Source: Cyclobacteriaceae bacterium
GTDB taxonomy: Bacteria > Bacteroidota > Bacteroidia > Cytophagales > Cyclobacteriaceae
DNA length: 64,000 nucleotides
Assembly (NCBI GenBank): GCA_016786495.1
Contig: JAEUUJ010000077.1
Coordinates: 79,029-143,028, forward strand
Direction: 5' to 3'
Shown: positions 1-64,000 of the stretch, piece by piece
Layout: each line of letters starts with the position of its first letter
Position numbering within the stretch: the first letter of the stretch is position 1
Program-made: the position numbers and the translations under genes
The notes under the pieces: model-generated
The model's database searches: none
The model's input: only the letters and a program-made list of their open reading frames with translations
Told to the model about the DNA's origin: nothing

Positions 1-539
1 TAAGCCGGGCCTTCCGTAACCATCGCCACAGCCTCGATGTTGTAGTAGTGGCTGATGAACAATGCCCGATAGCTGTGGAAGGGCTGGGTGATGATGATAA
101 TTTTATCCTGACCGAAAATTTCCTTACTGCGGATAACCGAGTCGAGGGTGCGAAGGCCCGCATAATCGAGCGTGATCGCCTCGGGCGGAACCCCGCGAAT
201 CATCAATGCCTTTTTCATTTCCAGGGGCTCGTTGTAAAACTGCGAGGGATTATGGCCGCTCAGGATGAAGTGGTCGATTTTTCCGAGCTTGTAGAGTTCG
301 GCAGCAGTCTCCATTCGTTTTACAAAGAAATCGTTTGGCTGCCCCGATGTGGTTTTGTTGCTTGTGCCGAGTACGAGCGCTACGCGGTGATTCGGAAGTT
401 TGTTGTAGTCGGTATAGACGTACGATTTCGTGCTGTTTACAACCCATACGTTTGAGAGATAAAACAGGAGTGTGACAGCAATCAGGGCCGAAAGCGAGAG
501 ACGTTTCAGCCATTTCCAAAGATTCTTACGAGATTTCAC
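1..539 (-). CDS. SanA/YdcF-like DUF218 membrane protein, 3' end cut by window
   Basis: About 179 codons are visible and the C-terminus lies beyond base 1. I place the start at a GTG (539) because that gives a basic N-terminus, KSRKNLWKWLKR, followed by one hydrophobic segment (about residues 15-30). The frame stays open to the window edge. The body shows the DUF218 pattern: VALVLGTSN after the membrane segment, FFVKRMETAAELYKLGKID, a strand ending ILSGHN, then LRTLDSVIRSKEIFG and IIITQPFHSYRALFI. In E. coli, SanA of this family affects envelope permeability to vancomycin; the biochemical activity is not settled. A membrane anchor with a periplasmic domain is inferred. No frameshift is seen in the part present. 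Confidence 0.8.
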   Translation of the reverse strand, partial: MKSRKNLWKWLKRLSLSALIAVTLLFYLSNVWVVNSTKSYVYTDYNKLPNHRVALVLGTSNKTTSGQPNDFFVKRMETAAELYKLGKIDHFILSGHNPSQFYNEPLEMKKALMIRGVPPEAITLDYAGLRTLDSVIRSKEIFGQDKIIIITQPFHSYRALFISHYYNIEAVAMVTEGPA

Positions 540-617
540 CAGAGCCAACGGTCAAAACTAATCAATTACGGTGAAACAGAACCACCGTTTACATAATTGA
601 AGCTCCTGGAGAAGAGA

Positions 618-1223
618 TTAGTTCCTTCGGCTGATTTCGTCACGCACTTTGGCTGCGCGTTCATAGTCTTCCTTGTCGATCGCTTCCTTCAGAAGTTCAT
701 GAAGGCGTTCAACAGAAAAGTTTTTCAGGTCATCGCCCTTTTTAGGTGTGGCTACTTCCTTCTTGGCCTTGGCTTTTTCGGGTTTTACTTCGGCACTCTC
801 TTCGTCAGCTTCGTCTGTGAGTACAATACCCGCTTCGGCCAGGATGTTTTCGTACGTGAAGATGGGTGAGTCGAACCGAAGGCCGATCGCAATCGCGTCT
901 GATGGACGCGCATCCACTTCCATGCGCTTGAGTCCGTCTGAACAAACAATCTTGGCAAAGAATACACCTTCTTTTAAATCGGAGATGATGATCTCCTCCA
1001 CGGTAAAATGAAAGTTATTGGCAAACGACTTGAATAAGTCGTGCGTCATGGGCCGGTTGGGGATAATCTTCTCAATTTCGATAGCAATAGCCTGCGCCTC
1101 AAACATGCCGATGATGATCGGCAGCCTGCGATTGCCTTCAGTTTCTCCCAGCACCAGTGCAAACGAACTTGTCTGCGACTGACTTGAGGATAATCCCAGT
1201 ATTTCCAGCTTAATCTTCTTCAC
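618..1223 (-). CDS. Bifunctional nuclease family protein (DUF151) with C-terminal UVR motif
   Basis: The 201-residue protein has an N-terminal bifunctional-nuclease domain (about residues 1-135), with the typical LVLGETEGNRRLPIIIGMFE and VDARPSDAIAIGLRFDSPIF blocks. A lysine/alanine-rich linker (about 140-165) follows, then a UvrB/UvrC-type UVR motif at the C-terminus (LHELLKEAIDKEDYERAAKV). The family is named for reported DNase and RNase activity in plants; its bacterial role is poorly known. The UVR motif normally mediates UvrB-UvrC contacts or occurs in Clp-associated regulators, so a link to repair or proteolysis is inference. It sits 2 bp after etfA and is probably co-transcribed with etfB and etfA. 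Confidence 0.85.
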   Translation of the reverse strand: MKKIKLEILGLSSSQSQTSSFALVLGETEGNRRLPIIIGMFEAQAIAIEIEKIIPNRPMTHDLFKSFANNFHFTVEEIIISDLKEGVFFAKIVCSDGLKRMEVDARPSDAIAIGLRFDSPIFTYENILAEAGIVLTDEADEESAEVKPEKAKAKKEVATPKKGDDLKNFSVERLHELLKEAIDKEDYERAAKVRDEISRRN

Positions 1224-1225
1224 AA

Positions 1226-2179
1226 TTACTTCGCTCCTTTTAACGCTTCATTCAATTTTGGCAACACGTCAAATGCATCGCCCACGATTCCGTAGTCGGC
1301 TGCTTTAAAAAACGGTGCATCTGCATCTTTATTGATAACCACGATGCACTTTGACGAGTTTACTCCGGCCAGGTGCTGAATAGCGCCCGAAATCCCAACG
1401 GCTACGTAGAGTTGCGGACTAACTTTCACGCCGGTTTGACCTACGTGTTCATGGTGTGGTCTCCAGCCCATGTCAGACACCGGTTTACTGCAGCCCGTTG
1501 CTGCATGCAGTGTTTTTGCAAGGTCTTCAATCAATCCCCAGTGCTCGGGTCCTTTCATTCCGCGACCACCGGAAACCACGATGTTTGCTTCCGGTAACAA
1601 AATTTCGCCCGTTGCTTTTTCGGTAGACGTAATTTTTGTGACGAAGTCAGCGTCCGACAAGGAAGGGTTGTAATCGGTCACGGTTGCCGTGCCCCCCACT
1701 TCTTTCAATTCAGCTGCGTTCTTGCGAATCGCGATAACCTTCTTCTGACTTTTCAGTTCGATGTGTGCAAACGCTTTTCCGGTGTAGATACTTTTCTTAA
1801 CCACGAATCCGGAAGCTGTGTTTGGCAGATCAACCACATTCGATGCCAGGGCCGCCCCTGTTTTAGCCGCCACGCGTGCAGCTACCGGAGTGCCTAACGA
1901 AGAGTTTGCCAGCACGAGAATGTCCGCCTTTTCATCCTCCAGTGCTTTTGAGAGCACGGATGCATAGGCCTGGATAATTCCCTGATCGAGCTTGGCGTCT
2001 TTGGCGTGGAGCACTTTTTCAGCGCCATATTTTCCGAGTGCTTCGAGTTCAGCTTTGTCAACTGCGCCCAGTGCAATTGCCGTAACGGGGCCGCCCATTG
2101 CTTTGGCATACGCCACCGCTTCGAGCGAATTACCTTTTATCTTTCCTTCTGCTGCTTCAACAAATACGAGTATTGCCAT
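1226..2179 (-). CDS. etfA: Electron transfer flavoprotein, alpha subunit
   Basis: The 317-residue protein matches ETF alpha in length and layout. The N-terminal half has the adenine nucleotide alpha-hydrolase-like fold (MAILVFVEAAEGKIK, KYGAEKVLHA). The C-terminal FAD domain carries VVSGGRGMKGPEHW, the DMGWRPHHEHVGQTG block and the VGISGAIQHLAGVNSSK block ending VINKDADAPFF. ETF accepts electrons from acyl-CoA and other flavin dehydrogenases and passes them to ETF:quinone oxidoreductase. etfB lies 37 bp upstream and a DUF151 gene 2 bp downstream, which indicates one operon. Confidence 0.96.
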   Translation of the reverse strand: MAILVFVEAAEGKIKGNSLEAVAYAKAMGGPVTAIALGAVDKAELEALGKYGAEKVLHAKDAKLDQGIIQAYASVLSKALEDEKADILVLANSSLGTPVAARVAAKTGAALASNVVDLPNTASGFVVKKSIYTGKAFAHIELKSQKKVIAIRKNAAELKEVGGTATVTDYNPSLSDADFVTKITSTEKATGEILLPEANIVVSGGRGMKGPEHWGLIEDLAKTLHAATGCSKPVSDMGWRPHHEHVGQTGVKVSPQLYVAVGISGAIQHLAGVNSSKCIVVINKDADAPFFKAADYGIVGDAFDVLPKLNEALKGAK

Positions 2180-2213
2180 GATTTTAATTTCGAATTTAGA
2201 ATTACGAATAAAC
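2178..2213. repeat. AT-rich AATTTCGAATT/AATTACGAAT dispersed sequence
   Basis: The short etfB-etfA gap holds AATTTCGAATT followed closely by AGAATTACGAAT. The same words recur as a longer hairpin-like block at 44191-44262. Such AATTCG/ATTACG-rich spacers look like dispersed intergenic sequence and not an operator, because they lie next to unrelated genes. Confidence 0.4.
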
Positions 2214-2216
2214 GTT

Positions 2217-2954
2217 TTACAGAACTTTCGCCTCGTTCTTCAATAATGTAACAAGCTCACCTACGTTATCGGCTGAGATCATTTTCACTGCACCCTTCGG
2301 TGGCGGAAGCTCGAACTTTTGAAGTTTAATGCCACTGTCAACGGCCTTCGCGTCAACGACTTTGAGGGGCTTGGTTTTAGCTGACATGATCCCGCGCATG
2401 TTTGGAATCTTCCATTCTGCGATCGGTTCCTGGCATCCGGCTACCAGCGGAAGGTTTGCTTCAACGTACTCTTTTCCACCTTCGATTTCGCGCGCCATTT
2501 TCACTTTGGTTCCATCGACTTCGAGTTTCATTACAGGAGATACCGAAGGAATGCCAAGCATCTCGCCTACGATACCGTGTACTGCACCGCTGTTATAGTC
2601 GATTGATTCGCGACCCATCAAAATCAGGTCATAGCCACCGGCTTTTGCATGTTCTGCAATCTGTGCAGCAACAAAAAATGAATCAACCGGATCCGCGTTC
2701 ACGCGAATCGCATCATCGGCACCGATCGCCAACGCCTTGCGGATGGTGGGTTCGGTTTCGGCTGTTCCTACATTGATCACCGTAACGGTTGAACCGGTCG
2801 ACTCCTTTAATTCGATCGCGCGGGCGAGCGCATAATCATCATACGGGCCGATGATAAACTGCACTCCGCTCGGGTCGAACTTCGTGTTGTTTTCGGTGAA
2901 ATTGATTTTGGAAGTGGTATCGGGAACGTGTGATATACAGACTAATATTTTCAT
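2217..2954 (-). CDS. etfB: Electron transfer flavoprotein, beta subunit
   Basis: The 245-residue protein matches ETF beta: N-terminal MKILVCISHVPDTTSKI, then FIIGPYDDYALARAIELKE, a nucleotide-binding stretch with VINVGTAETEPTIRKALAIGADDA, and the LILMGRESIDYNSGAVHGIV segment equivalent to the family's G(R/K)QAxD signature region. The beta subunit binds AMP and forms the soluble heterodimer with EtfA. It is the first gene of the etfB-etfA-DUF151 operon. The upstream 117 bp contain the divergent start of a TPR gene at 3072. Confidence 0.96.
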   Translation of the reverse strand: MKILVCISHVPDTTSKINFTENNTKFDPSGVQFIIGPYDDYALARAIELKESTGSTVTVINVGTAETEPTIRKALAIGADDAIRVNADPVDSFFVAAQIAEHAKAGGYDLILMGRESIDYNSGAVHGIVGEMLGIPSVSPVMKLEVDGTKVKMAREIEGGKEYVEANLPLVAGCQEPIAEWKIPNMRGIMSAKTKPLKVVDAKAVDSGIKLQKFELPPPKGAVKMISADNVGELVTLLKNEAKVL

Positions 2955-3071
2955 TCGGCTAGCAATTCAATTTACTGAAAGTTGGCTGCGAAAATAGTAA
3001 AATCCAACTTTTAGCAGCCAAAAAGGGGGCAAAATCTGCTTTTTATTCGCGCGACCTATATTTTCGCGGAT

Positions 3072-3395
3072 ATGAGCGAACAAAGGCTAAAAACGCTGAT
3101 CACATTCTACGAAGAAGACCCTCGCGATCCGTTTAATGTTTATGCACTTGCGCTCGAATATCAGAAAACGGATCTGGCGAAAAGCGATGCACTGTTTGCC
3201 GAGTTGATCAATGGTTTTCCGGACTATGTTCCCTCCTACTATCATGCAGCCCGGGTGAAAGTTGAGCTAAACCAACCGGAGGCGGCGTTGGAGATATATC
3301 AAAAAGGAATTGAAATCGCGCGGCAGCAGAATGAACGAAAAGCCGAACAGGAATTGCGCTCGGCTTTTGATGAATTGATGTTTAATCTGGACTAA
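3072..3395 (+). CDS. Small TPR-repeat protein
   Basis: This 107-residue soluble protein has two to three tetratricopeptide-type helix pairs: FNVYALALEYQKTDLAKSDA (about 22-41), VPSYYHAARVKVELNQPEAA (about 52-71) and LEIYQKGIEIARQQNERKA. It lacks a signal peptide. TPRs mediate protein contacts; no partner can be named. It is divergent from etfB. Its 3' end overlaps the convergent gene at 3382 by 14 bp. Similar short TPR proteins are common in Bacteroidota. Confidence 0.85.
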   Translation: MSEQRLKTLITFYEEDPRDPFNVYALALEYQKTDLAKSDALFAELINGFPDYVPSYYHAARVKVELNQPEAALEIYQKGIEIARQQNERKAEQELRSAFDELMFNLD

Positions 3396-3909
3396 TCTCA
3401 TCCTGTCTTTCTCGGTTGCTTGCTTTAATAAGCATTTTCTTGAGTAAATTTTTGTAGTCATAACAATTGTACGTAAACAGCGCAAGGTATGACAAACCCA
3501 TTCCCAGTATCATTAACAAGCCTACCAACAGCAAAATTGCCGCATGCTGTAAATTATCTGTAGAAAATGCCAAGACAACCACTGTTAAAGTCGGAAACAT
3601 AATTAACAGCCCTGCCAGGCTCAATTTATACGGCCATGCCAGCGTATAGGTAACGCTGAGGAAGTAACAATTGTCTTTCTTCTGAATTACACCTTTCAAA
3701 AGGGTTATGTTCGTATCGAACAAAGATCCGTTGAAAATACCTGACCTTGCAAATCGGTAGACCTCAAAGGAACTATCGCCTACTTCTCCATCAAACAGGT
3801 TGGAGTCAGAACCATCCTGACATGTGTTTTTTCGAATCTCAGCCATCAAACTTTCGGGTTCGCCTCTGAAATCGAAAGTTTCCATGCGTGTATACAGCGC
3901 CATGGTCAA
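3382..3909 (-). CDS. Unknown membrane protein with two transmembrane segments
   Basis: I do not recognise this protein (175 residues from the first ATG; ATGs at 3903 and 3885 are also possible starts, and METFDFRGEPESL from 3885 looks the most natural). The N-terminal half is soluble with alternating strands (SFEVYRFARSGIFNGSLF, KKDNCYFLSVTYTLAWP). Two hydrophobic segments follow (about 95-113 LAGLLIMFPTLTVVVLAF and 122-145 AILLLVGLLMILGMGLSYLA). The C-terminal tail is basic. The profile resembles small PH-like or DUF-type membrane proteins such as the one at 39796. It overlaps the TPR gene tail to tail. Confidence 0.7.
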   Translation of the reverse strand: MTMALYTRMETFDFRGEPESLMAEIRKNTCQDGSDSNLFDGEVGDSSFEVYRFARSGIFNGSLFDTNITLLKGVIQKKDNCYFLSVTYTLAWPYKLSLAGLLIMFPTLTVVVLAFSTDNLQHAAILLLVGLLMILGMGLSYLALFTYNCYDYKNLLKKMLIKASNRERQDEISPD

Positions 3910-3985
3910 TCTGTGGTTATCAGTTTATTTATTGATTTAAAAAAGGCACTTTAACACGAGATTTCAAGCGATTTTGAGTCGTTTT

Positions 3986-4014
3986 TTTGTCTCAAACATT
4001 TCTCCTAATTTTTG
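3986..4014 (+). promoter_or_regulatory. Candidate Bacteroidota-type promoter for the YbjN-like gene
   Basis: A TTTG at 3986-3989 is followed after 16 bp by TAATTTTTG (4006-4014), close to the Bacteroidota -33 TTTG / -7 TAnnTTTG pattern. Both spacing and -7 box are slightly off consensus. Transcription would start near 4021, 28 bp before the ATG. Confidence 0.35.
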
Positions 4015-4048
4015 ATCCTGTTTCACCAACCACCTTAAACCCTATTTT

Positions 4049-4501
4049 ATGAATCAACCCATTCAGCATTACTACAACATGTTTGAGCAGGTTTTAGTCG
4101 AGTACAAAATTGACCCCACAACTGCCCGCGGCCAGGCACCCGGCCAGTGGAACCTGAAACTTGGCTCAGCCAGTGTGTGGGTTGATATCTTTCAATCAAA
4201 AGACGCCAACGGTAATCTTCAGCAATACGGCTACCTTCAGGTGCTTGCACCGGTTTGCGATGTTCCCATCAACAACCAGCACCTGTTTACCAAAGAATTG
4301 CTGGAGATCAATCATCAATTATACGGTGTAGGCTTTACGATCTTCCGCGACAAAGCGTACATCAAATCCATCCGTGAACTTCAGGGACTTGATATTTCAG
4401 AGATTAAAAGTACCCTCGACCGCGTTGGCATTTATGCTAATGACTGGGACGATAAATTGAAAGCCAAATACGGAATCTTCCCGGAGGGCGGAAGAGAATA
4501 A
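4049..4501 (+). CDS. YbjN-domain (type III secretion chaperone-like) protein
   Basis: This 150-residue soluble protein has the alpha-beta layout of YbjN/TY3S-chaperone-like proteins: an N-terminal helix (HYYNMFEQVLVEYKID), a strand series (WNLKLGSASVWVDIFQ, YGYLQVLAPVCDVP), a helix with LFTKELLEINHQLYGVGFTIF, then AYIKSIRELQGLDISEIKSTLDRV. The fold is shared by several unrelated small regulators, so no function can be assigned. It has its own candidate promoter and a strong terminator, so it is probably monocistronic. Confidence 0.75.
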   Translation: MNQPIQHYYNMFEQVLVEYKIDPTTARGQAPGQWNLKLGSASVWVDIFQSKDANGNLQQYGYLQVLAPVCDVPINNQHLFTKELLEINHQLYGVGFTIFRDKAYIKSIRELQGLDISEIKSTLDRVGIYANDWDDKLKAKYGIFPEGGRE

Positions 4502-4523
4502 TCGCAACTCACTCAACCCAAGG

Positions 4524-4558
4524 ATGCTGACTAAACCAGGTCAGCATTTCTTTTTTTT
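4524..4558 (+). terminator. Rho-independent terminator
   Basis: A perfect 8-bp stem, ATGCTGAC (4524-4531) and GTCAGCAT (4540-4547), with an 8-nt loop, is followed by a T-rich run to 4558. It lies 23 bp after the YbjN-like gene. Confidence 0.9.
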
Positions 4559-4590
4559 ACATCAACCTGCTCAACCGCCATCATCCCTAC

Positions 4591-6282
4591 ATGAAAAAAT
4601 TACTGTTTTTACTGCCCGCATTCGCCTTCGCCTGTACACCGCGTGAGCGCACTGCACCGGATCTTATCCTGGTCAATGGAAAAGTGTGGACCGGTGTTTC
4701 CGATTCATCATTTACGGAGGCGGTTGCTATCAAAGGGAATATGATCGTTGCAGTGGGTCCATCCGACAGTATCCGGTCATTAGCCGATACCCAAACCGAA
4801 GTTAATGATCTGGCAGGCAAGTTGGTTGCGGCAGGATTCAACGATGCGCACATTCATTTCCTTAGCGGATCGAAAGGCCTCACCGAGGTCGACCTGAATG
4901 GCACGAACAATCCTGAAGAAATTGTTGCCCGCATAAACGACTTTGCCGCTAAAAATCCGGAGCACTCATGGATCACCGGCCGGGGCTGGCAATACACTTC
5001 GTTTAAAAACGGGTTACCCGACTTCGAAGCCTTGAAAGGAATTACCACCGATAAGCCGGTTTTCATCAAGGCGTATGACGGCCACAGTGCGTGGGCTAAC
5101 AGGAAAGCGTTTGAACTGGCCGGAGTCAGTAAGGAAACGGAGTATACAGATTTCGGTGAACTGGTAAGAGACAAACAAGGGACGCTAACCGGAGCACTCC
5201 GCGAACACGCTATGAGCTTGGTGAGCAGTCATATCCCTCCCCTCACACGGTCTGAAAAACTGGCTGCGCTCCGGAAAGGTCTGGCGTTAGCGGCATCGCT
5301 GGGAATCACAAGTGTGCAGGATGCAGGCGTTGATGCGGATGAATTTTCGCTGTTTACAGAATTACTCCGAAACAACGAACTAACCGTGCGTTTTGCAGCT
5401 GCGTTTTGGGTTGATGAAACGAACACCACTGCCGATATCGAGACCTTCACGCGATTGAAAGACAGCGTTGGAACAGCCAATCATATGCTTCGTGCGGATG
5501 CGATTAAATTCATGATTGACGGAGTGATCGAATCGCATACCGGGTATATGCTGGAGCCGTATGCCGACATTCCCAATACCGACCCGCTCGCCTACGGACA
5601 ACTGGCCATACCCATCCGGCAGTATGATTCACTGGTATCACTCTTCGACAAGCGCGGCTTCCGGATTTTTACACATGCCATCGGAGATAAAGGCGTCCGT
5701 GAATCGCTTAACGCTTACGAACATGCTGCACAGGTGAATGGCAAGCGGGATGCGCGGCATCGCATCGAACACATCGAAACAATCTCCGCGGAGGATGTAC
5801 CCCGCTTTGCTTCACTTGGCGTGATGGCTTCGATGGAACCGATTCATGCGGATCCGGGAACGATGAACGTCTGGATTCGTGCGATTGGACCAGAACGCTT
5901 GCCTCATTCCTTTGCCTGGGCCGACATGCTGAACCACAACGTTAAGCTCGTTTACAGCAGCGATTGGCCAGCCTGCATCGACATCAATCCGCTCCGCGGG
6001 ATTCACGTAGCAGTAAACCGCAGAACACCGGCCGGTTTTCCCGAAAATGCATGGATCCCAGAGCAGAAAATATCAATGGCTCAGGCGCTTAACGCTTATA
6101 CGCGTATGGGAGCATATTCATCGTTCGAAGAGAACATGAAGGGTACGGTACAGCCCGGACAACTTGCTGACCTTGTGGTGCTTTCGCAGGACCTGTTCAC
6201 GATTGATCCGATGAAGACCTGTGAAACAAAGGTTGTGACAACGATCTTCAACGGAAAAGTGATTTACACTACATCCCGGTAA
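4591..6282 (+). CDS. Lipoprotein amidohydrolase of the YtcJ/Amidohydro_3 type
   Basis: The 563-residue precursor has a lipoprotein signal (MKKLLFLLPAFAFAC, lipidated Cys15), so it should be membrane-anchored in the periplasm. The metal-dependent hydrolase fold shows NDAHIHFLSG (metal-binding HxH), the YtcJ-typical YDGHSAWANRKAFELAGV, FMIDGVIESHTGYMLEPY, FRIFTHAIGDKG, RHRIEHIE and YSSDWPACIDINPLRG, and ends with the composite beta-sandwich residues PGQLADLVVLSQDLF. Family members hydrolyse C-N bonds of varied substrates; the substrate here is unknown. It stands alone between a terminator and the convergent AAA+ gene. Confidence 0.9.
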   Translation: MKKLLFLLPAFAFACTPRERTAPDLILVNGKVWTGVSDSSFTEAVAIKGNMIVAVGPSDSIRSLADTQTEVNDLAGKLVAAGFNDAHIHFLSGSKGLTEVDLNGTNNPEEIVARINDFAAKNPEHSWITGRGWQYTSFKNGLPDFEALKGITTDKPVFIKAYDGHSAWANRKAFELAGVSKETEYTDFGELVRDKQGTLTGALREHAMSLVSSHIPPLTRSEKLAALRKGLALAASLGITSVQDAGVDADEFSLFTELLRNNELTVRFAAAFWVDETNTTADIETFTRLKDSVGTANHMLRADAIKFMIDGVIESHTGYMLEPYADIPNTDPLAYGQLAIPIRQYDSLVSLFDKRGFRIFTHAIGDKGVRESLNAYEHAAQVNGKRDARHRIEHIETISAEDVPRFASLGVMASMEPIHADPGTMNVWIRAIGPERLPHSFAWADMLNHNVKLVYSSDWPACIDINPLRGIHVAVNRRTPAGFPENAWIPEQKISMAQALNAYTRMGAYSSFEENMKGTVQPGQLADLVVLSQDLFTIDPMKTCETKVVTTIFNGKVIYTTSR

Positions 6283-6287
6283 CCAAC

Positions 6288-8075
6288 TTACTTTTTCTCA
6301 CCCGGACGGAAGCCAATGGTCGGCCTGCTCGTGATCGCTGCATCCTTAATTTCAAACTCTTTCACATCGTCTAAAATAATCGATGCCATCAACTCGGGCG
6401 TCCGTTCTTCTTTCTTTAATGATGCCAAACGGAGATGTTGATTCTTAACCGTTTCACCAACAACCTGACGAACTGTACGCGCGTTACCGAAATGCTTGTC
6501 GCGCTTGCTGTGCAGGAAGGTAAAATATTGCTTTAAATGCGCAGCTGCATCCTCGCCCAGTTTTACATCTTCTTTTGCAAACAAGGCCTCCGCGATCACA
6601 AACATCTCCTCTGCAGAATAATCTTCAAACAGGAAGTACTTATCAAACCGTGAACGCAAGCCGGGGTTCGACTGAATAAACTCATTCATGTTGTCGGTAT
6701 ACCCGGCAACGATTACTCCAAATTTTCCGCGCAGATCTTCCATGCGCTTTAGAATTACCTGAATCGATTCTCCGCCAAAGTCGTGCTGCGCTCCGGCTTC
6801 GTTGGCAAGCGAATAGGCTTCATCAATGAAGAGAATTCCACCCATGGCTTCGTTGATTTTTTCTCCGGTTTTAATGGCCGTCTGACCGACATACCCGGCA
6901 ACAAGCGCCTGACGATCAACCTCCACGAGGTGCCCTTTCTCAAGAATTCCGAGACCTTTATAAATCTTTGAAATGATCCGCGCTACCGTTGTCTTTCCCG
7001 TACCCGGATTACCGGTGAACACCGTATGCAACGAGAATTTATTCAATACATCTTTGCCGGATTCCTGATAGAATCGAACGAGCTTAACCATTTCGTTCAC
7101 TTCATTCTTAATTCCTTCCAGACCGGTGAGCGCATTGAGTTCCGCCAAACTTTCAAACAACAAATCATCGAGGCTTTTGTTGGCCGAAGAGCCACTTTGT
7201 CCGCCAGTTGCTGCGATCAGCTGTCCTGCATCCGTACTAAATGCTACCCCGCCTTCTTCAAACGAATCGCCCACTTTAAATGAAGTTGTCGCCACGAGGT
7301 TATCCAGAAAAACCACTTCCATGGTATAGCTTTCATCTTTCCACGTGCCAGGCGTTTCGCTTCCCCAGGCCGGATACAATGTGAAGCTTTGGCCGGCCGT
7401 GTTTGGCGGAATGTACATGAAACGTGATGTTCGGGCTTTCGGCTGACCGGCATCGTCCGAGAAATTGAAGAAAACCTCAGCGTAGTAATCGCTGTTTACT
7501 TTGTTTTTGAATACAAATTCTCCCCAGAGGTATCGGGTATCCTTTTGACTGAATTTACTCAGATATTTCTTTTCGGGCAGCGAGGCGGCATTGGCATCTC
7601 CTTCAAAGAATTTGATACTTTCCACATCGAAGAAAAGGTTTTCATTCTCTTTCGACTGACCCACATCTTCCACATAAAACTTCGCTTCCCCGATTTTTAC
7701 TTCATCTACGTAGGCTTCCCATACATAATTTCCTTTCAGCCAGTATGCTCCGGGTGTTGCGTTACCCCACGAGTCGCGCACGTATACAATGTTTTCATCG
7801 CGGCTGATTTTGCGTTGCTGAACCAGGTTGCTGAGTTCACGCTGCTGACTTCCATTAACGAAGAAACACTTCGTGCGGATTGACGCTTCCCAATCATCTT
7901 CATCAAAGAGTTTGTTGTAAAAGGAAAGCTCCATGCGCAGGTACGTAGTTTCCCAGCGGTCGAACACGGTGCGGTACTTTTTGGTACCATCGGCCATCCA
8001 TTCATCCGATGAATGAAGCTTTAATTCTTTGAACTTGTACTTGAGGGCTTTGGGGTCGTTGTTGTCCTGCGACAT
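6288..8075 (-). CDS. CbxX/SpoVK-type AAA+ ATPase with duplicated beta-rich N-terminal domain
   Basis: The 595-residue protein has a C-terminal CbxX/CfqX-type AAA+ module: GLEGIKNEV (318-326), Walker A GNPGTGKT (355-362), Walker B ILFIDEA (414-420), sensor-1 VIVAGYTDNM (about 454-463) and arginine-finger region NPGLRSRF (470-477). The first 280 residues are two similar beta-rich domains. Compare YLRMELSFYNK ... GNYVWEAYVDEVKIGEAKFYVED with YLWGEFVFKNK ... ESYTMEVVFLDNLVATTSFKVGD; both contain a TPG-x-W/Y turn. A Gly/Ser linker (about 288-300) joins the halves. CbxX relatives remodel client complexes such as Rubisco. The beta domains probably bind a partner, but none is identifiable. No signal peptide. 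Confidence 0.88.
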   Translation of the reverse strand: MSQDNNDPKALKYKFKELKLHSSDEWMADGTKKYRTVFDRWETTYLRMELSFYNKLFDEDDWEASIRTKCFFVNGSQQRELSNLVQQRKISRDENIVYVRDSWGNATPGAYWLKGNYVWEAYVDEVKIGEAKFYVEDVGQSKENENLFFDVESIKFFEGDANAASLPEKKYLSKFSQKDTRYLWGEFVFKNKVNSDYYAEVFFNFSDDAGQPKARTSRFMYIPPNTAGQSFTLYPAWGSETPGTWKDESYTMEVVFLDNLVATTSFKVGDSFEEGGVAFSTDAGQLIAATGGQSGSSANKSLDDLLFESLAELNALTGLEGIKNEVNEMVKLVRFYQESGKDVLNKFSLHTVFTGNPGTGKTTVARIISKIYKGLGILEKGHLVEVDRQALVAGYVGQTAIKTGEKINEAMGGILFIDEAYSLANEAGAQHDFGGESIQVILKRMEDLRGKFGVIVAGYTDNMNEFIQSNPGLRSRFDKYFLFEDYSAEEMFVIAEALFAKEDVKLGEDAAAHLKQYFTFLHSKRDKHFGNARTVRQVVGETVKNQHLRLASLKKEERTPELMASIILDDVKEFEIKDAAITSRPTIGFRPGEKK

Positions 8076-8185
8076 GTGATCAATTTTAGACCGTTCAAGT
8101 TAAAAACAACCCGACATTTTCCAAAAGTGGAAACAGTCCAAATAGTAAGCAGAGCCGGAAAGGAAAAAAGCAGGAAACTACCGGA

Positions 8186-9700
8186 TTAGAAAGGCGTGTC
8201 GTCACCGGATGGCGTTGGCGGCTCATCCAGGTTAGCGGCATTCAACCGGCTTTCACGGGTAATCATTCCGGAGAACGGATTGTCGGAAACAATTGGTGAA
8301 TCGAAATCAGCAAACTTGGTGTACTTGCCGATGAATTTAAGTTTTACGGTACCGGTTGAACCGTTCCGGTGCTTGGCGATAATCACCTCACCCATGCCTT
8401 GTGTTGGCAATCCTTCTTCGTCAACGGTAATCTTATAATATTCCGGACGATACAGGAACATTACGATGTCGGCATCTTGTTCGATGGAACCCGATTCACG
8501 CAAGTCGGAAAGTTGCGGACGCTTGTCGCCACCGCGCGTTTCAACACCCCGGCTTAACTGCGACAGTGCCAGTACAGGAACCGAAAGTTCTTTTGCGATG
8601 CCTTTCAGTGCACGCGAGATAGACGCAATCTCCTGTTCGCGGTTACCCGCTGAATCGCCACGCATCAACTGAAGATAATCGACAATGATTAACTCAATGT
8701 TGTGCTCTGATTTTAATCTGCGGCATTTCGCCCGAAGTTCAAGAATGGAAAGTGCCGGTGTATCGTCAATAAATATGGGTGCTGCGGAAAGACGATTGGT
8801 TTTGTGAACAAGCTGTTGCCATTCGAAATCGGCAAGCTGGCCTTTGCGGATTTTTTCACCTTCCAATTCCGCTTCCGCGGAAATCATACGATTCACCAAC
8901 TGAACGGAAGCCATCTCCAATGAGAAGATTGCCACCGGACGTTTAAAGTCGACTGCTGCGTTGCGCATGGCGGAAACCACGAACGCAGTTTTACCCATAC
9001 CGGGACGGGCCGCGATAATCACCAGGTCTGAGTTTTGCCAGCCCGACGTCATCCGGTCAAGCGCAGAAAATCCGGTTGGTACTCCGGTGAGTCCGTCTTT
9101 ATGTTCTTTTAACTTCTGAAGTTCCTGGATGGCCCGATACATGAGGTTTTTCATGTTATCGTAGTTCTTCCGCAAGTTCGAATCAGAGATCGCAAAGATC
9201 GACTGCTCGGTTTTGTCGAGCAGTTCAAACACATCGGTCGTGTCTTCGTAGGCATCCTGATGAACCTGCGAAGCGATGTGGATCAAATCGCGCTTAATGG
9301 CCATTTCGATGATCACGCGGGCGTGGTACTCGATGTTGGCTGCGGAACTGACTTTCGAGGTTAGTTCTGCGATGTAATAAGCGCCACCGATCAGTTCAAT
9401 CTTGCCGTCTTTGCGCAACTGGTTTACCACGGTACGCATATCCACCGGCTCGGAACTCTTGAACAGCGTAATGATTGCGGTGTAGATTTCGCGGTGCGAT
9501 TCGGAATAAAAATGCTCGGGTTTTAGAAACTCAACAACAGCGTTAAGGGCACTCTTTTCTAACATGAGCGCACCTAACACTGCTTCTTCCAGTTCAAGCG
9601 CCTGAGGTGGCAACTTGCCGATGCTTTCCGAGATGTCTCTCGGCATAAGCTTGGTCGACTTATTGCTTAACCTGATGGACGTTGACCGGTTCTGTTCCAT
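8186..9700 (-). CDS. dnaB: Replicative DNA helicase DnaB
   Basis: The 504-residue protein is full length for DnaB and has no intein. The N-terminal helical domain (about 28-135) begins PPQALELEEAVLGALMLEKSAL. After a linker comes the RecA-like domain with GVPTGFSALDRMTSGWQ, Walker A ARPGMGKT (231-238), FSLEMASVQLVNRM, the IIVDYLQLMRG Walker B block, ALSQLSRGVETRGGDKRPQLSDLRESG and the Arg-finger region MFLYRPEYY. DnaB unwinds the template ahead of the replisome as a homohexamer. The short acidic/proline tail (DEPPTPSGDDTPF) is species-variable. It is transcribed alone. Confidence 0.98.
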   Translation of the reverse strand: MEQNRSTSIRLSNKSTKLMPRDISESIGKLPPQALELEEAVLGALMLEKSALNAVVEFLKPEHFYSESHREIYTAIITLFKSSEPVDMRTVVNQLRKDGKIELIGGAYYIAELTSKVSSAANIEYHARVIIEMAIKRDLIHIASQVHQDAYEDTTDVFELLDKTEQSIFAISDSNLRKNYDNMKNLMYRAIQELQKLKEHKDGLTGVPTGFSALDRMTSGWQNSDLVIIAARPGMGKTAFVVSAMRNAAVDFKRPVAIFSLEMASVQLVNRMISAEAELEGEKIRKGQLADFEWQQLVHKTNRLSAAPIFIDDTPALSILELRAKCRRLKSEHNIELIIVDYLQLMRGDSAGNREQEIASISRALKGIAKELSVPVLALSQLSRGVETRGGDKRPQLSDLRESGSIEQDADIVMFLYRPEYYKITVDEEGLPTQGMGEVIIAKHRNGSTGTVKLKFIGKYTKFADFDSPIVSDNPFSGMITRESRLNAANLDEPPTPSGDDTPF

Positions 9701-9740
9701 TTATAGTGATTGTTGGAATTGTTGCTCTTCAATTGGATGA

Positions 9741-9748
9741 CAAACGTA
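9741..9748 (-). promoter_or_regulatory. Candidate -7 box of the dnaB promoter
   Basis: Read on the minus strand this is TACGTTTG, an exact TAnnTTTG match. It would place the transcription start near 9734, about 34 bp before the dnaB ATG. No clear -33 TTTG was found at the usual spacing. Confidence 0.4.
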
Positions 9749-9967
9749 AAGAAGCGCAACACGTTTTTTTAATTTCGGCATAAATAGTTGTTAACAAAGG
9801 AATAACAGTATCGTTCTTAAAATTGTGCATAAATTCCGATGAATATTTTTTGAGATGTTGAAAAAAATTTGATACATCCTTCACGATCTGAAACTATTCC
9901 TGAATAAGTAGGGCGTAAATTGCAGACCACGAACATTTTACTTTATTTTAGGAACAAATAATACCCA

Positions 9968-11335
9968 ATGCCCAAGCCACAACGAATTCATTTCATTGCC
10001 ATCGGCGGAAGCGTAATGCACAACCTCGCCATTGCCCTTAAGAATCAGGGACATACCGTTACCGGCTCGGACGATGAAATCTTTGAACCTTCGCGGTCGG
10101 CACTGGATAAAAGTGGCTTACTGCCAAAAAGCGATGGTTGGAATCCCGCCCTGCTCGACAATTCGATTGACGCGGTAATCCTGGGCATGCACGCCAAAAA
10201 GGACAATCCGGAGTTACTCAAGGCTCAGCAACTCGGCCTCAAGATCTACTCCTTTCCTGAATATATCTACAATCATTCGATTGATAAACAACGTGTTATC
10301 ATTGCCGGAAGTCATGGTAAAACAACCATCACCGGAATCGTGGTTCACGTATTGAATTTTTATAACCGCTCATTCGATTACGTGATTGGCGCCCGGATCA
10401 AAGGCGTTGACAATCCGGTGAAGCTGTCAGATGCACCCCTCATTGTGATTGAAGGTGACGAGTACCTGTGTTCAGCGCTTGACCCCACTCCTAAATTCCT
10501 GCGTTATCAGCATCACATCGGGCTGATCAGTGGCGTGGCGTGGGATCACGCCAATGTATTCCCAACCGAAGAAGAATACCTGAAGCAGTTCGACAAATTT
10601 GCCGACCAGACTCCCAAGAGCGGAATTTTGATTTTCTGCGATTCCGACCCGATGGTTTCGGTGGTGGGCAACAAGCAACGTGCAGATGTAATTAGTGTGC
10701 CTTACAAAGCTCATTCTCACGCACTTGAGAACGGTCAGGAATACTTAACAAACGGTAAAGAACGCATTCCGATTAAGATCTTCGGCAACCATAATCTTCA
10801 AAACATCAACGGAGCAAAAGAACTCCTGAAAAAGATCGGGATCAGCAGCGAGCAGTTTTATAAGGCAATCTCATCATTTGAAGGAGCCGCAGGACGGCTC
10901 GAGAAAGTCAAAGAATCCCGTTCGACCGTGGTGTTCAAAGATTATGCACATGCTCCGTCTAAAGTAAAAGCCAGCGTGCGGGCAGTGAAGGAGCTCTATC
11001 CCACCCGGGATGTGGTGGCATGCCTGGAACTGCACACGTTCAGCAGCCTGAACAAGAGCTATCTCCCCCAATACAAAGATTCTCTCAAAGGGATCAATCA
11101 GGCAATCGTTTTCTTCAATCCCGAAAAAGTTAAAGCCAAAAACCTGGAGCCGCTTACCGAGGCCGACATCAAAGCCGCGTTTGGCGGGAATAACCTGACC
11201 GTGTTTGACGATGCTGCGAAACTCGAAGCCTTTCTGGCGGCTCAACCATGGGACAATAAAAACCTGTTGATGATGAGCTCCGGTAACTTTGCCGGCTTCA
11301 ACATCCAAACCCTTGCTGAAAAACTTTTGGCCTAG
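9968..11335 (+). CDS. mpl: Mur ligase-family protein, Mpl-like (murein tripeptide ligase)
   Basis: The 455-residue protein has the three Mur-ligase domains. The N-terminal Rossmann-like domain begins HFIAIGGSVMHNLAIALKNQGHTVTGSDDE. The ATPase centre carries the P-loop GSHGKTT (114-120), VIEGDEYL and WDHANVFPT. The C-terminal part includes FGNHNLQNINGA, FEGAAGRLE and VFKDYAHAPSKVKA. The N-terminus resembles MurC, but the GSV rather than GTG start and the HAP block are like Mpl, which joins UDP-MurNAc to a recycled tripeptide. In Bacteroidota this homologue is widespread beside genuine MurC. Whether it acts in recycling here is inferred from family resemblance. Confidence 0.8.
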   Translation: MPKPQRIHFIAIGGSVMHNLAIALKNQGHTVTGSDDEIFEPSRSALDKSGLLPKSDGWNPALLDNSIDAVILGMHAKKDNPELLKAQQLGLKIYSFPEYIYNHSIDKQRVIIAGSHGKTTITGIVVHVLNFYNRSFDYVIGARIKGVDNPVKLSDAPLIVIEGDEYLCSALDPTPKFLRYQHHIGLISGVAWDHANVFPTEEEYLKQFDKFADQTPKSGILIFCDSDPMVSVVGNKQRADVISVPYKAHSHALENGQEYLTNGKERIPIKIFGNHNLQNINGAKELLKKIGISSEQFYKAISSFEGAAGRLEKVKESRSTVVFKDYAHAPSKVKASVRAVKELYPTRDVVACLELHTFSSLNKSYLPQYKDSLKGINQAIVFFNPEKVKAKNLEPLTEADIKAAFGGNNLTVFDDAAKLEAFLAAQPWDNKNLLMMSSGNFAGFNIQTLAEKLLA

Positions 11336-11352
11336 CTCCTCATCCTGTTTAC

Positions 11353-12156
11353 ATGAAATTAAACCTGCGCAACCCTGTTTGTTTTTTCGATCTCGAAACA
11401 ACAGGCACGAACATCACTACCGACCGGATCATTGAGATTGCCGTTGTCAAGCTGATGCCGAACGGAGAAACCGTTACCAAAACCAACCTGATCAACCCGG
11501 AGATGACTATTCTTCCTGAGTCGACTGCGATACACGGTATCAGCAACGAGGATGTTCAGGGTAAACCAACTTTCAAGGAGGTGGCAAAAGAGTACGCGAA
11601 GTTCATGGAGGGTTGCGACCTGTCGGGCTTTAACATCCTGAAGTTTGATGTACCGATGCTCGTGGAAGAATTTATCCGGGCCGGAGTTGAGTTCGACTAT
11701 AGCCGGAAAAAGATTATCGACTCGCAAAGAATTTTCCACCTCATGGAGAAGCGTACGCTTGCTGCCGCGTATAAATTTTACGTTAACAAAGACCTGGAGA
11801 ATTCTCACAGCGCTGAAGCGGATACCATTGCTTCCCTGGAGGTGCTGGCAGCTCAGGTTCAACGGTATGAAAACCAAGTGGTTACTGACTCGCTCGGAAA
11901 ACAAATTGGCGAGATCAAAAATGACATGGAGGTACTTGGAAAACTCACAACATCCGATCTCGTTGACCTTGCATGCCGCATGGTCGTTAACGGCAAGGGC
12001 GAAGAGATTTTCAACTTCGGTAAGCACAAAGGCAAAGTGGTTACTTCGGTTCTAAAGGAAGAGCCGGCCTACTACGACTGGATGATGAATGGCGACTTCC
12101 CGATGGACACCAAACGGAAACTGACGGAGATCAAGCTGCGGTCGTTTAAAAAGTAA
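11353..12156 (+). CDS. DnaQ-like DEDDh 3'-5' exonuclease
   Basis: The 267-residue protein has an N-terminal RNase-T/DnaQ exonuclease domain: Exo I FFDLETTGTNITTDRIIEIA (Asp/Glu at about 13 and 15), Exo II GFNILKFDVPMLVEEF and Exo III HSAEADTIASLEVL (His/Asp). The C-terminal part after about 215 (IFNFGKHKGKVV ... YYDWMMNGDFPMDTKRKL) is the small domain often attached to Bacteroidota DnaQ-like proteins. It may be a proofreading or repair exonuclease; whether it is the DNA polymerase III epsilon subunit cannot be decided from sequence alone. It follows mpl by 17 bp. Confidence 0.85.
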   Translation: MKLNLRNPVCFFDLETTGTNITTDRIIEIAVVKLMPNGETVTKTNLINPEMTILPESTAIHGISNEDVQGKPTFKEVAKEYAKFMEGCDLSGFNILKFDVPMLVEEFIRAGVEFDYSRKKIIDSQRIFHLMEKRTLAAAYKFYVNKDLENSHSAEADTIASLEVLAAQVQRYENQVVTDSLGKQIGEIKNDMEVLGKLTTSDLVDLACRMVVNGKGEEIFNFGKHKGKVVTSVLKEEPAYYDWMMNGDFPMDTKRKLTEIKLRSFKK

Positions 12157-12159
12157 TCC

Positions 12160-12310
12160 TTCACACACTCAGAATGACAAAGGGATGTTTCGCTGCGCTC
12201 AGCATGACGTGCAGGTAAAAATGCCGGACGGGAGATGCTTCGCTGCGCTTAGCATGACGTTCAGGTAAAATACAGGACGGGGAATTCTTCGCTGCGCTCT
12301 AAATGACAAC
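12160..12310. repeat. Tandem imperfect repeats with core TTCGCTGCGCTcAGcATGAC
   Basis: Full copies start at 12189, 12239 and 12288 (periods 50 and 49 bp), and a shorter degenerate copy starts at 12160. Each carries TTCGCTGCGCT followed by an A-G-C/A-ATGAC segment; the first two also share CAGGTAAAA and GGACGGG. A related core (TTCGCTCCGTTCAGAA) occurs at 44178-44193. The sequence lies between two genes and overlaps neither. Confidence 0.8.
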
Positions 12311-12355
12311 AGGGACGAATGCCTTATACGTTCAGCATCGCGTCCCTGCGTTTTT
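12310..12355 (+). terminator. Terminator-like hairpin
   Basis: An 8-bp stem, CAGGGACG (12310-12317) and CGTCCCTG (12341-12348), is followed by CG and five T. Inner bases CGAATGC and GCATCG can extend the pairing. It could end transcription from the exonuclease gene after the repeat block. Confidence 0.65.
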
Positions 12356-12401
12356 ATTCCAGCCTCAACCCTCTCGCGAGGACTCAGGTCCTATACATTT
12401 C

Positions 12402-13202
12402 CTACTTGTATTTTTCGTAGTACTTCATCGCCTTAGGCAATTGCTTATTAAGATCGGCAATGCGTGTTTCATCCGAAGGGTGCGTTGAAAGCCATTCCGG
12501 TGAACTTCCTTTGTTTCCCGCAGCCATACGTTCCCAAAACTGGGGTGCTTCATGCGGATCGTACCCGGCAATGGCCATGAAAATCAAACCGATTTCATCA
12601 GCCTCCGACTCGTGTGTGCGTGAGAATTTCAGCATTCCCACCTGAGAGCCAAGTCCGACTGCCTGATAAAATATCTGACTGGTCATGGTCGGATTTTGTC
12701 CCATGGCTGCGCTCACAGAACTTAATCCCAGTTGCTGAAGTAATCCCTGGCTCATCCGTTCACGTCCGTGGTTTGCGATAGCGTGAGCAACTTCGTGTCC
12801 CATTACCACCGCTACTCCAGCTTCGTCCTTACAAATCGGCATAATGCCGGTATAAAACGCAACCTTTCCGCCCGGCATACACCAAGCGTTAACCGTTTTC
12901 GGATCATCGATCAGGTTAAATTCCCAGTTAAACCCGGCCAACTGGTCGGATAAGTTCTTTTCTGCGAGATAACGTTCCACTGCTTTTTGAATGCGTGCAC
13001 CGACATTCTTCACCATCGCAGTTTGTTGTGCGTTGGTTGACAACGGGCCTTTGGCGAGAACCTCGCGGTATTCCTTATCCGCCATCGGGATGATTTCACT
13101 ATTCGAAACAAGATTGAGTTGCTTACGTCCGGTTAACGGAACAGTAGCGCACGCATAAATTACCGCGGTAATAACGGTGAGGAAGATAGCTTTTTTAAGC
13201 AT
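12402..13202 (-). CDS. M48-family metallopeptidase lipoprotein
   Basis: I start at the ATG at 13202, since it gives a lipoprotein signal (MLKKAIFLTVITAVIYAC, Cys18). The in-frame ATG at 13250 would add a 16-residue non-signal extension. The mature protein carries the BepA/LoiP-type region: TGRKQLNLVSNSEI, WCMPGGKVAFYTGI, zinc motif HEVAH within VVMGHEVAHAIANHGRERMS, and the third ligand in ESEADEIGLIFMAIAGYDP. The family degrades or chaperones misfolded envelope proteins; periplasmic membrane-anchored action is inferred. It is convergent with the exonuclease gene and divergent from the amylase gene. Confidence 0.92.
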   Translation of the reverse strand: MLKKAIFLTVITAVIYACATVPLTGRKQLNLVSNSEIIPMADKEYREVLAKGPLSTNAQQTAMVKNVGARIQKAVERYLAEKNLSDQLAGFNWEFNLIDDPKTVNAWCMPGGKVAFYTGIMPICKDEAGVAVVMGHEVAHAIANHGRERMSQGLLQQLGLSSVSAAMGQNPTMTSQIFYQAVGLGSQVGMLKFSRTHESEADEIGLIFMAIAGYDPHEAPQFWERMAAGNKGSSPEWLSTHPSDETRIADLNKQLPKAMKYYEKYK

Positions 13203-13265
13203 ACGGGTTAATTTTAGACTAAAATACAAATCTACGAGGTTCTCACACACTACAATTTACACGCC

Positions 13266-15125
13266 ATGCCCGCAAAACTCATTTTACGATCTGTCATCCT
13301 GCTGATCTTGTTTGGCAGTTCAGCGTTCGCGCAAAAGCAACAAATTGATATTCAGCGTATAGACCCGGCTTTTTGGTGGGCCGGAATGAAAAATCCGGAA
13401 CTGCAGGTATTGGTGTACGGTGCGAATATTTCTGCAGCTACCGTAACGATGCGCTATCCCGGTGTGGAAATTACGCGCATCGAAAAAACAGAAAACCCCA
13501 ACTACCAATTTCTCTTTCTCAACATCAGCGCGGAAGCAAAACCCGGAGTGATCCCCATCACCTTTGCATCCGGAAAGAAGAAGCGCGTACTGAATTACGA
13601 ATTGAAGAAGCGTGAAAAGAGTGGCTCGGAGTATACAGGCTTTAACGCATCGGATGTGATTTACCTGCTTATGCCCGATCGCTTTGCCAATGGCGATGAA
13701 ACAAACGACTACGTGGCCGGCATGCTGGAGAAACCCAACCGGGCAGAACTTTTTGGCCGTCATGGTGGCGACATTAAAGGCGTTGAAAGCAAACTCGATT
13801 ATCTCAAAGATTTGGGCGTAACCGCATTATGGCTAAATCCGGTTTTGGAAAACAATCAGGCACACTCAACCTATCACGGGTATGCCATCAGCGACTTTTA
13901 TAAAGTTGATCCGCGCTTCGGAACCAACGAAGATTTTCGCATACTCACCAAACGTACCCACGAGAAGGGTATGAAGATGATCATGGACATGGTATTCAAC
14001 CATGCCGGCAGTGAAACGTGGTTTGTGAAAGATCCGCCACAGAAAGACTGGGTTCACCAGTTTCCGGAATACACCAACTCTAACTATCGCCTGTCGATCA
14101 GCATTGATCCGTATGCATCAAAAGTTGATACAGACAAAATGCAGCAAGGCTGGTTCGACCGGCACATGCCTGATTTGAACCAACACAACAAATTACTGGC
14201 AACCTACCTGATTCAGAACAGCATCTGGTGGATCGAATATGCACAACTCGATGGCATTCGGATGGATACACATCCCTATCCGTACAAAGATTTTATGTCG
14301 GCCTGGTGTAAGCAGGTACTGGATGAATACCCGAACTTCAACATCGTGGGTGAAGTATGGGAAGAGCGGGTGTTACTTACCTCCTACTTCCAGCGCAATT
14401 CGAAAAATAGTGATGGCTACCAGGGCAATCTGCCGAGCATAACCGACTTTCCATTGAAATCAGCGCTCAACACGGCGTTCAACGAGCGCGATGGCTGGGA
14501 AGAGGGTTTGTTGAGAATCTACTATGTGCTGATTCAGGATTTCGCGTATACCGAACCCAATAACAACGTAATCTTCCTCGATAACCACGATATCACACGA
14601 TTTGCAACCTCCGTGGGCGAAGACATCAATAAGCAGAAGATGGGGTTTGCTGCGCTCCTCACGTTGCGCGGAATTCCGCAGTTGTTCTATGGCGGTGAGA
14701 TTGGCATGCCGGGTGACGGTGGCAATCATGGCAAGCTTCGTGCGGACATGCCGGGCGGCTGGAAAGGCGACACACGAAGTGTGTTTACCGAGGCCGGACG
14801 CACAGCAAGCGAGAACGAACTGTTCCACTACATCAGCACCATTCTTAACTGGCGAAAATCAAAATCCGTTATTCACAACGGTAAGCTGATGCACTTCATT
14901 CCGGAGAACGGTATTTATGTTTACTTCCGGTACACCGATACGGAGAGCGTGATGGTGATCCTGAATAACAATTCGGAAGAGAAGACCTTAACCACGCAGC
15001 GCTTCAACGAACGATTGCAGGGATTTAACTCGGCCGAAAATATTGTAACCAAACAAACCGTTAGTAACTTGCAGTCAATTGTGTTGCCCGGCAAATCGGC
15101 AACCATACTGGAGTTAAGGAAGTAA
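13266..15125 (+). CDS. Secreted GH13 alpha-amylase-family enzyme (cyclomaltodextrinase/neopullulanase-like)
   Basis: The 619-residue precursor has a signal peptide (about 1-22, ending SSAFAQ). An N-terminal beta-sandwich (about 28-115) follows, as in neopullulanases and SusA. The barrel starts at VIYLLMPDRFANGD (131-144) and shows region I DMVFNH (241-246), nucleophile Asp334 in GIRMDT, acid/base Glu363 in GEVWE, and region IV FLDNHD (Asp442). A C-terminal beta domain ends the protein. It should hydrolyse alpha-1,4-glucans or cyclodextrins in the periplasm. No susC/susD pair is adjacent, so it is a stand-alone enzyme and not part of a local polysaccharide utilisation locus. Confidence 0.93.
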   Translation: MPAKLILRSVILLILFGSSAFAQKQQIDIQRIDPAFWWAGMKNPELQVLVYGANISAATVTMRYPGVEITRIEKTENPNYQFLFLNISAEAKPGVIPITFASGKKKRVLNYELKKREKSGSEYTGFNASDVIYLLMPDRFANGDETNDYVAGMLEKPNRAELFGRHGGDIKGVESKLDYLKDLGVTALWLNPVLENNQAHSTYHGYAISDFYKVDPRFGTNEDFRILTKRTHEKGMKMIMDMVFNHAGSETWFVKDPPQKDWVHQFPEYTNSNYRLSISIDPYASKVDTDKMQQGWFDRHMPDLNQHNKLLATYLIQNSIWWIEYAQLDGIRMDTHPYPYKDFMSAWCKQVLDEYPNFNIVGEVWEERVLLTSYFQRNSKNSDGYQGNLPSITDFPLKSALNTAFNERDGWEEGLLRIYYVLIQDFAYTEPNNNVIFLDNHDITRFATSVGEDINKQKMGFAALLTLRGIPQLFYGGEIGMPGDGGNHGKLRADMPGGWKGDTRSVFTEAGRTASENELFHYISTILNWRKSKSVIHNGKLMHFIPENGIYVYFRYTDTESVMVILNNNSEEKTLTTQRFNERLQGFNSAENIVTKQTVSNLQSIVLPGKSATILELRK

Positions 15126-15127
15126 GC

Positions 15128-15742
15128 ATGAAGATTTTCGCAATCGGCAGAAATTACGTTGAGCATATTCAGGAGCTCAATAACGAGCGGCCTGACGAGC
15201 CGGTGGTTTTCACCAAGCCCGACACCGCCATTTTGCGGAACAATGCTCCGTTCTACCTGCCTGATTTTTCAAAAGACATTCACCATGAGGTGGAACTGGT
15301 GCTGCGGGTGTGTAAGGAAGGAAAGAACATTGAGGAGAAATTTGCGCATAAGTACTTCGATGCCATTGGTTTAGGCATTGATTTTACCGCACGCGATTTG
15401 CAGCAGAAAGCGAAGGAAAAGGGGCTGCCGTGGGATATCGCGAAAGGTTTCAACGGCTCGGCACCGATGTCTGACAAGTTTATTCCGGTACGTGAGTTCA
15501 AAAATTTAAAGGATATCAATTTCAGTTTGCAGATTGATGGCGAGTTGAAGCAGAAAGGAAATACGAGCCTGATGCTGTTCAGCTTTGATTACATCATTGC
15601 TTACCTGTCGAAATTTTTTACGTTGCGCACCGGTGATTTGATCTTTACCGGGACGCCAAAGGGAGTGAGTGCAGTGAAGGTTGGAAACGTTTTATCGGGG
15701 TATATCGAGAATGAAAAGTTGCTGGAATTTGAAGTTAAGTAA
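15128..15742 (+). CDS. Fumarylacetoacetate hydrolase-family protein
   Basis: The 204-residue protein covers the FAH C-terminal catalytic fold: MKIFAIGRNYVEHI, VFTKPDTAIL, the metal-binding HHEVELVLRVCKEG (Glu-x-Glu), GLGIDFTARDLQQKAKEKGLPW, and IFTGTPKGVSAVKVGNVLSGYIE. It is most like FAHD1/YcgM-type enzymes, which act as acylpyruvate hydrolases or oxaloacetate decarboxylases. Exact substrate unknown. It starts 2 bp after the amylase gene and overlaps the following M23 gene by 32 bp, so the group is likely one transcript. Confidence 0.9.
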   Translation: MKIFAIGRNYVEHIQELNNERPDEPVVFTKPDTAILRNNAPFYLPDFSKDIHHEVELVLRVCKEGKNIEEKFAHKYFDAIGLGIDFTARDLQQKAKEKGLPWDIAKGFNGSAPMSDKFIPVREFKNLKDINFSLQIDGELKQKGNTSLMLFSFDYIIAYLSKFFTLRTGDLIFTGTPKGVSAVKVGNVLSGYIENEKLLEFEVK

Positions 15743-17648
15743 GGTAGTAATATGCATATCGCTTCTGATTGCCCACACGGCATCAGGACAGTTTAGTGAA
15801 ACGGATTCGGCAGCTTCTGCAAAACCCCGCGAACAGGAACGCTACATCTTCCCCATCAAACCCGGGTCAACCGGCTCGCTGGCCGGAACCATGGGCGAAC
15901 TCCGCAGTACTCACTTTCATTCCGGAATCGACATCCGCACCAACAATGAAATCGGGTGGCCGGTGCTAGCCGCCAAAAGTGGTTACATCTCCCGGGCCGG
16001 AGTAAGTCCGGTGGGGTATGGTAACGTACTCTACATTACCCATCCCGACGGGAATACCACGGTGTACGGTCACCTGGATAAGTTTAAAGGGGCCGTTGGC
16101 GACTACATCCTGAAAGAACGGTATCGCAAAAAGCAATCTTCAATTGATTTGGATTTCGCTCCGAATATCTTCCCGGTTAAACAAGGCGACACCATCGCCT
16201 ATGCCGGTAATACAGGATCATCGGGTGGTCCGCATCTTCATTTCAATATTCAACGCGATGAGATAGCGCTCGACCCGCTCAATTTTGATTTTAGTGAAAT
16301 CCGTGACGGTGCTCCTCCGGTAGTGCAGAAGATAGCATTGAAAACACTGGATATTAATTCCCGCATTAACGACCGGTTCGGACGTTTCGAATTTTATGCG
16401 TCTCATACCGGAAGCAATTATTCACTCAACACCCCTATTCTGGCTTCCGGAACAATCGGAATTGAGGTATTGGGATTTGATCGCGTGGATAACGCACGCT
16501 ACCGTTGTGGCATCAATTACATTGAGGTTTATGTAGACAGTGTTCGCATTTTCAGTCAAAAAATTGAAGAGCTTAACCTGAAAGATCCTCGTGCCATTTA
16601 CAGTCTGATTGATTACAAAGCACATCGCAGCTACGGCAATCGCTTTTACAAACTCTATATTGATGACGGCAACACGCTTGGGTTTTATTCAACGTCTCCG
16701 GGAAACGGCCAGATTCGCGTTGACTCCACCAAAACTTCAACCATCCGGATTGTGTTAAAAGACATCTACGGAAATGCAAGCCAGGTGAAGTTGCAATTGA
16801 AACCGGTTGCCGTTGTTAAAGAAGTAAAGTTTTTGGAGCCCGCCACGGTTCCGGCTGCCTACGACATCCAGGACAACACGCTGAGCATTATTACGAAAAC
16901 CTGCCCGGCAGTACCTGCAAGATTTTACGTGAATGGAACCGAACATCCGATTGAGCCGGACTACTTCAACGCGGGCAAATCGGTTTATCTGTTCGATCTG
17001 CGGAAGCAGATTCCGGACTCCATTAACGTGTGCGGTCAAACCCTGATCCCCAACATCAAGGCAACGGTACCTTCCGGAGTGGACTTCAAATATTACAGCG
17101 AACGAATTGACGTTCAATTACCGAAAGGTTCGTTGTTTGATACATTGTATTTGAACACGAATCATACGCTTCGTCCCGACAGTTCGGAAGTTTTTACGGT
17201 TGGAAGTCCGTTTGTTCCCCTGAACCGGTTCGTGACGGTGTCGCTGAAGCCCGTGGGTAACTACCCTGCCGACAAACGGACAGCGGTATACCGCATGATT
17301 GGTAAGGGATATGGCTATGAAGGTGGAAAGTGGCTTAATGGAAGCATTAGTTTTACCACGCGGGAGTTTGGAAACTTTGTGATTCTGGAGGATAACGTTC
17401 CTCCAACGATCCAGGTGATTTACATCAACAATCAGGCGGCAAGATTCAAGATTAAAGACGCCCTGTCGGGCATCAATTCATTTGAAGCAACACTGAATGG
17501 AAAATGGTTGCTGATGAATTACGATGCGAAATCGAACACCATCATGTCGGAGAAGTTGAACAAGCACGAATTACTAAAAGGTGACTTGGTGTTAACCGTG
17601 ACCGACAATGCCGGCAACAAGAAAATCATTAAACATCGCATACCATGA
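15711..17648 (+). CDS. Secreted M23-family peptidase
   Basis: The ATG at 15711 gives a signal peptide (LSKVVICISLLIAHTASGQ) and a 645-residue product; an earlier in-frame ATG at 15681 is less likely. The N-terminal third is the LytM/M23 domain: GTMGELRSTHFHSGIDIRT with the zinc motif H70-x3-D74, VYGHLDKF, and GPHLHFNI near residue 190. The remaining 430 residues are beta-rich with no motif I can name. M23 enzymes cut peptide crosslinks in murein, or act as non-catalytic activators; the conserved HxxxD and HxH argue for an active enzyme. It overlaps bcp by 4 bp. Confidence 0.9.
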   Translation: MKSCWNLKLSKVVICISLLIAHTASGQFSETDSAASAKPREQERYIFPIKPGSTGSLAGTMGELRSTHFHSGIDIRTNNEIGWPVLAAKSGYISRAGVSPVGYGNVLYITHPDGNTTVYGHLDKFKGAVGDYILKERYRKKQSSIDLDFAPNIFPVKQGDTIAYAGNTGSSGGPHLHFNIQRDEIALDPLNFDFSEIRDGAPPVVQKIALKTLDINSRINDRFGRFEFYASHTGSNYSLNTPILASGTIGIEVLGFDRVDNARYRCGINYIEVYVDSVRIFSQKIEELNLKDPRAIYSLIDYKAHRSYGNRFYKLYIDDGNTLGFYSTSPGNGQIRVDSTKTSTIRIVLKDIYGNASQVKLQLKPVAVVKEVKFLEPATVPAAYDIQDNTLSIITKTCPAVPARFYVNGTEHPIEPDYFNAGKSVYLFDLRKQIPDSINVCGQTLIPNIKATVPSGVDFKYYSERIDVQLPKGSLFDTLYLNTNHTLRPDSSEVFTVGSPFVPLNRFVTVSLKPVGNYPADKRTAVYRMIGKGYGYEGGKWLNGSISFTTREFGNFVILEDNVPPTIQVIYINNQAARFKIKDALSGINSFEATLNGKWLLMNYDAKSNTIMSEKLNKHELLKGDLVLTVTDNAGNKKIIKHRIP

Positions 17649-18103
17649 GTAAAATGCCTGAATCCGGTAGTAAAGCCCCCGACTTTACCGTAAACAATCA
17701 GGATGGCAAACCGGTAAAGCTATCCTCTTTTAAAGGTAAAAAAGTAGTGCTCTACTTCTATCCGAATGACGAAACTCCGGGCTGTACGGAAGAGGCCTGC
17801 AACCTCCGCGATAACTACAAAATGCTTCTCAAGAAGGGCTATGAAGTGCTGGGCATCAGCACGAACACCGAAGCGCAGCATCAGAAGTTTATCAAAAAGG
17901 AGAAGCTGCCGTTCCCATTACTGGCCGATGTCGACAAAGCGGTGCACAAGAAGTATGGCACGTGGGGCGAGAAGTCGATGTTCGGAAACAAGTTTATGGG
18001 CACACTTCGCACCACATTCATCATCGATGAGAAAGGGATGATCGAAGAGGTGATTCGCAAAGTGAAAACCAAAGATCACACTTCGCAGATTCTGAAAGGA
18101 TAG
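17645..18103 (+). CDS. bcp: Thioredoxin-dependent thiol peroxidase, BCP-type peroxiredoxin
   Basis: The 152-residue protein is full length for BCP. It shows KAPDFTVNNQDGKPVKLSSF, the active site FYPNDETPGCTEEACNLRD with peroxidatic Cys47 and resolving Cys52, and FGNKFMGTLRTTFIIDEKG. It reduces hydrogen peroxide and organic hydroperoxides in the cytoplasm using thioredoxin. Translation is probably coupled to the M23 peptidase through the ATGA overlap. The stop lies 1 bp from the convergent gene at 18105, with no terminator between them. Confidence 0.95.
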   Translation: MSKMPESGSKAPDFTVNNQDGKPVKLSSFKGKKVVLYFYPNDETPGCTEEACNLRDNYKMLLKKGYEVLGISTNTEAQHQKFIKKEKLPFPLLADVDKAVHKKYGTWGEKSMFGNKFMGTLRTTFIIDEKGMIEEVIRKVKTKDHTSQILKG

Positions 18104-18104
18104 C

Positions 18105-20486
18105 TTACTTAACGCTGATCAAAAACGTTTTCGAACCCATCAGTCCGTTTGCGGTCATGCCGTGAATAACGGCCACAAAATTTCCCCGCTTGTCGGACGT
18201 GAAAAACCGAATCATCTGATTTCCAGAAGCATCTGTTTCAACATTCGGGTTCCAATACAGCATATTCCTGAAATCAGGCATTCTGCTGGTACGGCTTTCG
18301 GCTGTTGAGTAGTCGGGAGAATTGAATATCCGCGACCGCTGCAGTCCGTCATAGTCGATTACCACTGCCGTGGGGTCGATGTCAAACGCTCCGAGGTTGC
18401 CTTTGTACGTACTGATGTCGAGGATACCGTTGTACACCACATCGCCCATAAAGTACTTCTGATTCACTACAGCCACCCGCTTAACCGTGCTGGCATCGGT
18501 GCTTAACAGCATATCGGTATTCAATACCGGTAGTCCGTCTAACAGAATCAGCGGTTCTTTATCGAAGAAAAGCTCTTTCGCGTTGTCTACCACAAACACC
18601 TGCGACTTCCGGCCTGCCGGACGTCTCACGATTACGCCGGGCACATATTCGCGAAACACGTCTTCCAGTGTCGGGAACCTGACGTAATCATCGAGGTTAT
18701 AAGCGATCGTTGGCCGACCGTAAAAACGCGAAGTGTCCGGTTCGATGCGGGAAAACTCATCAGCCGGATAAAAAACTTTCTGCACCTGCGTATGCACATT
18801 GCTCGCTGTAAGGGTTTGTTCGACCGTTTTACCGGGAACAAAGTCATGCACCAGCGTACCATCACGCCTTGCATCGAAAGCGTCTTTCAATTGAACTGAG
18901 TTACCTCCCGCCTGAAAGATCACCGGCTTCTGGCCGTAAAGTTCATGCACCAACACGTCAAAATTTCCCTGATGGTCGGTCTTCACGCCTTTGAACTTTG
19001 GATTCTTTCCGGCAACGGATAGATACACACGTGCGGTGTCAGCCATGCGACCGGTCGCTTCGTCACGCGATATTCCCGAGATGATCTGACCACCATACTC
19101 CGGAGCAAATTGCAACGGCGGCTGCACATCCTTGATTACCTGCTTCCAGTCAAATTTGCGCCACCCGTACGTCAGCATCAGATTGTCAACCCCGCTATGG
19201 TCAACAGAATCCATTTGTGAGAAGTAATAATCCGGTTCTTCGATTTGTCCGCCCAGGTCGGAAACAAGATACATGTAGCTCGCCATGCCCATGGGATAAG
19301 GAACTTGCTGCAGCGAATCGATCGCATAAACCGAAAATGACATGTCTGCCGCAACGGGTGATGTATTGCTGTCGTGTGTGGCAATACTCACCTTAACTTC
19401 TTCGCGTGTCGAAAACTGGTACGCTTGCGGGCGACTGTCAATAATCAACTGATTAACAGGTGCTTTGAATACTAACCGCTCACAAATCGGGTTCTTCAAC
19501 CGGTCGAAAACCGTGATGTGCGAAATGCCATCACCGAGTTTGTTTTTATCGATCGTGAAAACGGCTTTGTTCTCTTTAAAGAATGCGACCAGCACCGACT
19601 TTACCTGTTGGCGGGTATGCGCAAGCAACAGAACATAGTCTGATTCAATCGCGGGATTGTTTCGGGTAACCGTCACAGTAAGTTTACCCGCTCCTTTCAC
19701 GTCCATCACATAGCCGCCCGGTGTTATTTCCGGGAACGGATACGTTGCGGATTTACCTTCGTACGTAACCACCGCTTTGTATTGCACACCCTTCTGTGGC
19801 GTGAACCGGAATTGGCCGATGCCGAAAGCAGATGGCTCAAAATTTACCACAGGCGAATTGTTCTGATCAACAATCACCCCGGTTGCCTTTAACCCTTTGC
19901 CGAAGTTGTCGCTGATCCTGAAACCTACCACGCTCGTTAACCCTTCCACAAGATTGCCGCCTTCGGGATAAAAGCTTGCCTGAACCAGACCCGCTTCCTG
20001 TGCCTGTCTTTCTGCCTGAACGTTTTGGGTGTTAATGACAGTGATCGTCTTGTCGAAGAAATAGCGTTGATCGAAGTTCCTCATCCAGCGGGTGTACGCG
20101 CGAAACCGGTATGTGCCGGTTGGCAGGCCCGTAAGTTCCATAGAACCGGAACCCTTCCCGTTTCTGAGTTCAACTTTTGTTTGAAGAACCGATTCCTTCG
20201 ACCGTACATCCAGCAACTCCACATAGGCCACACGGCTGAGGCCCAGCGGCATGTGCTGCATCTCATCGACATTATAAATTTTTATCCACAGGATTTCATT
20301 GGAGAGGTACGTCTCCTTGTCGGTGTGTACAAAAATCTTCTCGTGCAGGTTATCACGGCTGAACGCATTGAACTTCGTTACAACATCGGCAATTTCCTGA
20401 TTCTGGCCGTTGGCATTTTGCGCAACGATCAGCAACGCTGCCAATCCACACAATCGAACAAAGGAAAAAATCACCTGGCAACGCAT
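18105..20486 (-). CDS. MG2-domain/TonB-plug-like outer-membrane protein without barrel
   Basis: The 793-residue precursor has a signal peptide (LCGLAALLIVAQNANGQ). It begins with the macroglobulin-like motif EKIFVHTDKETYLSNEILWIKIY, followed by several beta-sandwich stretches (YRFRAYTRWMRNFD, ASFYPEGGNLVEGL). Around 600-700 it carries a plug-like segment (FPTLEDVFREYVPGVIVRR, LILLDGLPVLN, TVKRVAVVNQKYFMGD). It ends in a beta domain (YWNPNVETDASGNQMIRFFTSDKRG). Bacteroidota encode many such proteins, usually annotated as TonB-dependent receptor plug proteins, yet no beta-barrel follows here. Its role in transport or surface assembly is unknown. It is read after the gene at 20492 with a 5-bp gap. 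Confidence 0.8.
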   Translation of the reverse strand: MRCQVIFSFVRLCGLAALLIVAQNANGQNQEIADVVTKFNAFSRDNLHEKIFVHTDKETYLSNEILWIKIYNVDEMQHMPLGLSRVAYVELLDVRSKESVLQTKVELRNGKGSGSMELTGLPTGTYRFRAYTRWMRNFDQRYFFDKTITVINTQNVQAERQAQEAGLVQASFYPEGGNLVEGLTSVVGFRISDNFGKGLKATGVIVDQNNSPVVNFEPSAFGIGQFRFTPQKGVQYKAVVTYEGKSATYPFPEITPGGYVMDVKGAGKLTVTVTRNNPAIESDYVLLLAHTRQQVKSVLVAFFKENKAVFTIDKNKLGDGISHITVFDRLKNPICERLVFKAPVNQLIIDSRPQAYQFSTREEVKVSIATHDSNTSPVAADMSFSVYAIDSLQQVPYPMGMASYMYLVSDLGGQIEEPDYYFSQMDSVDHSGVDNLMLTYGWRKFDWKQVIKDVQPPLQFAPEYGGQIISGISRDEATGRMADTARVYLSVAGKNPKFKGVKTDHQGNFDVLVHELYGQKPVIFQAGGNSVQLKDAFDARRDGTLVHDFVPGKTVEQTLTASNVHTQVQKVFYPADEFSRIEPDTSRFYGRPTIAYNLDDYVRFPTLEDVFREYVPGVIVRRPAGRKSQVFVVDNAKELFFDKEPLILLDGLPVLNTDMLLSTDASTVKRVAVVNQKYFMGDVVYNGILDISTYKGNLGAFDIDPTAVVIDYDGLQRSRIFNSPDYSTAESRTSRMPDFRNMLYWNPNVETDASGNQMIRFFTSDKRGNFVAVIHGMTANGLMGSKTFLISVK

Positions 20487-20491
20487 GACGA

Positions 20492-21271
20492 TTACTTGGT
20501 TTTTAATGAAGCGTAATACTCTACTACCCGCGTGAGGCTCTGCTCTCTCTTCTTGGGAGAAAACTTCAGGTGATTCTGGCGGATGTATGCACGAACGATA
20601 TCTTTCCGGTCTTTAAAAATGTCAAGCACAGCAGCCTTCACTCCCACCGTCTTCATGGTTACCAAACTTACCGGAAAAGCCTCACCGTTGCGGATCACAT
20701 AGTAATCAGAAATGGTATGCCATAATTCATTTTGTTTCTTCCAGCGCTTCACCACCAGGCTTGCGCTGTCGGTCCAAACGAGTATATCATAGAAGTCAGC
20801 CTTTAATCCACCCACGTTTAAGGCCCGAAAGGTGTGACCGGAGTACGTAAACTTCTGCACTTTCCCATCCGGCAGCACGATACCGTTTCTTTTTGGACTC
20901 AACACAACCACCTCACTCCTGCAGATATCGTACGCCAGATTAACAGAACGGTACGTTGTGCCCTCAAATTCGATCAGCTCCGGCAGAAAAGCATCTGAAA
21001 TGAAAAAGGGATGCTCACCGGGCCGCGAGCCAGCGGTTGTCGCAGAGGTCACCCCATATTGCCCGACTTTCTTAATAAAATAGGGATAATACTCACGACC
21101 GGTATACACGGCCAACTGGTTACGATTGAGATTGGAGACTGCGCTGTCGAACGCTATTTGATAAACGGACGAGCCCGAAGCGGACGTCTCCGATTGCGAA
21201 TAAAGAAACAGCGGAGCGAATACGACAACGACAACGCAAATAATCCTGCCTGCACGAATTTCGGTTCTCAT
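20492..21271 (-). CDS. Secreted protein of unknown function
   Basis: I place the start at 21271 so that a basic N-terminus and hydrophobic stretch form a signal peptide (IRAGRIICVVVVVFAPLFLYSQ); an ATG at 21286 adds five residues. The 259-residue product is beta-rich, with LAVYTGREYYPYFIKKVGQYG, HPFFISDAFLPELIEFEGTTY, VNLAYDICRSEVVVLSP and a basic C-terminal region ending LTRVVEYYASLKTK. I do not recognise the family by name. It directly precedes the MG2/plug gene, so the two products probably work together at the envelope. Confidence 0.75.
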   Translation of the reverse strand: MRTEIRAGRIICVVVVVFAPLFLYSQSETSASGSSVYQIAFDSAVSNLNRNQLAVYTGREYYPYFIKKVGQYGVTSATTAGSRPGEHPFFISDAFLPELIEFEGTTYRSVNLAYDICRSEVVVLSPKRNGIVLPDGKVQKFTYSGHTFRALNVGGLKADFYDILVWTDSASLVVKRWKKQNELWHTISDYYVIRNGEAFPVSLVTMKTVGVKAAVLDIFKDRKDIVRAYIRQNHLKFSPKKREQSLTRVVEYYASLKTK

Positions 21272-21303
21272 GTTGCCAAAATACACAATAAAACCTTTTT
21301 CCC

Positions 21304-22833
21304 TTATTTGATTTTTTTGGGCTTCAACTCGTAGAACCAGATGTCATCATTCGGCACGTCAAACACCAGCTCCTCTACGTTCAGGTTGTTGTCAAGTTTA
21401 AACTGAACTGTACCAAACTCGAACCAGGAAAGTTCTTCGGCATTGTCCCATTTTATTTTCCATACGTCATAATGCCAGTGCTCGAGTGTGGCGTTGAATT
21501 TCCGGGAGTGTTCGAACGACATGCGAAGTTTGTCGCCTTCTTTGAATACCTCAATGTGGCCGTAAATGTCAGCGTAGTATGTGCCCACGTATTTGTCGGT
21601 GGATACCGATGGCTTGGTTCCTTCAACCCGCGCCTTGATGCGATCGGAAATTCGTGTGTCTTCCGCGGAGAAGCGCTTGAAGTTCGCCAGGTATTCAGAC
21701 GCGTAATCACGTTCTTTTGCCTTCAGGAAAGCATCGATGGTATAGTTCACCACGGCCGTCATAAGTCCTCCCTTCATTCCGTTCGTAAGAACCACGATGC
21801 CGAGCTTTTCATCCGGAATCATCGCCACAATCGACAGCATGCCGGAATAACCACCCGTGTGACCAACGCGCATTTTGCCTTTGTAGTCGGAAAGATCCCA
21901 GCCCAAACCATACGCCCGAAAGTGCGTATCGAAGTTTTCATCAGCATTGTTCACCATAAAAACATTGTGTGGTGTCCATAGCGTATTCCGCAATTGGGGT
22001 GTAAGCAACGTATCCTTGCCCCAGATGCCGTTGTTGAGATTGAAGATCATCCATTTCGACATGTCTTCCACGCTGGAGACAATTCCTCCGGTGGCCGCGA
22101 TTGCTTCCCAGTCTTCCCATGGAATCGGAGCATGCTTCCCGTTGGTATAGGCATGTGGTGATGCGAAGTTCCCTTTCTGACCGATATACTTGCTGGAGGT
22201 AACCGACCGGTTCATCCCAAGCGGATTGAAGATTCGTTCCTGAATGATAGTACCCCACGGTTTCCCGGCAACGGTTCTCATAACCTCCCCGGCGGTGATG
22301 TACATCACGTTCGAGTAACCATAACCCGCGCGGAAGTTATACGACTGAGGAAGATACTTGGCCCTGCGGATGATTTGTTCCGCACTCAGGTTGTCCGATA
22401 AATACCAAATGGCATCTCCGCTGAAAGTTTCAAAACCGACCCGGTGACATAAAAGGTCGCGAACGGTAACATCCTGCGAGACGTAAGGATCGTACAACTC
22501 AAAATACGGCAGAAACTTGCGCACCTTGTCGTCCAGGGAGAGTTTCCCCTCCTTGACCATCATGGCGATCGCTGCGGTTGTAAATGCTTTCGAGTTCGAT
22601 GCGATGGCGTACAGAGTATTTCCATCCGGTTTTTCCGGCTTCCCTACCTCCTTCACTCCGTAACCCCGGCTGAAGATTACTTTTCCGTCTTTAACTATTG
22701 CTAAGCTCATACCGGGTACCTCCCACGCTTCCAGCGCTTTAGCATAGTATGCATCCAGCTTTTTAAGATCGGGCTGTGCTATCAGCTGAAATGTCAGCAC
22801 GATAGCGATCATCAGGAAGAGCGTTTTTCTCAT
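21304..22833 (-). CDS. Serine hydrolase of the class C beta-lactamase/penicillin-binding type
   Basis: The ATG at 22833 gives a clean signal peptide (MRKTLFLMIAIVLTFQLIAQ) and 509 residues; the frame extends upstream to 22932 but that part overlaps the divergent transketolase start. The beta-lactamase fold shows the S-x-x-K motif SNSK (79-82) in ASNSKAFTTAAIAMM, YSN in GYGYSNVMYI, and HTGGYSG. A C-terminal domain (after about 390, VSTDKYVGTYYADIYGH) resembles the DUF3471 lipocalin-like domain of esterase/peptidase relatives. It is probably a D-aminopeptidase, esterase or carboxypeptidase rather than a resistance enzyme. Confidence 0.88.
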   Translation of the reverse strand: MRKTLFLMIAIVLTFQLIAQPDLKKLDAYYAKALEAWEVPGMSLAIVKDGKVIFSRGYGVKEVGKPEKPDGNTLYAIASNSKAFTTAAIAMMVKEGKLSLDDKVRKFLPYFELYDPYVSQDVTVRDLLCHRVGFETFSGDAIWYLSDNLSAEQIIRRAKYLPQSYNFRAGYGYSNVMYITAGEVMRTVAGKPWGTIIQERIFNPLGMNRSVTSSKYIGQKGNFASPHAYTNGKHAPIPWEDWEAIAATGGIVSSVEDMSKWMIFNLNNGIWGKDTLLTPQLRNTLWTPHNVFMVNNADENFDTHFRAYGLGWDLSDYKGKMRVGHTGGYSGMLSIVAMIPDEKLGIVVLTNGMKGGLMTAVVNYTIDAFLKAKERDYASEYLANFKRFSAEDTRISDRIKARVEGTKPSVSTDKYVGTYYADIYGHIEVFKEGDKLRMSFEHSRKFNATLEHWHYDVWKIKWDNAEELSWFEFGTVQFKLDNNLNVEELVFDVPNDDIWFYELKPKKIK

Positions 22834-22909
22834 ATCGGTTTTGATTAGAAATGGAAAGTAACAGTTTTTCTTTCTTTGGAAAAGACAGATATTCGCCAAA
22901 ATTTTTTGC

Positions 22910-23755
22910 ATGGCACAACCTGATTTCGACAAGCTGAAGAAGCTTGCAACTCAAATCCGCAGAGATATTGTTCGCATGGTACACGGCTGCCAGTCAGGCC
23001 ACCCGGGTGGATCACTGGGTTGCACGGAGTACTTTGTCGCGCTCTACTTCCACATCATGAAACACGATCCGAAATTCAACATGGATGGAAAAGGCGAAGA
23101 CTTGTTCTTTGTTTCGAACGGACACATCTCTCCGGTTTGGTATTCAACCCTGGCGCGTGCAGGATATTTTGATGTAAAAGAACTGGCTACATTCCGTTTC
23201 CTCAATTCAAGATTGCAGGGTCACCCGGCCACGCACGAAAAACTTCCGGGAATCCGCATAGCATCCGGCTCATTGGGTCAGGGGTTATCGGTAGCGGCCG
23301 GAGCTGCACAAGCCAAGAAGCTGAACGGAGATGATCGTTTTGTTTTCTGCCTCATGGGCGATGGTGAACAGCAGGAAGGTCAGGTATGGGAGGCAGCGAT
23401 GTACGCAGCCCATAATAAGGTTGATAACCTGATTGCCACAATTGATTACAACGGCCAGCAAATTGACGGGCCCGTGAAGGATGTTCTTGACCTGAAAGAT
23501 CTGAAAGCGAAATGGATTGCGTTCGGTTGGGAGGTGCAGGAGTTTAACGGTAACGACCTGAAAGAAGTGATCAACGGTTTAGACCACGCCAAAGCGCTCG
23601 CCAAAAAAGGCAAGCCTGTCATGAACCTGATGAAGACCGATATGGGTTCTGGTGTTGATTTTATGATGGGATCGCACAAGTGGCACGGTGTTGCGCCTAA
23701 CGATGATGAGTTGAGTCGTGCGCTTGCACAACTTGAAGCTTCCGAAGATTACTAA
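22910..23755 (+). CDS. Transketolase, N-terminal (TPP-binding) subunit
   Basis: The 281-residue protein covers the first third of transketolase: IRRDIVRMVHGCQSGHPGGSLGCTE, FFVSNGHISPVWYSTLARAGYF, GSLGQGLSVAAGAA and the TPP-binding GDGEQQEGQVWEAAMYAAHNKVDN. The C-terminal part is encoded separately at 23971, so the active enzyme is a split transketolase. It moves two-carbon units in the pentose phosphate pathway. The two halves are 215 bp apart, unlike most split transketolases, which are nearly adjacent. The start region overlaps only the unlikely upstream extension of the serine hydrolase gene. Confidence 0.95.
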   Translation: MAQPDFDKLKKLATQIRRDIVRMVHGCQSGHPGGSLGCTEYFVALYFHIMKHDPKFNMDGKGEDLFFVSNGHISPVWYSTLARAGYFDVKELATFRFLNSRLQGHPATHEKLPGIRIASGSLGQGLSVAAGAAQAKKLNGDDRFVFCLMGDGEQQEGQVWEAAMYAAHNKVDNLIATIDYNGQQIDGPVKDVLDLKDLKAKWIAFGWEVQEFNGNDLKEVINGLDHAKALAKKGKPVMNLMKTDMGSGVDFMMGSHKWHGVAPNDDELSRALAQLEASEDY

Positions 23756-23771
23756 CGTAACGTGGGTGATG

Positions 23772-23870
23772 TTATAAGCACCGCGCAAGCACAATCCACG
23801 GAATTAACGCAACGAGTAAACCGAGTAAGAACCAGATTAAAAACCTTCGATTGACCGCATCCATTTTCAT
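23772..23870 (-). CDS. Possible 32-residue single-pass membrane peptide
   Basis: An ATG at 23870 (or 23864) opens a 32-codon frame. It has a basic start (MKMDAVNRR) and a long hydrophobic segment (FLIWFLLGLLVALIPWIVLA) ending RCL and TAA. AGGTG lies 5 bp before the ATG. It is read against the two transketolase genes that flank it. A positive-inside hydrophobic micropeptide is plausible, but an ORF this short could occur by chance, and no family is recognised. Confidence 0.3.
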   Translation of the reverse strand: MKMDAVNRRFLIWFLLGLLVALIPWIVLARCL

Positions 23871-23970
23871 GCACACCTATACGGCACATCACACGTGAAG
23901 TTTAGGTTTTTAGATGAGTGGTTAACCGATTAACAAGTCTTTAACAAACGAATAAGAAACAATAGTCTCC

Positions 23971-24927
23971 ATGACAAAATTTACCGCCACCGATAAAAAA
24001 GACACCCGCTCAGGATTCGGAGCCGGCTTACACGAGCTTGGCAAACAAAACCCGAATGTTGTTGCGCTTTGCGCTGACCTCACCGGCTCATTGAAGATGG
24101 ATGCGTTCAAAAAAGATTTTCCGGAGCGCTTCTTTCAAACCGGTATTGCGGAAGCAAACATGATCGGCCTGGCAGCCGGCATGACCATCGGTGGTAAGAT
24201 TCCGTTTACGGGAACCTTTGCCAACTTCTCAACCGGCCGCGTGTACGATCAGATTCGACAGTCGGTAGCGTACTCCGGCAAGAATGTAAAAATCTGTGCG
24301 TCCCATGCCGGGTTAACCTTGGGTGAAGACGGTGCTACACACCAAATCCTCGAAGATGTGGGCATGATGAAGATGTTGCCCGACATGACGGTGATTGTGC
24401 CGTGCGACTACGCACAAACGAAGGCAGCCACCATCGCGCTTGGCAGTCATGTTGGTCCGGCTTACCTCCGGTTCGGCCGACCTGTATGGCCGGTGTTTAC
24501 CGAAGGCCGTCCCTTCACTATTGGCAAAGCCGATGTGATGATTGAAGGAAAAGATGTAACGATATTCGCCAACGGCCACATGGTTTGGCAGGCGATCGAA
24601 GCTGAAGCGAAGCTTGCAGAAAAAGGGATCAGTGTGGAACTGATCAACCTGCACACGATCAAGCCGTTGGATGTTGATGCCATTTTGAATTCGGTAAAGA
24701 AAACCGGTTGTGCCGTTACATGCGAAGAGCACCAGATCAATGGCGGCCTCGGCGACAGCGTTGCGCAGGTGTTGTCAAGATTCCAGCCTGCTCCGATCGA
24801 AATGGTAGCCGTGAACGACTCCTTTGGCGAAAGCGGTAAGCCCACAGATTTGTTGAAGAAATACGGGTTGTCGCCCGACAACATTGTCGCAGCTGTAGAA
24901 AAAGTACTGAAGCGGAAGAAGGGTTAA
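23971..24927 (+). CDS. Transketolase, C-terminal subunit
   Basis: The 318-residue protein has the Pyr and C-terminal transketolase domains: DKKDTRSGFGAGLHELGKQN, VVALCADLTGSLKMD, FFQTGIAEANMIGLAAGM, GTFANFSTGRVYDQIRQSVAYSG, SHAGLTLGEDGATHQ, then after about 190 the C-terminal domain with VELINLHTIKPLD and CEEHQINGGLGDSV. The catalytic Glu is in GIAEANM. It pairs with the N-terminal half at 22910 to make a heteromeric transketolase. Confidence 0.95.
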   Translation: MTKFTATDKKDTRSGFGAGLHELGKQNPNVVALCADLTGSLKMDAFKKDFPERFFQTGIAEANMIGLAAGMTIGGKIPFTGTFANFSTGRVYDQIRQSVAYSGKNVKICASHAGLTLGEDGATHQILEDVGMMKMLPDMTVIVPCDYAQTKAATIALGSHVGPAYLRFGRPVWPVFTEGRPFTIGKADVMIEGKDVTIFANGHMVWQAIEAEAKLAEKGISVELINLHTIKPLDVDAILNSVKKTGCAVTCEEHQINGGLGDSVAQVLSRFQPAPIEMVAVNDSFGESGKPTDLLKKYGLSPDNIVAAVEKVLKRKKG

Positions 24928-24984
24928 TGATTAGCAGTTGTTAGTAAGTTGTCGGCCGAACACGATTAACTAATAACTATTAAT

Positions 24985-24992
24985 TACTTTTG
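24985..24992 (+). promoter_or_regulatory. Candidate -7 box before the SerB-SerA fusion gene
   Basis: TACTTTTG matches TAnnTTTG exactly. The start codon at 25011 lies 18 bp further on, so the leader would be only about ten bases. A -33 TTTG at standard spacing is not evident. Confidence 0.4.
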
Positions 24993-25010
24993 CTTTTTGC
25001 AAAAGTACCC

Positions 25011-26903
25011 ATGAAGCTGAATAAGTACTTCGTAATCGATTTCGATAGCACATTTACCAAGGTTGAGGCTTTTGATGTGCTCGCGGAGATTTCCCTGAAA
25101 GACGATCCTGAGCAGGAAAGTAAGGTCGCACAGATCAAATCCATCACCAATCAGGGTATGGACGGGTCGCTTTCGTTTCGTGAATCGCTTGAAAAAAGAG
25201 TCACCCTCCTGGCGCCTAACCGGAAGCACCTAAACCAGTTAGTGACCGTGCTCCGCGACATGGTTTCGGAGTCATTCAAACGCAACAAAGAGTTCTTCCA
25301 AAAGTATTCCGATAACATCTACATCATTTCGAACGGATTTCATGCCTTCATCGATCCGATCGTAACAGAGTATGGCATTAAGCCTGAAAACATTCTGGCG
25401 AACCGTTTCGTGTTTGATGAACAGGGAAATGTAATCGGGTTCGATAAAGAGAATCCCCTGAGTGCGAACAACGGAAAAGTAGAACAATTAAAAAGACTTA
25501 ATCTTCCGGGTGATGTGTACGTGATCGGAGACGGATATACCGATTATGAGATCAAACATTCCGGGCTTGCGAATAAATTCTACGCATTTACCGAGAACGT
25601 TGGTCGTGAAAACGTGTTGAGCAAAGCCGACCACGTAACACCCAGCCTCGATGAATTCTTATACCTGAATAAACTCAACACCGCCATCTCCTATCCGAAG
25701 AACCGGATCAACGTGCTGTTGCTGGAGAATGTTCACCCGGTGGCCGTTCAACTCATGAAAGCTGAGGGCTTCAATGTGGAAACCTATTCCGCGGCCATGA
25801 CGGAGAACGAATTGATTGAAAAAATCAAAAACGTTAACGTGCTGGGCATCCGGTCGAAAACTCAGGTCACGAAAAAAGTATTGGAGAACGCGAACCGCCT
25901 GATGGCGATTGGAGCGTTTTGCATTGGCACGAATCAAATCGATTTAAAAGAAGCCACACGGAAAGGCGTTGCGGTATTCAATGCGCCTTTCAGCAACACC
26001 CGCTCCGTGGTAGAACTTGCCGTTGCAGAAATGATCATGCTGATGCGCAACATTGTCGATAAATCGGGCGCGATGCACAAAGGCAAATGGGACAAATCTG
26101 CGAAAGGCAGTTATGAGGTTCGGGGAAAGTATCTGGGCTTGATTGGCTACGGCAATATCGGCACCCAGCTTTCGGTAATCGCCGAATCCCTCGGGATGAA
26201 AGTTTTGTACTACGACAAGGAAGAAAAACTCGCGCTAGGCAACGCAACCAAGTGCCGCTCACTCCAGGAATTGTTGGAAAAGGCTGACGTGGTTTCCATG
26301 CATGTTGACGGGCGGGAATCAAACACAAACCTCATCGGACCAAAGGAATTTGAGCTAATGAAGCCGGGTGTAATTTTCATTAACCTGAGCCGTGGGCATG
26401 TGGTGGACATCAATGCGTTACGTGAAAATATTTTAAGTGGAAAAGTAGCCGGTTGTGCAGTGGATGTGTTCCCTTACGAGCCGGTGAGCAACGATGAAGA
26501 GTTCAAGTCGGAGTTGCGCGGATTGCCAAACACGATCCTCACGCCACACATTGGCGGAAGCACCTCAGAAGCCCAGGAGAACATCGGAAATTTTGTACCC
26601 GGTAAGTTTCTGGATTACATCAACACCGGAAGTACGTCGAACAGTGTGAACTTTCCGAACCTGACGTTGCCAACACTTGAGAACGCGCATCGCCTGATTC
26701 ACATTCACGCAAACGTTCCGGGTATTCTGGCGAAGATCAACCAGGTGCTGGCCGAGCATGGCATCAACATCGTTGGGCAATACCTAAAAACCAACGAAAC
26801 CATTGGTTACGTAATTACCGATATCAACAAAGGTTATGATGAGCAGGTGATCGCAAAACTTCGTGCCATTGAGCACACGATCAAATTCAGGGTGCTGTAT
26901 TAA
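25011..26903 (+). CDS. serA: Fused phosphoserine phosphatase / D-3-phosphoglycerate dehydrogenase
   Basis: The ATG at 25011 gives 630 residues. Residues 1-215 are a SerB-type HAD phosphatase: motif I DFDST (Asp10, Asp12), IISNGFHAF, lysine region NNGKVEQLK, and GDGYTDYEIK. Residues about 230-550 are an NAD-dependent PGDH: GAFCIGTNQIDL, LGLIGYGNIGTQLS, NLSRGHVVDINAL, DVFPYEP and catalytic His in TPHIGGSTSEAQ. Residues about 555-630 are an ACT domain (IHIHANVPGILAKINQVLAE). It can therefore catalyse the first and last steps of serine synthesis; the ACT domain suggests serine feedback. The middle step is supplied by the SerC-like gene at 27203. No terminator is seen after it. Confidence 0.92.
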   Translation: MKLNKYFVIDFDSTFTKVEAFDVLAEISLKDDPEQESKVAQIKSITNQGMDGSLSFRESLEKRVTLLAPNRKHLNQLVTVLRDMVSESFKRNKEFFQKYSDNIYIISNGFHAFIDPIVTEYGIKPENILANRFVFDEQGNVIGFDKENPLSANNGKVEQLKRLNLPGDVYVIGDGYTDYEIKHSGLANKFYAFTENVGRENVLSKADHVTPSLDEFLYLNKLNTAISYPKNRINVLLLENVHPVAVQLMKAEGFNVETYSAAMTENELIEKIKNVNVLGIRSKTQVTKKVLENANRLMAIGAFCIGTNQIDLKEATRKGVAVFNAPFSNTRSVVELAVAEMIMLMRNIVDKSGAMHKGKWDKSAKGSYEVRGKYLGLIGYGNIGTQLSVIAESLGMKVLYYDKEEKLALGNATKCRSLQELLEKADVVSMHVDGRESNTNLIGPKEFELMKPGVIFINLSRGHVVDINALRENILSGKVAGCAVDVFPYEPVSNDEEFKSELRGLPNTILTPHIGGSTSEAQENIGNFVPGKFLDYINTGSTSNSVNFPNLTLPTLENAHRLIHIHANVPGILAKINQVLAEHGINIVGQYLKTNETIGYVITDINKGYDEQVIAKLRAIEHTIKFRVLY

Positions 26904-27015
26904 ACAAAATCCACTAAATCCGGAGAGGTGTTTCTGAACCCCTAAATCGACAAGTTTTGAGCTGCTTCCCCCCGCAACCTTCTTCTGTTAACCTGCTTTT
27001 TGGGCGAGGTGCCGA

Positions 27016-27033
27016 TCCCGATCGCAATCGGGA
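27016..27033. repeat. REP-like palindrome
   Basis: TCCCGAT (27016-27022) and ATCGGGA (27027-27033) flank CGCA. The 299-bp gap between the SerB-SerA and SerC-like genes otherwise holds only AT-rich sequence near 27160-27200. Short GATCGGGAT-type palindromes like this are typical dispersed intergenic elements. There is no T-run, so it is not a canonical terminator. Confidence 0.5.
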
Positions 27034-27202
27034 CAGCATGAGGCCTGATTTTGGATGAAAGCTTCACTCGGCATTGTTGTATATGTTAGGTTCAGCAAAC
27101 GTGTCCCGGACCCAGTGAATTTCTATACAAAGGAACGTAAAACTTCTTGCGATGGATATATTGATTAACCTATAATTTTTTTGTAATCAGCAGCTATTAT
27201 CA

Positions 27203-28282
27203 ATGATGTTCAAAATAAACTTCACGCCAGGCCCCGCTCAACTTTACGTTACCACCGAAGACCATGCACGCAGGGCATTTAAAGAGTTAATTCCTTCTTT
27301 ATCGCATCGCAGCAAGCAGTTCGAGGAAATCTCGCGCTCCGCCACCGAAGGCTTGAGAACATTGCTTAATATCCCGAATGATTTTGTGATTGTGTTCACC
27401 GGATCGGCAACTGAAATCTGGGAACGTATCATTCAGAATTTGACAGTACATACCAGCCATCATTTGGTGAATGGAGCGTTCTCGCAAAAGTTTTATGATA
27501 CTGCGGTCCAGCTTAACCGGAAAGCGACTCTCACGAATGCTGACCTCGGAAAAGGATTTTCTGAGACAATATCAATCCCTTCAACCGAACTGATCGCGCT
27601 CACGCACAACGAAACCAGTACCGGGGTTTCGCTTCCGCTGAATGTGATCACCAGGATTCGTGAAAATAATCCAAACGCATTAATTGCCGTAGACGCAGTT
27701 TCATCGCTCCCCTATCCCGACTTTGATTTTAACCAATTTGATTCCGTTTTCTTCTCGGTGCAGAAAGGTTTTGGTCTGCCTGCAGGGCTGGGCGTCTGGA
27801 TCGTAAACGAGCGCTGCCTGGCAAAGGCAGAGCAACTTTTAGCACAAGGTTTTTCAATCGGTTCGTATCATACGCTTCCTTCGCTGGTTTCCATGGCGAA
27901 AAAGAATCAAACCCCTGAAACACCTAACGTACTCGGAATCTATCTGCTCGGCAAAGTAGTGGAAGACATGAACCGAAGGGGCATTCAAACGCTTCGGAAA
28001 GAAACAGAATACAAAGCCGCGCTTTTATACAACGCGCTGGATGCACATCCGTTACTCAAGGCATTTGTTGCTGAACCGGCCATCCGCTCGAAAACAGTTG
28101 TAGTAGCAGATTGCGGACCACACACCCAGGCGCTGACCAACCACCTGATGAAAAAAGGCATGCTGCCCGGTGACGGCTATGGTGCACATAAAAAGACACA
28201 GCTTCGCTTCGCAAACTTCCCCGCACATTCGAAAGAACAGTATGAGTTGCTGGTAGATTCGATAGCGGAATTCAACGGGTAG
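27203..28282 (+). CDS. serC: Class V aminotransferase, phosphoserine aminotransferase-like
   Basis: The 359-residue protein (a second ATG at 27206 is equally possible) is a fold-type I class V PLP enzyme: NFTPGPAQLYV start, SHRSKQFEEISR, VIVFTGSATEIWERII, ALTHNETSTGVSLPL, AVDAVSSLPYPDFDF and the PLP lysine in SVQKGFGLPAGLGVW. The end has YGAHKKTQLRFANFPAHS, equivalent to the SerC R-x-x-N-F block. Its place after the SerB-SerA fusion supports phosphohydroxypyruvate as substrate. The sequence departs from canonical SerC, and alanine-glyoxylate transaminase relatives are the alternative. Confidence 0.78.
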   Translation: MMFKINFTPGPAQLYVTTEDHARRAFKELIPSLSHRSKQFEEISRSATEGLRTLLNIPNDFVIVFTGSATEIWERIIQNLTVHTSHHLVNGAFSQKFYDTAVQLNRKATLTNADLGKGFSETISIPSTELIALTHNETSTGVSLPLNVITRIRENNPNALIAVDAVSSLPYPDFDFNQFDSVFFSVQKGFGLPAGLGVWIVNERCLAKAEQLLAQGFSIGSYHTLPSLVSMAKKNQTPETPNVLGIYLLGKVVEDMNRRGIQTLRKETEYKAALLYNALDAHPLLKAFVAEPAIRSKTVVVADCGPHTQALTNHLMKKGMLPGDGYGAHKKTQLRFANFPAHSKEQYELLVDSIAEFNG

Positions 28283-28321
28283 CAAACTCCGGGTTCCACA
28301 TCAGGTTTTGCGGTCCGGAAA

Positions 28322-28352
28322 ATTTTGAACCTTGAATCTTGAACAGGCCTTA
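28322..28352. repeat. Short heptanucleotide repeats (GGTTCAA family, minus sense)
   Basis: The spacer before the sigma factor reads TTGAACC, TTGAATC, TTGAACA, then GGCC and TTAAACC. Read on the other strand these are GGTTCAA-type heptamers, the same unit that forms the larger array at 48806-48861. Confidence 0.6.
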
Positions 28353-28400
28353 AACCTTTTCGGAAACAATTTGTCTAACTTTCGTTTCTAACCCGCGCGC

Positions 28401-28949
28401 TTGGACGACAAGGAGCTTTTAGCGAAGATTAAGAATCCGGATACCCGGAATTACGGCTTCAACATGCTCGTGCGTACGTACCAGCAACGGGTGTACTGGC
28501 ACGTGCGTAAAATGGTAATCGACCATGACGATGCCGATGACCTCACCCAGGAAGTATTCATCAAGATCCATCGGCACATCGACACCTTCCGGGAAGACTC
28601 CCAGCTTTTCACGTGGATCTACCGAATCGCGACCAACGAGTGCCTTACCTTCCTCGACAAGAAGAAAAGGCGGTTCTTTTTGCCGATTGGTGATGTGGAA
28701 GGTGAACTGAATTCGAAACTCGACTCGTCTTCTCATGTGACAGGCGATGAAATCCAGCGAAAGCTCCAAAAAGCACTCTTGAAACTTCCTGATAAACAGA
28801 GAGTTGTGTTCAATATGAAGTATTTTGAGGACCTTTCGTACGAGCAGATGTCGGAAGTTACGGGCACCAGCGTGGGTGCACTCAAAGCCAGCTACCACCA
28901 TGCCACGAAAAAAATTGAGGAATATTTGACCCAGGAAATTAAACTTTAG
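28401..28949 (+). CDS. ECF-family RNA polymerase sigma factor
   Basis: The 182-residue protein starts at a TTG (28401). It has sigma region 2 (FNMLVRTYQQRVYWHVRKM, DHDDADDLTQEVFIKIHRHI, FTWIYRIATNECLTFLDKKK) and region 4 (ALLKLPDKQRVVFNMKYFEDLSYEQMSEVTGTSVGALKASYHHA). It should direct RNA polymerase to envelope- or stress-related promoters. The next genes encode an anti-sigma-like membrane protein and a Spy-like periplasmic protein, a standard Bacteroidota arrangement in which the sigma factor is held inactive until a signal is sensed. Confidence 0.93.
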   Translation: MDDKELLAKIKNPDTRNYGFNMLVRTYQQRVYWHVRKMVIDHDDADDLTQEVFIKIHRHIDTFREDSQLFTWIYRIATNECLTFLDKKKRRFFLPIGDVEGELNSKLDSSSHVTGDEIQRKLQKALLKLPDKQRVVFNMKYFEDLSYEQMSEVTGTSVGALKASYHHATKKIEEYLTQEIKL

Positions 28950-28977
28950 CCGCCGCTGACCGTCAAAGCACACGAAA

Positions 28978-29379
28978 ATGAAAAAGTTAGAAGACATACC
29001 GAAAAACAATCCCTTCACCGTTCCGGACGGCTATTTCGATAAGCTGCCGGGTGTAATTCAGGCAAGGATTGATGCAGGCAAGGCAAAAACGCCCGTGCCC
29101 TACCTTCGGTATGCGTTCCAGTATGCCGTACCTGTGGTGGTGCTTGCGGTGGCAGCCGTGCTGTATTTTCGCCCTCAGCCACAGTCGGCCAGCTACGATG
29201 ATATTCTGGCTTCCGTAAGCACGGAGCAGCTTGCGGTTTACCTGACCGATAGCGACCTGACCACAGATGAAATTGTTGATGCCGGCACCCTGGATGAAGA
29301 AAGTGCTGAGGCAATTGAAGCTGAGGTATTTACCGACATTGATTTTGACGACATAACCGGACTTGATTTAGAATTGTAA
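28978..29379 (+). CDS. Probable anti-sigma factor, single-pass membrane protein
   Basis: The 133-residue protein has a conserved-looking cytoplasmic start (MKKLEDIPKNNPFTVPDGYFDKLP), one transmembrane helix (about 46-63, FQYAVPVVVLAVAAVLYF) and an acidic extracytoplasmic tail. The PxGYFxxLP motif is typical of small proteins following ECF sigma genes in Bacteroidota. The anti-sigma function is inferred from position and layout; no zinc-binding HxxxCxxC motif is present. The acidic tail is rich in Asp/Glu (DIDFDDITGLDLEL). Confidence 0.75.
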   Translation: MKKLEDIPKNNPFTVPDGYFDKLPGVIQARIDAGKAKTPVPYLRYAFQYAVPVVVLAVAAVLYFRPQPQSASYDDILASVSTEQLAVYLTDSDLTTDEIVDAGTLDEESAEAIEAEVFTDIDFDDITGLDLEL

Positions 29380-29390
29380 CGTTTACCATC

Positions 29391-29897
29391 ATGAAAAGCA
29401 TTATCACCTTCCTGCTGGGTATTGTGTTTTTGACATCGGCCATCGCCCAGGATGTTGAAGACCATGTAAAGGATCCGAAAGCACAGGAGAAAATCCGCGC
29501 GGCCCGGATCGCATACATCACCGAAAAGCTCGGACTCACCCCTGCCGAGGCAGAGAAATTCTGGCCGATCTATAACGAGTTCGATCAGAAACGGAAAGAA
29601 CTAAGGGTTCAGGCAAAAGACCTGCGCAGAACCCAGGACGCGAATAAGCCACAGGAAGAAATTGAAAAAAATGCCATCGCGCAGCAGCATCAGTTTCGGC
29701 AAAAAGAGCTTGATCTCGAAAAAGATTACTCAAACCGGCTGCTGAATGTTATCTCTGCCAAAAAGGTGATGGCACTGCCCAGAACTGAAAAAGATTTCAG
29801 AGATTTACTCCTCAGGAGAATGCAGCAACAGCAGGCTGTGAGGGAACAAAGGCAGCTGCAGCGCGATCGGAAAGATCAGCGCCCGAAAAACAACTGA
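29391..29897 (+). CDS. Spy/CpxP-like periplasmic protein ('sensor of ECF sigma factor')
   Basis: The 168-residue precursor has a signal peptide (MKSIITFLLGIVFLTSAIAQ) and a charged all-helical mature part. It contains the LTPAEAEKFWPIYNEFDQKRKEL segment that resembles the LTxxQ motif of Spy/CpxP chaperones. The C-terminus is Gln/Arg-rich. Such proteins follow ECF sigma/anti-sigma pairs and may sense envelope damage. It starts 11 bp after the anti-sigma gene. Confidence 0.8.
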   Translation: MKSIITFLLGIVFLTSAIAQDVEDHVKDPKAQEKIRAARIAYITEKLGLTPAEAEKFWPIYNEFDQKRKELRVQAKDLRRTQDANKPQEEIEKNAIAQQHQFRQKELDLEKDYSNRLLNVISAKKVMALPRTEKDFRDLLLRRMQQQQAVREQRQLQRDRKDQRPKNN

Positions 29898-29913
29898 CGT
29901 GACATGACGTTAC

Positions 29914-30828
29914 ATGCCGGTATTTAAACGATGGCTTTTCATCGGTATACTTTTGGCGTCCTCGTGCCCGCTTAAGGCGCAGGACGCTGATTCATTATTG
30001 GCTGTTCGTACCGATACGCTCCTCACGTTTGCCGACTCACTCAGCATTTTCAACCTCATCGATAGCCTTCTTTTGCTGGATGAACTTGACGATCATTCGC
30101 AACTCGCGGTGCGGCTTGCGTACAACAGCAACGTATTGTCGGCCGGCCGAACGCTTGGCATTGAACAATTCGGGTTGATGCCTTCGGTTTCATTTTACCA
30201 CAAGTCGGGTTTCTTTGCTGACGTTACCGGATTCTGGAGTAAGGATTTTGAGCCGAAGTATTACCTCACCGTTCTCTCAGGCGGATACATGCACACTTTT
30301 TCGAAATACTTTTCCGTTACCGGAAATTACGACCGGTACTTTTACAACTCCGACATTCTCGATCAGGCCATTGACTTCAAAAATACACTGGGCATTACTT
30401 CGTACTTCGATTACAAACTTCTCACCGCACGACTTGATTATTCATTCTACTTCGGTAATCAGACAGCCCACCGTTTCATGCCATCCGTGGGACTTAATTT
30501 AAGCAAACGCAACTTCCTGAAACTGGAGCGCGTGCGTTTTCTCCCGTCAGCCTACATGTTGTTCGGTAACTCCATTTCCACGCAGATTGAGACCAATACG
30601 TTAACCGGAGAAATATTCATTTCCGAAACCAATGTATTCGGCATTATGAACTACGCACTTTCATTTCCCGTTTACATAAGTCACAAAAACTGGAGCCTGT
30701 ACCTCGGCTACACGTATAACATTCCCGAGAAGCTGAAAAACGAAATCTATGTGCCGCCAAAAGCCGGATACATCTCGGCAGGACTCACATATTACATCGA
30801 TTTACGCCCAAATAAATTGTCTTTGTAA
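29914..30828 (+). CDS. Probable outer-membrane beta-barrel protein
   Basis: The 304-residue precursor has a signal peptide (about 1-23, LFIGILLASSCPLKAQ). The mature part is a run of alternating amphipathic strands rich in Tyr/Phe (FFADVTGFWSKDFEPKYYLT, YSFYFGNQTAHRFMPSVGLN, NWSLYLGYTYNI) ending with TYYIDLRPNKLSL. That pattern points to an outer-membrane barrel of about 12 strands; I cannot name the family. It is the fourth gene in the ECF module (17-bp gap), so it may be a target or a signal receptor. Confidence 0.7.
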   Translation: MPVFKRWLFIGILLASSCPLKAQDADSLLAVRTDTLLTFADSLSIFNLIDSLLLLDELDDHSQLAVRLAYNSNVLSAGRTLGIEQFGLMPSVSFYHKSGFFADVTGFWSKDFEPKYYLTVLSGGYMHTFSKYFSVTGNYDRYFYNSDILDQAIDFKNTLGITSYFDYKLLTARLDYSFYFGNQTAHRFMPSVGLNLSKRNFLKLERVRFLPSAYMLFGNSISTQIETNTLTGEIFISETNVFGIMNYALSFPVYISHKNWSLYLGYTYNIPEKLKNEIYVPPKAGYISAGLTYYIDLRPNKLSL

Positions 30829-30852
30829 ATCGACCCGCTTTGGATATTTTAC
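30822..30852 (+). promoter_or_regulatory. Candidate promoter for the M1 peptidase gene
   Basis: TTTG at 30822-30825 is followed after exactly 19 bp by TATTTTAC (30845-30852). The spacing is ideal for the Bacteroidota -33/-7 pair, but the -7 box departs from TAnnTTTG in its last two bases. The -33 box overlaps the stop codon of the preceding gene. Confidence 0.4.
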
Positions 30853-30875
30853 CTCCCAATTAAATTAATAACAGC

Positions 30876-32740
30876 ATGGTACGATCAAGCCTGACCTTAT
30901 TACTCATTGTCGCCTTATTTCAGATTACAAACGCCCAGGACTATCGCTGGCAACAACGGGTAGAATATGCCATTGAGGCAAAGCTTGACGTTACCACACA
31001 TAAAGTTACCGGAACGGAAAAGCTGGTTTACTTCAACAACTCGAAAGACACACTCACCAAAGTTTATTATCATTTACACTGGAATGCCTTCCAGCCGGGA
31101 AGCATGATGGACGTTCGTTCGCGAAACCTGCCCGACCCCGATGGCCGTGTGCGCGACAGAATCTCCAAACTCACAGAAAGTGAAATCGGCTATCAAAAAG
31201 TTATCAGCCTGAAACAAGACGGAAAAGATGTTGCCATGCATGTGGACGGAACCATCCTCGAAGTAACCCTGAAAAAGCCTTTGTTACCAAACACCAAAAC
31301 TGTGTTCGACATGAAATTCGAATCGCAGGTACCGGTCCAAATCAGAAGATCAGGCAGAAACAACCGTGAAGGTATCGCATACACCATGACGCAATGGTAC
31401 CCGAAGCTGGCGGAATATGATTTCCAGGGCTGGCATATCAACCAATACGTAGCGCGCGAGTTTCACGGTGTGTGGGGCGACTTCGATGTGAAGCTTACGC
31501 TTGATCCTAAGTTTGTGGTGGCCGGAACCGGAACACTTCAGAATGCAGAGAAGATTGGCTATGGGTACGAGAAACCCGGAACAAAAGTTGAACGCCCCGC
31601 GGGAGATCTCACCTGGCACTTTAAGGCAAAAGACGTAATCGACTTTGCCTGGGCGGCCGATCCGGATTACAAGCACGACATTGTACAGGTTCCTGATGGC
31701 CCGGCCATCCACCTGTTTTATCAGCCGGGAGAAAAAACCAACGAAGGATGGTCAAAACTCTCCGAACAGTCGGTGAAACACTTCCAGTTCATGAACAAGT
31801 TCTACGGCAAGTATCCGTACAACACCTACTCGATCATTCAGGGTGGCGATGGCGGAATGGAATACCCGATGTGTACAATGATTATTGGTGAACGTCCGGG
31901 TCTCGCGGGCCTGATGGCACACGAAGTATCACACAGCTGGTTTCAGGCTGTACTTGCGTCCAATGAATCGATGTATGCCTGGTTCGATGAAGGCTTTACT
32001 GATTATTCAAGCGCGGAATCGGAAGCCAATATGACCGGCAAGCCGATTGCCGAAGCACACCGCGGAAGTTATGAAGGTTACTTCAGTCTCGTACGAAGCG
32101 GACTGCAGGAGCCGATGAGTACACTGTCGGATCATTTCAGCACTAACCGTGCATACGGTACGTCTGCGTATTCGATGGGTGCCGTGTATTTGCATCAAAT
32201 CCGGTACATCATTGGCGAAGATAACTTCTACAAGGGCATGCAACGTTACTTCAACACCTGGAAGATGCGCCACCCGGAACCCAACGATTTCCTGCGCGTC
32301 ATGGAGAAAACATCAGGCCTCCAGTTGAAATGGTTTGCGAACTACTGGTTATACCAGACAAAACGAATCGACTACGGAGTAAAATCAGCAGTGGAGGAGG
32401 CGGGTGCTACGAATGTTACGCTCGAGCGCATTGGTCAGTTGCCGATGCCAATCGATCTGGTAGTAACATACAAAGACGGAAAGAAAGAACTGTTCTACAT
32501 TCCGCTGAATGAGACATTCGGAAGCAAACCGGTTGAAGATAAAACGATGGCCCGCACCGATTTGAATGAGTGGTACTGGACAAGTCCGACCTATACGTTC
32601 AAAATCAGTAAACCATTGTCGGAGATTGCCTTGATCGAGATCGATCCACAAATGCGCATGGCCGACATCGTGAAAGACAATAACAAATTTGATCCTGCTG
32701 CTCAAAATTTAAAGCCTGCTGACCCCGCTCAGCCTAAAAA

Positions 32741-32744
<4 letters not shown>
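30876..32744 (+). CDS. Secreted M1-family metallopeptidase
   Basis: The 622-residue precursor has a signal peptide (MVRSSLTLLLIVALFQITNAQ), an N-terminal beta domain, and a gluzincin centre with HEVSHSWF and the third ligand in WFDEGFTDYSSAESEAN. The exopeptidase motif, normally GxMEN, reads GGMEYP. A catalytic tyrosine is probably in RAYGTSAYSMGAVY. It should cleave N-terminal residues of peptides in the periplasm. The GGMEYP variant recurs in Bacteroidota M1 relatives and may alter specificity. The gene stands alone between the ECF module and ligA. Confidence 0.9.
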
Positions 32745-34796
<2,052 letters not shown>

Positions 34797-34798
34797 CC

Positions 34799-35305
34799 AT
34801 GAAGCTTAACTTTTTAAAAACACGCACCAGCAATCAGCTGAAAAAGAACAAGGCTGTTCGCAAAAGCACCGACTACAAAAAAGCGGAGACCGTGGGCATT
34901 TTGTTCAGCGTGGAAGATCGTAAGAAGCATGACGACATCAAGGAGTTCATCCACAAGCTTCAGCAGGATGGCAAAAAAGTGCAGGTACTCGAGTTTCTTC
35001 CCGAGAAAAAAGAGAACTACGAATTCATGTTCGACTTCTTCACATTGAAAGATGTTTCGTTTTGGGGCAAGATTGAGTCAGCCAAAACCCTGAAGTTTTC
35101 CGAGACCGCATTCGACTATCTTTTTTGTTTGGACACCAAGCTGAACCCAATGATTTCGTATGTACTGGCACGCAGCAAGTCGAAATGCCGGGTAGGCAAA
35201 TATTTCGAGAATGCAGAGCAATTATTCGAGTTTATGATCGACAGCCACGGGGGCACCAAAGGACTGATCGATGGCATGTACAAATACACACAACAACTGA
35301 ATTAA
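34799..35305 (+). CDS. Conserved Bacteroidota protein of unknown function (possibly DUF6913)
   Basis: This soluble 168-residue protein has a basic N-terminus (NFLKTRTSNQLKKNKAVRKS) and a compact alpha/beta body: VGILFSVEDRKKHDDIKEFI, VQVLEFLPEKKENYEFMFDFF, FDYLFCLDTKLNPMISYVLA, CRVGKYFENAEQLFEFMID and GGTKGLIDGMYKYTQQL. The gene sits 2 bp after ligA and 3 bp before dapA, a neighbourhood I recall as conserved in this phylum. The function is unknown. The layout hints at a small nucleotide- or sugar-binding fold, but this is only a guess. Confidence 0.8.
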   Translation: MKLNFLKTRTSNQLKKNKAVRKSTDYKKAETVGILFSVEDRKKHDDIKEFIHKLQQDGKKVQVLEFLPEKKENYEFMFDFFTLKDVSFWGKIESAKTLKFSETAFDYLFCLDTKLNPMISYVLARSKSKCRVGKYFENAEQLFEFMIDSHGGTKGLIDGMYKYTQQLN

Positions 35306-35308
35306 ATC

Positions 35309-36172
35309 ATGAAAAAATTCTTCGGCACAGGCGTAGCACTAATCACACCGTTTACATCCACAGGCAGTGTAGATTACAAATCGCTGAAGAAGGTACTGCA
35401 GCATACGGCGAAAGGCGTTGATTATTATGTGGTGATGGGCACCACGGGTGAATCAGCCACATTGAGCCGTGAAGAAAAGAAGGCGGTGCTTCAGTTTGTG
35501 ATCGACAACAACCCAAAAAAGTTACCGGTTGTGTATGGCATTGGCGGAAACAATACCCAGGAAGTTGTGGAAACGATCAAATCCACAAACTTTGAAGGCG
35601 TGGATGCGCTGTTGTCGGTTAGCCCCTACTACAACAAGCCATCGCAGGAAGGGATTTATCAGCATTTTAAAGCGATAGCAGATGCGAGTCCGGTGCCGGT
35701 AATTTTATACAACGTTCCGGGAAGAACCGCTTCAAACATCACAGCCGAAACAACTTTGCGGCTTGCGGCTCATAAAAACATTTTTGCCATCAAAGAGGCT
35801 TCCGGCAACATCGAACAGTGCATGAAGATCGCGAAAGCGATGCCGAAGGACTTTTTACTGATTTCCGGTGATGATTTGTTAACCGTTCCGCTCTACAGTA
35901 TTGGCGCGAAGGGTGTAATTTCTGTACTGGCGAACGCGTATCCGGTTGTCTTTCAGAAGATGAAAGAGTTCTCATTTGCAGGTGATTTCGCGAAGGCATC
36001 AAAAGAACAGTTTAAAATTTTGGAGATCAACGGCCCGATGTACGAGGAGGGAAATCCCGTGGGCGTAAAACAACTCATGTCCGACATGGGTTTATGTGGA
36101 AATCACGTGCGTTTGCCATTGATTGAGGCTTCAGAGGGGTTGAAGAAGAAGATTAGGGTTGCAGCAGATTAA
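35309..36172 (+). CDS. dapA: 4-hydroxy-tetrahydrodipicolinate synthase
   Basis: The 287-residue protein is full length. It shows GTGVALITPFT, VVMGTTGESATLSREEK, VSPYYNKPSQEGIYQHF with the catalytic tyrosine, YNVPGRTASNI, and Schiff-base lysine in FAIKEASGNIEQ, then LISGDDLLTVP. It condenses pyruvate with aspartate semialdehyde, the entry step to DAP and lysine. It is the last gene of the ligA-unknown-dapA group. Confidence 0.96.
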   Translation: MKKFFGTGVALITPFTSTGSVDYKSLKKVLQHTAKGVDYYVVMGTTGESATLSREEKKAVLQFVIDNNPKKLPVVYGIGGNNTQEVVETIKSTNFEGVDALLSVSPYYNKPSQEGIYQHFKAIADASPVPVILYNVPGRTASNITAETTLRLAAHKNIFAIKEASGNIEQCMKIAKAMPKDFLLISGDDLLTVPLYSIGAKGVISVLANAYPVVFQKMKEFSFAGDFAKASKEQFKILEINGPMYEEGNPVGVKQLMSDMGLCGNHVRLPLIEASEGLKKKIRVAAD

Positions 36173-36258
36173 TAAACTTTGTGCAGTTATTAACCTCAGA
36201 AGAATATCGAAGCCAACGTCCAGATTGGTTTATGAACGGGTAGACTTCATCAGTCCGC

Positions 36259-36975
36259 CTAAGCCGCCTTCGAAATATGCTTCACGAACAAGCGCTTGGC
36301 CACCGGCATCAGCGTTTCGGTAAACGGAAATTTCATCTTCGATAAAATCAAGTAGGTAGCTGGGTTCGGCATTTCACGGTAACGTCTTACCAGTTCCAGT
36401 TTGATGTTCTCGTAGGTATTGGTAAACGTGGTGGGGAAGCGCTCAATGAACTCGGTATTCAAACTGCGAAGTTGTTCATGACTTTGCTCGAAAATACTCA
36501 TCTGGTACCGGTACACGTTTGTTTCGGTTTCCGGTGGTTGCGTTACAAACATATACCCTTCGCGTGCATACAAGGGCGTTACACCCACCGGGGCAATTTC
36601 GCATTGCGCTTCCACGAGCTCATAAATTTCAGAGCCTTCTTGCAGTGAACCTTTGATCTGCGGTATGGCAAACTCAACAATGCTTTCAATTTCACGCATC
36701 ACTTTGTCGTCTTCCACAATCTTCTTGTACGAAAGCTCAAGCTTATTGAGTTCTTCCAGTGAAATTTCTTTCGGGAACGAATCCCGTATCAGGGTTTGAT
36801 TGGCTTTTACCGCCAGCAAATTCCGGTAGTGCGATACCAGGTCGCCCAGAAACGGGTACAACTCCACCCTGCCAAACGAAGTCCTGACCGTTTTCAGATA
36901 GGCCAGCAGCACGTACTTCTTGTATTCAAAATCAATCAGGCCCTGGGTGAGCCAATCTTTCTGCAATTGATCCAT
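36259..36975 (-). CDS. Conserved hypothetical soluble protein
   Basis: The 238-residue protein has no signal peptide or membrane segment. It is rich in helices (LIDFEYKKYVLLAYLKTV, YPFLGDLVSHYRNLLAV, LEELNKLELSYKKIVEDDKV), with a central stretch GSEIYELVEAQCEIAPVGVTPLYAREGYMFVTQPP and a C-terminal basic part. I do not recognise a family. Possible homologues in other Bacteroidota would be expected from its normal codon use. It is convergent with dapA and divergent from groES. Confidence 0.75.
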   Translation of the reverse strand: MDQLQKDWLTQGLIDFEYKKYVLLAYLKTVRTSFGRVELYPFLGDLVSHYRNLLAVKANQTLIRDSFPKEISLEELNKLELSYKKIVEDDKVMREIESIVEFAIPQIKGSLQEGSEIYELVEAQCEIAPVGVTPLYAREGYMFVTQPPETETNVYRYQMSIFEQSHEQLRSLNTEFIERFPTTFTNTYENIKLELVRRYREMPNPATYLILSKMKFPFTETLMPVAKRLFVKHISKAA

Positions 36976-37198
36976 ACGCCCCGTTTACAGTTTTACTAAG
37001 ATAGTAACGTTGCCACTGGCTGTCAAGATACCCGGGTCGTGCTAATCTTGATCGGGATAAAGGGGCTTCCGAACCAGCCCTGCGGGTTTCTGCCAAGTTG
37101 ACCTTTCAGCCGTTTTCAGCCCTGACAGATTCCCAACAAATAGCCGGAAAAGCTGCCATTTTCTGCCAAAAATGTCCGTAATTCGCCCTCCCTCGTGC

Positions 37199-37217
37199 TT
37201 GGCACAAAAAGTGTCAA
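37199..37217 (+). promoter_or_regulatory. Near-palindrome / -24/-12-like site before groES
   Basis: TTGGCAC (37199-37205), five A, then GTGTCAA (37211-37217) form an inverted repeat with one mismatch. The same bases resemble a sigma-54 site: TGGCAC is the perfect -24 half, while the -12 half reads GTGT in place of TTGC. A start near 37226 would leave a 38-base leader to groES at 37264. No CIRCE (TTAGCACTC) element is present. Confidence 0.4.
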
Positions 37218-37263
37218 AGGAGGATGAAAACCAAATTTTTAAACTCATAAACATCCATTTTAT

Positions 37264-37542
37264 ATGGCAAAAATCAATTTCAAACCAAACGAAGACAGAG
37301 TGTTGGTGCAGCCTGCACCCGCGGAAGAAAAAACCTCTTCCGGTATTATTATCCCTGACACCGCGAAAGAGAAGCCTCAGAAGGGAAAAGTAATCGCTGT
37401 TGGCGATGGACTTGAAGACAAGCCGGTAACCGTAAAAGTTGGCGACAACGTGCTTTACGGAAAGTACTCCGGTACGGAAATCACGATCGATGGCAAAGAC
37501 TATCTGATCATGCGTAACTCCGACATTTTTGGAACTATCTAA
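37264..37542 (+). CDS. groES: Co-chaperonin GroES
   Basis: The 92-residue protein shows [38 protein letters not shown], the mobile loop, and [30 protein letters not shown]. It caps GroEL during folding. groEL follows 24 bp downstream. The leader carries the near-palindrome described at 37199. Confidence 0.98.
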
Positions 37543-37554
37543 TCACGATTTTAA

Positions 37555-39195
<1,641 letters not shown>

Positions 39196-39223
39196 TTCCG
39201 AGTACTAATGGAATAAAGTTGGG

Positions 39224-39257
39224 AATCCTGGCGGCGACGTCAGGATTTCTTTTTTTT
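39224..39257 (+). terminator. Terminator of groESL
   Basis: AATCCTG (39224-39230) pairs with CAGGATT (39241-39247) around a 10-nt GC-rich loop and is followed by a T-rich run to 39257. Confidence 0.88.
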
Positions 39258-39354
39258 GATCCCGGCTCACAGAATCAGGAATCTTCTCCAAATTTTTTTG
39301 CATTGTTTCTAAAATCAGGGGTTTTCTATACTTTAGTGTGACTAACGCAACCCT

Positions 39355-39738
39355 ATGGTTATTCATACTTCTTTCGCTGATTTTGTTTTATTTCTGTACG
39401 TCCATATGGCGCATGCCGATGGCGATCTGCACGTGACAGAAGTGAAGGTGATCAAGGAGAAAATGGCCAAGTTGTATCCAGGTGAAGATGTTGACAAGAA
39501 GTTTACCGCAGCGCTGGATCAGTATAATGCGTTCGATAAAAAGAATTTGAACAAACTGTTCCACGCAAGCTTCGCCCATTTCGACACGATTAAGTTTGCG
39601 CAGAAGTATCGCGTGTATGGCGACATGTACGACATCATTTATGCCGATGGCAAAGTGCTTGAATCAGAAACCAAAGCGCTGGAAGAGCTGAAAGACATTA
39701 TCGATATCAACGCTGAAATCCGGCATTCGAAGCTTTAA
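39355..39738 (+). CDS. TerB-like (tellurite-resistance fold) small protein
   Basis: The 127-residue all-helical protein fits the TerB/DjlA-N fold: LFLYVHMAHADGDLHVTEVKVIKEKM, then a second half YDIIYADGKVLESETKALEELKDIIDI. Both halves contain the ADG(D/K) acidic turn that binds metal in TerB proteins. Function in this small stand-alone form is unknown; tellurite resistance should not be assumed. It has its own terminator. Confidence 0.8.
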   Translation: MVIHTSFADFVLFLYVHMAHADGDLHVTEVKVIKEKMAKLYPGEDVDKKFTAALDQYNAFDKKNLNKLFHASFAHFDTIKFAQKYRVYGDMYDIIYADGKVLESETKALEELKDIIDINAEIRHSKL

Positions 39739-39756
39739 TCAGTTTAACAAGAATTC

Positions 39757-39781
39757 AAAAAACTGCTTCGGCAGTTTTTTT
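39757..39781. terminator. Bidirectional UUCG-loop terminator
   Basis: AAAAAACTGC (39757-39766) and GCAGTTTTTT (39771-39780) form a perfect 10-bp stem closed by TTCG. It is T-rich on both strands and lies between convergent genes, so it can stop transcription both ways. Confidence 0.95.
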
Positions 39782-39795
39782 ACCCAGATATCTCG

Positions 39796-40452
39796 TTACA
39801 ACTTAGATTCGACTTTCCTTCTTGCCGCAAAGTAACCCGTCCAAAGCGATCCTATTAATATGCATGACAGGTAAAGACTCGAAGGAACAGTCTTTCGAAG
39901 ATAAATTACTACGGCTGCCACAAGTATCAAACCAGCTGATAAGATTATCAAAAACGGTAATACCCAAGCCCGCAAAAACATCAAAGGAGCCTTTTCAACC
40001 TGGATATTGTGAATACGGTTATGTTGCGTCAAAAATTTATCAAAGGCAAGTACGAATTGATCAAACCCTGCAGGATTACAAAAATTATAATTAGCATTAA
40101 GCTCAAAAACAAATCCATTCTTCAACCAAACATTCAGCTGCCCACCTCGAAAATGCTCGATCTTATATCGTTTAACTTCAGCGTAGTGAATCGTCACATG
40201 TCGGTCAGGCAGATAGATTTCAGTAAATGAATCATTGATTGTTGCTGAACCGTGTTTTTTACTTTTTGTCGCAAAAACCAAAAAAAGGACAAGTGAGGTC
40301 AAACATGTAGTTAGGTGCCAAACAGATCCAATCGAGCTACGCATAGCATCATCTAAAACAGTCAGTACCCAGATTATTTGTACAGTTACAAACACGATAA
40401 ATACCTTTATCAAGTATTTTTTATCTGTATACTCAAATTGATACTTCCCCAT
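39796..40452 (-). CDS. Unknown integral membrane protein, four transmembrane segments
   Basis: The 218-residue protein has transmembrane helices at about 14-32 (YLIKVFIVFVTVQIIWVLTV), 44-62, 160-183 (LPFLIILSAGLILVAAVVIYL) and 190-208. A cytoplasmic PH-like or beta segment lies between (INDSFTEIYLPDRHVTIHYAEVKRYKIEHF). I do not recognise the family. Its layout resembles small membrane PH-domain proteins and the gene at 3382. Convergent with the TerB-like gene across a shared terminator. Confidence 0.7.
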   Translation of the reverse strand: MGKYQFEYTDKKYLIKVFIVFVTVQIIWVLTVLDDAMRSSIGSVWHLTTCLTSLVLFLVFATKSKKHGSATINDSFTEIYLPDRHVTIHYAEVKRYKIEHFRGGQLNVWLKNGFVFELNANYNFCNPAGFDQFVLAFDKFLTQHNRIHNIQVEKAPLMFLRAWVLPFLIILSAGLILVAAVVIYLRKTVPSSLYLSCILIGSLWTGYFAARRKVESKL

Positions 40453-40478
40453 ATTTGATGTTGGTCTTTATCGGGCAC

Positions 40479-40507
40479 AAAAAGACCGCTCACTGAGCAG
40501 CCTTTTT
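40479..40507 (-). terminator. Terminator after the OPT transporter gene
   Basis: AAAAAG (40479-40484) pairs with CTTTTT (40502-40507) around an inner GCTC/GAGC stem. On the minus strand it ends in TTTTT. It lies 22 bp beyond the transporter stop codon. Confidence 0.75.
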
Positions 40508-40529
40508 CAGTTTATCGAAAGAACTTTAA

Positions 40530-42575
40530 TTAAATCTCCGTCTTCTTAATCGCTTGCCGGTACAACATAAATGCCATCGCTGCGAAGAAGAGCACGCCCA
40601 GTATCGCGTAACCACCTTCCCCGAGCATTCTACTGATGCCGTGCTCCGCATTCACTTTCTGGAGGCTCTTGAAGATATCATCATTGACTGACAATAAGGC
40701 CACGATCACTCCTGCCAATGCGCCTCCGGCAATCAAACCGGTAGCAAAGAGACTTCCCTTACCTAAATCATCATCCGCTTTTGCCTCATTTTTCTTTTCA
40801 GCCCGCCAATCCACAATACCTTTAATGGCTCCTCCGATAAATATCGGCAAGGTGGTGGATAAAGGGAGGTATAATCCAATAGCAAAGGCTAGTGCTTTTA
40901 TTCCGCAAAGTTCGATCATCACGGCAATAAAAACACCCACCATTACAAACTGCCAGTCGAGGTTGAACGACAGAATACCTTTTGCCAGTGTGGCCATCAG
41001 TGTTGCCTGCGGAGCGGAATATTTATCGCTTCCAATCGCGTGTGTAATGCCCTGCGCTGCCATATCAGCCGTAGGCGTATCAAGCACTTTGATCACAAAG
41101 CCAATAGCAATAGACGAAACGATCGCACCAATAAACAACGACAGTTGCTGGTATTTGGGGGTCGCTCCTACGATAAAGCCCGTCTTTAAATCTTGTGATG
41201 TTGCACCAGCATTTGCCGCTGCAATGCAAATCATACCGCCCACTACCAGAGCCAGCGGTTCAAAGAACTGACCGCTCCAGCCTACGGAGGTAAAAATGAG
41301 GCATGTACCCATCAGGGTAGCGATTGTCATACCGGAAATGGGGCTGTTACTCGATCCAACCAAACCAACGATCCGGCTTGCCACCGTAACAAAGAAAAAT
41401 CCGAACATGATGATCAGTACACCGATCAGAAGTTTCTGCCAGATGCTGTCGCCCGGAATAATCTGACTTGGAAGGATTGCAATCACTCCAATCAGGATCA
41501 AGCTACCGATGATTACCACTTTAAAGGAAAGATCGCGCTCGGTTCGCAGTACTCCGCCAGCAGATTTATCTTTCAGTGATTTAATGCTCTCACTGAAGGA
41601 GCTTACTATCGTAGGAATCGTTTTGATCAGGGTGATGAATCCACCGGCTGCTACTGCCCCTGCACCAATCTGGCGAATGTATGCCCGATAAATGGCCGCA
41701 GCGTAGTTCGTGAATGTGTGATTGGCGGGATCCCAGTTACCCGGGCCACCGCCACTGTTGATGTCGTTGAGGTATCCAAGTTTCACCAGTTGTAATGCAA
41801 TGGTGTCAGGTGCAACCAACGTTGCCATAAGCGGAATCATGGCCCACCAGGCGAGCACCGAACCGGCAACCAGAACACCACTGATTTTCGGACCGATGAT
41901 GTATCCCACACCAAGATATTCAGGCGTTATCTCACCATTTGTAGTGGCTGACGGCCAGAATTTATTGGCTTGTTTCGTGACGTATGCCGGTACCTCCGCA
42001 ATAACATGGAAAACTTTTTGAAGAACAGCGTAAGCCAGGGCTACACCCATACCAATGAACGCTGTCCGGGCGAACTCTCCGCCCTTCTCACCTGCCTGCA
42101 GTACAGAGGCGCAAGCGGTTCCTTCGGGATAGGGCAAGGTTCCGTGCTCTTTTACGATCAATGACCTTCTAAGCGGGATCATCATTAACGTTCCTAACAT
42201 CCCGCCGAATGCTGCAAGAATCAGGATCGTCAGATAGTTGAAGTAAGCTCCACCGTTCGCATCAGGCGAAAGGAAAAGAAATCCGGGAAGGGTAAAGACA
42301 ACACCTGCCGCAATGGATTCGCCTGCTGACCCGGTCGTTTGAATGATATTATTTTCAAGGATGGTAGTTTTCAGAAACTTCCGGCCCAGCGTGATGGCAA
42401 TTACCGCGATCGGGATTGAGGCCGATACCGTTAACCCGGCCTTCAGCGCGAGGTAAACCGTTGAACATCCAAACAAGATTCCAAACAGGCAACCAAACAC
42501 AACCGATTTTACGGTGAACTCGGCAATGTTCTGCTCGGGTGCGATGTAAGGCTTAAACATTTTAGGTACTTCCAT
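40530..42575 (-). CDS. OPT-family oligopeptide transporter
   Basis: The 681-residue protein is a polytopic membrane protein with about 14-16 hydrophobic segments. Recognisable OPT features are FTVKSVVFGCLFGILFGCSTVYLALKAGLTVSASIP, NNIIQTTGSAGESIAAGVVFTLPGF, PLRRSLIVKEHGTLPYPEGTACASVLQAGE and GATSQDLKTGFIVGATPKYQQ. It should import oligopeptides with a cation gradient, though some members carry metal chelates. A POT-family transporter is 23 bp upstream in the same direction, so the two peptide importers are probably co-expressed. Confidence 0.92.
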   Translation of the reverse strand: MEVPKMFKPYIAPEQNIAEFTVKSVVFGCLFGILFGCSTVYLALKAGLTVSASIPIAVIAITLGRKFLKTTILENNIIQTTGSAGESIAAGVVFTLPGFLFLSPDANGGAYFNYLTILILAAFGGMLGTLMMIPLRRSLIVKEHGTLPYPEGTACASVLQAGEKGGEFARTAFIGMGVALAYAVLQKVFHVIAEVPAYVTKQANKFWPSATTNGEITPEYLGVGYIIGPKISGVLVAGSVLAWWAMIPLMATLVAPDTIALQLVKLGYLNDINSGGGPGNWDPANHTFTNYAAAIYRAYIRQIGAGAVAAGGFITLIKTIPTIVSSFSESIKSLKDKSAGGVLRTERDLSFKVVIIGSLILIGVIAILPSQIIPGDSIWQKLLIGVLIIMFGFFFVTVASRIVGLVGSSNSPISGMTIATLMGTCLIFTSVGWSGQFFEPLALVVGGMICIAAANAGATSQDLKTGFIVGATPKYQQLSLFIGAIVSSIAIGFVIKVLDTPTADMAAQGITHAIGSDKYSAPQATLMATLAKGILSFNLDWQFVMVGVFIAVMIELCGIKALAFAIGLYLPLSTTLPIFIGGAIKGIVDWRAEKKNEAKADDDLGKGSLFATGLIAGGALAGVIVALLSVNDDIFKSLQKVNAEHGISRMLGEGGYAILGVLFFAAMAFMLYRQAIKKTEI

Positions 42576-42598
42576 AGGTATTTATTGGTATGAATAAC

Positions 42599-44098
42599 TC
42601 AATTGATATTTCCCATCAGTTTCCGCAGCGGTTTTGAAAAGATCAACACAACCAGTGCAGCAACAAACATAATTTTAACAATCAGCCCGAACAGGTCTAC
42701 CAGCACAGACGGATTCTGACTGATCGCATCTTCGCTGAAATTACCCGCATACAATCCAGCAACGAGATTACCCAACGCCAGCGCCATGAAAAACACACCC
42801 ATCATTTGTCCGAGGAGTTTTTTGGGCGACAGCTTGGTGATCGCACTCATGCCGATCGGATACAAACAAATCTCACCCACCGTGTGAAGCATATAGGTTA
42901 ACAGCAACCAGGTTGGCAACGGCTTGTTGCCCGCGATAACAATGTACGATGCACCAATCATGGCCAGGTATCCGAGCCCCATGAACACCAGACCGAGAAC
43001 AAGCTTAATCGGAGTACTGGGATTCAGGTTTTTCGAGGCCAGTTTAATCCATAGCCATGCAAAGAACGGCACGAGCAACAAAACAAAAAACGAGGGTGCG
43101 GATTGCAGCCAACTGGAGGGCATCTCAAACGATCCGATAAACATGTCTGTGTACCGGTCTGCAAACAGGTTAAGCGATGAACCCTGTCCTTCATAACCGG
43201 CATAAAACATCGTTACCGTTAAGAAGATCAAAAAGATTGCCAGTACCTTTCGTTTCTCATCACCGGCCAGTTTCTCAAAAAGAAAAACGTAAATAAAGTA
43301 CGCGAAGGCACAGCTGAGAATTACTATTCCGGAAACACTGGCAAAGGCTGCCGGATTAATGGTAATTACTTTTAAAACAAGCAAGGCAACGAGCGTTGCC
43401 AACGCAGCACAAATCATCCATAGGGCTGTCCGAACAGAAGCGACACGCTTCTTTTCTTTCTCCGGATCAGCCAACCGGTTTGGTTCAAGACCGGCCGTGC
43501 CGAGGTTTTTTTCTGTCAACTTATATTGAATAAGTCCTGCGATCATACCGATACCGGCCGCTGCGAATCCATAATGCCAGTCAACTTTTTGCCCGAGATA
43601 TCCGACTACAATCGGCCCGATTAATCCACCGATGTTAATTCCCATAAAAAAAATCGAGAATCCGGAATCACGCTTCACCTGATCGTCAGACGGGTAAATC
43701 TCTCCCACCATGCTGCTGACGTTAGGCTTGAGTAGTCCGGTTCCGATAACAATCAGGAGCAACCCGATAAAAAAAGATTCGGTAAACGGAAACGCGAGAA
43801 TTAAATGGCCGGCTGCAATCATACAGCCTCCGTAAAAGATTGATCTGCGCAAACCAAAGACTTTGTCGGCAAGCCATCCTCCGGGCAGCGCAAACAGATA
43901 CACAAACATCGTGTACAATCCGTAAACCGCTGCGCCTGTTCTATCATCCAAACCCATACCGCCTTTCTCCACAGAGGCCACCATGTACAGAAGTAAGATG
44001 GCGCGCATTCCGTAGTAACTGAAACGCTCCCACATTTCGGTAAAGAAAAGCGTAGCCAGACCTTTCGGATGCCCAAAGAATGTTTGAGTAGACGCCAC
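42599..44098 (-). CDS. POT/PTR-family proton-dependent di/tripeptide transporter
   Basis: The 499-residue protein is a 12-14 helix MFS carrier. It carries the POT signature E-x-x-E-R-F in FTEMWERFSYYGMRAILLLY, DKVFGLRRSIFYGGCMIA, KPNVSSMVGEIYPSDDQVKRDSGFSIFFMGINIGGLIGP and the HTVGEICLYPIGMSAITKLSP block in the C-terminal half. It imports di- and tripeptides with protons. The gene is first in a two-gene transporter unit with the OPT gene. Confidence 0.93.
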   Translation of the reverse strand: MASTQTFFGHPKGLATLFFTEMWERFSYYGMRAILLLYMVASVEKGGMGLDDRTGAAVYGLYTMFVYLFALPGGWLADKVFGLRRSIFYGGCMIAAGHLILAFPFTESFFIGLLLIVIGTGLLKPNVSSMVGEIYPSDDQVKRDSGFSIFFMGINIGGLIGPIVVGYLGQKVDWHYGFAAAGIGMIAGLIQYKLTEKNLGTAGLEPNRLADPEKEKKRVASVRTALWMICAALATLVALLVLKVITINPAAFASVSGIVILSCAFAYFIYVFLFEKLAGDEKRKVLAIFLIFLTVTMFYAGYEGQGSSLNLFADRYTDMFIGSFEMPSSWLQSAPSFFVLLLVPFFAWLWIKLASKNLNPSTPIKLVLGLVFMGLGYLAMIGASYIVIAGNKPLPTWLLLTYMLHTVGEICLYPIGMSAITKLSPKKLLGQMMGVFFMALALGNLVAGLYAGNFSEDAISQNPSVLVDLFGLIVKIMFVAALVVLIFSKPLRKLMGNIN

Positions 44099-44175
44099 GT
44101 TACAGGTTTAAGATAACGTGATCAAAGTAGGGCTATTAATCGGTTTTCACAATACCGAAAACCTAAAAAGGGGGC

Positions 44176-44262
44176 TCTTCGCTCCGTTCAGAAATTACGA
44201 ATTTGGAATTTCGAATTACGACTTTATGTCGTTAGAATTCGTAATTGAAAATTCGCACTAGA
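44176..44262. repeat. Dispersed AT-rich hairpin and TTCGCTCCG core
   Basis: The spacer after pckG holds TTCGCTCCGTTCAGAA, related to the 12.2-kb repeat core. Then come ATTACGAATTTGGAATTTCG, GAATTACGAC and GTCGTTAGAATTCG. The last two can pair as an imperfect stem with a TTTAT loop. Words are shared with the etfB-etfA spacer at 2178. Confidence 0.5.
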
Positions 44263-44266
44263 AATT

Positions 44267-46126
44267 CTAAATCGTCTCCGGTTCCAGCTTCCACTTTTCC
44301 GGTGAGCGCCACAGGCTCGAAAGCAAAAGCTCACGCATGAAGATAAATTCTTTTGGCAGCCGATCGTACATCCGTTCAAACAATTGCGCATGCGCTAACA
44401 ATTCCTCCTTCCATTGCTCGCGATCAATTAGCATAATCTGATCGAACTGTTGTTTCGTAAAATCCAATCCTGACCAATCAATATCATCGTAGTGCGGCAT
44501 CCAGCCAATCGGACTTTCTACTGCATTTGATTTGCCATGGATTTTTTGCACGATCCATTTCAACACGCGCATGTTATCGCCGAAGCCCGGCCAGATGAAA
44601 TTTCCCTTTTCGTCTTTACGGAACCAGTTCACACCAAAAATGCGTGGCGGATTTGGGATATCGCGACCGAATTGTAACCAATGATTGAAATAATCGCCCA
44701 TGTGATATCCGCAGAACGGCAACATCGCAAACGGGTCGCGCCTTACTTTACCGAGTTCTCCGAATGCAGCAGCGGTTGTTTCCGATCCCATCGTAGCTGC
44801 CAGGTATACTCCGCTGTTCCAGTTGTGCGCCTGATAAATCAACGGCACGGTTGTGCTTCTTCTGCCTCCGAAGATAAAGGCACCCACGGGCACACCATTC
44901 GGGTCTTCCCAGTTTTCATCAATGCTCGGGCATTGCGATGCAGGCGCGGTAAATCGTGCGTTGGGATGTGCTGCAGGCTTGCCTGAATTCTTATCCCACT
45001 TCTGCCCTTTCCAATCGGTAAGACCATCCGGTGCTTCCTTGGTCATGCCTTCCCACCACACATCGCCATCCGGTGTAATCGCTACGTTAGTAAAGATTGT
45101 ATTCTTCGCGATAGTTTTCATCGCATTAGGATTGCTCTTCATGTTTGTTCCCGGAGCAACACCAAAGTATCCCGCTTCGGGATTGATCGCATACAGCTTA
45201 CCATCCTTACCTGGTTTTATCCACGCAATATCGTCACCTACCGTCGTTACCTTCCAGCCGTTGAGTGAATCAGGCGGAATAAGCATCGCAAAGTTTGTCT
45301 TTCCGCATGCACTGGGGAACGCAGCCGCCACATATGTTTTCTCTTTCTCCGGACTTTCAACGCCCAGGATGAGCATGTGCTCTGCCAACCAACCTTCTTC
45401 CTGCGCCATAACAGATGCTATGCGCAAGGCAAAGCACTTCTTACCAAGCAACGCATTTCCGCCATAACCCGAACCGTACGAAACGATTGAACGTTCTTCA
45501 GGATAGTGAACAATATATTTTGTATCAGGATTACACGGCCACAACGCATCCTTCTGGCCGGGCTGCAGCGGTGCTCCAACCGTGTGAATACATTTTACAA
45601 AGTCTTTGTCGGTGCCAAGTACGTCCATGACACGCTTTCCTACACGTGTCATGATGTGCATGTTCACCACTACGTATTCCGAATCGGTGATCTCAATGCC
45701 AATGTGTGAAATATCCGAGCCGATCGGTCCCATGCTGAACGGAATCACGTACATCGTGCGACCTTTCATGCAACCGGCCATGAGTTTCGAAAGCGTCTGT
45801 TTCATTTCCCGTGGCTCAACCCAATTGTTCATCGGGCCGGCATCTTCCTTTTTGCGGCTGCAGATGTAGGTTCGGTCTTCTACGCGCGCAACATCACTCG
45901 GATCAGAGAAACAGGCAAAGCTGTTAGGCCTCTTTTCAGGGTTAAGCCGGATAAACGTGCCCTTGTTGACGAGCATTTCGCACATTTCGGCATATTCTTC
46001 CGTTGAACCATCGCACCAGCGGATGTTGTCGGGGGTGCAAAGCGCTGCTACCTCATCTACCCACTGCTTTAAACTGCTGTGTTTCACCTGGTAGCTCGCC
46101 CTTGCGGCCACTGCTTCTTCTGTCAT
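44267..46126 (-). CDS. pckG: Phosphoenolpyruvate carboxykinase (GTP)
   Basis: The 619-residue protein is the GTP-type enzyme. It shows [19 protein letters not shown], the PEP/oxaloacetate region [52 protein letters not shown], the P-loop/reactive Cys segment [16 protein letters not shown], the metal-binding [24 protein letters not shown], and [19 protein letters not shown]. It converts oxaloacetate to PEP in gluconeogenesis, which fits growth on peptides and fatty acids suggested by the neighbours. It is transcribed alone. Confidence 0.97.
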
Positions 46127-46146
46127 ACGTTTGATGTTTATGGGGG

Positions 46147-46154
46147 CAAAATTA
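46147..46154 (-). promoter_or_regulatory. Candidate -7 box of the pckG promoter
   Basis: Read on the minus strand the bases are TAATTTTG, an exact TAnnTTTG match followed by CCCCC. The start would be near 46140, some 14 bp before the pckG ATG. A -33 box is not clear. Confidence 0.45.
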
Positions 46155-46220
46155 ACAAAAAAGCTTTGATTAGGAACATTTCAATCGATTGCATTGCCAT
46201 TTTTTTCGTATAGTCAGGTT

Positions 46221-46228
46221 TACTTTTG
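46221..46228 (+). promoter_or_regulatory. Candidate -7 box before the gene at 46272
   Basis: TACTTTTG matches TAnnTTTG exactly and lies 43 bp before the ATG at 46272. A T-run at 46201-46206 stands roughly where a -33 box would be. Confidence 0.45.
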
Positions 46229-46271
46229 TAGTGCTTATTCGTATGTATATTGCAATTTTTAACGCCTGCAC

Positions 46272-46733
46272 ATGCGATACCTTTTTATTCTTATATTCTT
46301 TAGCTCTGCAACCCTGTTTGCGCAAAGTCCTTCTTCTCAAAAAGGTCAGAAAATCGCAGCGCTAAAAAAATTTGTTGTTTTAAATGACACGCTCAATGTT
46401 CTTACTGACCAGCTGAAAACCAAGCTTACACGCCTTTCGACAGGTGATGCCAGTACCACTCCAACTCGGTATCGCCAATTGCTTCCGATTATTGATAACG
46501 CTCAAAAGTTATCTGAGGCTAAAGCCACCGCCGGGGAAATTGCGTACGTTAGGAAATCTCGCGACATCAGCAATCAGGAGTCTAAGCGCTATACGGACGC
46601 AGTGCAGACGCTAATCGATTCATATGGAACCACAGATTACACCCAGATGAAAGACCTGCTCAAGTCCGACCCGGGATTGAAGAAAAGTTATGATTCGCTT
46701 ATGACTATTCGGGCGACAAACCGCAAGCAGTAA
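46272..46733 (+). CDS. Small secreted protein of unknown function
   Basis: The 153-residue precursor has a signal peptide (MRYLFILIFFSSATLFAQ). The mature part is helical and polar: KIAALKKFVVLNDTLNVLTDQLKTKLTRL, YRQLLPIIDNAQKLSEAKATAG, then YTDAVQTLIDSYGTTDYTQMKDLLKSDPGLKKSYDSL. I do not recognise the family. It is preceded by a good -7 box and read toward the M15 gene 84 bp downstream. Confidence 0.75.
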   Translation: MRYLFILIFFSSATLFAQSPSSQKGQKIAALKKFVVLNDTLNVLTDQLKTKLTRLSTGDASTTPTRYRQLLPIIDNAQKLSEAKATAGEIAYVRKSRDISNQESKRYTDAVQTLIDSYGTTDYTQMKDLLKSDPGLKKSYDSLMTIRATNRKQ

Positions 46734-46816
46734 TTTGTGTGCTCCGATGATCTTCAACAACCTGTTGACAGTCAAGCTGTAAACTATTAGATTTGACCTT
46801 GTTTTTGATTAGAATA

Positions 46817-47602
46817 ATGCGCTTTTACTCCAATACAGCACTTTTTGCATTCTTTCTTCTACTTAGCATCAGCACACTTGGCCAGGGCGTTATGCACATT
46901 GTACCTTTTCGCCTGACGCCTATCGTAGAAAATGTAAACGAATCCGGTCGCGATATTTTTCGAAAGGCCTACCTGCTCGACTCCCTGAAAGCTGTGGAAG
47001 CCGCGCGGTTCAGCATTGACACCGTGAGCGGCTGGAAAAACTGGTCGTTGGTAGAAAACAATACCTTCGGAAAGAATCGCGGAGATCTCAAGATGATCAC
47101 CGATGTCAATGCGCTGCATCCGTACTTTCGCGACAAAGTACTCGACCTCATTGAGATTTGTAAAGCAAAGGGCATTGAACTCGCCTTTGTGGAAACATAT
47201 CGCACCCACGCCAAACAAAATGAGTACAAAGGCATGGGAAAGAAATATACCCGTTCAGGCGGTGGTAAATCCAAACATCAATACGGTCTCGCGGTAGACG
47301 TAGTGCCCATTGTTGACGGTGAAGCTCAGTGGGATAACCTGGCGCTCTGGAGAAAGATTGGCGTGGCGGGTGAAAAGCTAGGGCTGCGCTGGGGCGGACG
47401 CTGGCGTCATCCATTTGATCCAGGCCACTTTGAATGGACGGGTGGCCTGAACACTGCAGCACTCTCCGCGGGCACCAAACCCTATATCGCCAAGGAAGAA
47501 GATCTTTATCCCTGCCTGGAAGAAGACCTGAAACTTCTTCGCAAGTACTGGAAGGAGTGGGAAACCATGCAGGCATCCGAAGGTGCTTCGGCACGCAACT
47601 AA
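46817..47602 (+). CDS. M15-family peptidase (L,D- or D-Ala-D-Ala carboxypeptidase type)
   Basis: I start at the ATG at 46817, which gives a signal peptide (YSNTALFAFFLLLSISTLGQ) and 261 residues; a TTG at 46793 only adds eight. The zinc motif is SKHQYGLAVDV (SxHxxGxAxD), preceded by FVETYRTHAKQNEYKGMG and followed by the third ligand in HFEW. The domain resembles phage and bacterial M15 enzymes (VanY, LAS family) that cut murein stem peptides. It acts in the periplasm. The GH1 gene starts 6 bp downstream. Confidence 0.88.
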   Translation: MRFYSNTALFAFFLLLSISTLGQGVMHIVPFRLTPIVENVNESGRDIFRKAYLLDSLKAVEAARFSIDTVSGWKNWSLVENNTFGKNRGDLKMITDVNALHPYFRDKVLDLIEICKAKGIELAFVETYRTHAKQNEYKGMGKKYTRSGGGKSKHQYGLAVDVVPIVDGEAQWDNLALWRKIGVAGEKLGLRWGGRWRHPFDPGHFEWTGGLNTAALSAGTKPYIAKEEDLYPCLEEDLKLLRKYWKEWETMQASEGASARN

Positions 47603-47607
47603 GCGTT

Positions 47608-48804
47608 ATGCGAATAACGTTTCCGCACAATTTCATTTTTGGAACCAGTACCGCTGCTACGCAGATTGAAACGGCATTTGATCACGATTGGCAACACGTG
47701 AAGGCCCGTGATGGTGAGGTGTTTGACCGAACCACCGATCATGAACAACGTTTTAAAGAAGATGCGGAAATCATTGCTTCGCTCGCTCCCTCCTACCGCA
47801 TGAGTTTGATGTGGAGCAAACTACAGCGAAAACCTCTTGATGATTTTCATCCTGAAACCGTTCGCGAATATCGCGCATTTCTGCAAGACCTCAAACACAA
47901 AGGTGTCAGCATTATGATGGTACTCCATCATTTTACCAACCCGACATGGTTCTCAAAACTCGGTGGATGGGAGAAAGAAGAAAACATTCTGCTCTGGGTC
48001 GACTTTGCCAAAAAGGTTGTTGACGAGTTCGGGGAGTATGTTTCGTTCTGGAATACATTTAACGAGCCCAACGTGTACGCGAGCTACGGCTGGCTGACAG
48101 GCTTCTTCCCTCCTTTTAAAAACAATCCGCTGTTGGCCGGAAAGGTTGTTAAGAACATGGGCAAAGCTCACAACCTGGTTTACGACTACATCAAATCGAA
48201 ACGGCCCGATCAACCCATCGGAATCTCACACAACTGCACCATTTTCGCTGCAGAAAATTTTCTGGGCTGGTTTCCCGCTACGCTGGCCGATTGGTGGTTC
48301 ATGGAGTATGTTCCCGGTCACTTCGAAAAAGTTGACTTCTTTGGCATGAGTTACTACACGCGAATCGCAAGTGACCCTTATCCGATTACCTACATTGATA
48401 CGCCTCACAAAATGAAGGCCCTTAATAAACGTCATGACGACATCTGGGAGTATCATCCGGAGGGATTGCGCAGTTGTCTGGATCGCTATTGGAACAAATA
48501 CAAGAAACCCATCATCATAACCGAAAACGGGGTGTGCGATGAAAGTGATTTTCTGCGCCTTCAAGCCATTCAAGACTACGCACAACTTGTTCACCAGGCC
48601 ATTCAGGATGGCATCGATATAAAAGGATACTATTTCTGGAGCACATGGGACAACTTCGAGTGGCATTTAGGACCTTCCATGCGATTCGGATTGTATGAGT
48701 GTGATCCTGTTACCAAAAATCGCCTGCGCAGACCGAGCGCGGATCTTTATTCCGATTTGGCACATTCAAAAAGTTTGCGCGTATTCAACGAAGTACCGGT
48801 TTGA
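47608..48804 (+). CDS. Glycoside hydrolase family 1 (beta-glycosidase)
   Basis: The ATG at 47608 starts the GH1 N-terminus (FPHNFIFGTSTAATQIETAF); the frame is open further upstream inside the M15 gene, but that part is not GH1. The 398-residue barrel shows RMSLMWSKLQRK, LHHFTNPTWFSKLGGWEKEE, the acid/base Glu in WNTFNEPNVYASYGW and the nucleophile Glu in IITENGVCDE, then FWSTWDNFEWHLG. It should hydrolyse beta-glucosides or beta-galactosides in the cytoplasm. It is about 50 residues shorter than typical GH1 enzymes, with compact loops. Confidence 0.92.
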   Translation: MRITFPHNFIFGTSTAATQIETAFDHDWQHVKARDGEVFDRTTDHEQRFKEDAEIIASLAPSYRMSLMWSKLQRKPLDDFHPETVREYRAFLQDLKHKGVSIMMVLHHFTNPTWFSKLGGWEKEENILLWVDFAKKVVDEFGEYVSFWNTFNEPNVYASYGWLTGFFPPFKNNPLLAGKVVKNMGKAHNLVYDYIKSKRPDQPIGISHNCTIFAAENFLGWFPATLADWWFMEYVPGHFEKVDFFGMSYYTRIASDPYPITYIDTPHKMKALNKRHDDIWEYHPEGLRSCLDRYWNKYKKPIIITENGVCDESDFLRLQAIQDYAQLVHQAIQDGIDIKGYYFWSTWDNFEWHLGPSMRFGLYECDPVTKNRLRRPSADLYSDLAHSKSLRVFNEVPV

Positions 48805-48805
48805 G

Positions 48806-48861
48806 TTCAAGGTTTAAAGTTCCAGGTTTAAGGTTCACGGTTCCTGGCTTAAGGTTCAAGG
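48806..48861. repeat. Heptanucleotide tandem repeat, consensus GGTTCAA
   Basis: Between the GH1 gene and glpK about ten imperfect heptamers follow one another: GTTCAA, GGTTTAA, AGTTCCA, GGTTTAA, GGTTCAC, GGTTCCT, GGCTTAA, GGTTCAA, GGTTCGAA (one extra base), GGTTCAA. A smaller set is at 28322-28352. The unit is seven bases, like the STRR repeats of some cyanobacteria. Confidence 0.85.
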
Positions 48862-48870
48862 TTCGAAGGT

Positions 48871-50349
48871 TCAATCGATCCATTTCATCGTGCGCTGAAC
48901 GGCCTTCTTCCAGCCGCTATAGAGTTTCTCCCGGACAATTGATTCCATGCCAGGCGAAAATTTCTTGTCGATAACCCGGTTCTTTACTATATCGTTCTTC
49001 TTCCAAAGTCCTGCCTGGATACCGGCCAGGTAAGCTGCGCCCATCGCGGTAGATTCAATAACCTTTGGCCGCTCGACTTCGGCACCGAGAATGTCGGCCT
49101 GAAATTGCATCAGCATGTTATTCGCACACGCTCCGCCGTCAACCTTTAAACTGGCCAACGTTACTCCCGCATCTTCCTGCATGGCGTTCAGAATATCTTT
49201 TGTTTGAAATGCGAGTGACTCCAACGTGGCCTTAATGATGTGTTCTTTACCGGTATCACGGGTAAGGCCGAAGATCGCTCCGCGGGCGTACATATCCCAG
49301 TACGGTGCCCCTAATCCCGCGAATGCGGGAACCACGTAAACGTCATTCGATCCAAGGGCCTTGCTGGCAAAATACTCAGAGTCGGTCGATTCATCGATCA
49401 TATGCAAACTGTCGCGCAGCCATTGAACCGCAGCGCCCGCAATGAAAACACTTCCCTCCAGTGCATACTCAACGTTATTATCGAGCGACCATGCGATGGT
49501 GGTGATCAATCCGTTCTTCGACAATTGAAGTTTCGAGCCGGTGTTCATCAGCATGAAGCAGCCTGTTCCATACGTGTTTTTTGCCATCCCGGGCTCAAAG
49601 CACGCCTGACCAAACAATGCGGCCTGCTGATCACCAGCAACTCCGTTGATCGGCATTTTCAGGCTATTTACTTCAGCATCTCCAAAATGACATGCTGACG
49701 GCTTGACTTCCGGAAGCATACTTTTGGGAACGCCAAGTTCTTTCAACAGTCGCTCATCCCATGTTAACGTGCGGATATTAAAGAGCATCGTACGCGAAGC
49801 GTTTGTTACGTCAGTGGCGTGAACGTTCCCACCGGTAAGATTCCAGATCAACCAACTGTCGATGGTTCCGAATGCCAGTTCACCCTTCTCCGCTTTTGCA
49901 CGGGCACCTTCAACATGATCGAGAATCCACTTAATCTTCGTTCCGGAAAAGTACGAGTCAATCACGAGCCCTGTATTCTCCCGGACATAGTCTGTGAGAC
50001 CCCGCTTCTTCAAGTCTTCACAGATATCAGCCGTCCGTTTGTCCTGCCACACGATGGCGTTGTAGACCGGTCGGCCAGACTTACGTTCCCATACCACCGT
50101 TGTTTCACGTTGATTGGTAATTCCCAACGCTACGATATCCTTCTGCGTAAGTGTATTCGATTCGATCAAGTCGCTGAGTACCCCCAACTGTGTTTTCAGA
50201 ATTTCATTAGCATCGTGTTCAACCCAGCCGGGCTTCGGGAATATTTGTGTGAACTCTTTTTGTTCAATTCCTTTAATCTCAGCTTTATCATTTACCAGAA
50301 CCGCGCGTGAACTGGTTGTTCCCTGATCGAGTGCGATGATATATTTCAT
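48871..50349 (-). CDS. glpK: Glycerol kinase
   Basis: The 492-residue protein is full length for GlpK and shows [12 protein letters not shown] (phosphate 1), [76 protein letters not shown] (phosphate 2) and [20 protein letters not shown]. It phosphorylates glycerol to glycerol-3-phosphate. It lies 15 bp after glpD in the same direction, so the two form an operon. Confidence 0.97.
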
Positions 50350-50364
50350 GAATGAATACTTGGA

Positions 50365-51960
50365 TTAACTATTTTTAAGTGTTGCCGCTGCGACAGCCTG
50401 CTCAAGCGCTTCGCGCTGAACTGCGAGCTGTTGCTCGTTCCAACCGAACGCTTGCTGAAAATCAGAAAGTATGGCTTCACGTAACGTTTTCAACCGGCTG
50501 ACGTGGAAAAACAGCATGCCCGTTCTTCGGACAAAAAAGTCGAGCGGACTAATCACCATTTCGTGATGGATACCGTACCAGAGTTCGGCTCTGGCGAGCG
50601 CCAGATCGTCTTTGGCACCTTGCTGTTTAGATAAGTGATCCAGAATAAGATTGGTATTTCGTCCGTAGTTCGCGACCAGATAAGAAGCAAATGTCTCCAA
50701 ACCGTAAGGCTGCAATTGCCGCTCAATGCGTTTCTGGTACTCGGTCACATCTTTTGCATTTTCAAATTCTGATCCCGACAGTTGTACCTTATCGGTATAG
50801 CATTTTTTCAGCGGCTTTTCTTCAAAATACTTCCTGATGACGAGGTCGACCACGCGTTCGGCCATTTTCCGATAGCCCGTCAGTTTTCCACCCGCAATCG
50901 AAATCAATCCGGAGTGAGAAATAAAAATTTCATCCTTACGGGAAAGTTCCGAGGCGGATTTTCCCTCTTCATGTATCAGCGGACGCAACCCCGCCCAGCT
51001 TGATTCGATATCGTTGATCGAAAGCTTCACGGTTGGAAAAGAGTCGTTAAGTGCGTTGACCAGATACCGCGCATCTTCACGGGTTGTGTGCACGTCTTCA
51101 ATATTGCCCGTGTAATCGGTATCCGTTGTGCCCACGTACGTAGTTCTGCCACGGGGTATGGCGAAGATCATCCGGCCATCCGGCACGTCAAAATACAATG
51201 CCTGTTTGATTGGCAATTTCTCCTGGGGAAATACGATATGCACACCTTTTGTGAGGTGCAGCCGCTTTCCGAATTTCGATTTATCAAAATCGCGAAGCGT
51301 ATCAACCCACGGCCCGGTGGCATTAACCACGGCAGCCGCTCGTACGTGAATGACGTTACCGGTCAATTCATCTTTTAATGCCACGCTCTTCACGTGTTCA
51401 TTCTCGTAGTCGAACGCGGTTACCGTCACATAGTTGAGGATGTCTGCTCCATAGTATGCAGCAGACTTGATGATCTCGATCGTTAAACGCGCATCATCTG
51501 TCCGGTACTCGGCATAAAGGCCGCTTCCTTTGATATCGTCAGGTTTGAGTAACGGCTCGGCTTTCAGCGTTTGGTTACGCGTGAGCATCCTGCGCTGATC
51601 TTCAGGTTTCACCCCTGCAAGCCAGTCGTACAATCGCAGTCCAAACGAGGTTAAAAAACTGCCGAGGCCGCGGCCTTCGTTTAACGGCAGCAGCATTTTT
51701 TCGGCAACGGTTAGCTGGGGAGCAAGCTTGTGCACGATGGCCCGTTCACTTCCCACTTCTTTGACAAGCCCGAATTCAAGTTGTTTGAGGTACCGCAAAC
51801 CTCCGTGAATAAGTTTGGTCGAACGGCTGCTTGTACCGAATGCGAAGTCGTGTTTCTCAAACAGCGCCACGCGCAGGCCCCGTAATGCAGCATCAAGCGC
51901 TATCCCCGCTCCGGTGATTCCGCCCCCTATCACGATGAGGTCGTAGTATCGGGTACTCAT
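50365..51960 (-). CDS. glpD: Glycerol-3-phosphate dehydrogenase (FAD, aerobic type)
   Basis: The ATG at 51960 gives MSTRYYDLIVIGGGITGAG and 531 residues; an ATG at 52002 adds a 14-residue extension without homology signs. The FAD-binding GGGITGAG is followed by DAALRGLRVALFEKHDFAFGTSSRSTKLIHGGLRYL, ATGPWVDTLRDFDK and SWAGLRPLIHEEG. The C-terminal helical domain has ARAELWYGIHHEMVISPLDFFVRRTGMLFF. It oxidises glycerol-3-phosphate to DHAP and passes electrons to quinone at the membrane. It precedes glpK. Confidence 0.96.
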   Translation of the reverse strand: MSTRYYDLIVIGGGITGAGIALDAALRGLRVALFEKHDFAFGTSSRSTKLIHGGLRYLKQLEFGLVKEVGSERAIVHKLAPQLTVAEKMLLPLNEGRGLGSFLTSFGLRLYDWLAGVKPEDQRRMLTRNQTLKAEPLLKPDDIKGSGLYAEYRTDDARLTIEIIKSAAYYGADILNYVTVTAFDYENEHVKSVALKDELTGNVIHVRAAAVVNATGPWVDTLRDFDKSKFGKRLHLTKGVHIVFPQEKLPIKQALYFDVPDGRMIFAIPRGRTTYVGTTDTDYTGNIEDVHTTREDARYLVNALNDSFPTVKLSINDIESSWAGLRPLIHEEGKSASELSRKDEIFISHSGLISIAGGKLTGYRKMAERVVDLVIRKYFEEKPLKKCYTDKVQLSGSEFENAKDVTEYQKRIERQLQPYGLETFASYLVANYGRNTNLILDHLSKQQGAKDDLALARAELWYGIHHEMVISPLDFFVRRTGMLFFHVSRLKTLREAILSDFQQAFGWNEQQLAVQREALEQAVAAATLKNS

Positions 51961-52194
51961 CCGTTGTAACGTGGTTTGGCGGGAAAAGAAGGAGAAACTC
52001 AAGCGTTGGCTGATTAGGTCTATAAGCTAAAAATTAAAAGATTAAAAAACCACATGCGACCGGTGATAAAAAGAAAATCCGCAGACCATTCACTCAGCCA
52101 CCTGTGTAAAAGAACTACCCAACCGGGGTATATTCAAGCACCTGACGAAACTTCTTCGCAGCGCTGGCCGTAATGTTAAGCAACCCGCACAACT

Positions 52195-52851
52195 ATGAAG
52201 TTTTCGATAATCTGCCCACTGTTAATGCTGGTTATATCAACTGGCGTTGCACAAAACAAACAAGCCTACGATTTGTACAAACATGCAACGTCAAAAGAAC
52301 TACAGGTTTACAATCGGGAGCTAACGCTGATCAACGAGAATAACATTCGTGGAATCCGGTTGAGCAAGGCCTATGGCGAGGGAATCGCCTGGGTAAATAA
52401 CCTGGAGTTTTCTGAAGGCACAATTGAGTTCGATGTACGCGGAGAAGACACCAAACAGCACAGTTTTGTCGGAATAGCATTCCATGCTGTCAATGATTCA
52501 ACTTTTGACGCAGTATATCTTCGGCCATTTCAATTCCGAGAAACAAACGAAACGTTACGTAGCCATGGAATCCAATACATCTCTCTGCCCGAATTCACCT
52601 GGCGTGTGTTACGTGCTAAATTTCCCGATCGATATGAACACGCGGTTGACCCTGCACCCGATCCGAACGGCTGGGTACACGTTCGTCTTGAAATAAAGGG
52701 CAACACCATTCGCACCTTCATCAACGGGAATAGTCAGCCTGCATTGGTCGTAGAAAAGTTGACGGCTGTTACATCAGGGCGTCTGGGCTTTTATGTAGCG
52801 GATACATCGGGTGGCGACTTTGCGAACCTCGTGGTCACCAAGACGAACTGA
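52195..52851 (+). CDS. Secreted concanavalin-like protein (DUF1080-type)
   Basis: The 218-residue precursor has a signal peptide (about 1-19, LMLVISTGVAQ). The mature part is a lectin-like beta-sandwich: WVNNLEFSEGTIEFDVRGED, FVGIAFHAVNDSTFDAVYLRPF, GWVHVRLEIKGNTIRTFING and SGRLGFYVADTSGGDFANLVV. The pattern is like the DUF1080/3-keto-disaccharide hydrolase fold and LamG relatives; catalytic activity cannot be claimed. It sits between glpD and glpF on the opposite strand and ends 3 bp from glpF, breaking the glycerol cluster. Confidence 0.75.
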   Translation: MKFSIICPLLMLVISTGVAQNKQAYDLYKHATSKELQVYNRELTLINENNIRGIRLSKAYGEGIAWVNNLEFSEGTIEFDVRGEDTKQHSFVGIAFHAVNDSTFDAVYLRPFQFRETNETLRSHGIQYISLPEFTWRVLRAKFPDRYEHAVDPAPDPNGWVHVRLEIKGNTIRTFINGNSQPALVVEKLTAVTSGRLGFYVADTSGGDFANLVVTKTN

Positions 52852-52854
52852 TTC

Positions 52855-53562
52855 CTACAAAAACAACGTCTTGTAAATCAAAACACCCAACACACTTCCG
52901 ATGAGTGGTCCAACCACCGGAACCCACGCATAACTCCAGTCGGATGTTCCCTTTCCGGGAATCGGCAGGATTGCATGTGCGATGCGGGGACCAAGATCAC
53001 GCGCGGGATTTATTGCCCATCCGGTTGTTCCACCAAGGCTTAGTCCGATCGAAATGATCAGCATGCCTACTACGAGCGGATTCAAGCCATCGGCAAACGA
53101 ATTTGCACCGATGAAAAGTAACGCGAGAATTAATACCATTGTAGCAATTGTTTCACTGATCACGTTATGAATCAGCGATCGCTCAGCGGGCGCTGTGCAA
53201 AACACGGCGAGTTTTAATGCCTGCGATTCAGTCTTTTTCCAATGGGGATAGTAATGGAGCCAAACAAGTATGGCTCCGGCAAACGCACCCGCCAGTTGCA
53301 TGGCACAATATCCCGGCACCAAATCCCAACTGAAACTTCCGGCGAACGCCATACCCAGCGTAACGGCCGGATTAAGGTGCGCACCGCTGAATTGCCCAAC
53401 TGCATAAATGGCCAACGTTACGGCCAACCCCCAGCCCACCACAATAACAAGCCAGCCGGCATTTTCAGACTTTGAATTTTTAAGGAGTACACCGGCAACC
53501 ACGCCATCGCCCAGTAAAATGAGCAGCATGGTTCCGAAAAATTCTGCGAGATAGGGTGACAT
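52855..53562 (-). CDS. glpF: Glycerol facilitator, MIP/aquaporin family
   Basis: The 235-residue six-helix channel has both half-helix motifs: HLNPAVTLG near 66-74 and INPARDLGPR near 185-194. The Asp after the second NPAR is the signature of glycerol facilitators rather than water-specific aquaporins. It lets glycerol cross the inner membrane by diffusion. The gene belongs with glpD and glpK, yet is separated from them by the opposite-strand gene at 52195. Confidence 0.95.
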   Translation of the reverse strand: MSPYLAEFFGTMLLILLGDGVVAGVLLKNSKSENAGWLVIVVGWGLAVTLAIYAVGQFSGAHLNPAVTLGMAFAGSFSWDLVPGYCAMQLAGAFAGAILVWLHYYPHWKKTESQALKLAVFCTAPAERSLIHNVISETIATMVLILALLFIGANSFADGLNPLVVGMLIISIGLSLGGTTGWAINPARDLGPRIAHAILPIPGKGTSDWSYAWVPVVGPLIGSVLGVLIYKTLFL

Positions 53563-53614
53563 AACCGTAAAGCTTCAGGTAAACACGATACGGTACAAGA
53601 TAGGAATATTCGAA

Positions 53615-54217
53615 TTAATCCTGGTTGGGCAGTAGCCCGGTTATTTCCAGATTCACCAGGCTGATCGTTTCGCCATCAACGTGCCGAAACGTTCCGCGAA
53701 GGAGCTGATTCGTCTGCAAGGAAGCCAACTTATCAGGGATCTCACTGCAAAATGACTCGCACAAGATATTTATACCATTCACGGTTTCGTATGTGCCCGC
53801 ACTTTCCGTCACATAACTTTCAGTAAGCGGTTCGCCTCGAGCCAGGGTAATGGTGAACGTAACATCATCGGTTACCTTCTCCTGTCGGATCACACTAACC
53901 ACCGTGTACCGGGGCGTTGCATCAGCCACGTCAGGGTCGGGATCGGTTCTCTTCACAGTAATGTCGTACACGTAGCCGAGTTCATAGTTCAGGTCGTGAA
54001 TAGTTTGCCCCAGCATCTCCCAGTTATTGGAGCCGATGTCATCCCCTGTTTGTACAAAGTGAAACGTATTGCCATTGGTGTAATATGGGAAAGCGGGCTG
54101 CGTAAAGTGATTGATGCGCATACGGTATACCTCTGTCCGGTCATCGTCTTCGCACGAAAGCAATACTGAAACTAATAACAGCACAGCAATCGATAAGGTT
54201 TTCGAAACATGTTTCAT
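53615..54217 (-). CDS. Lipoprotein of unknown function
   Basis: The 200-residue precursor has a lipoprotein signal (SIAVLLLVSVLLSC, lipidated Cys22) followed by EDDDRTE. The mature part is beta-rich: YRMRINHFTQPAFPYYTNG, LNYELGYVYDITVKRTDPD, RYTVVSVIRQEKVTDDVTFTI and a C-terminal RGTFRHVDGETISLVNLEI. The middle resembles DUF4377-like lipoproteins, but this is a loose impression. It is read away from the DUF418 gene and toward glpF. Confidence 0.75.
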   Translation of the reverse strand: MKHVSKTLSIAVLLLVSVLLSCEDDDRTEVYRMRINHFTQPAFPYYTNGNTFHFVQTGDDIGSNNWEMLGQTIHDLNYELGYVYDITVKRTDPDPDVADATPRYTVVSVIRQEKVTDDVTFTITLARGEPLTESYVTESAGTYETVNGINILCESFCSEIPDKLASLQTNQLLRGTFRHVDGETISLVNLEITGLLPNQD

Positions 54218-54289
54218 ACACGTCAGGTTCAGGTTATAAAGATATAGATGCCTAAAATCAAAAAAAAGTTGTAACCAGCGTGCCGAGAC

Positions 54290-54319
54290 GTTGCCGGAGT
54301 CTGATTTTCCGTACTTTTA
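54290..54319 (+). promoter_or_regulatory. Candidate promoter for the DUF418 gene
   Basis: TTG at 54291-54293 is followed after 18 bp by TACTTTTA (54312-54319), one base off TAnnTTTG. Start would be near 54326, 18 bp before the ATG. Confidence 0.35.
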
Positions 54320-54343
54320 GCGCTATCAATACCCCGAAACAAG

Positions 54344-55582
54344 ATGAGTACTCCCCTTCCGGTTCAGCAGCACGAACGTTCAGAAATTCTTGATTGCCTG
54401 CGTGGATTTGCTCTGCTTGGAATCTTCCTGGCCAACAGTGCGGTCTTTTCGCTTTATATGTTTCAATCACCGGAAAAGTTACAAGCCATGCCAACGGCCG
54501 TTCCGGATGAAATCTTGACGTATTTTCATTTTACGTTCATTGACGGAAAATTCTATTCGTTGTTTTCGTTACTGTTCGGGATCGGTTTCTCCATTATCCT
54601 CAATCGAAACCAGCAAGCGGGCCGAAATGCACTCGGGATCTTTTACAGGCGGCTTCTTATTCTTGCGATTATCGGACTGCTTCATACCTTTTTGTTGTGG
54701 GATGGCGACATCCTTTTTGTGTATGCCGTATGCGGGGTCTTTCTACCCCTCTTTAGAAATTGCAAAGACCGCACGTTGCTCATCTGGTGGGTAGCGCTGA
54801 TACTCTCGCCTATTCTGCTTGACGCGATTATCGTTATGACCAACGGTGCCTGGCGTCCGGCTGTTTTCATAGCAGACTTTGCGCAGCAGGTCGACTCACG
54901 ATATGGAATAAATCCTGATAACTTTTCTACCTGGCTGGTTGATCGTACAGATTACAAAAGCATGCATGAGTTTTTACAGGGTGGTTTTCTCTGGCGTTGG
55001 GAAAATCTCATCGGCAGCAATCGCCTGCCAAAAGTTATCGGGTTGTTTATACTTGGCTTGTATGTTGGCCGCAATGCGATCTTTGCAAACCTGGAAGCAA
55101 ATTACACGCTGTTAAAGCGCGTTCAGCGCTGGGGTTTTATTGTCGGCTTGCCGGCCAGTATTGCCTTCGCGTGGTTCGAACTGGATGCCTACCATCTACC
55201 TAAACCTGCTGCCCTGCTTGACACATTATTCTACGCCTTGAGTGTTGTTCCGTTGAGTCTTGCGTATACCACGACGTTCTGTTTACTGTGGCTTAAGCCG
55301 GACTGGAAAAAACGTCTGATGATTTTCGCTCCGGCAGGACGCATGGCGCTCACGAACTACATCATGCAAACGCTGATTGGCATAACGCTTTACTATGGTA
55401 TTGGCTTCGGATTGGGCGCGCAATTCGGTCCGACATTATTTTTCCCGATTGCGATCGCTGTCTTTATAATTCAGATACCGATCAGCAAACTGTGGCTGTC
55501 GTATTTCCGGTTCGGTCCGCTGGAATGGATTTGGCGAATGCTGACGTATGGAAAAGTGATGAAACTTCGGTTAGATGCTTAG
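54344..55582 (+). CDS. DUF418 polytopic membrane protein
   Basis: The 412-residue protein has about ten transmembrane segments. It begins with the family hallmark LDCLRGFALLGIFLANS and has DGKFYSLFSLLFGIGFSIIL. The C-terminal DUF418 block includes PAGRMALTNYIMQTLIGITLYYG, then LFFPIAIAVFIIQIPISKLW, FGPLEWIWRMLTYGK. The family is related to acyltransferase-3-like membrane proteins; no substrate is known. It is transcribed alone. Confidence 0.9.
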   Translation: MSTPLPVQQHERSEILDCLRGFALLGIFLANSAVFSLYMFQSPEKLQAMPTAVPDEILTYFHFTFIDGKFYSLFSLLFGIGFSIILNRNQQAGRNALGIFYRRLLILAIIGLLHTFLLWDGDILFVYAVCGVFLPLFRNCKDRTLLIWWVALILSPILLDAIIVMTNGAWRPAVFIADFAQQVDSRYGINPDNFSTWLVDRTDYKSMHEFLQGGFLWRWENLIGSNRLPKVIGLFILGLYVGRNAIFANLEANYTLLKRVQRWGFIVGLPASIAFAWFELDAYHLPKPAALLDTLFYALSVVPLSLAYTTTFCLLWLKPDWKKRLMIFAPAGRMALTNYIMQTLIGITLYYGIGFGLGAQFGPTLFFPIAIAVFIIQIPISKLWLSYFRFGPLEWIWRMLTYGKVMKLRLDA

Positions 55583-55596
55583 CGTTGGCACCGTAC

Positions 55597-55890
55597 TTAT
55601 CGCTTGCTGATTTTGTTTTGAGAGATTGGCTTTTGCAGCGCTGATTTAAACCGCTTCATTTCCTGATCGCGCAATTCCTGATGTTTGGTGACCCTACCCT
55701 TCATCCGCTTGCGCCACATCGTAAAGCTGGTTGATTTCATATTCGCACGCATCAGCTCAATAACTTCTTTTTCCGAAAGCCCGAATTGCATTTCAATGGC
55801 TTCGAAAGGCGTCCGGTCTTCCCAAGCCATTTGTATGATACGATCAATGTCTTCCGGCAACAGGTGTTGATGCTTTGGCGACTTCATCAT
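55597..55890 (-). CDS. TIGR03643/DUF2805-family small protein
   Basis: The 97-residue soluble protein shows the family's [38 protein letters not shown], a helix-turn-helix-like layout, followed by [16 protein letters not shown]. The start ATG (55890) overlaps the stop of the DUF2256 gene by 4 bp, so translation is coupled. In other bacteria the two families tend to occur together, often near photolyase/cryptochrome genes (from memory). No such gene is present in this window. Function unknown; DNA binding is an inference from the helical pattern. Confidence 0.88.
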
Positions 55891-56054
55891 CCTTGATTTT
55901 TTATAGTCGCAGTGTTCGCGTGATTTCTATTCGCACGGCAGCGGTCGCTGCAGTACTTCACGTCTTCCCAAACTTTCTCCCATTTCTTACGCCACGTGAA
56001 CGGCCGGCCGCATACGATGCAGTCTTTTGTCGGGAGATTGAGTTTTTTGTGCAT
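55887..56054 (-). CDS. DUF2256 four-cysteine zinc-ribbon-like protein
   Basis: This 55-residue protein reads [19 protein letters not shown], then [20 protein letters not shown], then [16 protein letters not shown]. The Cys pairs C-x-x-C (12, 15) and C-x-x-x-C (36, 40) and the [18 protein letters not shown] block identify DUF2256. The cysteines probably bind zinc. The gene precedes the DUF2805 gene with a 4-bp ATGA overlap. The role is unknown. Confidence 0.88.
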
Positions 56055-56185
56055 GTGGCTACGGAATACAAACCCATAACAATGCCCTGGAAAAAAAGTT
56101 TTGAAACTTGCGGTTTAAAAAATACACAGCAAAAAAAGCAGCCGATTGTACATTCACCGGATATTCCTAACGGGTTGCCGGCAAG

Positions 56186-57625
56186 CTATTTCTGTCGCTT
56201 GCTCGTCACTTTTTTCCAATCAAACTGATCGCGTGACGCTGTGTTGCGGCGTGACAGGTCGGCAAGCAAATCGTTTAATTTGGTTCTATCCAGAAATTTA
56301 CCGTTTACAAATACCGCCCGAATCTTGCGCGTATTATGGATATCCGTGAGCGGGTTTGCGTCAAGCAACACCAGGTCCGCTAATTTCCCTGCTTCGACAG
56401 AACCAACATGATTGTCAATTCCAAGCCATTGGGCAGGTAACAACGTGGCAGCGTGCAGCGCTTCCTGTGGCGTTAGCCCTGCCTGCACCAATAGTTCTAA
56501 CTCATCGTGTAGTGCAAACCCGGCAACAACTCCCGAAACACCTGCGTCTGTTCCGGCAACGATCGGAACACCCGCTTCTTTGAAGGCTCTCACCAGTTGA
56601 AAATGAAATTCCACCATCTGATCGAAGTAGGCAGCATCCTCGGGAGTAGCATTCTTGTTATAATTGTTTGCCGTAAGCCATTTGCTCTGAAAAAGCGGAT
56701 GAACGTATTGCAGTGTATTCAAATCCCGGATGCTTTCCAGCGACTTCGTTTGCCGGGCTATCCAGACCATCGTTGTGAGCGTAGGCGAAACCCAAGTACC
56801 ATTGGACCTGGCGAGCTTCGCAAATCGCGTGGCATCTTTACTTGTTAAGCTGTCGGAGTGTTTGGAAAATTCTTCCGCATGCGCCACCATTCCAAAATGA
56901 GGTACGAATGCCTGTTCCAATTTGCCTTGAAAAGCATTAGGGATGTGTCCGATTGTTTTGAGGCCCTGTTTGTTTGCCTCATCAACAATTGCGGAATACG
57001 TCTCAATGTTCAACTTCGAATACACTTTAATTAAATCATATCCTTCCACTCTGGCATTCCGAACCAACAACCGGCCTTCCTCTGGCGTGTTCGCCACTCT
57101 ACCTTGCCCCGATCCGCCATTGATGAGCGCTGCCAATACGATTCTGGGACCTATGCAATACCCCTTATCGATCTCTTTCTTCTGGCCGAATGTCTCCATG
57201 TTCGCGTTCAGATCTGCAACTGTGGTAACACCGTTTGCAATGATTGGTGTCATAATATCTTGCGTGTTGAACGACACGTCAGGTGCCTGCGTTGGCGCTT
57301 TAGGTCCGAAGTAAACATCGTTTGGTAAATGAACGTGCATGTCGATAAGGCCCGGCATAAGCCACTTGCCTTTGCCTTCAATTATTGTAGCCCCGCGCGG
57401 TACATTACCATTTATCGACTCGATCCGGTTACCCGTGATAACCACGGTAGCATTCTTTATAACACTGTCAGGCGAAGTCGTTTTGATGACATTCACATTT
57501 CGGATAACCCATACCGGTTGACCGGTAGGTTGCTCCTTGTTTCCTCCGTTGCGGGAGGATTGAGAAAACGCAGTTGAAACCGTGAGAAGGAAAAGTGCGA
57601 GAAGAACGGGGTAGTTATTTTTCAT
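56186..57625 (-). CDS. Secreted amidohydrolase-family metalloenzyme
   Basis: The ATG at 57625 gives a signal peptide (MKNNYPVLLALFLLTVSTAFSQ) and 479 residues; the frame continues to 57691 but that extension lacks signal features. The fold shows GLIDMHVHLPND (metal HxH), GVTTVADLNAN, LKTIGHIPNAF, MVAHAEEFSKH, and IVAGTDAGVSGVVAGFALHDELELLVQAGLTPQEAL, followed by GSVEAGKLADLVLLDANPL. This matches the imidazolonepropionase/prolidase-like amidohydrolase group, often dipeptidases. The substrate is unknown. It is not closely related to the lipoprotein amidohydrolase at 4591. Confidence 0.9.
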   Translation of the reverse strand: MKNNYPVLLALFLLTVSTAFSQSSRNGGNKEQPTGQPVWVIRNVNVIKTTSPDSVIKNATVVITGNRIESINGNVPRGATIIEGKGKWLMPGLIDMHVHLPNDVYFGPKAPTQAPDVSFNTQDIMTPIIANGVTTVADLNANMETFGQKKEIDKGYCIGPRIVLAALINGGSGQGRVANTPEEGRLLVRNARVEGYDLIKVYSKLNIETYSAIVDEANKQGLKTIGHIPNAFQGKLEQAFVPHFGMVAHAEEFSKHSDSLTSKDATRFAKLARSNGTWVSPTLTTMVWIARQTKSLESIRDLNTLQYVHPLFQSKWLTANNYNKNATPEDAAYFDQMVEFHFQLVRAFKEAGVPIVAGTDAGVSGVVAGFALHDELELLVQAGLTPQEALHAATLLPAQWLGIDNHVGSVEAGKLADLVLLDANPLTDIHNTRKIRAVFVNGKFLDRTKLNDLLADLSRRNTASRDQFDWKKVTSKRQK

Positions 57626-57966
57626 GAATTTATGTTTCGATTTACGGAACCCAGGCGTTGGCCCGCCAGCACTCTTCTCAGTAGTCTCCATCTGCCAGGT
57701 TGCTTTCTGATTTTACAAACACTCTGCCAAAAGACTACCCGCGAAATACACCGTAATTACTGCATGTTCAAGGACCCAATTGACATTAATGAACAGGTTG
57801 CTGTTCATTAATGGCCACTACGTTGACGTCCACACCGGATCGTGAAAAGTGCAGGCGACAGATCTGATAGTTCTTGTTAGCAGGCTTGGTTTCTTGTACA
57901 CAGGTTGACCAGTAGATAAACAATGCCGTAAGGAAAATGTTTCCACCACCAAGTCAAACGTAATCG
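57626..57966. other. 341-bp intergenic region with large palindrome
   Basis: No ORF or RNA gene is seen here. The only marked structure is the perfect inverted repeat at 57784-57813. The remainder should hold the amidohydrolase promoter on the minus strand, but no exact TAnnTTTG box was found. Confidence 0.6.
57784..57813. promoter_or_regulatory. Perfect 13-bp inverted repeat, possible operator
   Basis: CATTAATGAACAG (57784-57796) and CTGTTCATTAATG (57801-57813) are perfect reverse complements around GTTG. No T-run follows on either strand, so it is not a standard terminator. It lies about 160 bp upstream of the amidohydrolase start and downstream of a TetR operon, so a regulator-binding site is the likelier role. 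Confidence 0.5.
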
Positions 57967-58389
57967 CTACCCTTTCGCAGGCCGCCACAACGGCCCCACG
58001 GCAAGCAGCAGAACAGCGATATTAAACACTGCATTTGATGCATTTCCGGAAGCAATTGATCCGGAACTATCCAGCACGAACCACGATAAAAGTCCCGCCA
58101 CAACCGTTCTGCGAACCTGCTCCGGTGCCTTGTCGTAAACCCAGGCTGATAAGCACCACACCATCACCCCCCACCCTAACAGAAAGCCTCCGGTTAATGC
58201 AGACAAAAACCGGGTGGTGGGTTCGTTGTAGTTTTGAACACCGTCAAGCGGTAAGCCTAACAGGTCAAGCGTAAATCTTGCCGGTTCAGAGGTTGAAAGC
58301 ATGGTGCCCAAGAAAAACACCGGGGCAAAAGATCCTATTACAATGGCGGTAATTTTTAGCCAGAATTTGTGAAACGTTTGTGTCATCAT
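57967..58389 (-). CDS. Unknown four-helix membrane protein
   Basis: The 140-residue protein has four hydrophobic segments: about 13-33 (ITAIVIGSFAPVFFLGTMLS), 63-84 (ALTGGFLLGWGVMVWCLSAWV), 95-112 and 118-135 (NAVFNIAVLLLAVGPLW). The layout resembles small DUF4267/DoxX-like membrane proteins, but I do not assign a family. It lies 74 bp after the TetR gene in the same direction and is probably the regulator's target or co-transcribed partner. Confidence 0.75.
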   Translation of the reverse strand: MMTQTFHKFWLKITAIVIGSFAPVFFLGTMLSTSEPARFTLDLLGLPLDGVQNYNEPTTRFLSALTGGFLLGWGVMVWCLSAWVYDKAPEQVRRTVVAGLLSWFVLDSSGSIASGNASNAVFNIAVLLLAVGPLWRPAKG

Positions 58390-58463
58390 AGGGTTGATTG
58401 TTGATCTGACACAAAAGTATGCGCGCTGCGGATGGTGCTTTAGCCGCTACCGTACAATCGCAT

Positions 58464-59027
58464 TCAACTCAGGTTACGGGTTATTTCTTTCAGGCGGGTG
58501 AAATACGCAGCCAGCCAGGGGCGGTTGAGATTATCGGCATTAATTTGCAGGTAGAAGTTCTCGAGCGCCAGTGAGAAAATGCTTTCGATTTGTTTAGGTG
58601 AAAGCTGTAAACCCAGGTCCTTCACCCAGACTTTTACAAAGGCATCGCCAACTACCCGGTCAGACTCACGCAACGCTTCAGCGAAGGTTTTAACATTGCG
58701 GTGTATCCGTAACTGGCGGTTGAAGAGCAAATCAACGCGATGTTCTATGAGCACATCGATTAATTCCGGGTCGATGGTTTCAGCGTTGCGTTCCTTTCCG
58801 GCAATGACGCGCGACTGCCGGATATGGTACTGCAACAAAAGGCCGATGAACAAGTCGAGGTCTGCAAAATGGTGGTAGAAAGACGACTTACTCTTGCCCA
58901 CGCGCTTCGCAAGAGGTTCGATTTTCAAACCTCCCGGTCCGGAAGCGGCAAAGATTTCGTAGCCGCACGTAATCCATTCTTCGCGACTGTCGGTTGTCAT
59001 CAACACTTTTTTCGGCAGACTTCTCAT
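58464..59027 (-). CDS. TetR-family transcriptional regulator
   Basis: The 187-residue protein has the N-terminal TetR helix-turn-helix: EEWITCGYEIFAASGPGGLKIEPLAKRVGKSKSSFYHHFADLDLFIGLLL (about 16-65). The C-terminal ligand domain is variable and helical. A second ATG at codon 10 (59000) is a possible start. The gene begins 15 bp after the WD40 gene ends. Its operator is unknown; the palindrome at 57784 is one candidate. A membrane protein gene follows. Confidence 0.9.
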   Translation of the reverse strand: MRSLPKKVLMTTDSREEWITCGYEIFAASGPGGLKIEPLAKRVGKSKSSFYHHFADLDLFIGLLLQYHIRQSRVIAGKERNAETIDPELIDVLIEHRVDLLFNRQLRIHRNVKTFAEALRESDRVVGDAFVKVWVKDLGLQLSPKQIESIFSLALENFYLQINADNLNRPWLAAYFTRLKEITRNLS

Positions 59028-59042
59028 TCTAATCTACTATTC

Positions 59043-60035
59043 TCAGAAAGACAATTCGCGGATGAACTTTGCTTTAGCATCCCAGATTTTGATATGCCCT
59101 TCGTGGCTTGAGGTAACGATGAACTTCCCATCGGCACTCCAATCCACTCCCCACAGTTTGTCTTCCGAACTTCCTTCGGCTATCAGTTTACCGTCCTGAT
59201 CCCAAATGCGGAGTTTATCACTTGCGGACGCAAGCCGCTTACCGTTACGCGACCAACTGATGTTCCGGTATTCGGCCGTTCCGAAGCGCAGTTCCTGAAT
59301 AAGAGACCCGTCTGACAAGCGATATTGCAACGCGGGTGAATAACCTTGTTCGCTGTCGCCATAGTCGCCCAGCACAAAGTAGCCTCCGTTGGTATGCCAC
59401 TTAACACAAAGCAAGAGTACGTTCTGTTTGCGATGTTTGAATTCGTTTAACAGTACGCCGTCTGCGTCATATACTCTGACTGCCTCGCTCAACACAATAA
59501 ACTCGTCTTTAGCCGGATGCCAGTCGATGGCTACATTACTGATGGTGTTTGATTTGGTGATGGTGCGGATCAGTTTTCCCTGAGGCGTACGGATGGTTAT
59601 CTCGCCTTCATAATCCGCGACGGCCAGCAACCCGCCTGTGTAATTCCATGCGATTGCTCTTGATCCATAACCCTTGTCGCCTTCCAGTTTGTATTCGGTT
59701 TGTTTGTCGAGGTCGATTATTTTCGACCCGCTGCCCACTGCCGCAACGGCCAGAATGTTGGCAAACGGATGCCAGCTCATGCGTTGAATTTCGGTGTCAG
59801 TATCAATCACCTTAACAAGCGCGAACGACTTACCATCATAGAGCCTGATTTTCTTATCTACTCCCCCAACGGCAATGTATTTACCATCGGTGCTCCAGTT
59901 GGCCGACCACAGTATGTTGCTGTTACCGGTATCCTGAGCTGAGAGGCTGCCGCTAATCAGAAAAAAGGCTGCTACTATCCAGTGCGTGAAAACGATACGC
60001 TTCGTTGACACGGTGGTATGAGAATTTTCAGTCAT
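59043..60035 (-). CDS. WD40-repeat protein with signal peptide
   Basis: The 330-residue protein has an N-terminal hydrophobic stretch (IVFTHWIVAAFFLISGSLSAQ) after a 13-residue polar lead, consistent with export. Six to seven WD40 blades follow: SANWSTDGKYIAVGGVDKKIRLYD, MSWHPFANILAVAAVGS, IAWNYTGGLLAVADYEGEITI, ISWSRNGKRLASASDKLRIWD and VDWSADGKFIVTSSHEGHIKIWD. It probably forms a beta-propeller that binds a partner in the periplasm. Being first in an operon with a TetR regulator and a membrane protein is unusual. Confidence 0.85.
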   Translation of the reverse strand: MTENSHTTVSTKRIVFTHWIVAAFFLISGSLSAQDTGNSNILWSANWSTDGKYIAVGGVDKKIRLYDGKSFALVKVIDTDTEIQRMSWHPFANILAVAAVGSGSKIIDLDKQTEYKLEGDKGYGSRAIAWNYTGGLLAVADYEGEITIRTPQGKLIRTITKSNTISNVAIDWHPAKDEFIVLSEAVRVYDADGVLLNEFKHRKQNVLLLCVKWHTNGGYFVLGDYGDSEQGYSPALQYRLSDGSLIQELRFGTAEYRNISWSRNGKRLASASDKLRIWDQDGKLIAEGSSEDKLWGVDWSADGKFIVTSSHEGHIKIWDAKAKFIRELSF

Positions 60036-60140
60036 GGACTTGGCTTTATACGCTCAAAGATGAAAGTTTTTTCAACAAGACTACCGGGCGACCGCCCGTG
60101 TTTTAGCCGGTATGCCCGGCTGGCCGGACTTGGAAATCGC

Positions 60141-60644
60141 TTTATGCGCAACCACCCTGCGGGATTTCTGCCTGACAACGCGCTAATTCTCTGCGACAAG
60201 GCGCCAATTCTCCGTTACCACGCGGGAATACTCAGTAAACCTGCGAGAATTCTCAGTCACTACGCGGGAATACTCAGTCACCCTGCGAGAACACTCAGTC
60301 ACCCTGCAAGAATACTCAGTCACCACGCGAGAACACTCAGTCACCCTGCGGGAATACTCAGTCAACCTGCGGGAATTCTCAGTCAACCTGCGAGAATACT
60401 CACTAATCATGCGGGAATACTCAGTCACCACGCGAGAACACTCAGTCACCCTGCGGGAATTCTCAGTCACCACGCAAGAATTCTCAGTCACCACGCGAGA
60501 ACACTCAGTCACCCTGCGAGAATACTCAGTCACCACGCGAGAATACTCAGTCACCCTGCGAGAATTCTCAGTAACCATGCGAGAATTCCCGAAAACCATG
60601 CTCCAATTCTCCCCGGAGGTGCTGGAACTCTGCCCAAAGTTGCC
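60141..60644. repeat. 21-bp minisatellite, 24 units without indels
   Basis: Units of exactly 21 bp run from 60141 to 60644. The consensus is AGAATACTCAG followed by TCACC, then CTGCG or ACGCG. Sixteen to seventeen inner units (60225-60581) are close copies; the three to four at each edge are degenerate but stay in register. Variation falls mainly at unit positions 1 (A/G), 5-6 (TA, TT or CA), 13-15 and 17-18 (CT, AC or AT). Plus frame 60018-60716, another plus frame, and minus frame 60183-60599 are all open, each giving heptapeptide repeats. The array lies between the WD40 gene and the gene at 60718. Confidence 0.92.
60183..60599 (-). CDS. Doubtful heptapeptide-repeat ORF within the 21-bp array
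   Basis: An ATG at 60599 opens 138 codons that repeat the heptapeptide V-T-E-Y/N/C-S-R-R/V about nineteen times, ending just at the array edge. GGAG lies a few bases before the ATG. Because other frames of the same array are also open, and no frame shows mainly silent change, this may not be translated. The overlapping plus frame (60018-60716) repeats I-L-S-H-P/H-A-R/G and is equally doubtful; it begins inside the WD40 gene. Confidence 0.2.
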   Translation of the reverse strand: MVFGNSRMVTENSRRVTEYSRVVTEYSRRVTECSRVVTENSCVVTENSRRVTECSRVVTEYSRMISEYSRRLTENSRRLTEYSRRVTECSRVVTEYSCRVTECSRRVTEYSRVVTENSRRFTEYSRVVTENWRLVAEN

Positions 60645-60717
60645 CTAAGGTCTTATGGAGAAGGCCGCTATTATCCAATTCCCGGGACTGTTCCTATACC
60701 CGTTCGGGTATCATGAC

Positions 60718-61239
60718 TTAATCACTAAATATTCTCTTTAGTTTCTCCGGGTATTTCATCCAAACAAAAAACAGGATCATGCTTAGCCCTAACACAAGCA
60801 GGAATCCCAACATTGGTCTTTCCTTGTCTCTAACCTCAATAAACTCCAGTAACATATATTTCCCGTCTCTCTCAATCTGGTAGACTTTTGGAGAGCGTTC
60901 ACTAAGCGCACTGGTTTTTACCCAAACGATGAGAGATGTGGATCGATTAAGGCCTTTGAGAATTTTATCATGATCGCCCAAGTTTGATGGCACCCGAAAC
61001 TCCTTTTCTGACTCCCGGAGGAAGAACACCAACTCCCACTCCTTATAGCGGTGGCCCTTCCTATCGATTTTAGTGTTTGCCAGTATGTCTCCTGAATAAA
61101 GGGTACCGTGTATCGCTGTCAACGATGATTTAAAGACCAACACTTGCGGAAGCTGAGCGGCAACATACCCGATCACGCCTATCCCAACTATTAACAAACC
61201 GTAGAGCTTCAGCTCAATCGTTCCTTCGTATTTCCTCAT
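60718..61239 (-). CDS. Unknown membrane protein (DUF3592-like layout)
   Basis: The 173-residue protein has transmembrane segments at about 12-30 (LYGLLIVGIGVIGYVAAQL) and 142-162 (PMLGFLLVLGLSMILFFVWM). A beta-rich extracytoplasmic domain lies between (KEWELVFFLRESEKEFRVPSN, STSLIVWVKTSALSE). This two-helix, beta-loop layout resembles DUF3592 proteins, but identity is not certain. It is followed by the 21-bp array and preceded by the gene at 61298 in the same direction. Confidence 0.7.
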   Translation of the reverse strand: MRKYEGTIELKLYGLLIVGIGVIGYVAAQLPQVLVFKSSLTAIHGTLYSGDILANTKIDRKGHRYKEWELVFFLRESEKEFRVPSNLGDHDKILKGLNRSTSLIVWVKTSALSERSPKVYQIERDGKYMLLEFIEVRDKERPMLGFLLVLGLSMILFFVWMKYPEKLKRIFSD

Positions 61240-61297
61240 TTCAAACGTGTCTGTGAATCATTCCACTCGTGTCGGGATGGAGAAAAGCCATTGTATT

Positions 61298-61807
61298 CTA
61301 CTTTATCTGCTGCAGCGCATATCGTTCTTTATGCTCCACTACCCACTTGTTAGCTTTTTCGACAACAATCTGTTCTATATTATTTCTATTGGCACCCTTC
61401 CAGTAGTGCTGATCGTTTTCATAGTCGAGGTCTTGCCATGCCCAATAGAGCAAGTAGAAATCGAAAATCAATTTGTCGTAGCCACATTGCAGGCAAAACC
61501 TATACAACATTTCAAGATTTCGCTGAACGTCCTGCGCAACCGCGATTTTGGTTATATAGTAAGCGCTGTAGCTTAGAATTGCCGCCTCACCTACTTTTTC
61601 CTTCAACCCGAGTTCGCTCAATGCAGCTTTCAAATAACTGTGTAGTTCCCATTGATTAGGAGATTTTGGCAAACCAGCTACAATTAACAGCGAGGGTGTT
61701 TCATATCCAAGCTGCAGCATTTCAATTGCCCATTGAATACACTCATCACCGTTTATGTTTTCAAGGCCAGGGTATGCAACCATTTTGTATGTTAAGTCAC
61801 TTATCAC
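61298..61807 (-). CDS. Hypothetical soluble protein
   Basis: The 169-residue helical protein has no signal peptide or membrane segment: INGDECIQWAIEMLQLGYETPSLLIVAGL, WELHSYLKAALSELGLKEKVG, AAILSYSAYYITKIAV, YDKLIFDFYLLYWAWQDLDYEND. I do not recognise a family. The DECIQWAIEMLQ-x-G-Y start resembles small proteins found near toxin or immunity genes in Bacteroidota, but that is only an impression. A later ATG at codon 9 is possible. It lies 58 bp upstream of the membrane protein gene. Confidence 0.65.
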   Translation of the reverse strand: MISDLTYKMVAYPGLENINGDECIQWAIEMLQLGYETPSLLIVAGLPKSPNQWELHSYLKAALSELGLKEKVGEAAILSYSAYYITKIAVAQDVQRNLEMLYRFCLQCGYDKLIFDFYLLYWAWQDLDYENDQHYWKGANRNNIEQIVVEKANKWVVEHKERYALQQIK

Positions 61808-61818
61808 TACTACCGCAT

Positions 61819-62873
61819 TTACTTTGCAAGTACATTGTAAATAAACGTAAGTCTTTTGTTTATGTAAATCTTTACCGTGTAATCGCCCTTTTCACTAAAA
61901 CCAAACGAAGATACGTAATATCCCTCTTTGCTTCTTTTCGGGAAGTCTGCTACAGTTTCGGTCGTATTTTCTTTACGTCTGACTACAGATTTTTCAATGA
62001 AAACGATTTTAATTCTTTATTGATTGAGAATTGAAAAGTAAAAACTGAATCTACTGCTATGCGCATTTTTCCCGCAGCCGGGGCATAACCGGCGATTCGG
62101 TTTTCGATAAACGCTTCCGTTTTGATTGGCGCGTTGAAAAATTCCGTTAACGTGGGCTTATGAAACAGCAACATCCATTGGGGCTCAGTCGGGTAGTGAT
62201 TTGCAATAAAATCCTCCGGACTTACTAAAAAGTACGTTTCTTTAAACTCCCGATGATACTTGTTTTGGTCAGGATCAAGATACCCTGAAGCCCACGTTGG
62301 ATCGCTTAGATACCACTTGTTGTCAATTTTAACCGCATTCCAAGCATGATCCGGCTTAGTTTTTACGCCAATCACCGAACGCCAGTCTCTGGCATAACCT
62401 GAAACCTGAACGCAGGAAAGTCCTGCTGTTCTGCACATCGTTTCGAGCAGCCAGGAATAGCCCCCACACATTGTGGTTCTTTTTTTAATAGTGTGTTTTA
62501 TGTAGCGTCTGTTCAACCTCCTGTTCCATCGTTTATCCTTTCCGGATAGCGGCCTTGAATGACGATTGTATGAAACGTGCTTCCCGTAAAGTTTGACGTC
62601 ATAGTCGATATTTTCAGCTATCCATCTGAAAATTACCCTGTACTTATCAATCTCCTTGTCAATTCCCGCTGTCAAATCCAGCGCTGTTTTAACAGGATCT
62701 ATGTTACCCTTGACTTTGTGGTGTACGGCAATACTGTCGACAACTGAAAAATCGATATCCTTAAAGTCGGCATGCTGTGCGTAAGCCGAAGAGGCCAACA
62801 GGAAATAGAATGCGAAAAGATATTTGATCAACTTGAAATCCACTTTTATCAGCAACTTTATTTCACTGAACAT
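61819..62873 (-). pseudogene. Transglutaminase-like secreted protein, frameshifted near its 3' end
   Basis: The uninterrupted part (62873 to 61983, 296 codons) has a signal peptide (LFAFYFLLASSAYAQ) and a transglutaminase-like domain with the Cys-His-Asp triad: TTMCGGYSWLLE, KPDHAWNAVK, YLSDPTWASGY. It stops after KELKSFSLKNL. A shift at the A-run (T-run on the plus strand at 62007-62010) opens a frame reading KIVFIEKSVVRRKEN and on to INKRLTFIYNVLAK, stop at 61819. That tail is strand-rich and ends like related proteins. One extra A would join the two parts (about 350 residues). It may be a real lesion or a homopolymer error. Confidence 0.75.
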
Positions 62874-62979
62874 CCCCGAAATGCTCTATCCGAAATTTTA
62901 TCCTGCATTACGACACCGCCCAATGCTCAACCTTTACATACGGATTGATTGTATCATTACTTTTGACAGGCCTAATCTC

Positions 62980-63210
62980 TTAATTTGCCAGGAACGTTAA
63001 GACAACAATTATCACCAGGTAGAAAAGTGCTCCGAATGAGAGGAGAAAAATAACCCGCTTCCGTTCTCTGTCTGTTGCATCACTGCTGTAAAAGATCTGG
63101 TAACCGGTAAATCGCACCAATAACAGAAATACGAGGGGACCAAAAAGAAACAGCAGGATGTCGTGACCAAGGCCTTTTCTCTTCCCGGGCGAATTCTCTT
63201 TTTCTTCCAT
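62980..63210 (-). CDS. Small two-helix membrane protein
   Basis: The 76-residue protein has a basic/acidic start (MEEKENSPGKRKGLG) and two hydrophobic helices: about 18-36 (ILLFLFGPLVFLLLVRFTGY) and 52-74 (VIFLLSFGALFYLVIIVVLTFL). I do not recognise a family. Normal composition and its own start suggest a real gene. It lies 136 bp after the TPR lipoprotein gene in the same direction. Confidence 0.65.
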   Translation of the reverse strand: MEEKENSPGKRKGLGHDILLFLFGPLVFLLLVRFTGYQIFYSSDATDRERKRVIFLLSFGALFYLVIIVVLTFLAN

Positions 63211-63346
63211 TTTATCAGATCTATATACTACTTCTTCATGTTGGCGGGCCCATTCATCGTTCCAGTGTCTGCATAAATCGGGGGTACCGTGCCCGTGTAT
63301 TTATGTTGTGGTATCGAACGAAACAATACACGTTCGGGTTACTGGC

Positions 63347-64000
63347 CTAGAGATTTCCACAATATTTATCCACTACTTCTTTCGCACCCTGCTCCCCCAG
63401 CTCCATAGCCTTGCGTAAATTTCTGCAGCCTTCAGGGTTCATATCATATCGAAGATAGATGATACCGGTCCAATAGTAGCATTCGGGAAGCAAATAACTT
63501 TTTTGAACGCAGAAATTAAAATCCTCAAATGACTCATTCAGACTATCTGTTCTATAGTAGGCAATTCCGCGTTCGAATCTAATCTCCTCCATTTTGACGT
63601 CATACTCAAAACTGTTTTCAAAAGACGGATTTTCAACGTTGTCAACATAAAGTGACTCACCACCTTTTGTAGCTATTGCTTTATCAAAATCCACAAGAGC
63701 TCCGGTGTAGTCTTCCAGTCGCATTTTATTCTTTCCCCGATTCAGGAAGGCCAGGCCGTTTGCCGAATCCAGTTGACTGACCCTTGTATAGTCATCGATA
63801 GCTCCTTTGAAATCGTTCAATATGGACTTGTCGACTGCCCGGTCGAGCAGGGCTTTAATATTGTGCGGATCTTTCCGGATAGCGTTGTCGAGGCAGGCAA
63901 TGGCTTCTGTGAACTTACCTTCTTGTTCGAGTTTATTTGCAGCGCGATGATGATCTTCTGATGATCTGAAGTCGCAGCTGGTCAGCAGAACAAATGAAAA
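63347..64000 (-). CDS. TPR-repeat lipoprotein, 5' end beyond window
   Basis: The frame is open to base 64000, where the visible start reads FSFVLLTSC, the end of a lipoprotein signal; only a few codons are missing. The mature part (about 210 residues) has TPR pairs: HHRAANKLEQEGKFTEAIACLDNAIRKDP, KALLDRAVDKSILNDFKGAIDDYTRVSQLD, NGLAFLNRGKNKMRLEDYTGALVDFDKAI, and FERGIAYYRTDSLNESFEDFNFC. The end YWTGIIYLRYDMNPEGCRNLRKAMELGEQGA resembles Sel1-type spacing. It probably acts as a protein-binding scaffold in the envelope. Confidence 0.82.
   Translation of the reverse strand, partial: FSFVLLTSCDFRSSEDHHRAANKLEQEGKFTEAIACLDNAIRKDPHNIKALLDRAVDKSILNDFKGAIDDYTRVSQLDSANGLAFLNRGKNKMRLEDYTGALVDFDKAIATKGGESLYVDNVENPSFENSFEYDVKMEEIRFERGIAYYRTDSLNESFEDFNFCVQKSYLLPECYYWTGIIYLRYDMNPEGCRNLRKAMELGEQGAKEVVDKYCGNL

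Follow-up and report, generated by a model that had tools for sequence, protein, structure and literature searches.

A 21-bp tandem array in a Cyclobacteriaceae genome as a gene-less member of a lineage-specific array family

The array and its locus

The window, a stretch of 64,000 nucleotides from contig JAEUUJ010000077.1 of a Cyclobacteriaceae bacterium (genome G000 below), carries an array of 21-bp tandem units between a gene for a WD40-repeat protein and a gene for a 173-aa product, the latter without a match at E ≤ 0.01 in Pfam or NCBIfam. The locus comprises the following features, in which G008 and G011 denote two genomes of the same genus.

59043..60035, minus strand: WD40-repeat protein gene, 330 aa; its orthologue adjoins an array in G011 and lies about 1.2 kb from one in G008
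60018..60716, plus strand: longest open reading frame spanning the array, third frame, with an ATG start and 232 aa; judged not coding
60036..60160, no strand: left leader, from the WD40 gene to the array; 94% identity to the orthologous leader of G011
60141..60644, no strand: 21-bp tandem array of 24 units; clear units, by eye, are GAGAATWCTCAGTMACCMYGC
60183..60599, minus strand: open reading frame of 138 aa that spans the array; judged not coding from its near-neutral variant pattern
60222..60586, no strand: array core according to Tandem Repeats Finder
60602..60644, no strand: right-edge units of another type (beginning TCCAATTCTCCCCGGAGGTGC); the G011 orthologue and some other arrays of the family have a comparable edge
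60718..61239, minus strand: gene for the 173-aa product, oriented with its 3' end towards the right end of the array

The 24 units in 21-bp register that had been described from the letters alone were borne out both by Tandem Repeats Finder, which gave the core a period of 21, 17.4 copies, 82% matches and 0% indels (a second row, 60511-60601, overlaps it), and by a register print, in which all 24 windows keep strict register and the first few and last two are degenerate. Units from 60161 to 60601 hold when set against the consensi of the family described below. Self-identity of the array is 0.79 at lag 21, and 0.23 and 0.22 at lags 7 and 14, respectively. The accompanying claim that the array has no indels stood for the array body; in the G011 orthologue, a 20-bp step is likely at the right edge. 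The frame details of the original prediction were correct: in the Glu-Tyr-Ser-Val-Thr-Leu-Arg frame a TAA lies at 60184 and the first ATG at 60409, and the minus-strand frame with an ATG is that of 60183-60599. The longest frame over the array, the 232-aa frame of the plus strand, was missing from it. Elsewhere in the window, a heptamer repeat (GTTCAAG) with 21-bp higher order occupies 48805-48874, and a tandem repeat with a period of 49-50 bp and about 2.4 copies occupies 12185-12307.

Comparison with G011 showed differences at 14 of the 207 bases of 60018-60224, a stretch bounded by the WD40 gene's 5' end and the first units of the array, with no sign of codon constraint in the plus-strand frame. 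Within the leader part of the 232-aa frame, its first 69 codons, the 14 nucleotide differences change 7 of 69 amino acids (dN 0.060, dS 0.107, dN/dS 0.56), as against a dN of 0.043, a dS of 0.528 and a dN/dS of 0.08 for the WD40 gene; hence it is as DNA, more than as protein, that the leader is conserved.

A dispersed family of 21-bp arrays in related genomes

A search of 147 genomes with the array DNA matched four, namely G000, G011, G008 and, weakly, G138 (31-bp matches). A three-unit sequence model, with which 150 of the approximately 290-660 candidates per genome were scored, identified arrays in 3 of the 17 genomes of the genus; in the other 14, the searches used returned no such array, a lone match in G013 resembling chance. 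The original prediction had held that absence of the array from close relatives would speak against it, and both relatives with a close WD40 orthologue were found to carry the array. Unit number, the variation of which it had proposed to check, differs from that of the window array in the orthologous arrays of both G011 and G008.

Patterns built from the units gave a wider view of their distribution. An exact two-unit pattern matched four stretches in two Cyclobacteriaceae MAGs (MAG-351 and SSF30) of a named genome collection, which may omit records of the window's own genome, and was absent from the viral contigs searched. When the pattern was reduced to the two-unit framework with at most one mismatch, 59 of 390 genomes of an order sample matched; G000 aside, there were at most four matches per genome, many of which look coding by eye, and a reversed control also matched many genomes. 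Several of the framework matches in G362 and G320 resemble heptamer repeats. Among 60 CGCGAG-CGCGAG pairs with gaps of 2-32 bases in three genomes, 28 fell at exactly 21 bp, as compared with 27 pairs in total for the reversed control. A three-unit pattern with up to three mismatches matched 20, 31 and 27 times in G000, G008 and G011, and once in the other 14 genomes together. Its reversed control matched 0, 43 and 17 times in the same three genomes and twice elsewhere, exceeding the 31 true matches in G008. Since the units of the L249 and L254 arrays (TTGGAGCG and TTAGAGCG) fit the reversed pattern, we ascribe these control matches to what would be further 21-bp arrays.

Sixteen arrays of G000, G008 and G011 were arranged in register, the census covering 0.36-0.45 Mb of each of the three genomes and less of others (G000_C6, a single chance unit, was left out). 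Their consensus units start with GAG in nearly all cases and end with GC in all, and the middle is freer. The window array fits this dispersed GAG(T/A)...GC family of three Cyclobacteriaceae genomes, in which the 21-bp register and the framework recur at several loci, and its consensus agrees at 18 of 21 positions with that of the gene-adjacent array G008_C14. The proposed search for the unit elsewhere in its own genome was successful in part: at E ≤ 0.001 the 504-bp stretch matched only itself, and weaker relatives are present.

Four of the array loci are orthologous between two or three genomes. The unit type is homogenised locus by locus, each array having a type of its own, and the fact that unit types differ at the orthologous arrays G008_C14b and G011_C4b indicates that units were replaced and the register kept. 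Higher-order periods of 42, 63, 84 and 105 occur among the arrays. At L242:5001-5260 and L073:7029-7263, a 105-bp higher-order repeat (5 x 21) with AATTACG heptamers adjoins a 21-bp array.

A gene for a 247-aa protein beside the arrays

Five of the 16 arrays follow, on the downstream side, paralogues of a single gene whose product is about 247 aa long (hereafter the 247-aa gene; an example copy is L015:6633-7379). G008 has four copies and G011 five, and all nine are followed by a 21-bp array, some with very different units. The gene is sporadic in the phylum and multicopy: a single-protein search found it in 8 of 194 genomes of the order and a profile search in 9 of 395 genomes of the phylum, with one genome common to the two. 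In total, 33 copies or fragments from 18 genomes were considered (L267 and L271, duplicates of L263 and L258, were not counted), and the flanks retrieved for 24 of them contain an array of 60 bp or more whose period is a multiple of 21. Among control windows, a 21-multiple repeat was present in 8 of 507, and at least two of these eight are gene-adjacent arrays themselves. Fisher's exact test gave p of about 1e-27 for copies that, as paralogues, are not independent; counted by genome, the association holds in 15 of 18. Loci of WD40-like genes in the same genus had a 21-bp repeat in 0 of 18 cases. The nine remaining copies of the 247-aa gene comprise one each with a period of 44, 8, 16 and 121 bp and five without a repeat of at least 60 bp, three of which are on contig ends. 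The 44-bp period has a 22-bp sub-period, again two helical turns. Array units of different genera look unrelated by eye. This pairing of gene and array in the relatives is the surprising part of the analysis.

At the window locus, neither the 247-aa gene nor a recognisable remnant of it was seen, and the array is thus an orphan. No copy was found in G000 at all. Two contigs of that assembly, however, end at or near such arrays: C79 (L289, start) ends inside an array orthologous to a gene-adjacent one, and C41 (L288, start) has about 110 bp between its end and the start of a gene for which the distance to such an array is 156 bp in G008. The absence of the 247-aa gene from G000 may therefore be an assembly gap; more generally, arrays of this kind may break assemblies, and draft genomes may lack copies of the gene. 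The array family is real and lineage-specific, and the window array is one of its members without the gene.

The 247-aa protein resembles little that is known. One member searched against Pfam and NCBIfam had no match at E ≤ 0.01, PHROGs returned weak matches only (for 2 and 1 of 17 members, best E 0.006), and the best match of the protein profile to PDB sequences, at E 0.35, was not significant. The AlphaFold model is all-helical (mean pLDDT 85.6, pTM 0.75), and Foldseek found no match for it at E ≤ 0.001 among PDB structures and viral models. The protein is basic, with a pI of 9.3-10.4 in all 17 aligned members, and its two halves resemble each other by eye. A phage or plasmid home for the gene was rejected, as it had no match in the phage collection, the plasmid collection or the viral contigs. 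None of the literature matches listed was recognised as an account of 21-bp arrays next to a gene of this kind.

Readings of the array and comparison with known systems

The array bodies contain 335 distinct substitutions and not a single indel other than of 21 bp in 209 units, and six flank alignments gave 19 indels per 131 substitutions, a comparison somewhat biased because bodies were chosen by register, so that indel-split arrays would be undercounted. From the flank set, the pair C14R-C14bR was dropped for want of an alignment and C3L-C7aL for overlapping another pair. Tandem Repeats Finder reported 4% indels for G008_C7a, the register print of which is unbroken, and 8% for one L256 row. 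The original prediction had left a DNA-level role and a repeat protein side by side; the former is favoured, since the genera differ in sequence but share a period of 21 (once 22), and the bodies lack indels. The window array is probably a DNA-level element or a register-locked minisatellite.

By analogy with known repeat platforms, we tentatively read the window array as an orphan of a dispersed family of two-turn arrays, each an iteron-like, putative DNA-binding platform in which spacing is conserved; this reading is plausible, if somewhat short of probable. On such an array each unit would present a protein site, all of them on one face of the helix, as in iterons and plasmid centromere repeats, and from this it would follow that spacing is selected and unit sequence is largely free. 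The binder would most likely be the basic 247-aa protein or a relative, and the complex might serve local regulation, the organisation of the locus or the upkeep of a selfish gene-array unit. The platform reading fits because the period is constant at two turns, the sequence is free, indels are missing and a basic protein is encoded next door. The orthologous arrays near the WD40 gene in G011 and G008, the pairing with the 247-aa gene and the negative coding and RNA-structure tests also speak for it. Counted against it are the window locus, which lacks the 247-aa gene; the nine of 33 gene copies that have no 21-multiple array; the side of the array relative to the 247-aa gene, which varies between lineages; homogenisation between units, which can alone remove indel-bearing units; and the 247-aa protein itself, in which no known DNA-binding domain was recognised (Pfam and NCBIfam for one member, and the PDB profile search) and which had no fold match at E ≤ 0.001.

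The main rival is a neutral minisatellite locked to its register, its link to the gene being historical hitch-hiking. Slippage and unequal recombination, through which units would expand, contract and homogenise, would act only in register, and indels would be weeded out mechanically. We regard this as a serious possibility, though one that falls below an even chance. The differing unit numbers of the orthologues, the separate unit type of each locus and the higher-order periods all suit it. So does a preference for multiples of 7, which accounts for 32 of 45 tandem-repeat clusters in the sampled parts of the three genomes; heptamers are over-represented in other bacteria too, where passages in two reports tentatively put this to polymerase slippage (PMC4679880, PMC4692102). 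This preference and the separate 7-bp repeats near several copies of the 247-aa gene leave room for a contribution from mutational bias, a point that also weighs against the platform reading. The neutral reading explains homogenisation, but it does not explain why dissimilar units of 21 bp stand beside homologues of one gene across genera. Moreover, the gene-adjacent arrays tested have at most a weak 7- or 14-bp signal: identity at lags 7 and 14 was 0.14-0.38 in ten gene-adjacent repeats, the seven with a 21-bp period had a lag-21 identity of 0.44-0.77, and one repeat had a period of 22 bp. The low identity at these lags together with the 22-bp period favours two turns over a 7-bp lattice. A heptamer origin of the 21-bp unit was rejected, since a lag-7 signal was lacking both in the window array and in the pooled 16 consensi, for which 38% of shuffles reached the signal.

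A non-autonomous mobile repeat, comparable to a minisatellite-bearing MITE and moved by an element elsewhere, would account for the shared polarity of the dispersed arrays and their partly similar right edges, as well as for the approximately 140 bp beyond the array that G000_C21 and G000_C37 have in common. We consider it improbable: no inverted repeats with arms of at least 12 bp bracket the window array, the one locus searched in this way, and it was on this ground that a MITE was rejected; in addition, four loci keep their arrays in orthologous places across two or three genomes.

An RNA-level element in the 3' part of the right-hand gene, whether a terminator, an attenuator or an element for stability, is very unlikely. 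It draws on the observation that in 15 of the 16 arrays (roughly ten independent positions) a mechanically called open reading frame has its 3' end towards the right end of the array, and on a weak terminator-like stem of the minus strand at 60618-60601. Against this, folding of the window array was no better than that of shuffles on either strand (z -0.79 and 0.11), Rfam had no match for it at E ≤ 0.1, and terminator-like sites numbered 2 where 0.9 were expected; the negative folds and Rfam search led us to reject it.

The coding question was addressed with 335 distinct variants from 16 arrays (209 units). Observed synonymous variants, with expected values in brackets, were 78 (78.9), 83 (82.9), 108 (100.9), 77 (85.2), 77 (85.4) and 94 (86.5) in frames +0, +1, +2, -0, -1 and -2; the corresponding stop-creating variants were 16 (15.4), 6 (3.9), 21 (23.4), 18 (13.6), 32 (21.8) and 6 (10.8). 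The strongest coding lean is thus in one minus frame (synonymous 94 against 86.5, stops 6 against 10.8), and none of the six frames has a clear excess of synonymous change or a clear deficit of stop-creating change among these variants. The proposed count of synonymous against nonsynonymous change therefore came out near-neutral in all six frames. Pooled units contain some stops in every frame; two frames have few (4 and 6 over the 16 arrays), and for these the expected stop-creating count is likewise low. Sixteen further gene-adjacent arrays had no consistent synonymous excess, and the 44/22-bp period beside one copy of the 247-aa gene cannot hold a frame, which argues against a repeat protein. 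The window array is apparently non-coding. Several frames are open across it, that of 232 aa also in a relative (202 aa), yet an unrecognised heptapeptide-repeat protein, rejected on the variant tests and the leader comparison, can be given almost no credence.

Returning to the platform reading, we would extend it, more speculatively and with greater doubt, to a previously undescribed chromosomal gene-array system of Bacteroidota: a basic helical protein together with its own 21-22-bp array, in which only spacing is conserved, would spread or duplicate as a unit and shed orphans such as the window array, and the protein would build an ordered nucleoprotein platform. Most conserved DNA elements are recognised by their sequence; here it is a length of two turns that returns next to homologues of one gene in many genera, with differing letters. 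Should the spacing be held by selection, the family would serve as a natural test of helical-phase recognition and would point to an unknown protein that organises DNA; should mutation alone be responsible, the family would show how a minisatellite locks to a fixed register.

Among known systems, BrickBuilt of Porphyromonas gingivalis, described as a minisatellite-bearing MITE with a 23-nt unit and small inverted-repeat ends (PMC4596501), is similar in being a dispersed minisatellite without spacers in a member of Bacteroidota; it differs in unit length from the 21 bp seen here, for which no inverted ends were found. Heptamer repeats are represented by TAACTGA in Beggiatoaceae, Cyanobacteria and some Bacteroidetes (PMC4679880) and by GGGNATC in Xanthomonas and Nostoc (PMC4692102). 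They too are intergenic, 21 is three times 7, and these genomes contain true heptamer arrays as well; in contrast, neither lag 7 nor lag 14 gives a signal in the window array, and its relatives accompany a gene.

The plasmid centromeres parC/ParR and parH/ParG, as outlined in PMC5016525, combine a platform of repeats with a neighbouring gene for a small DNA-binding protein. The gene-adjacent arrays described here likewise stand beside the gene of a small protein, the binding of which is putative, but the 247-aa protein has no recognised ribbon-helix-helix and no match in the plasmid collection. No ParM, ParA or TubZ motor gene was recognised by eye in the table of open reading frames of the 16 loci.

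Iterons lie near the gene of the protein that binds them. Plasmid iterons measure 17, 19 and 22 bp, and separation by a half-turn abolishes cooperative Rep binding, according to PMC4980987. No Rep-type initiator was present among the open reading frames beside the window array, and no Rep fold was recognised in the 247-aa protein. The arrays differ from iterons in being chromosomal and multicopy, in usually having more units, in their free unit sequence and in that some are gene-less. They resemble iterons accompanied by a Rep gene in being direct repeats of about two helical turns, of 21 bp in the window array, of a multiple of 21 beside 24 of the 33 gene copies and, in one case, of 22 bp.
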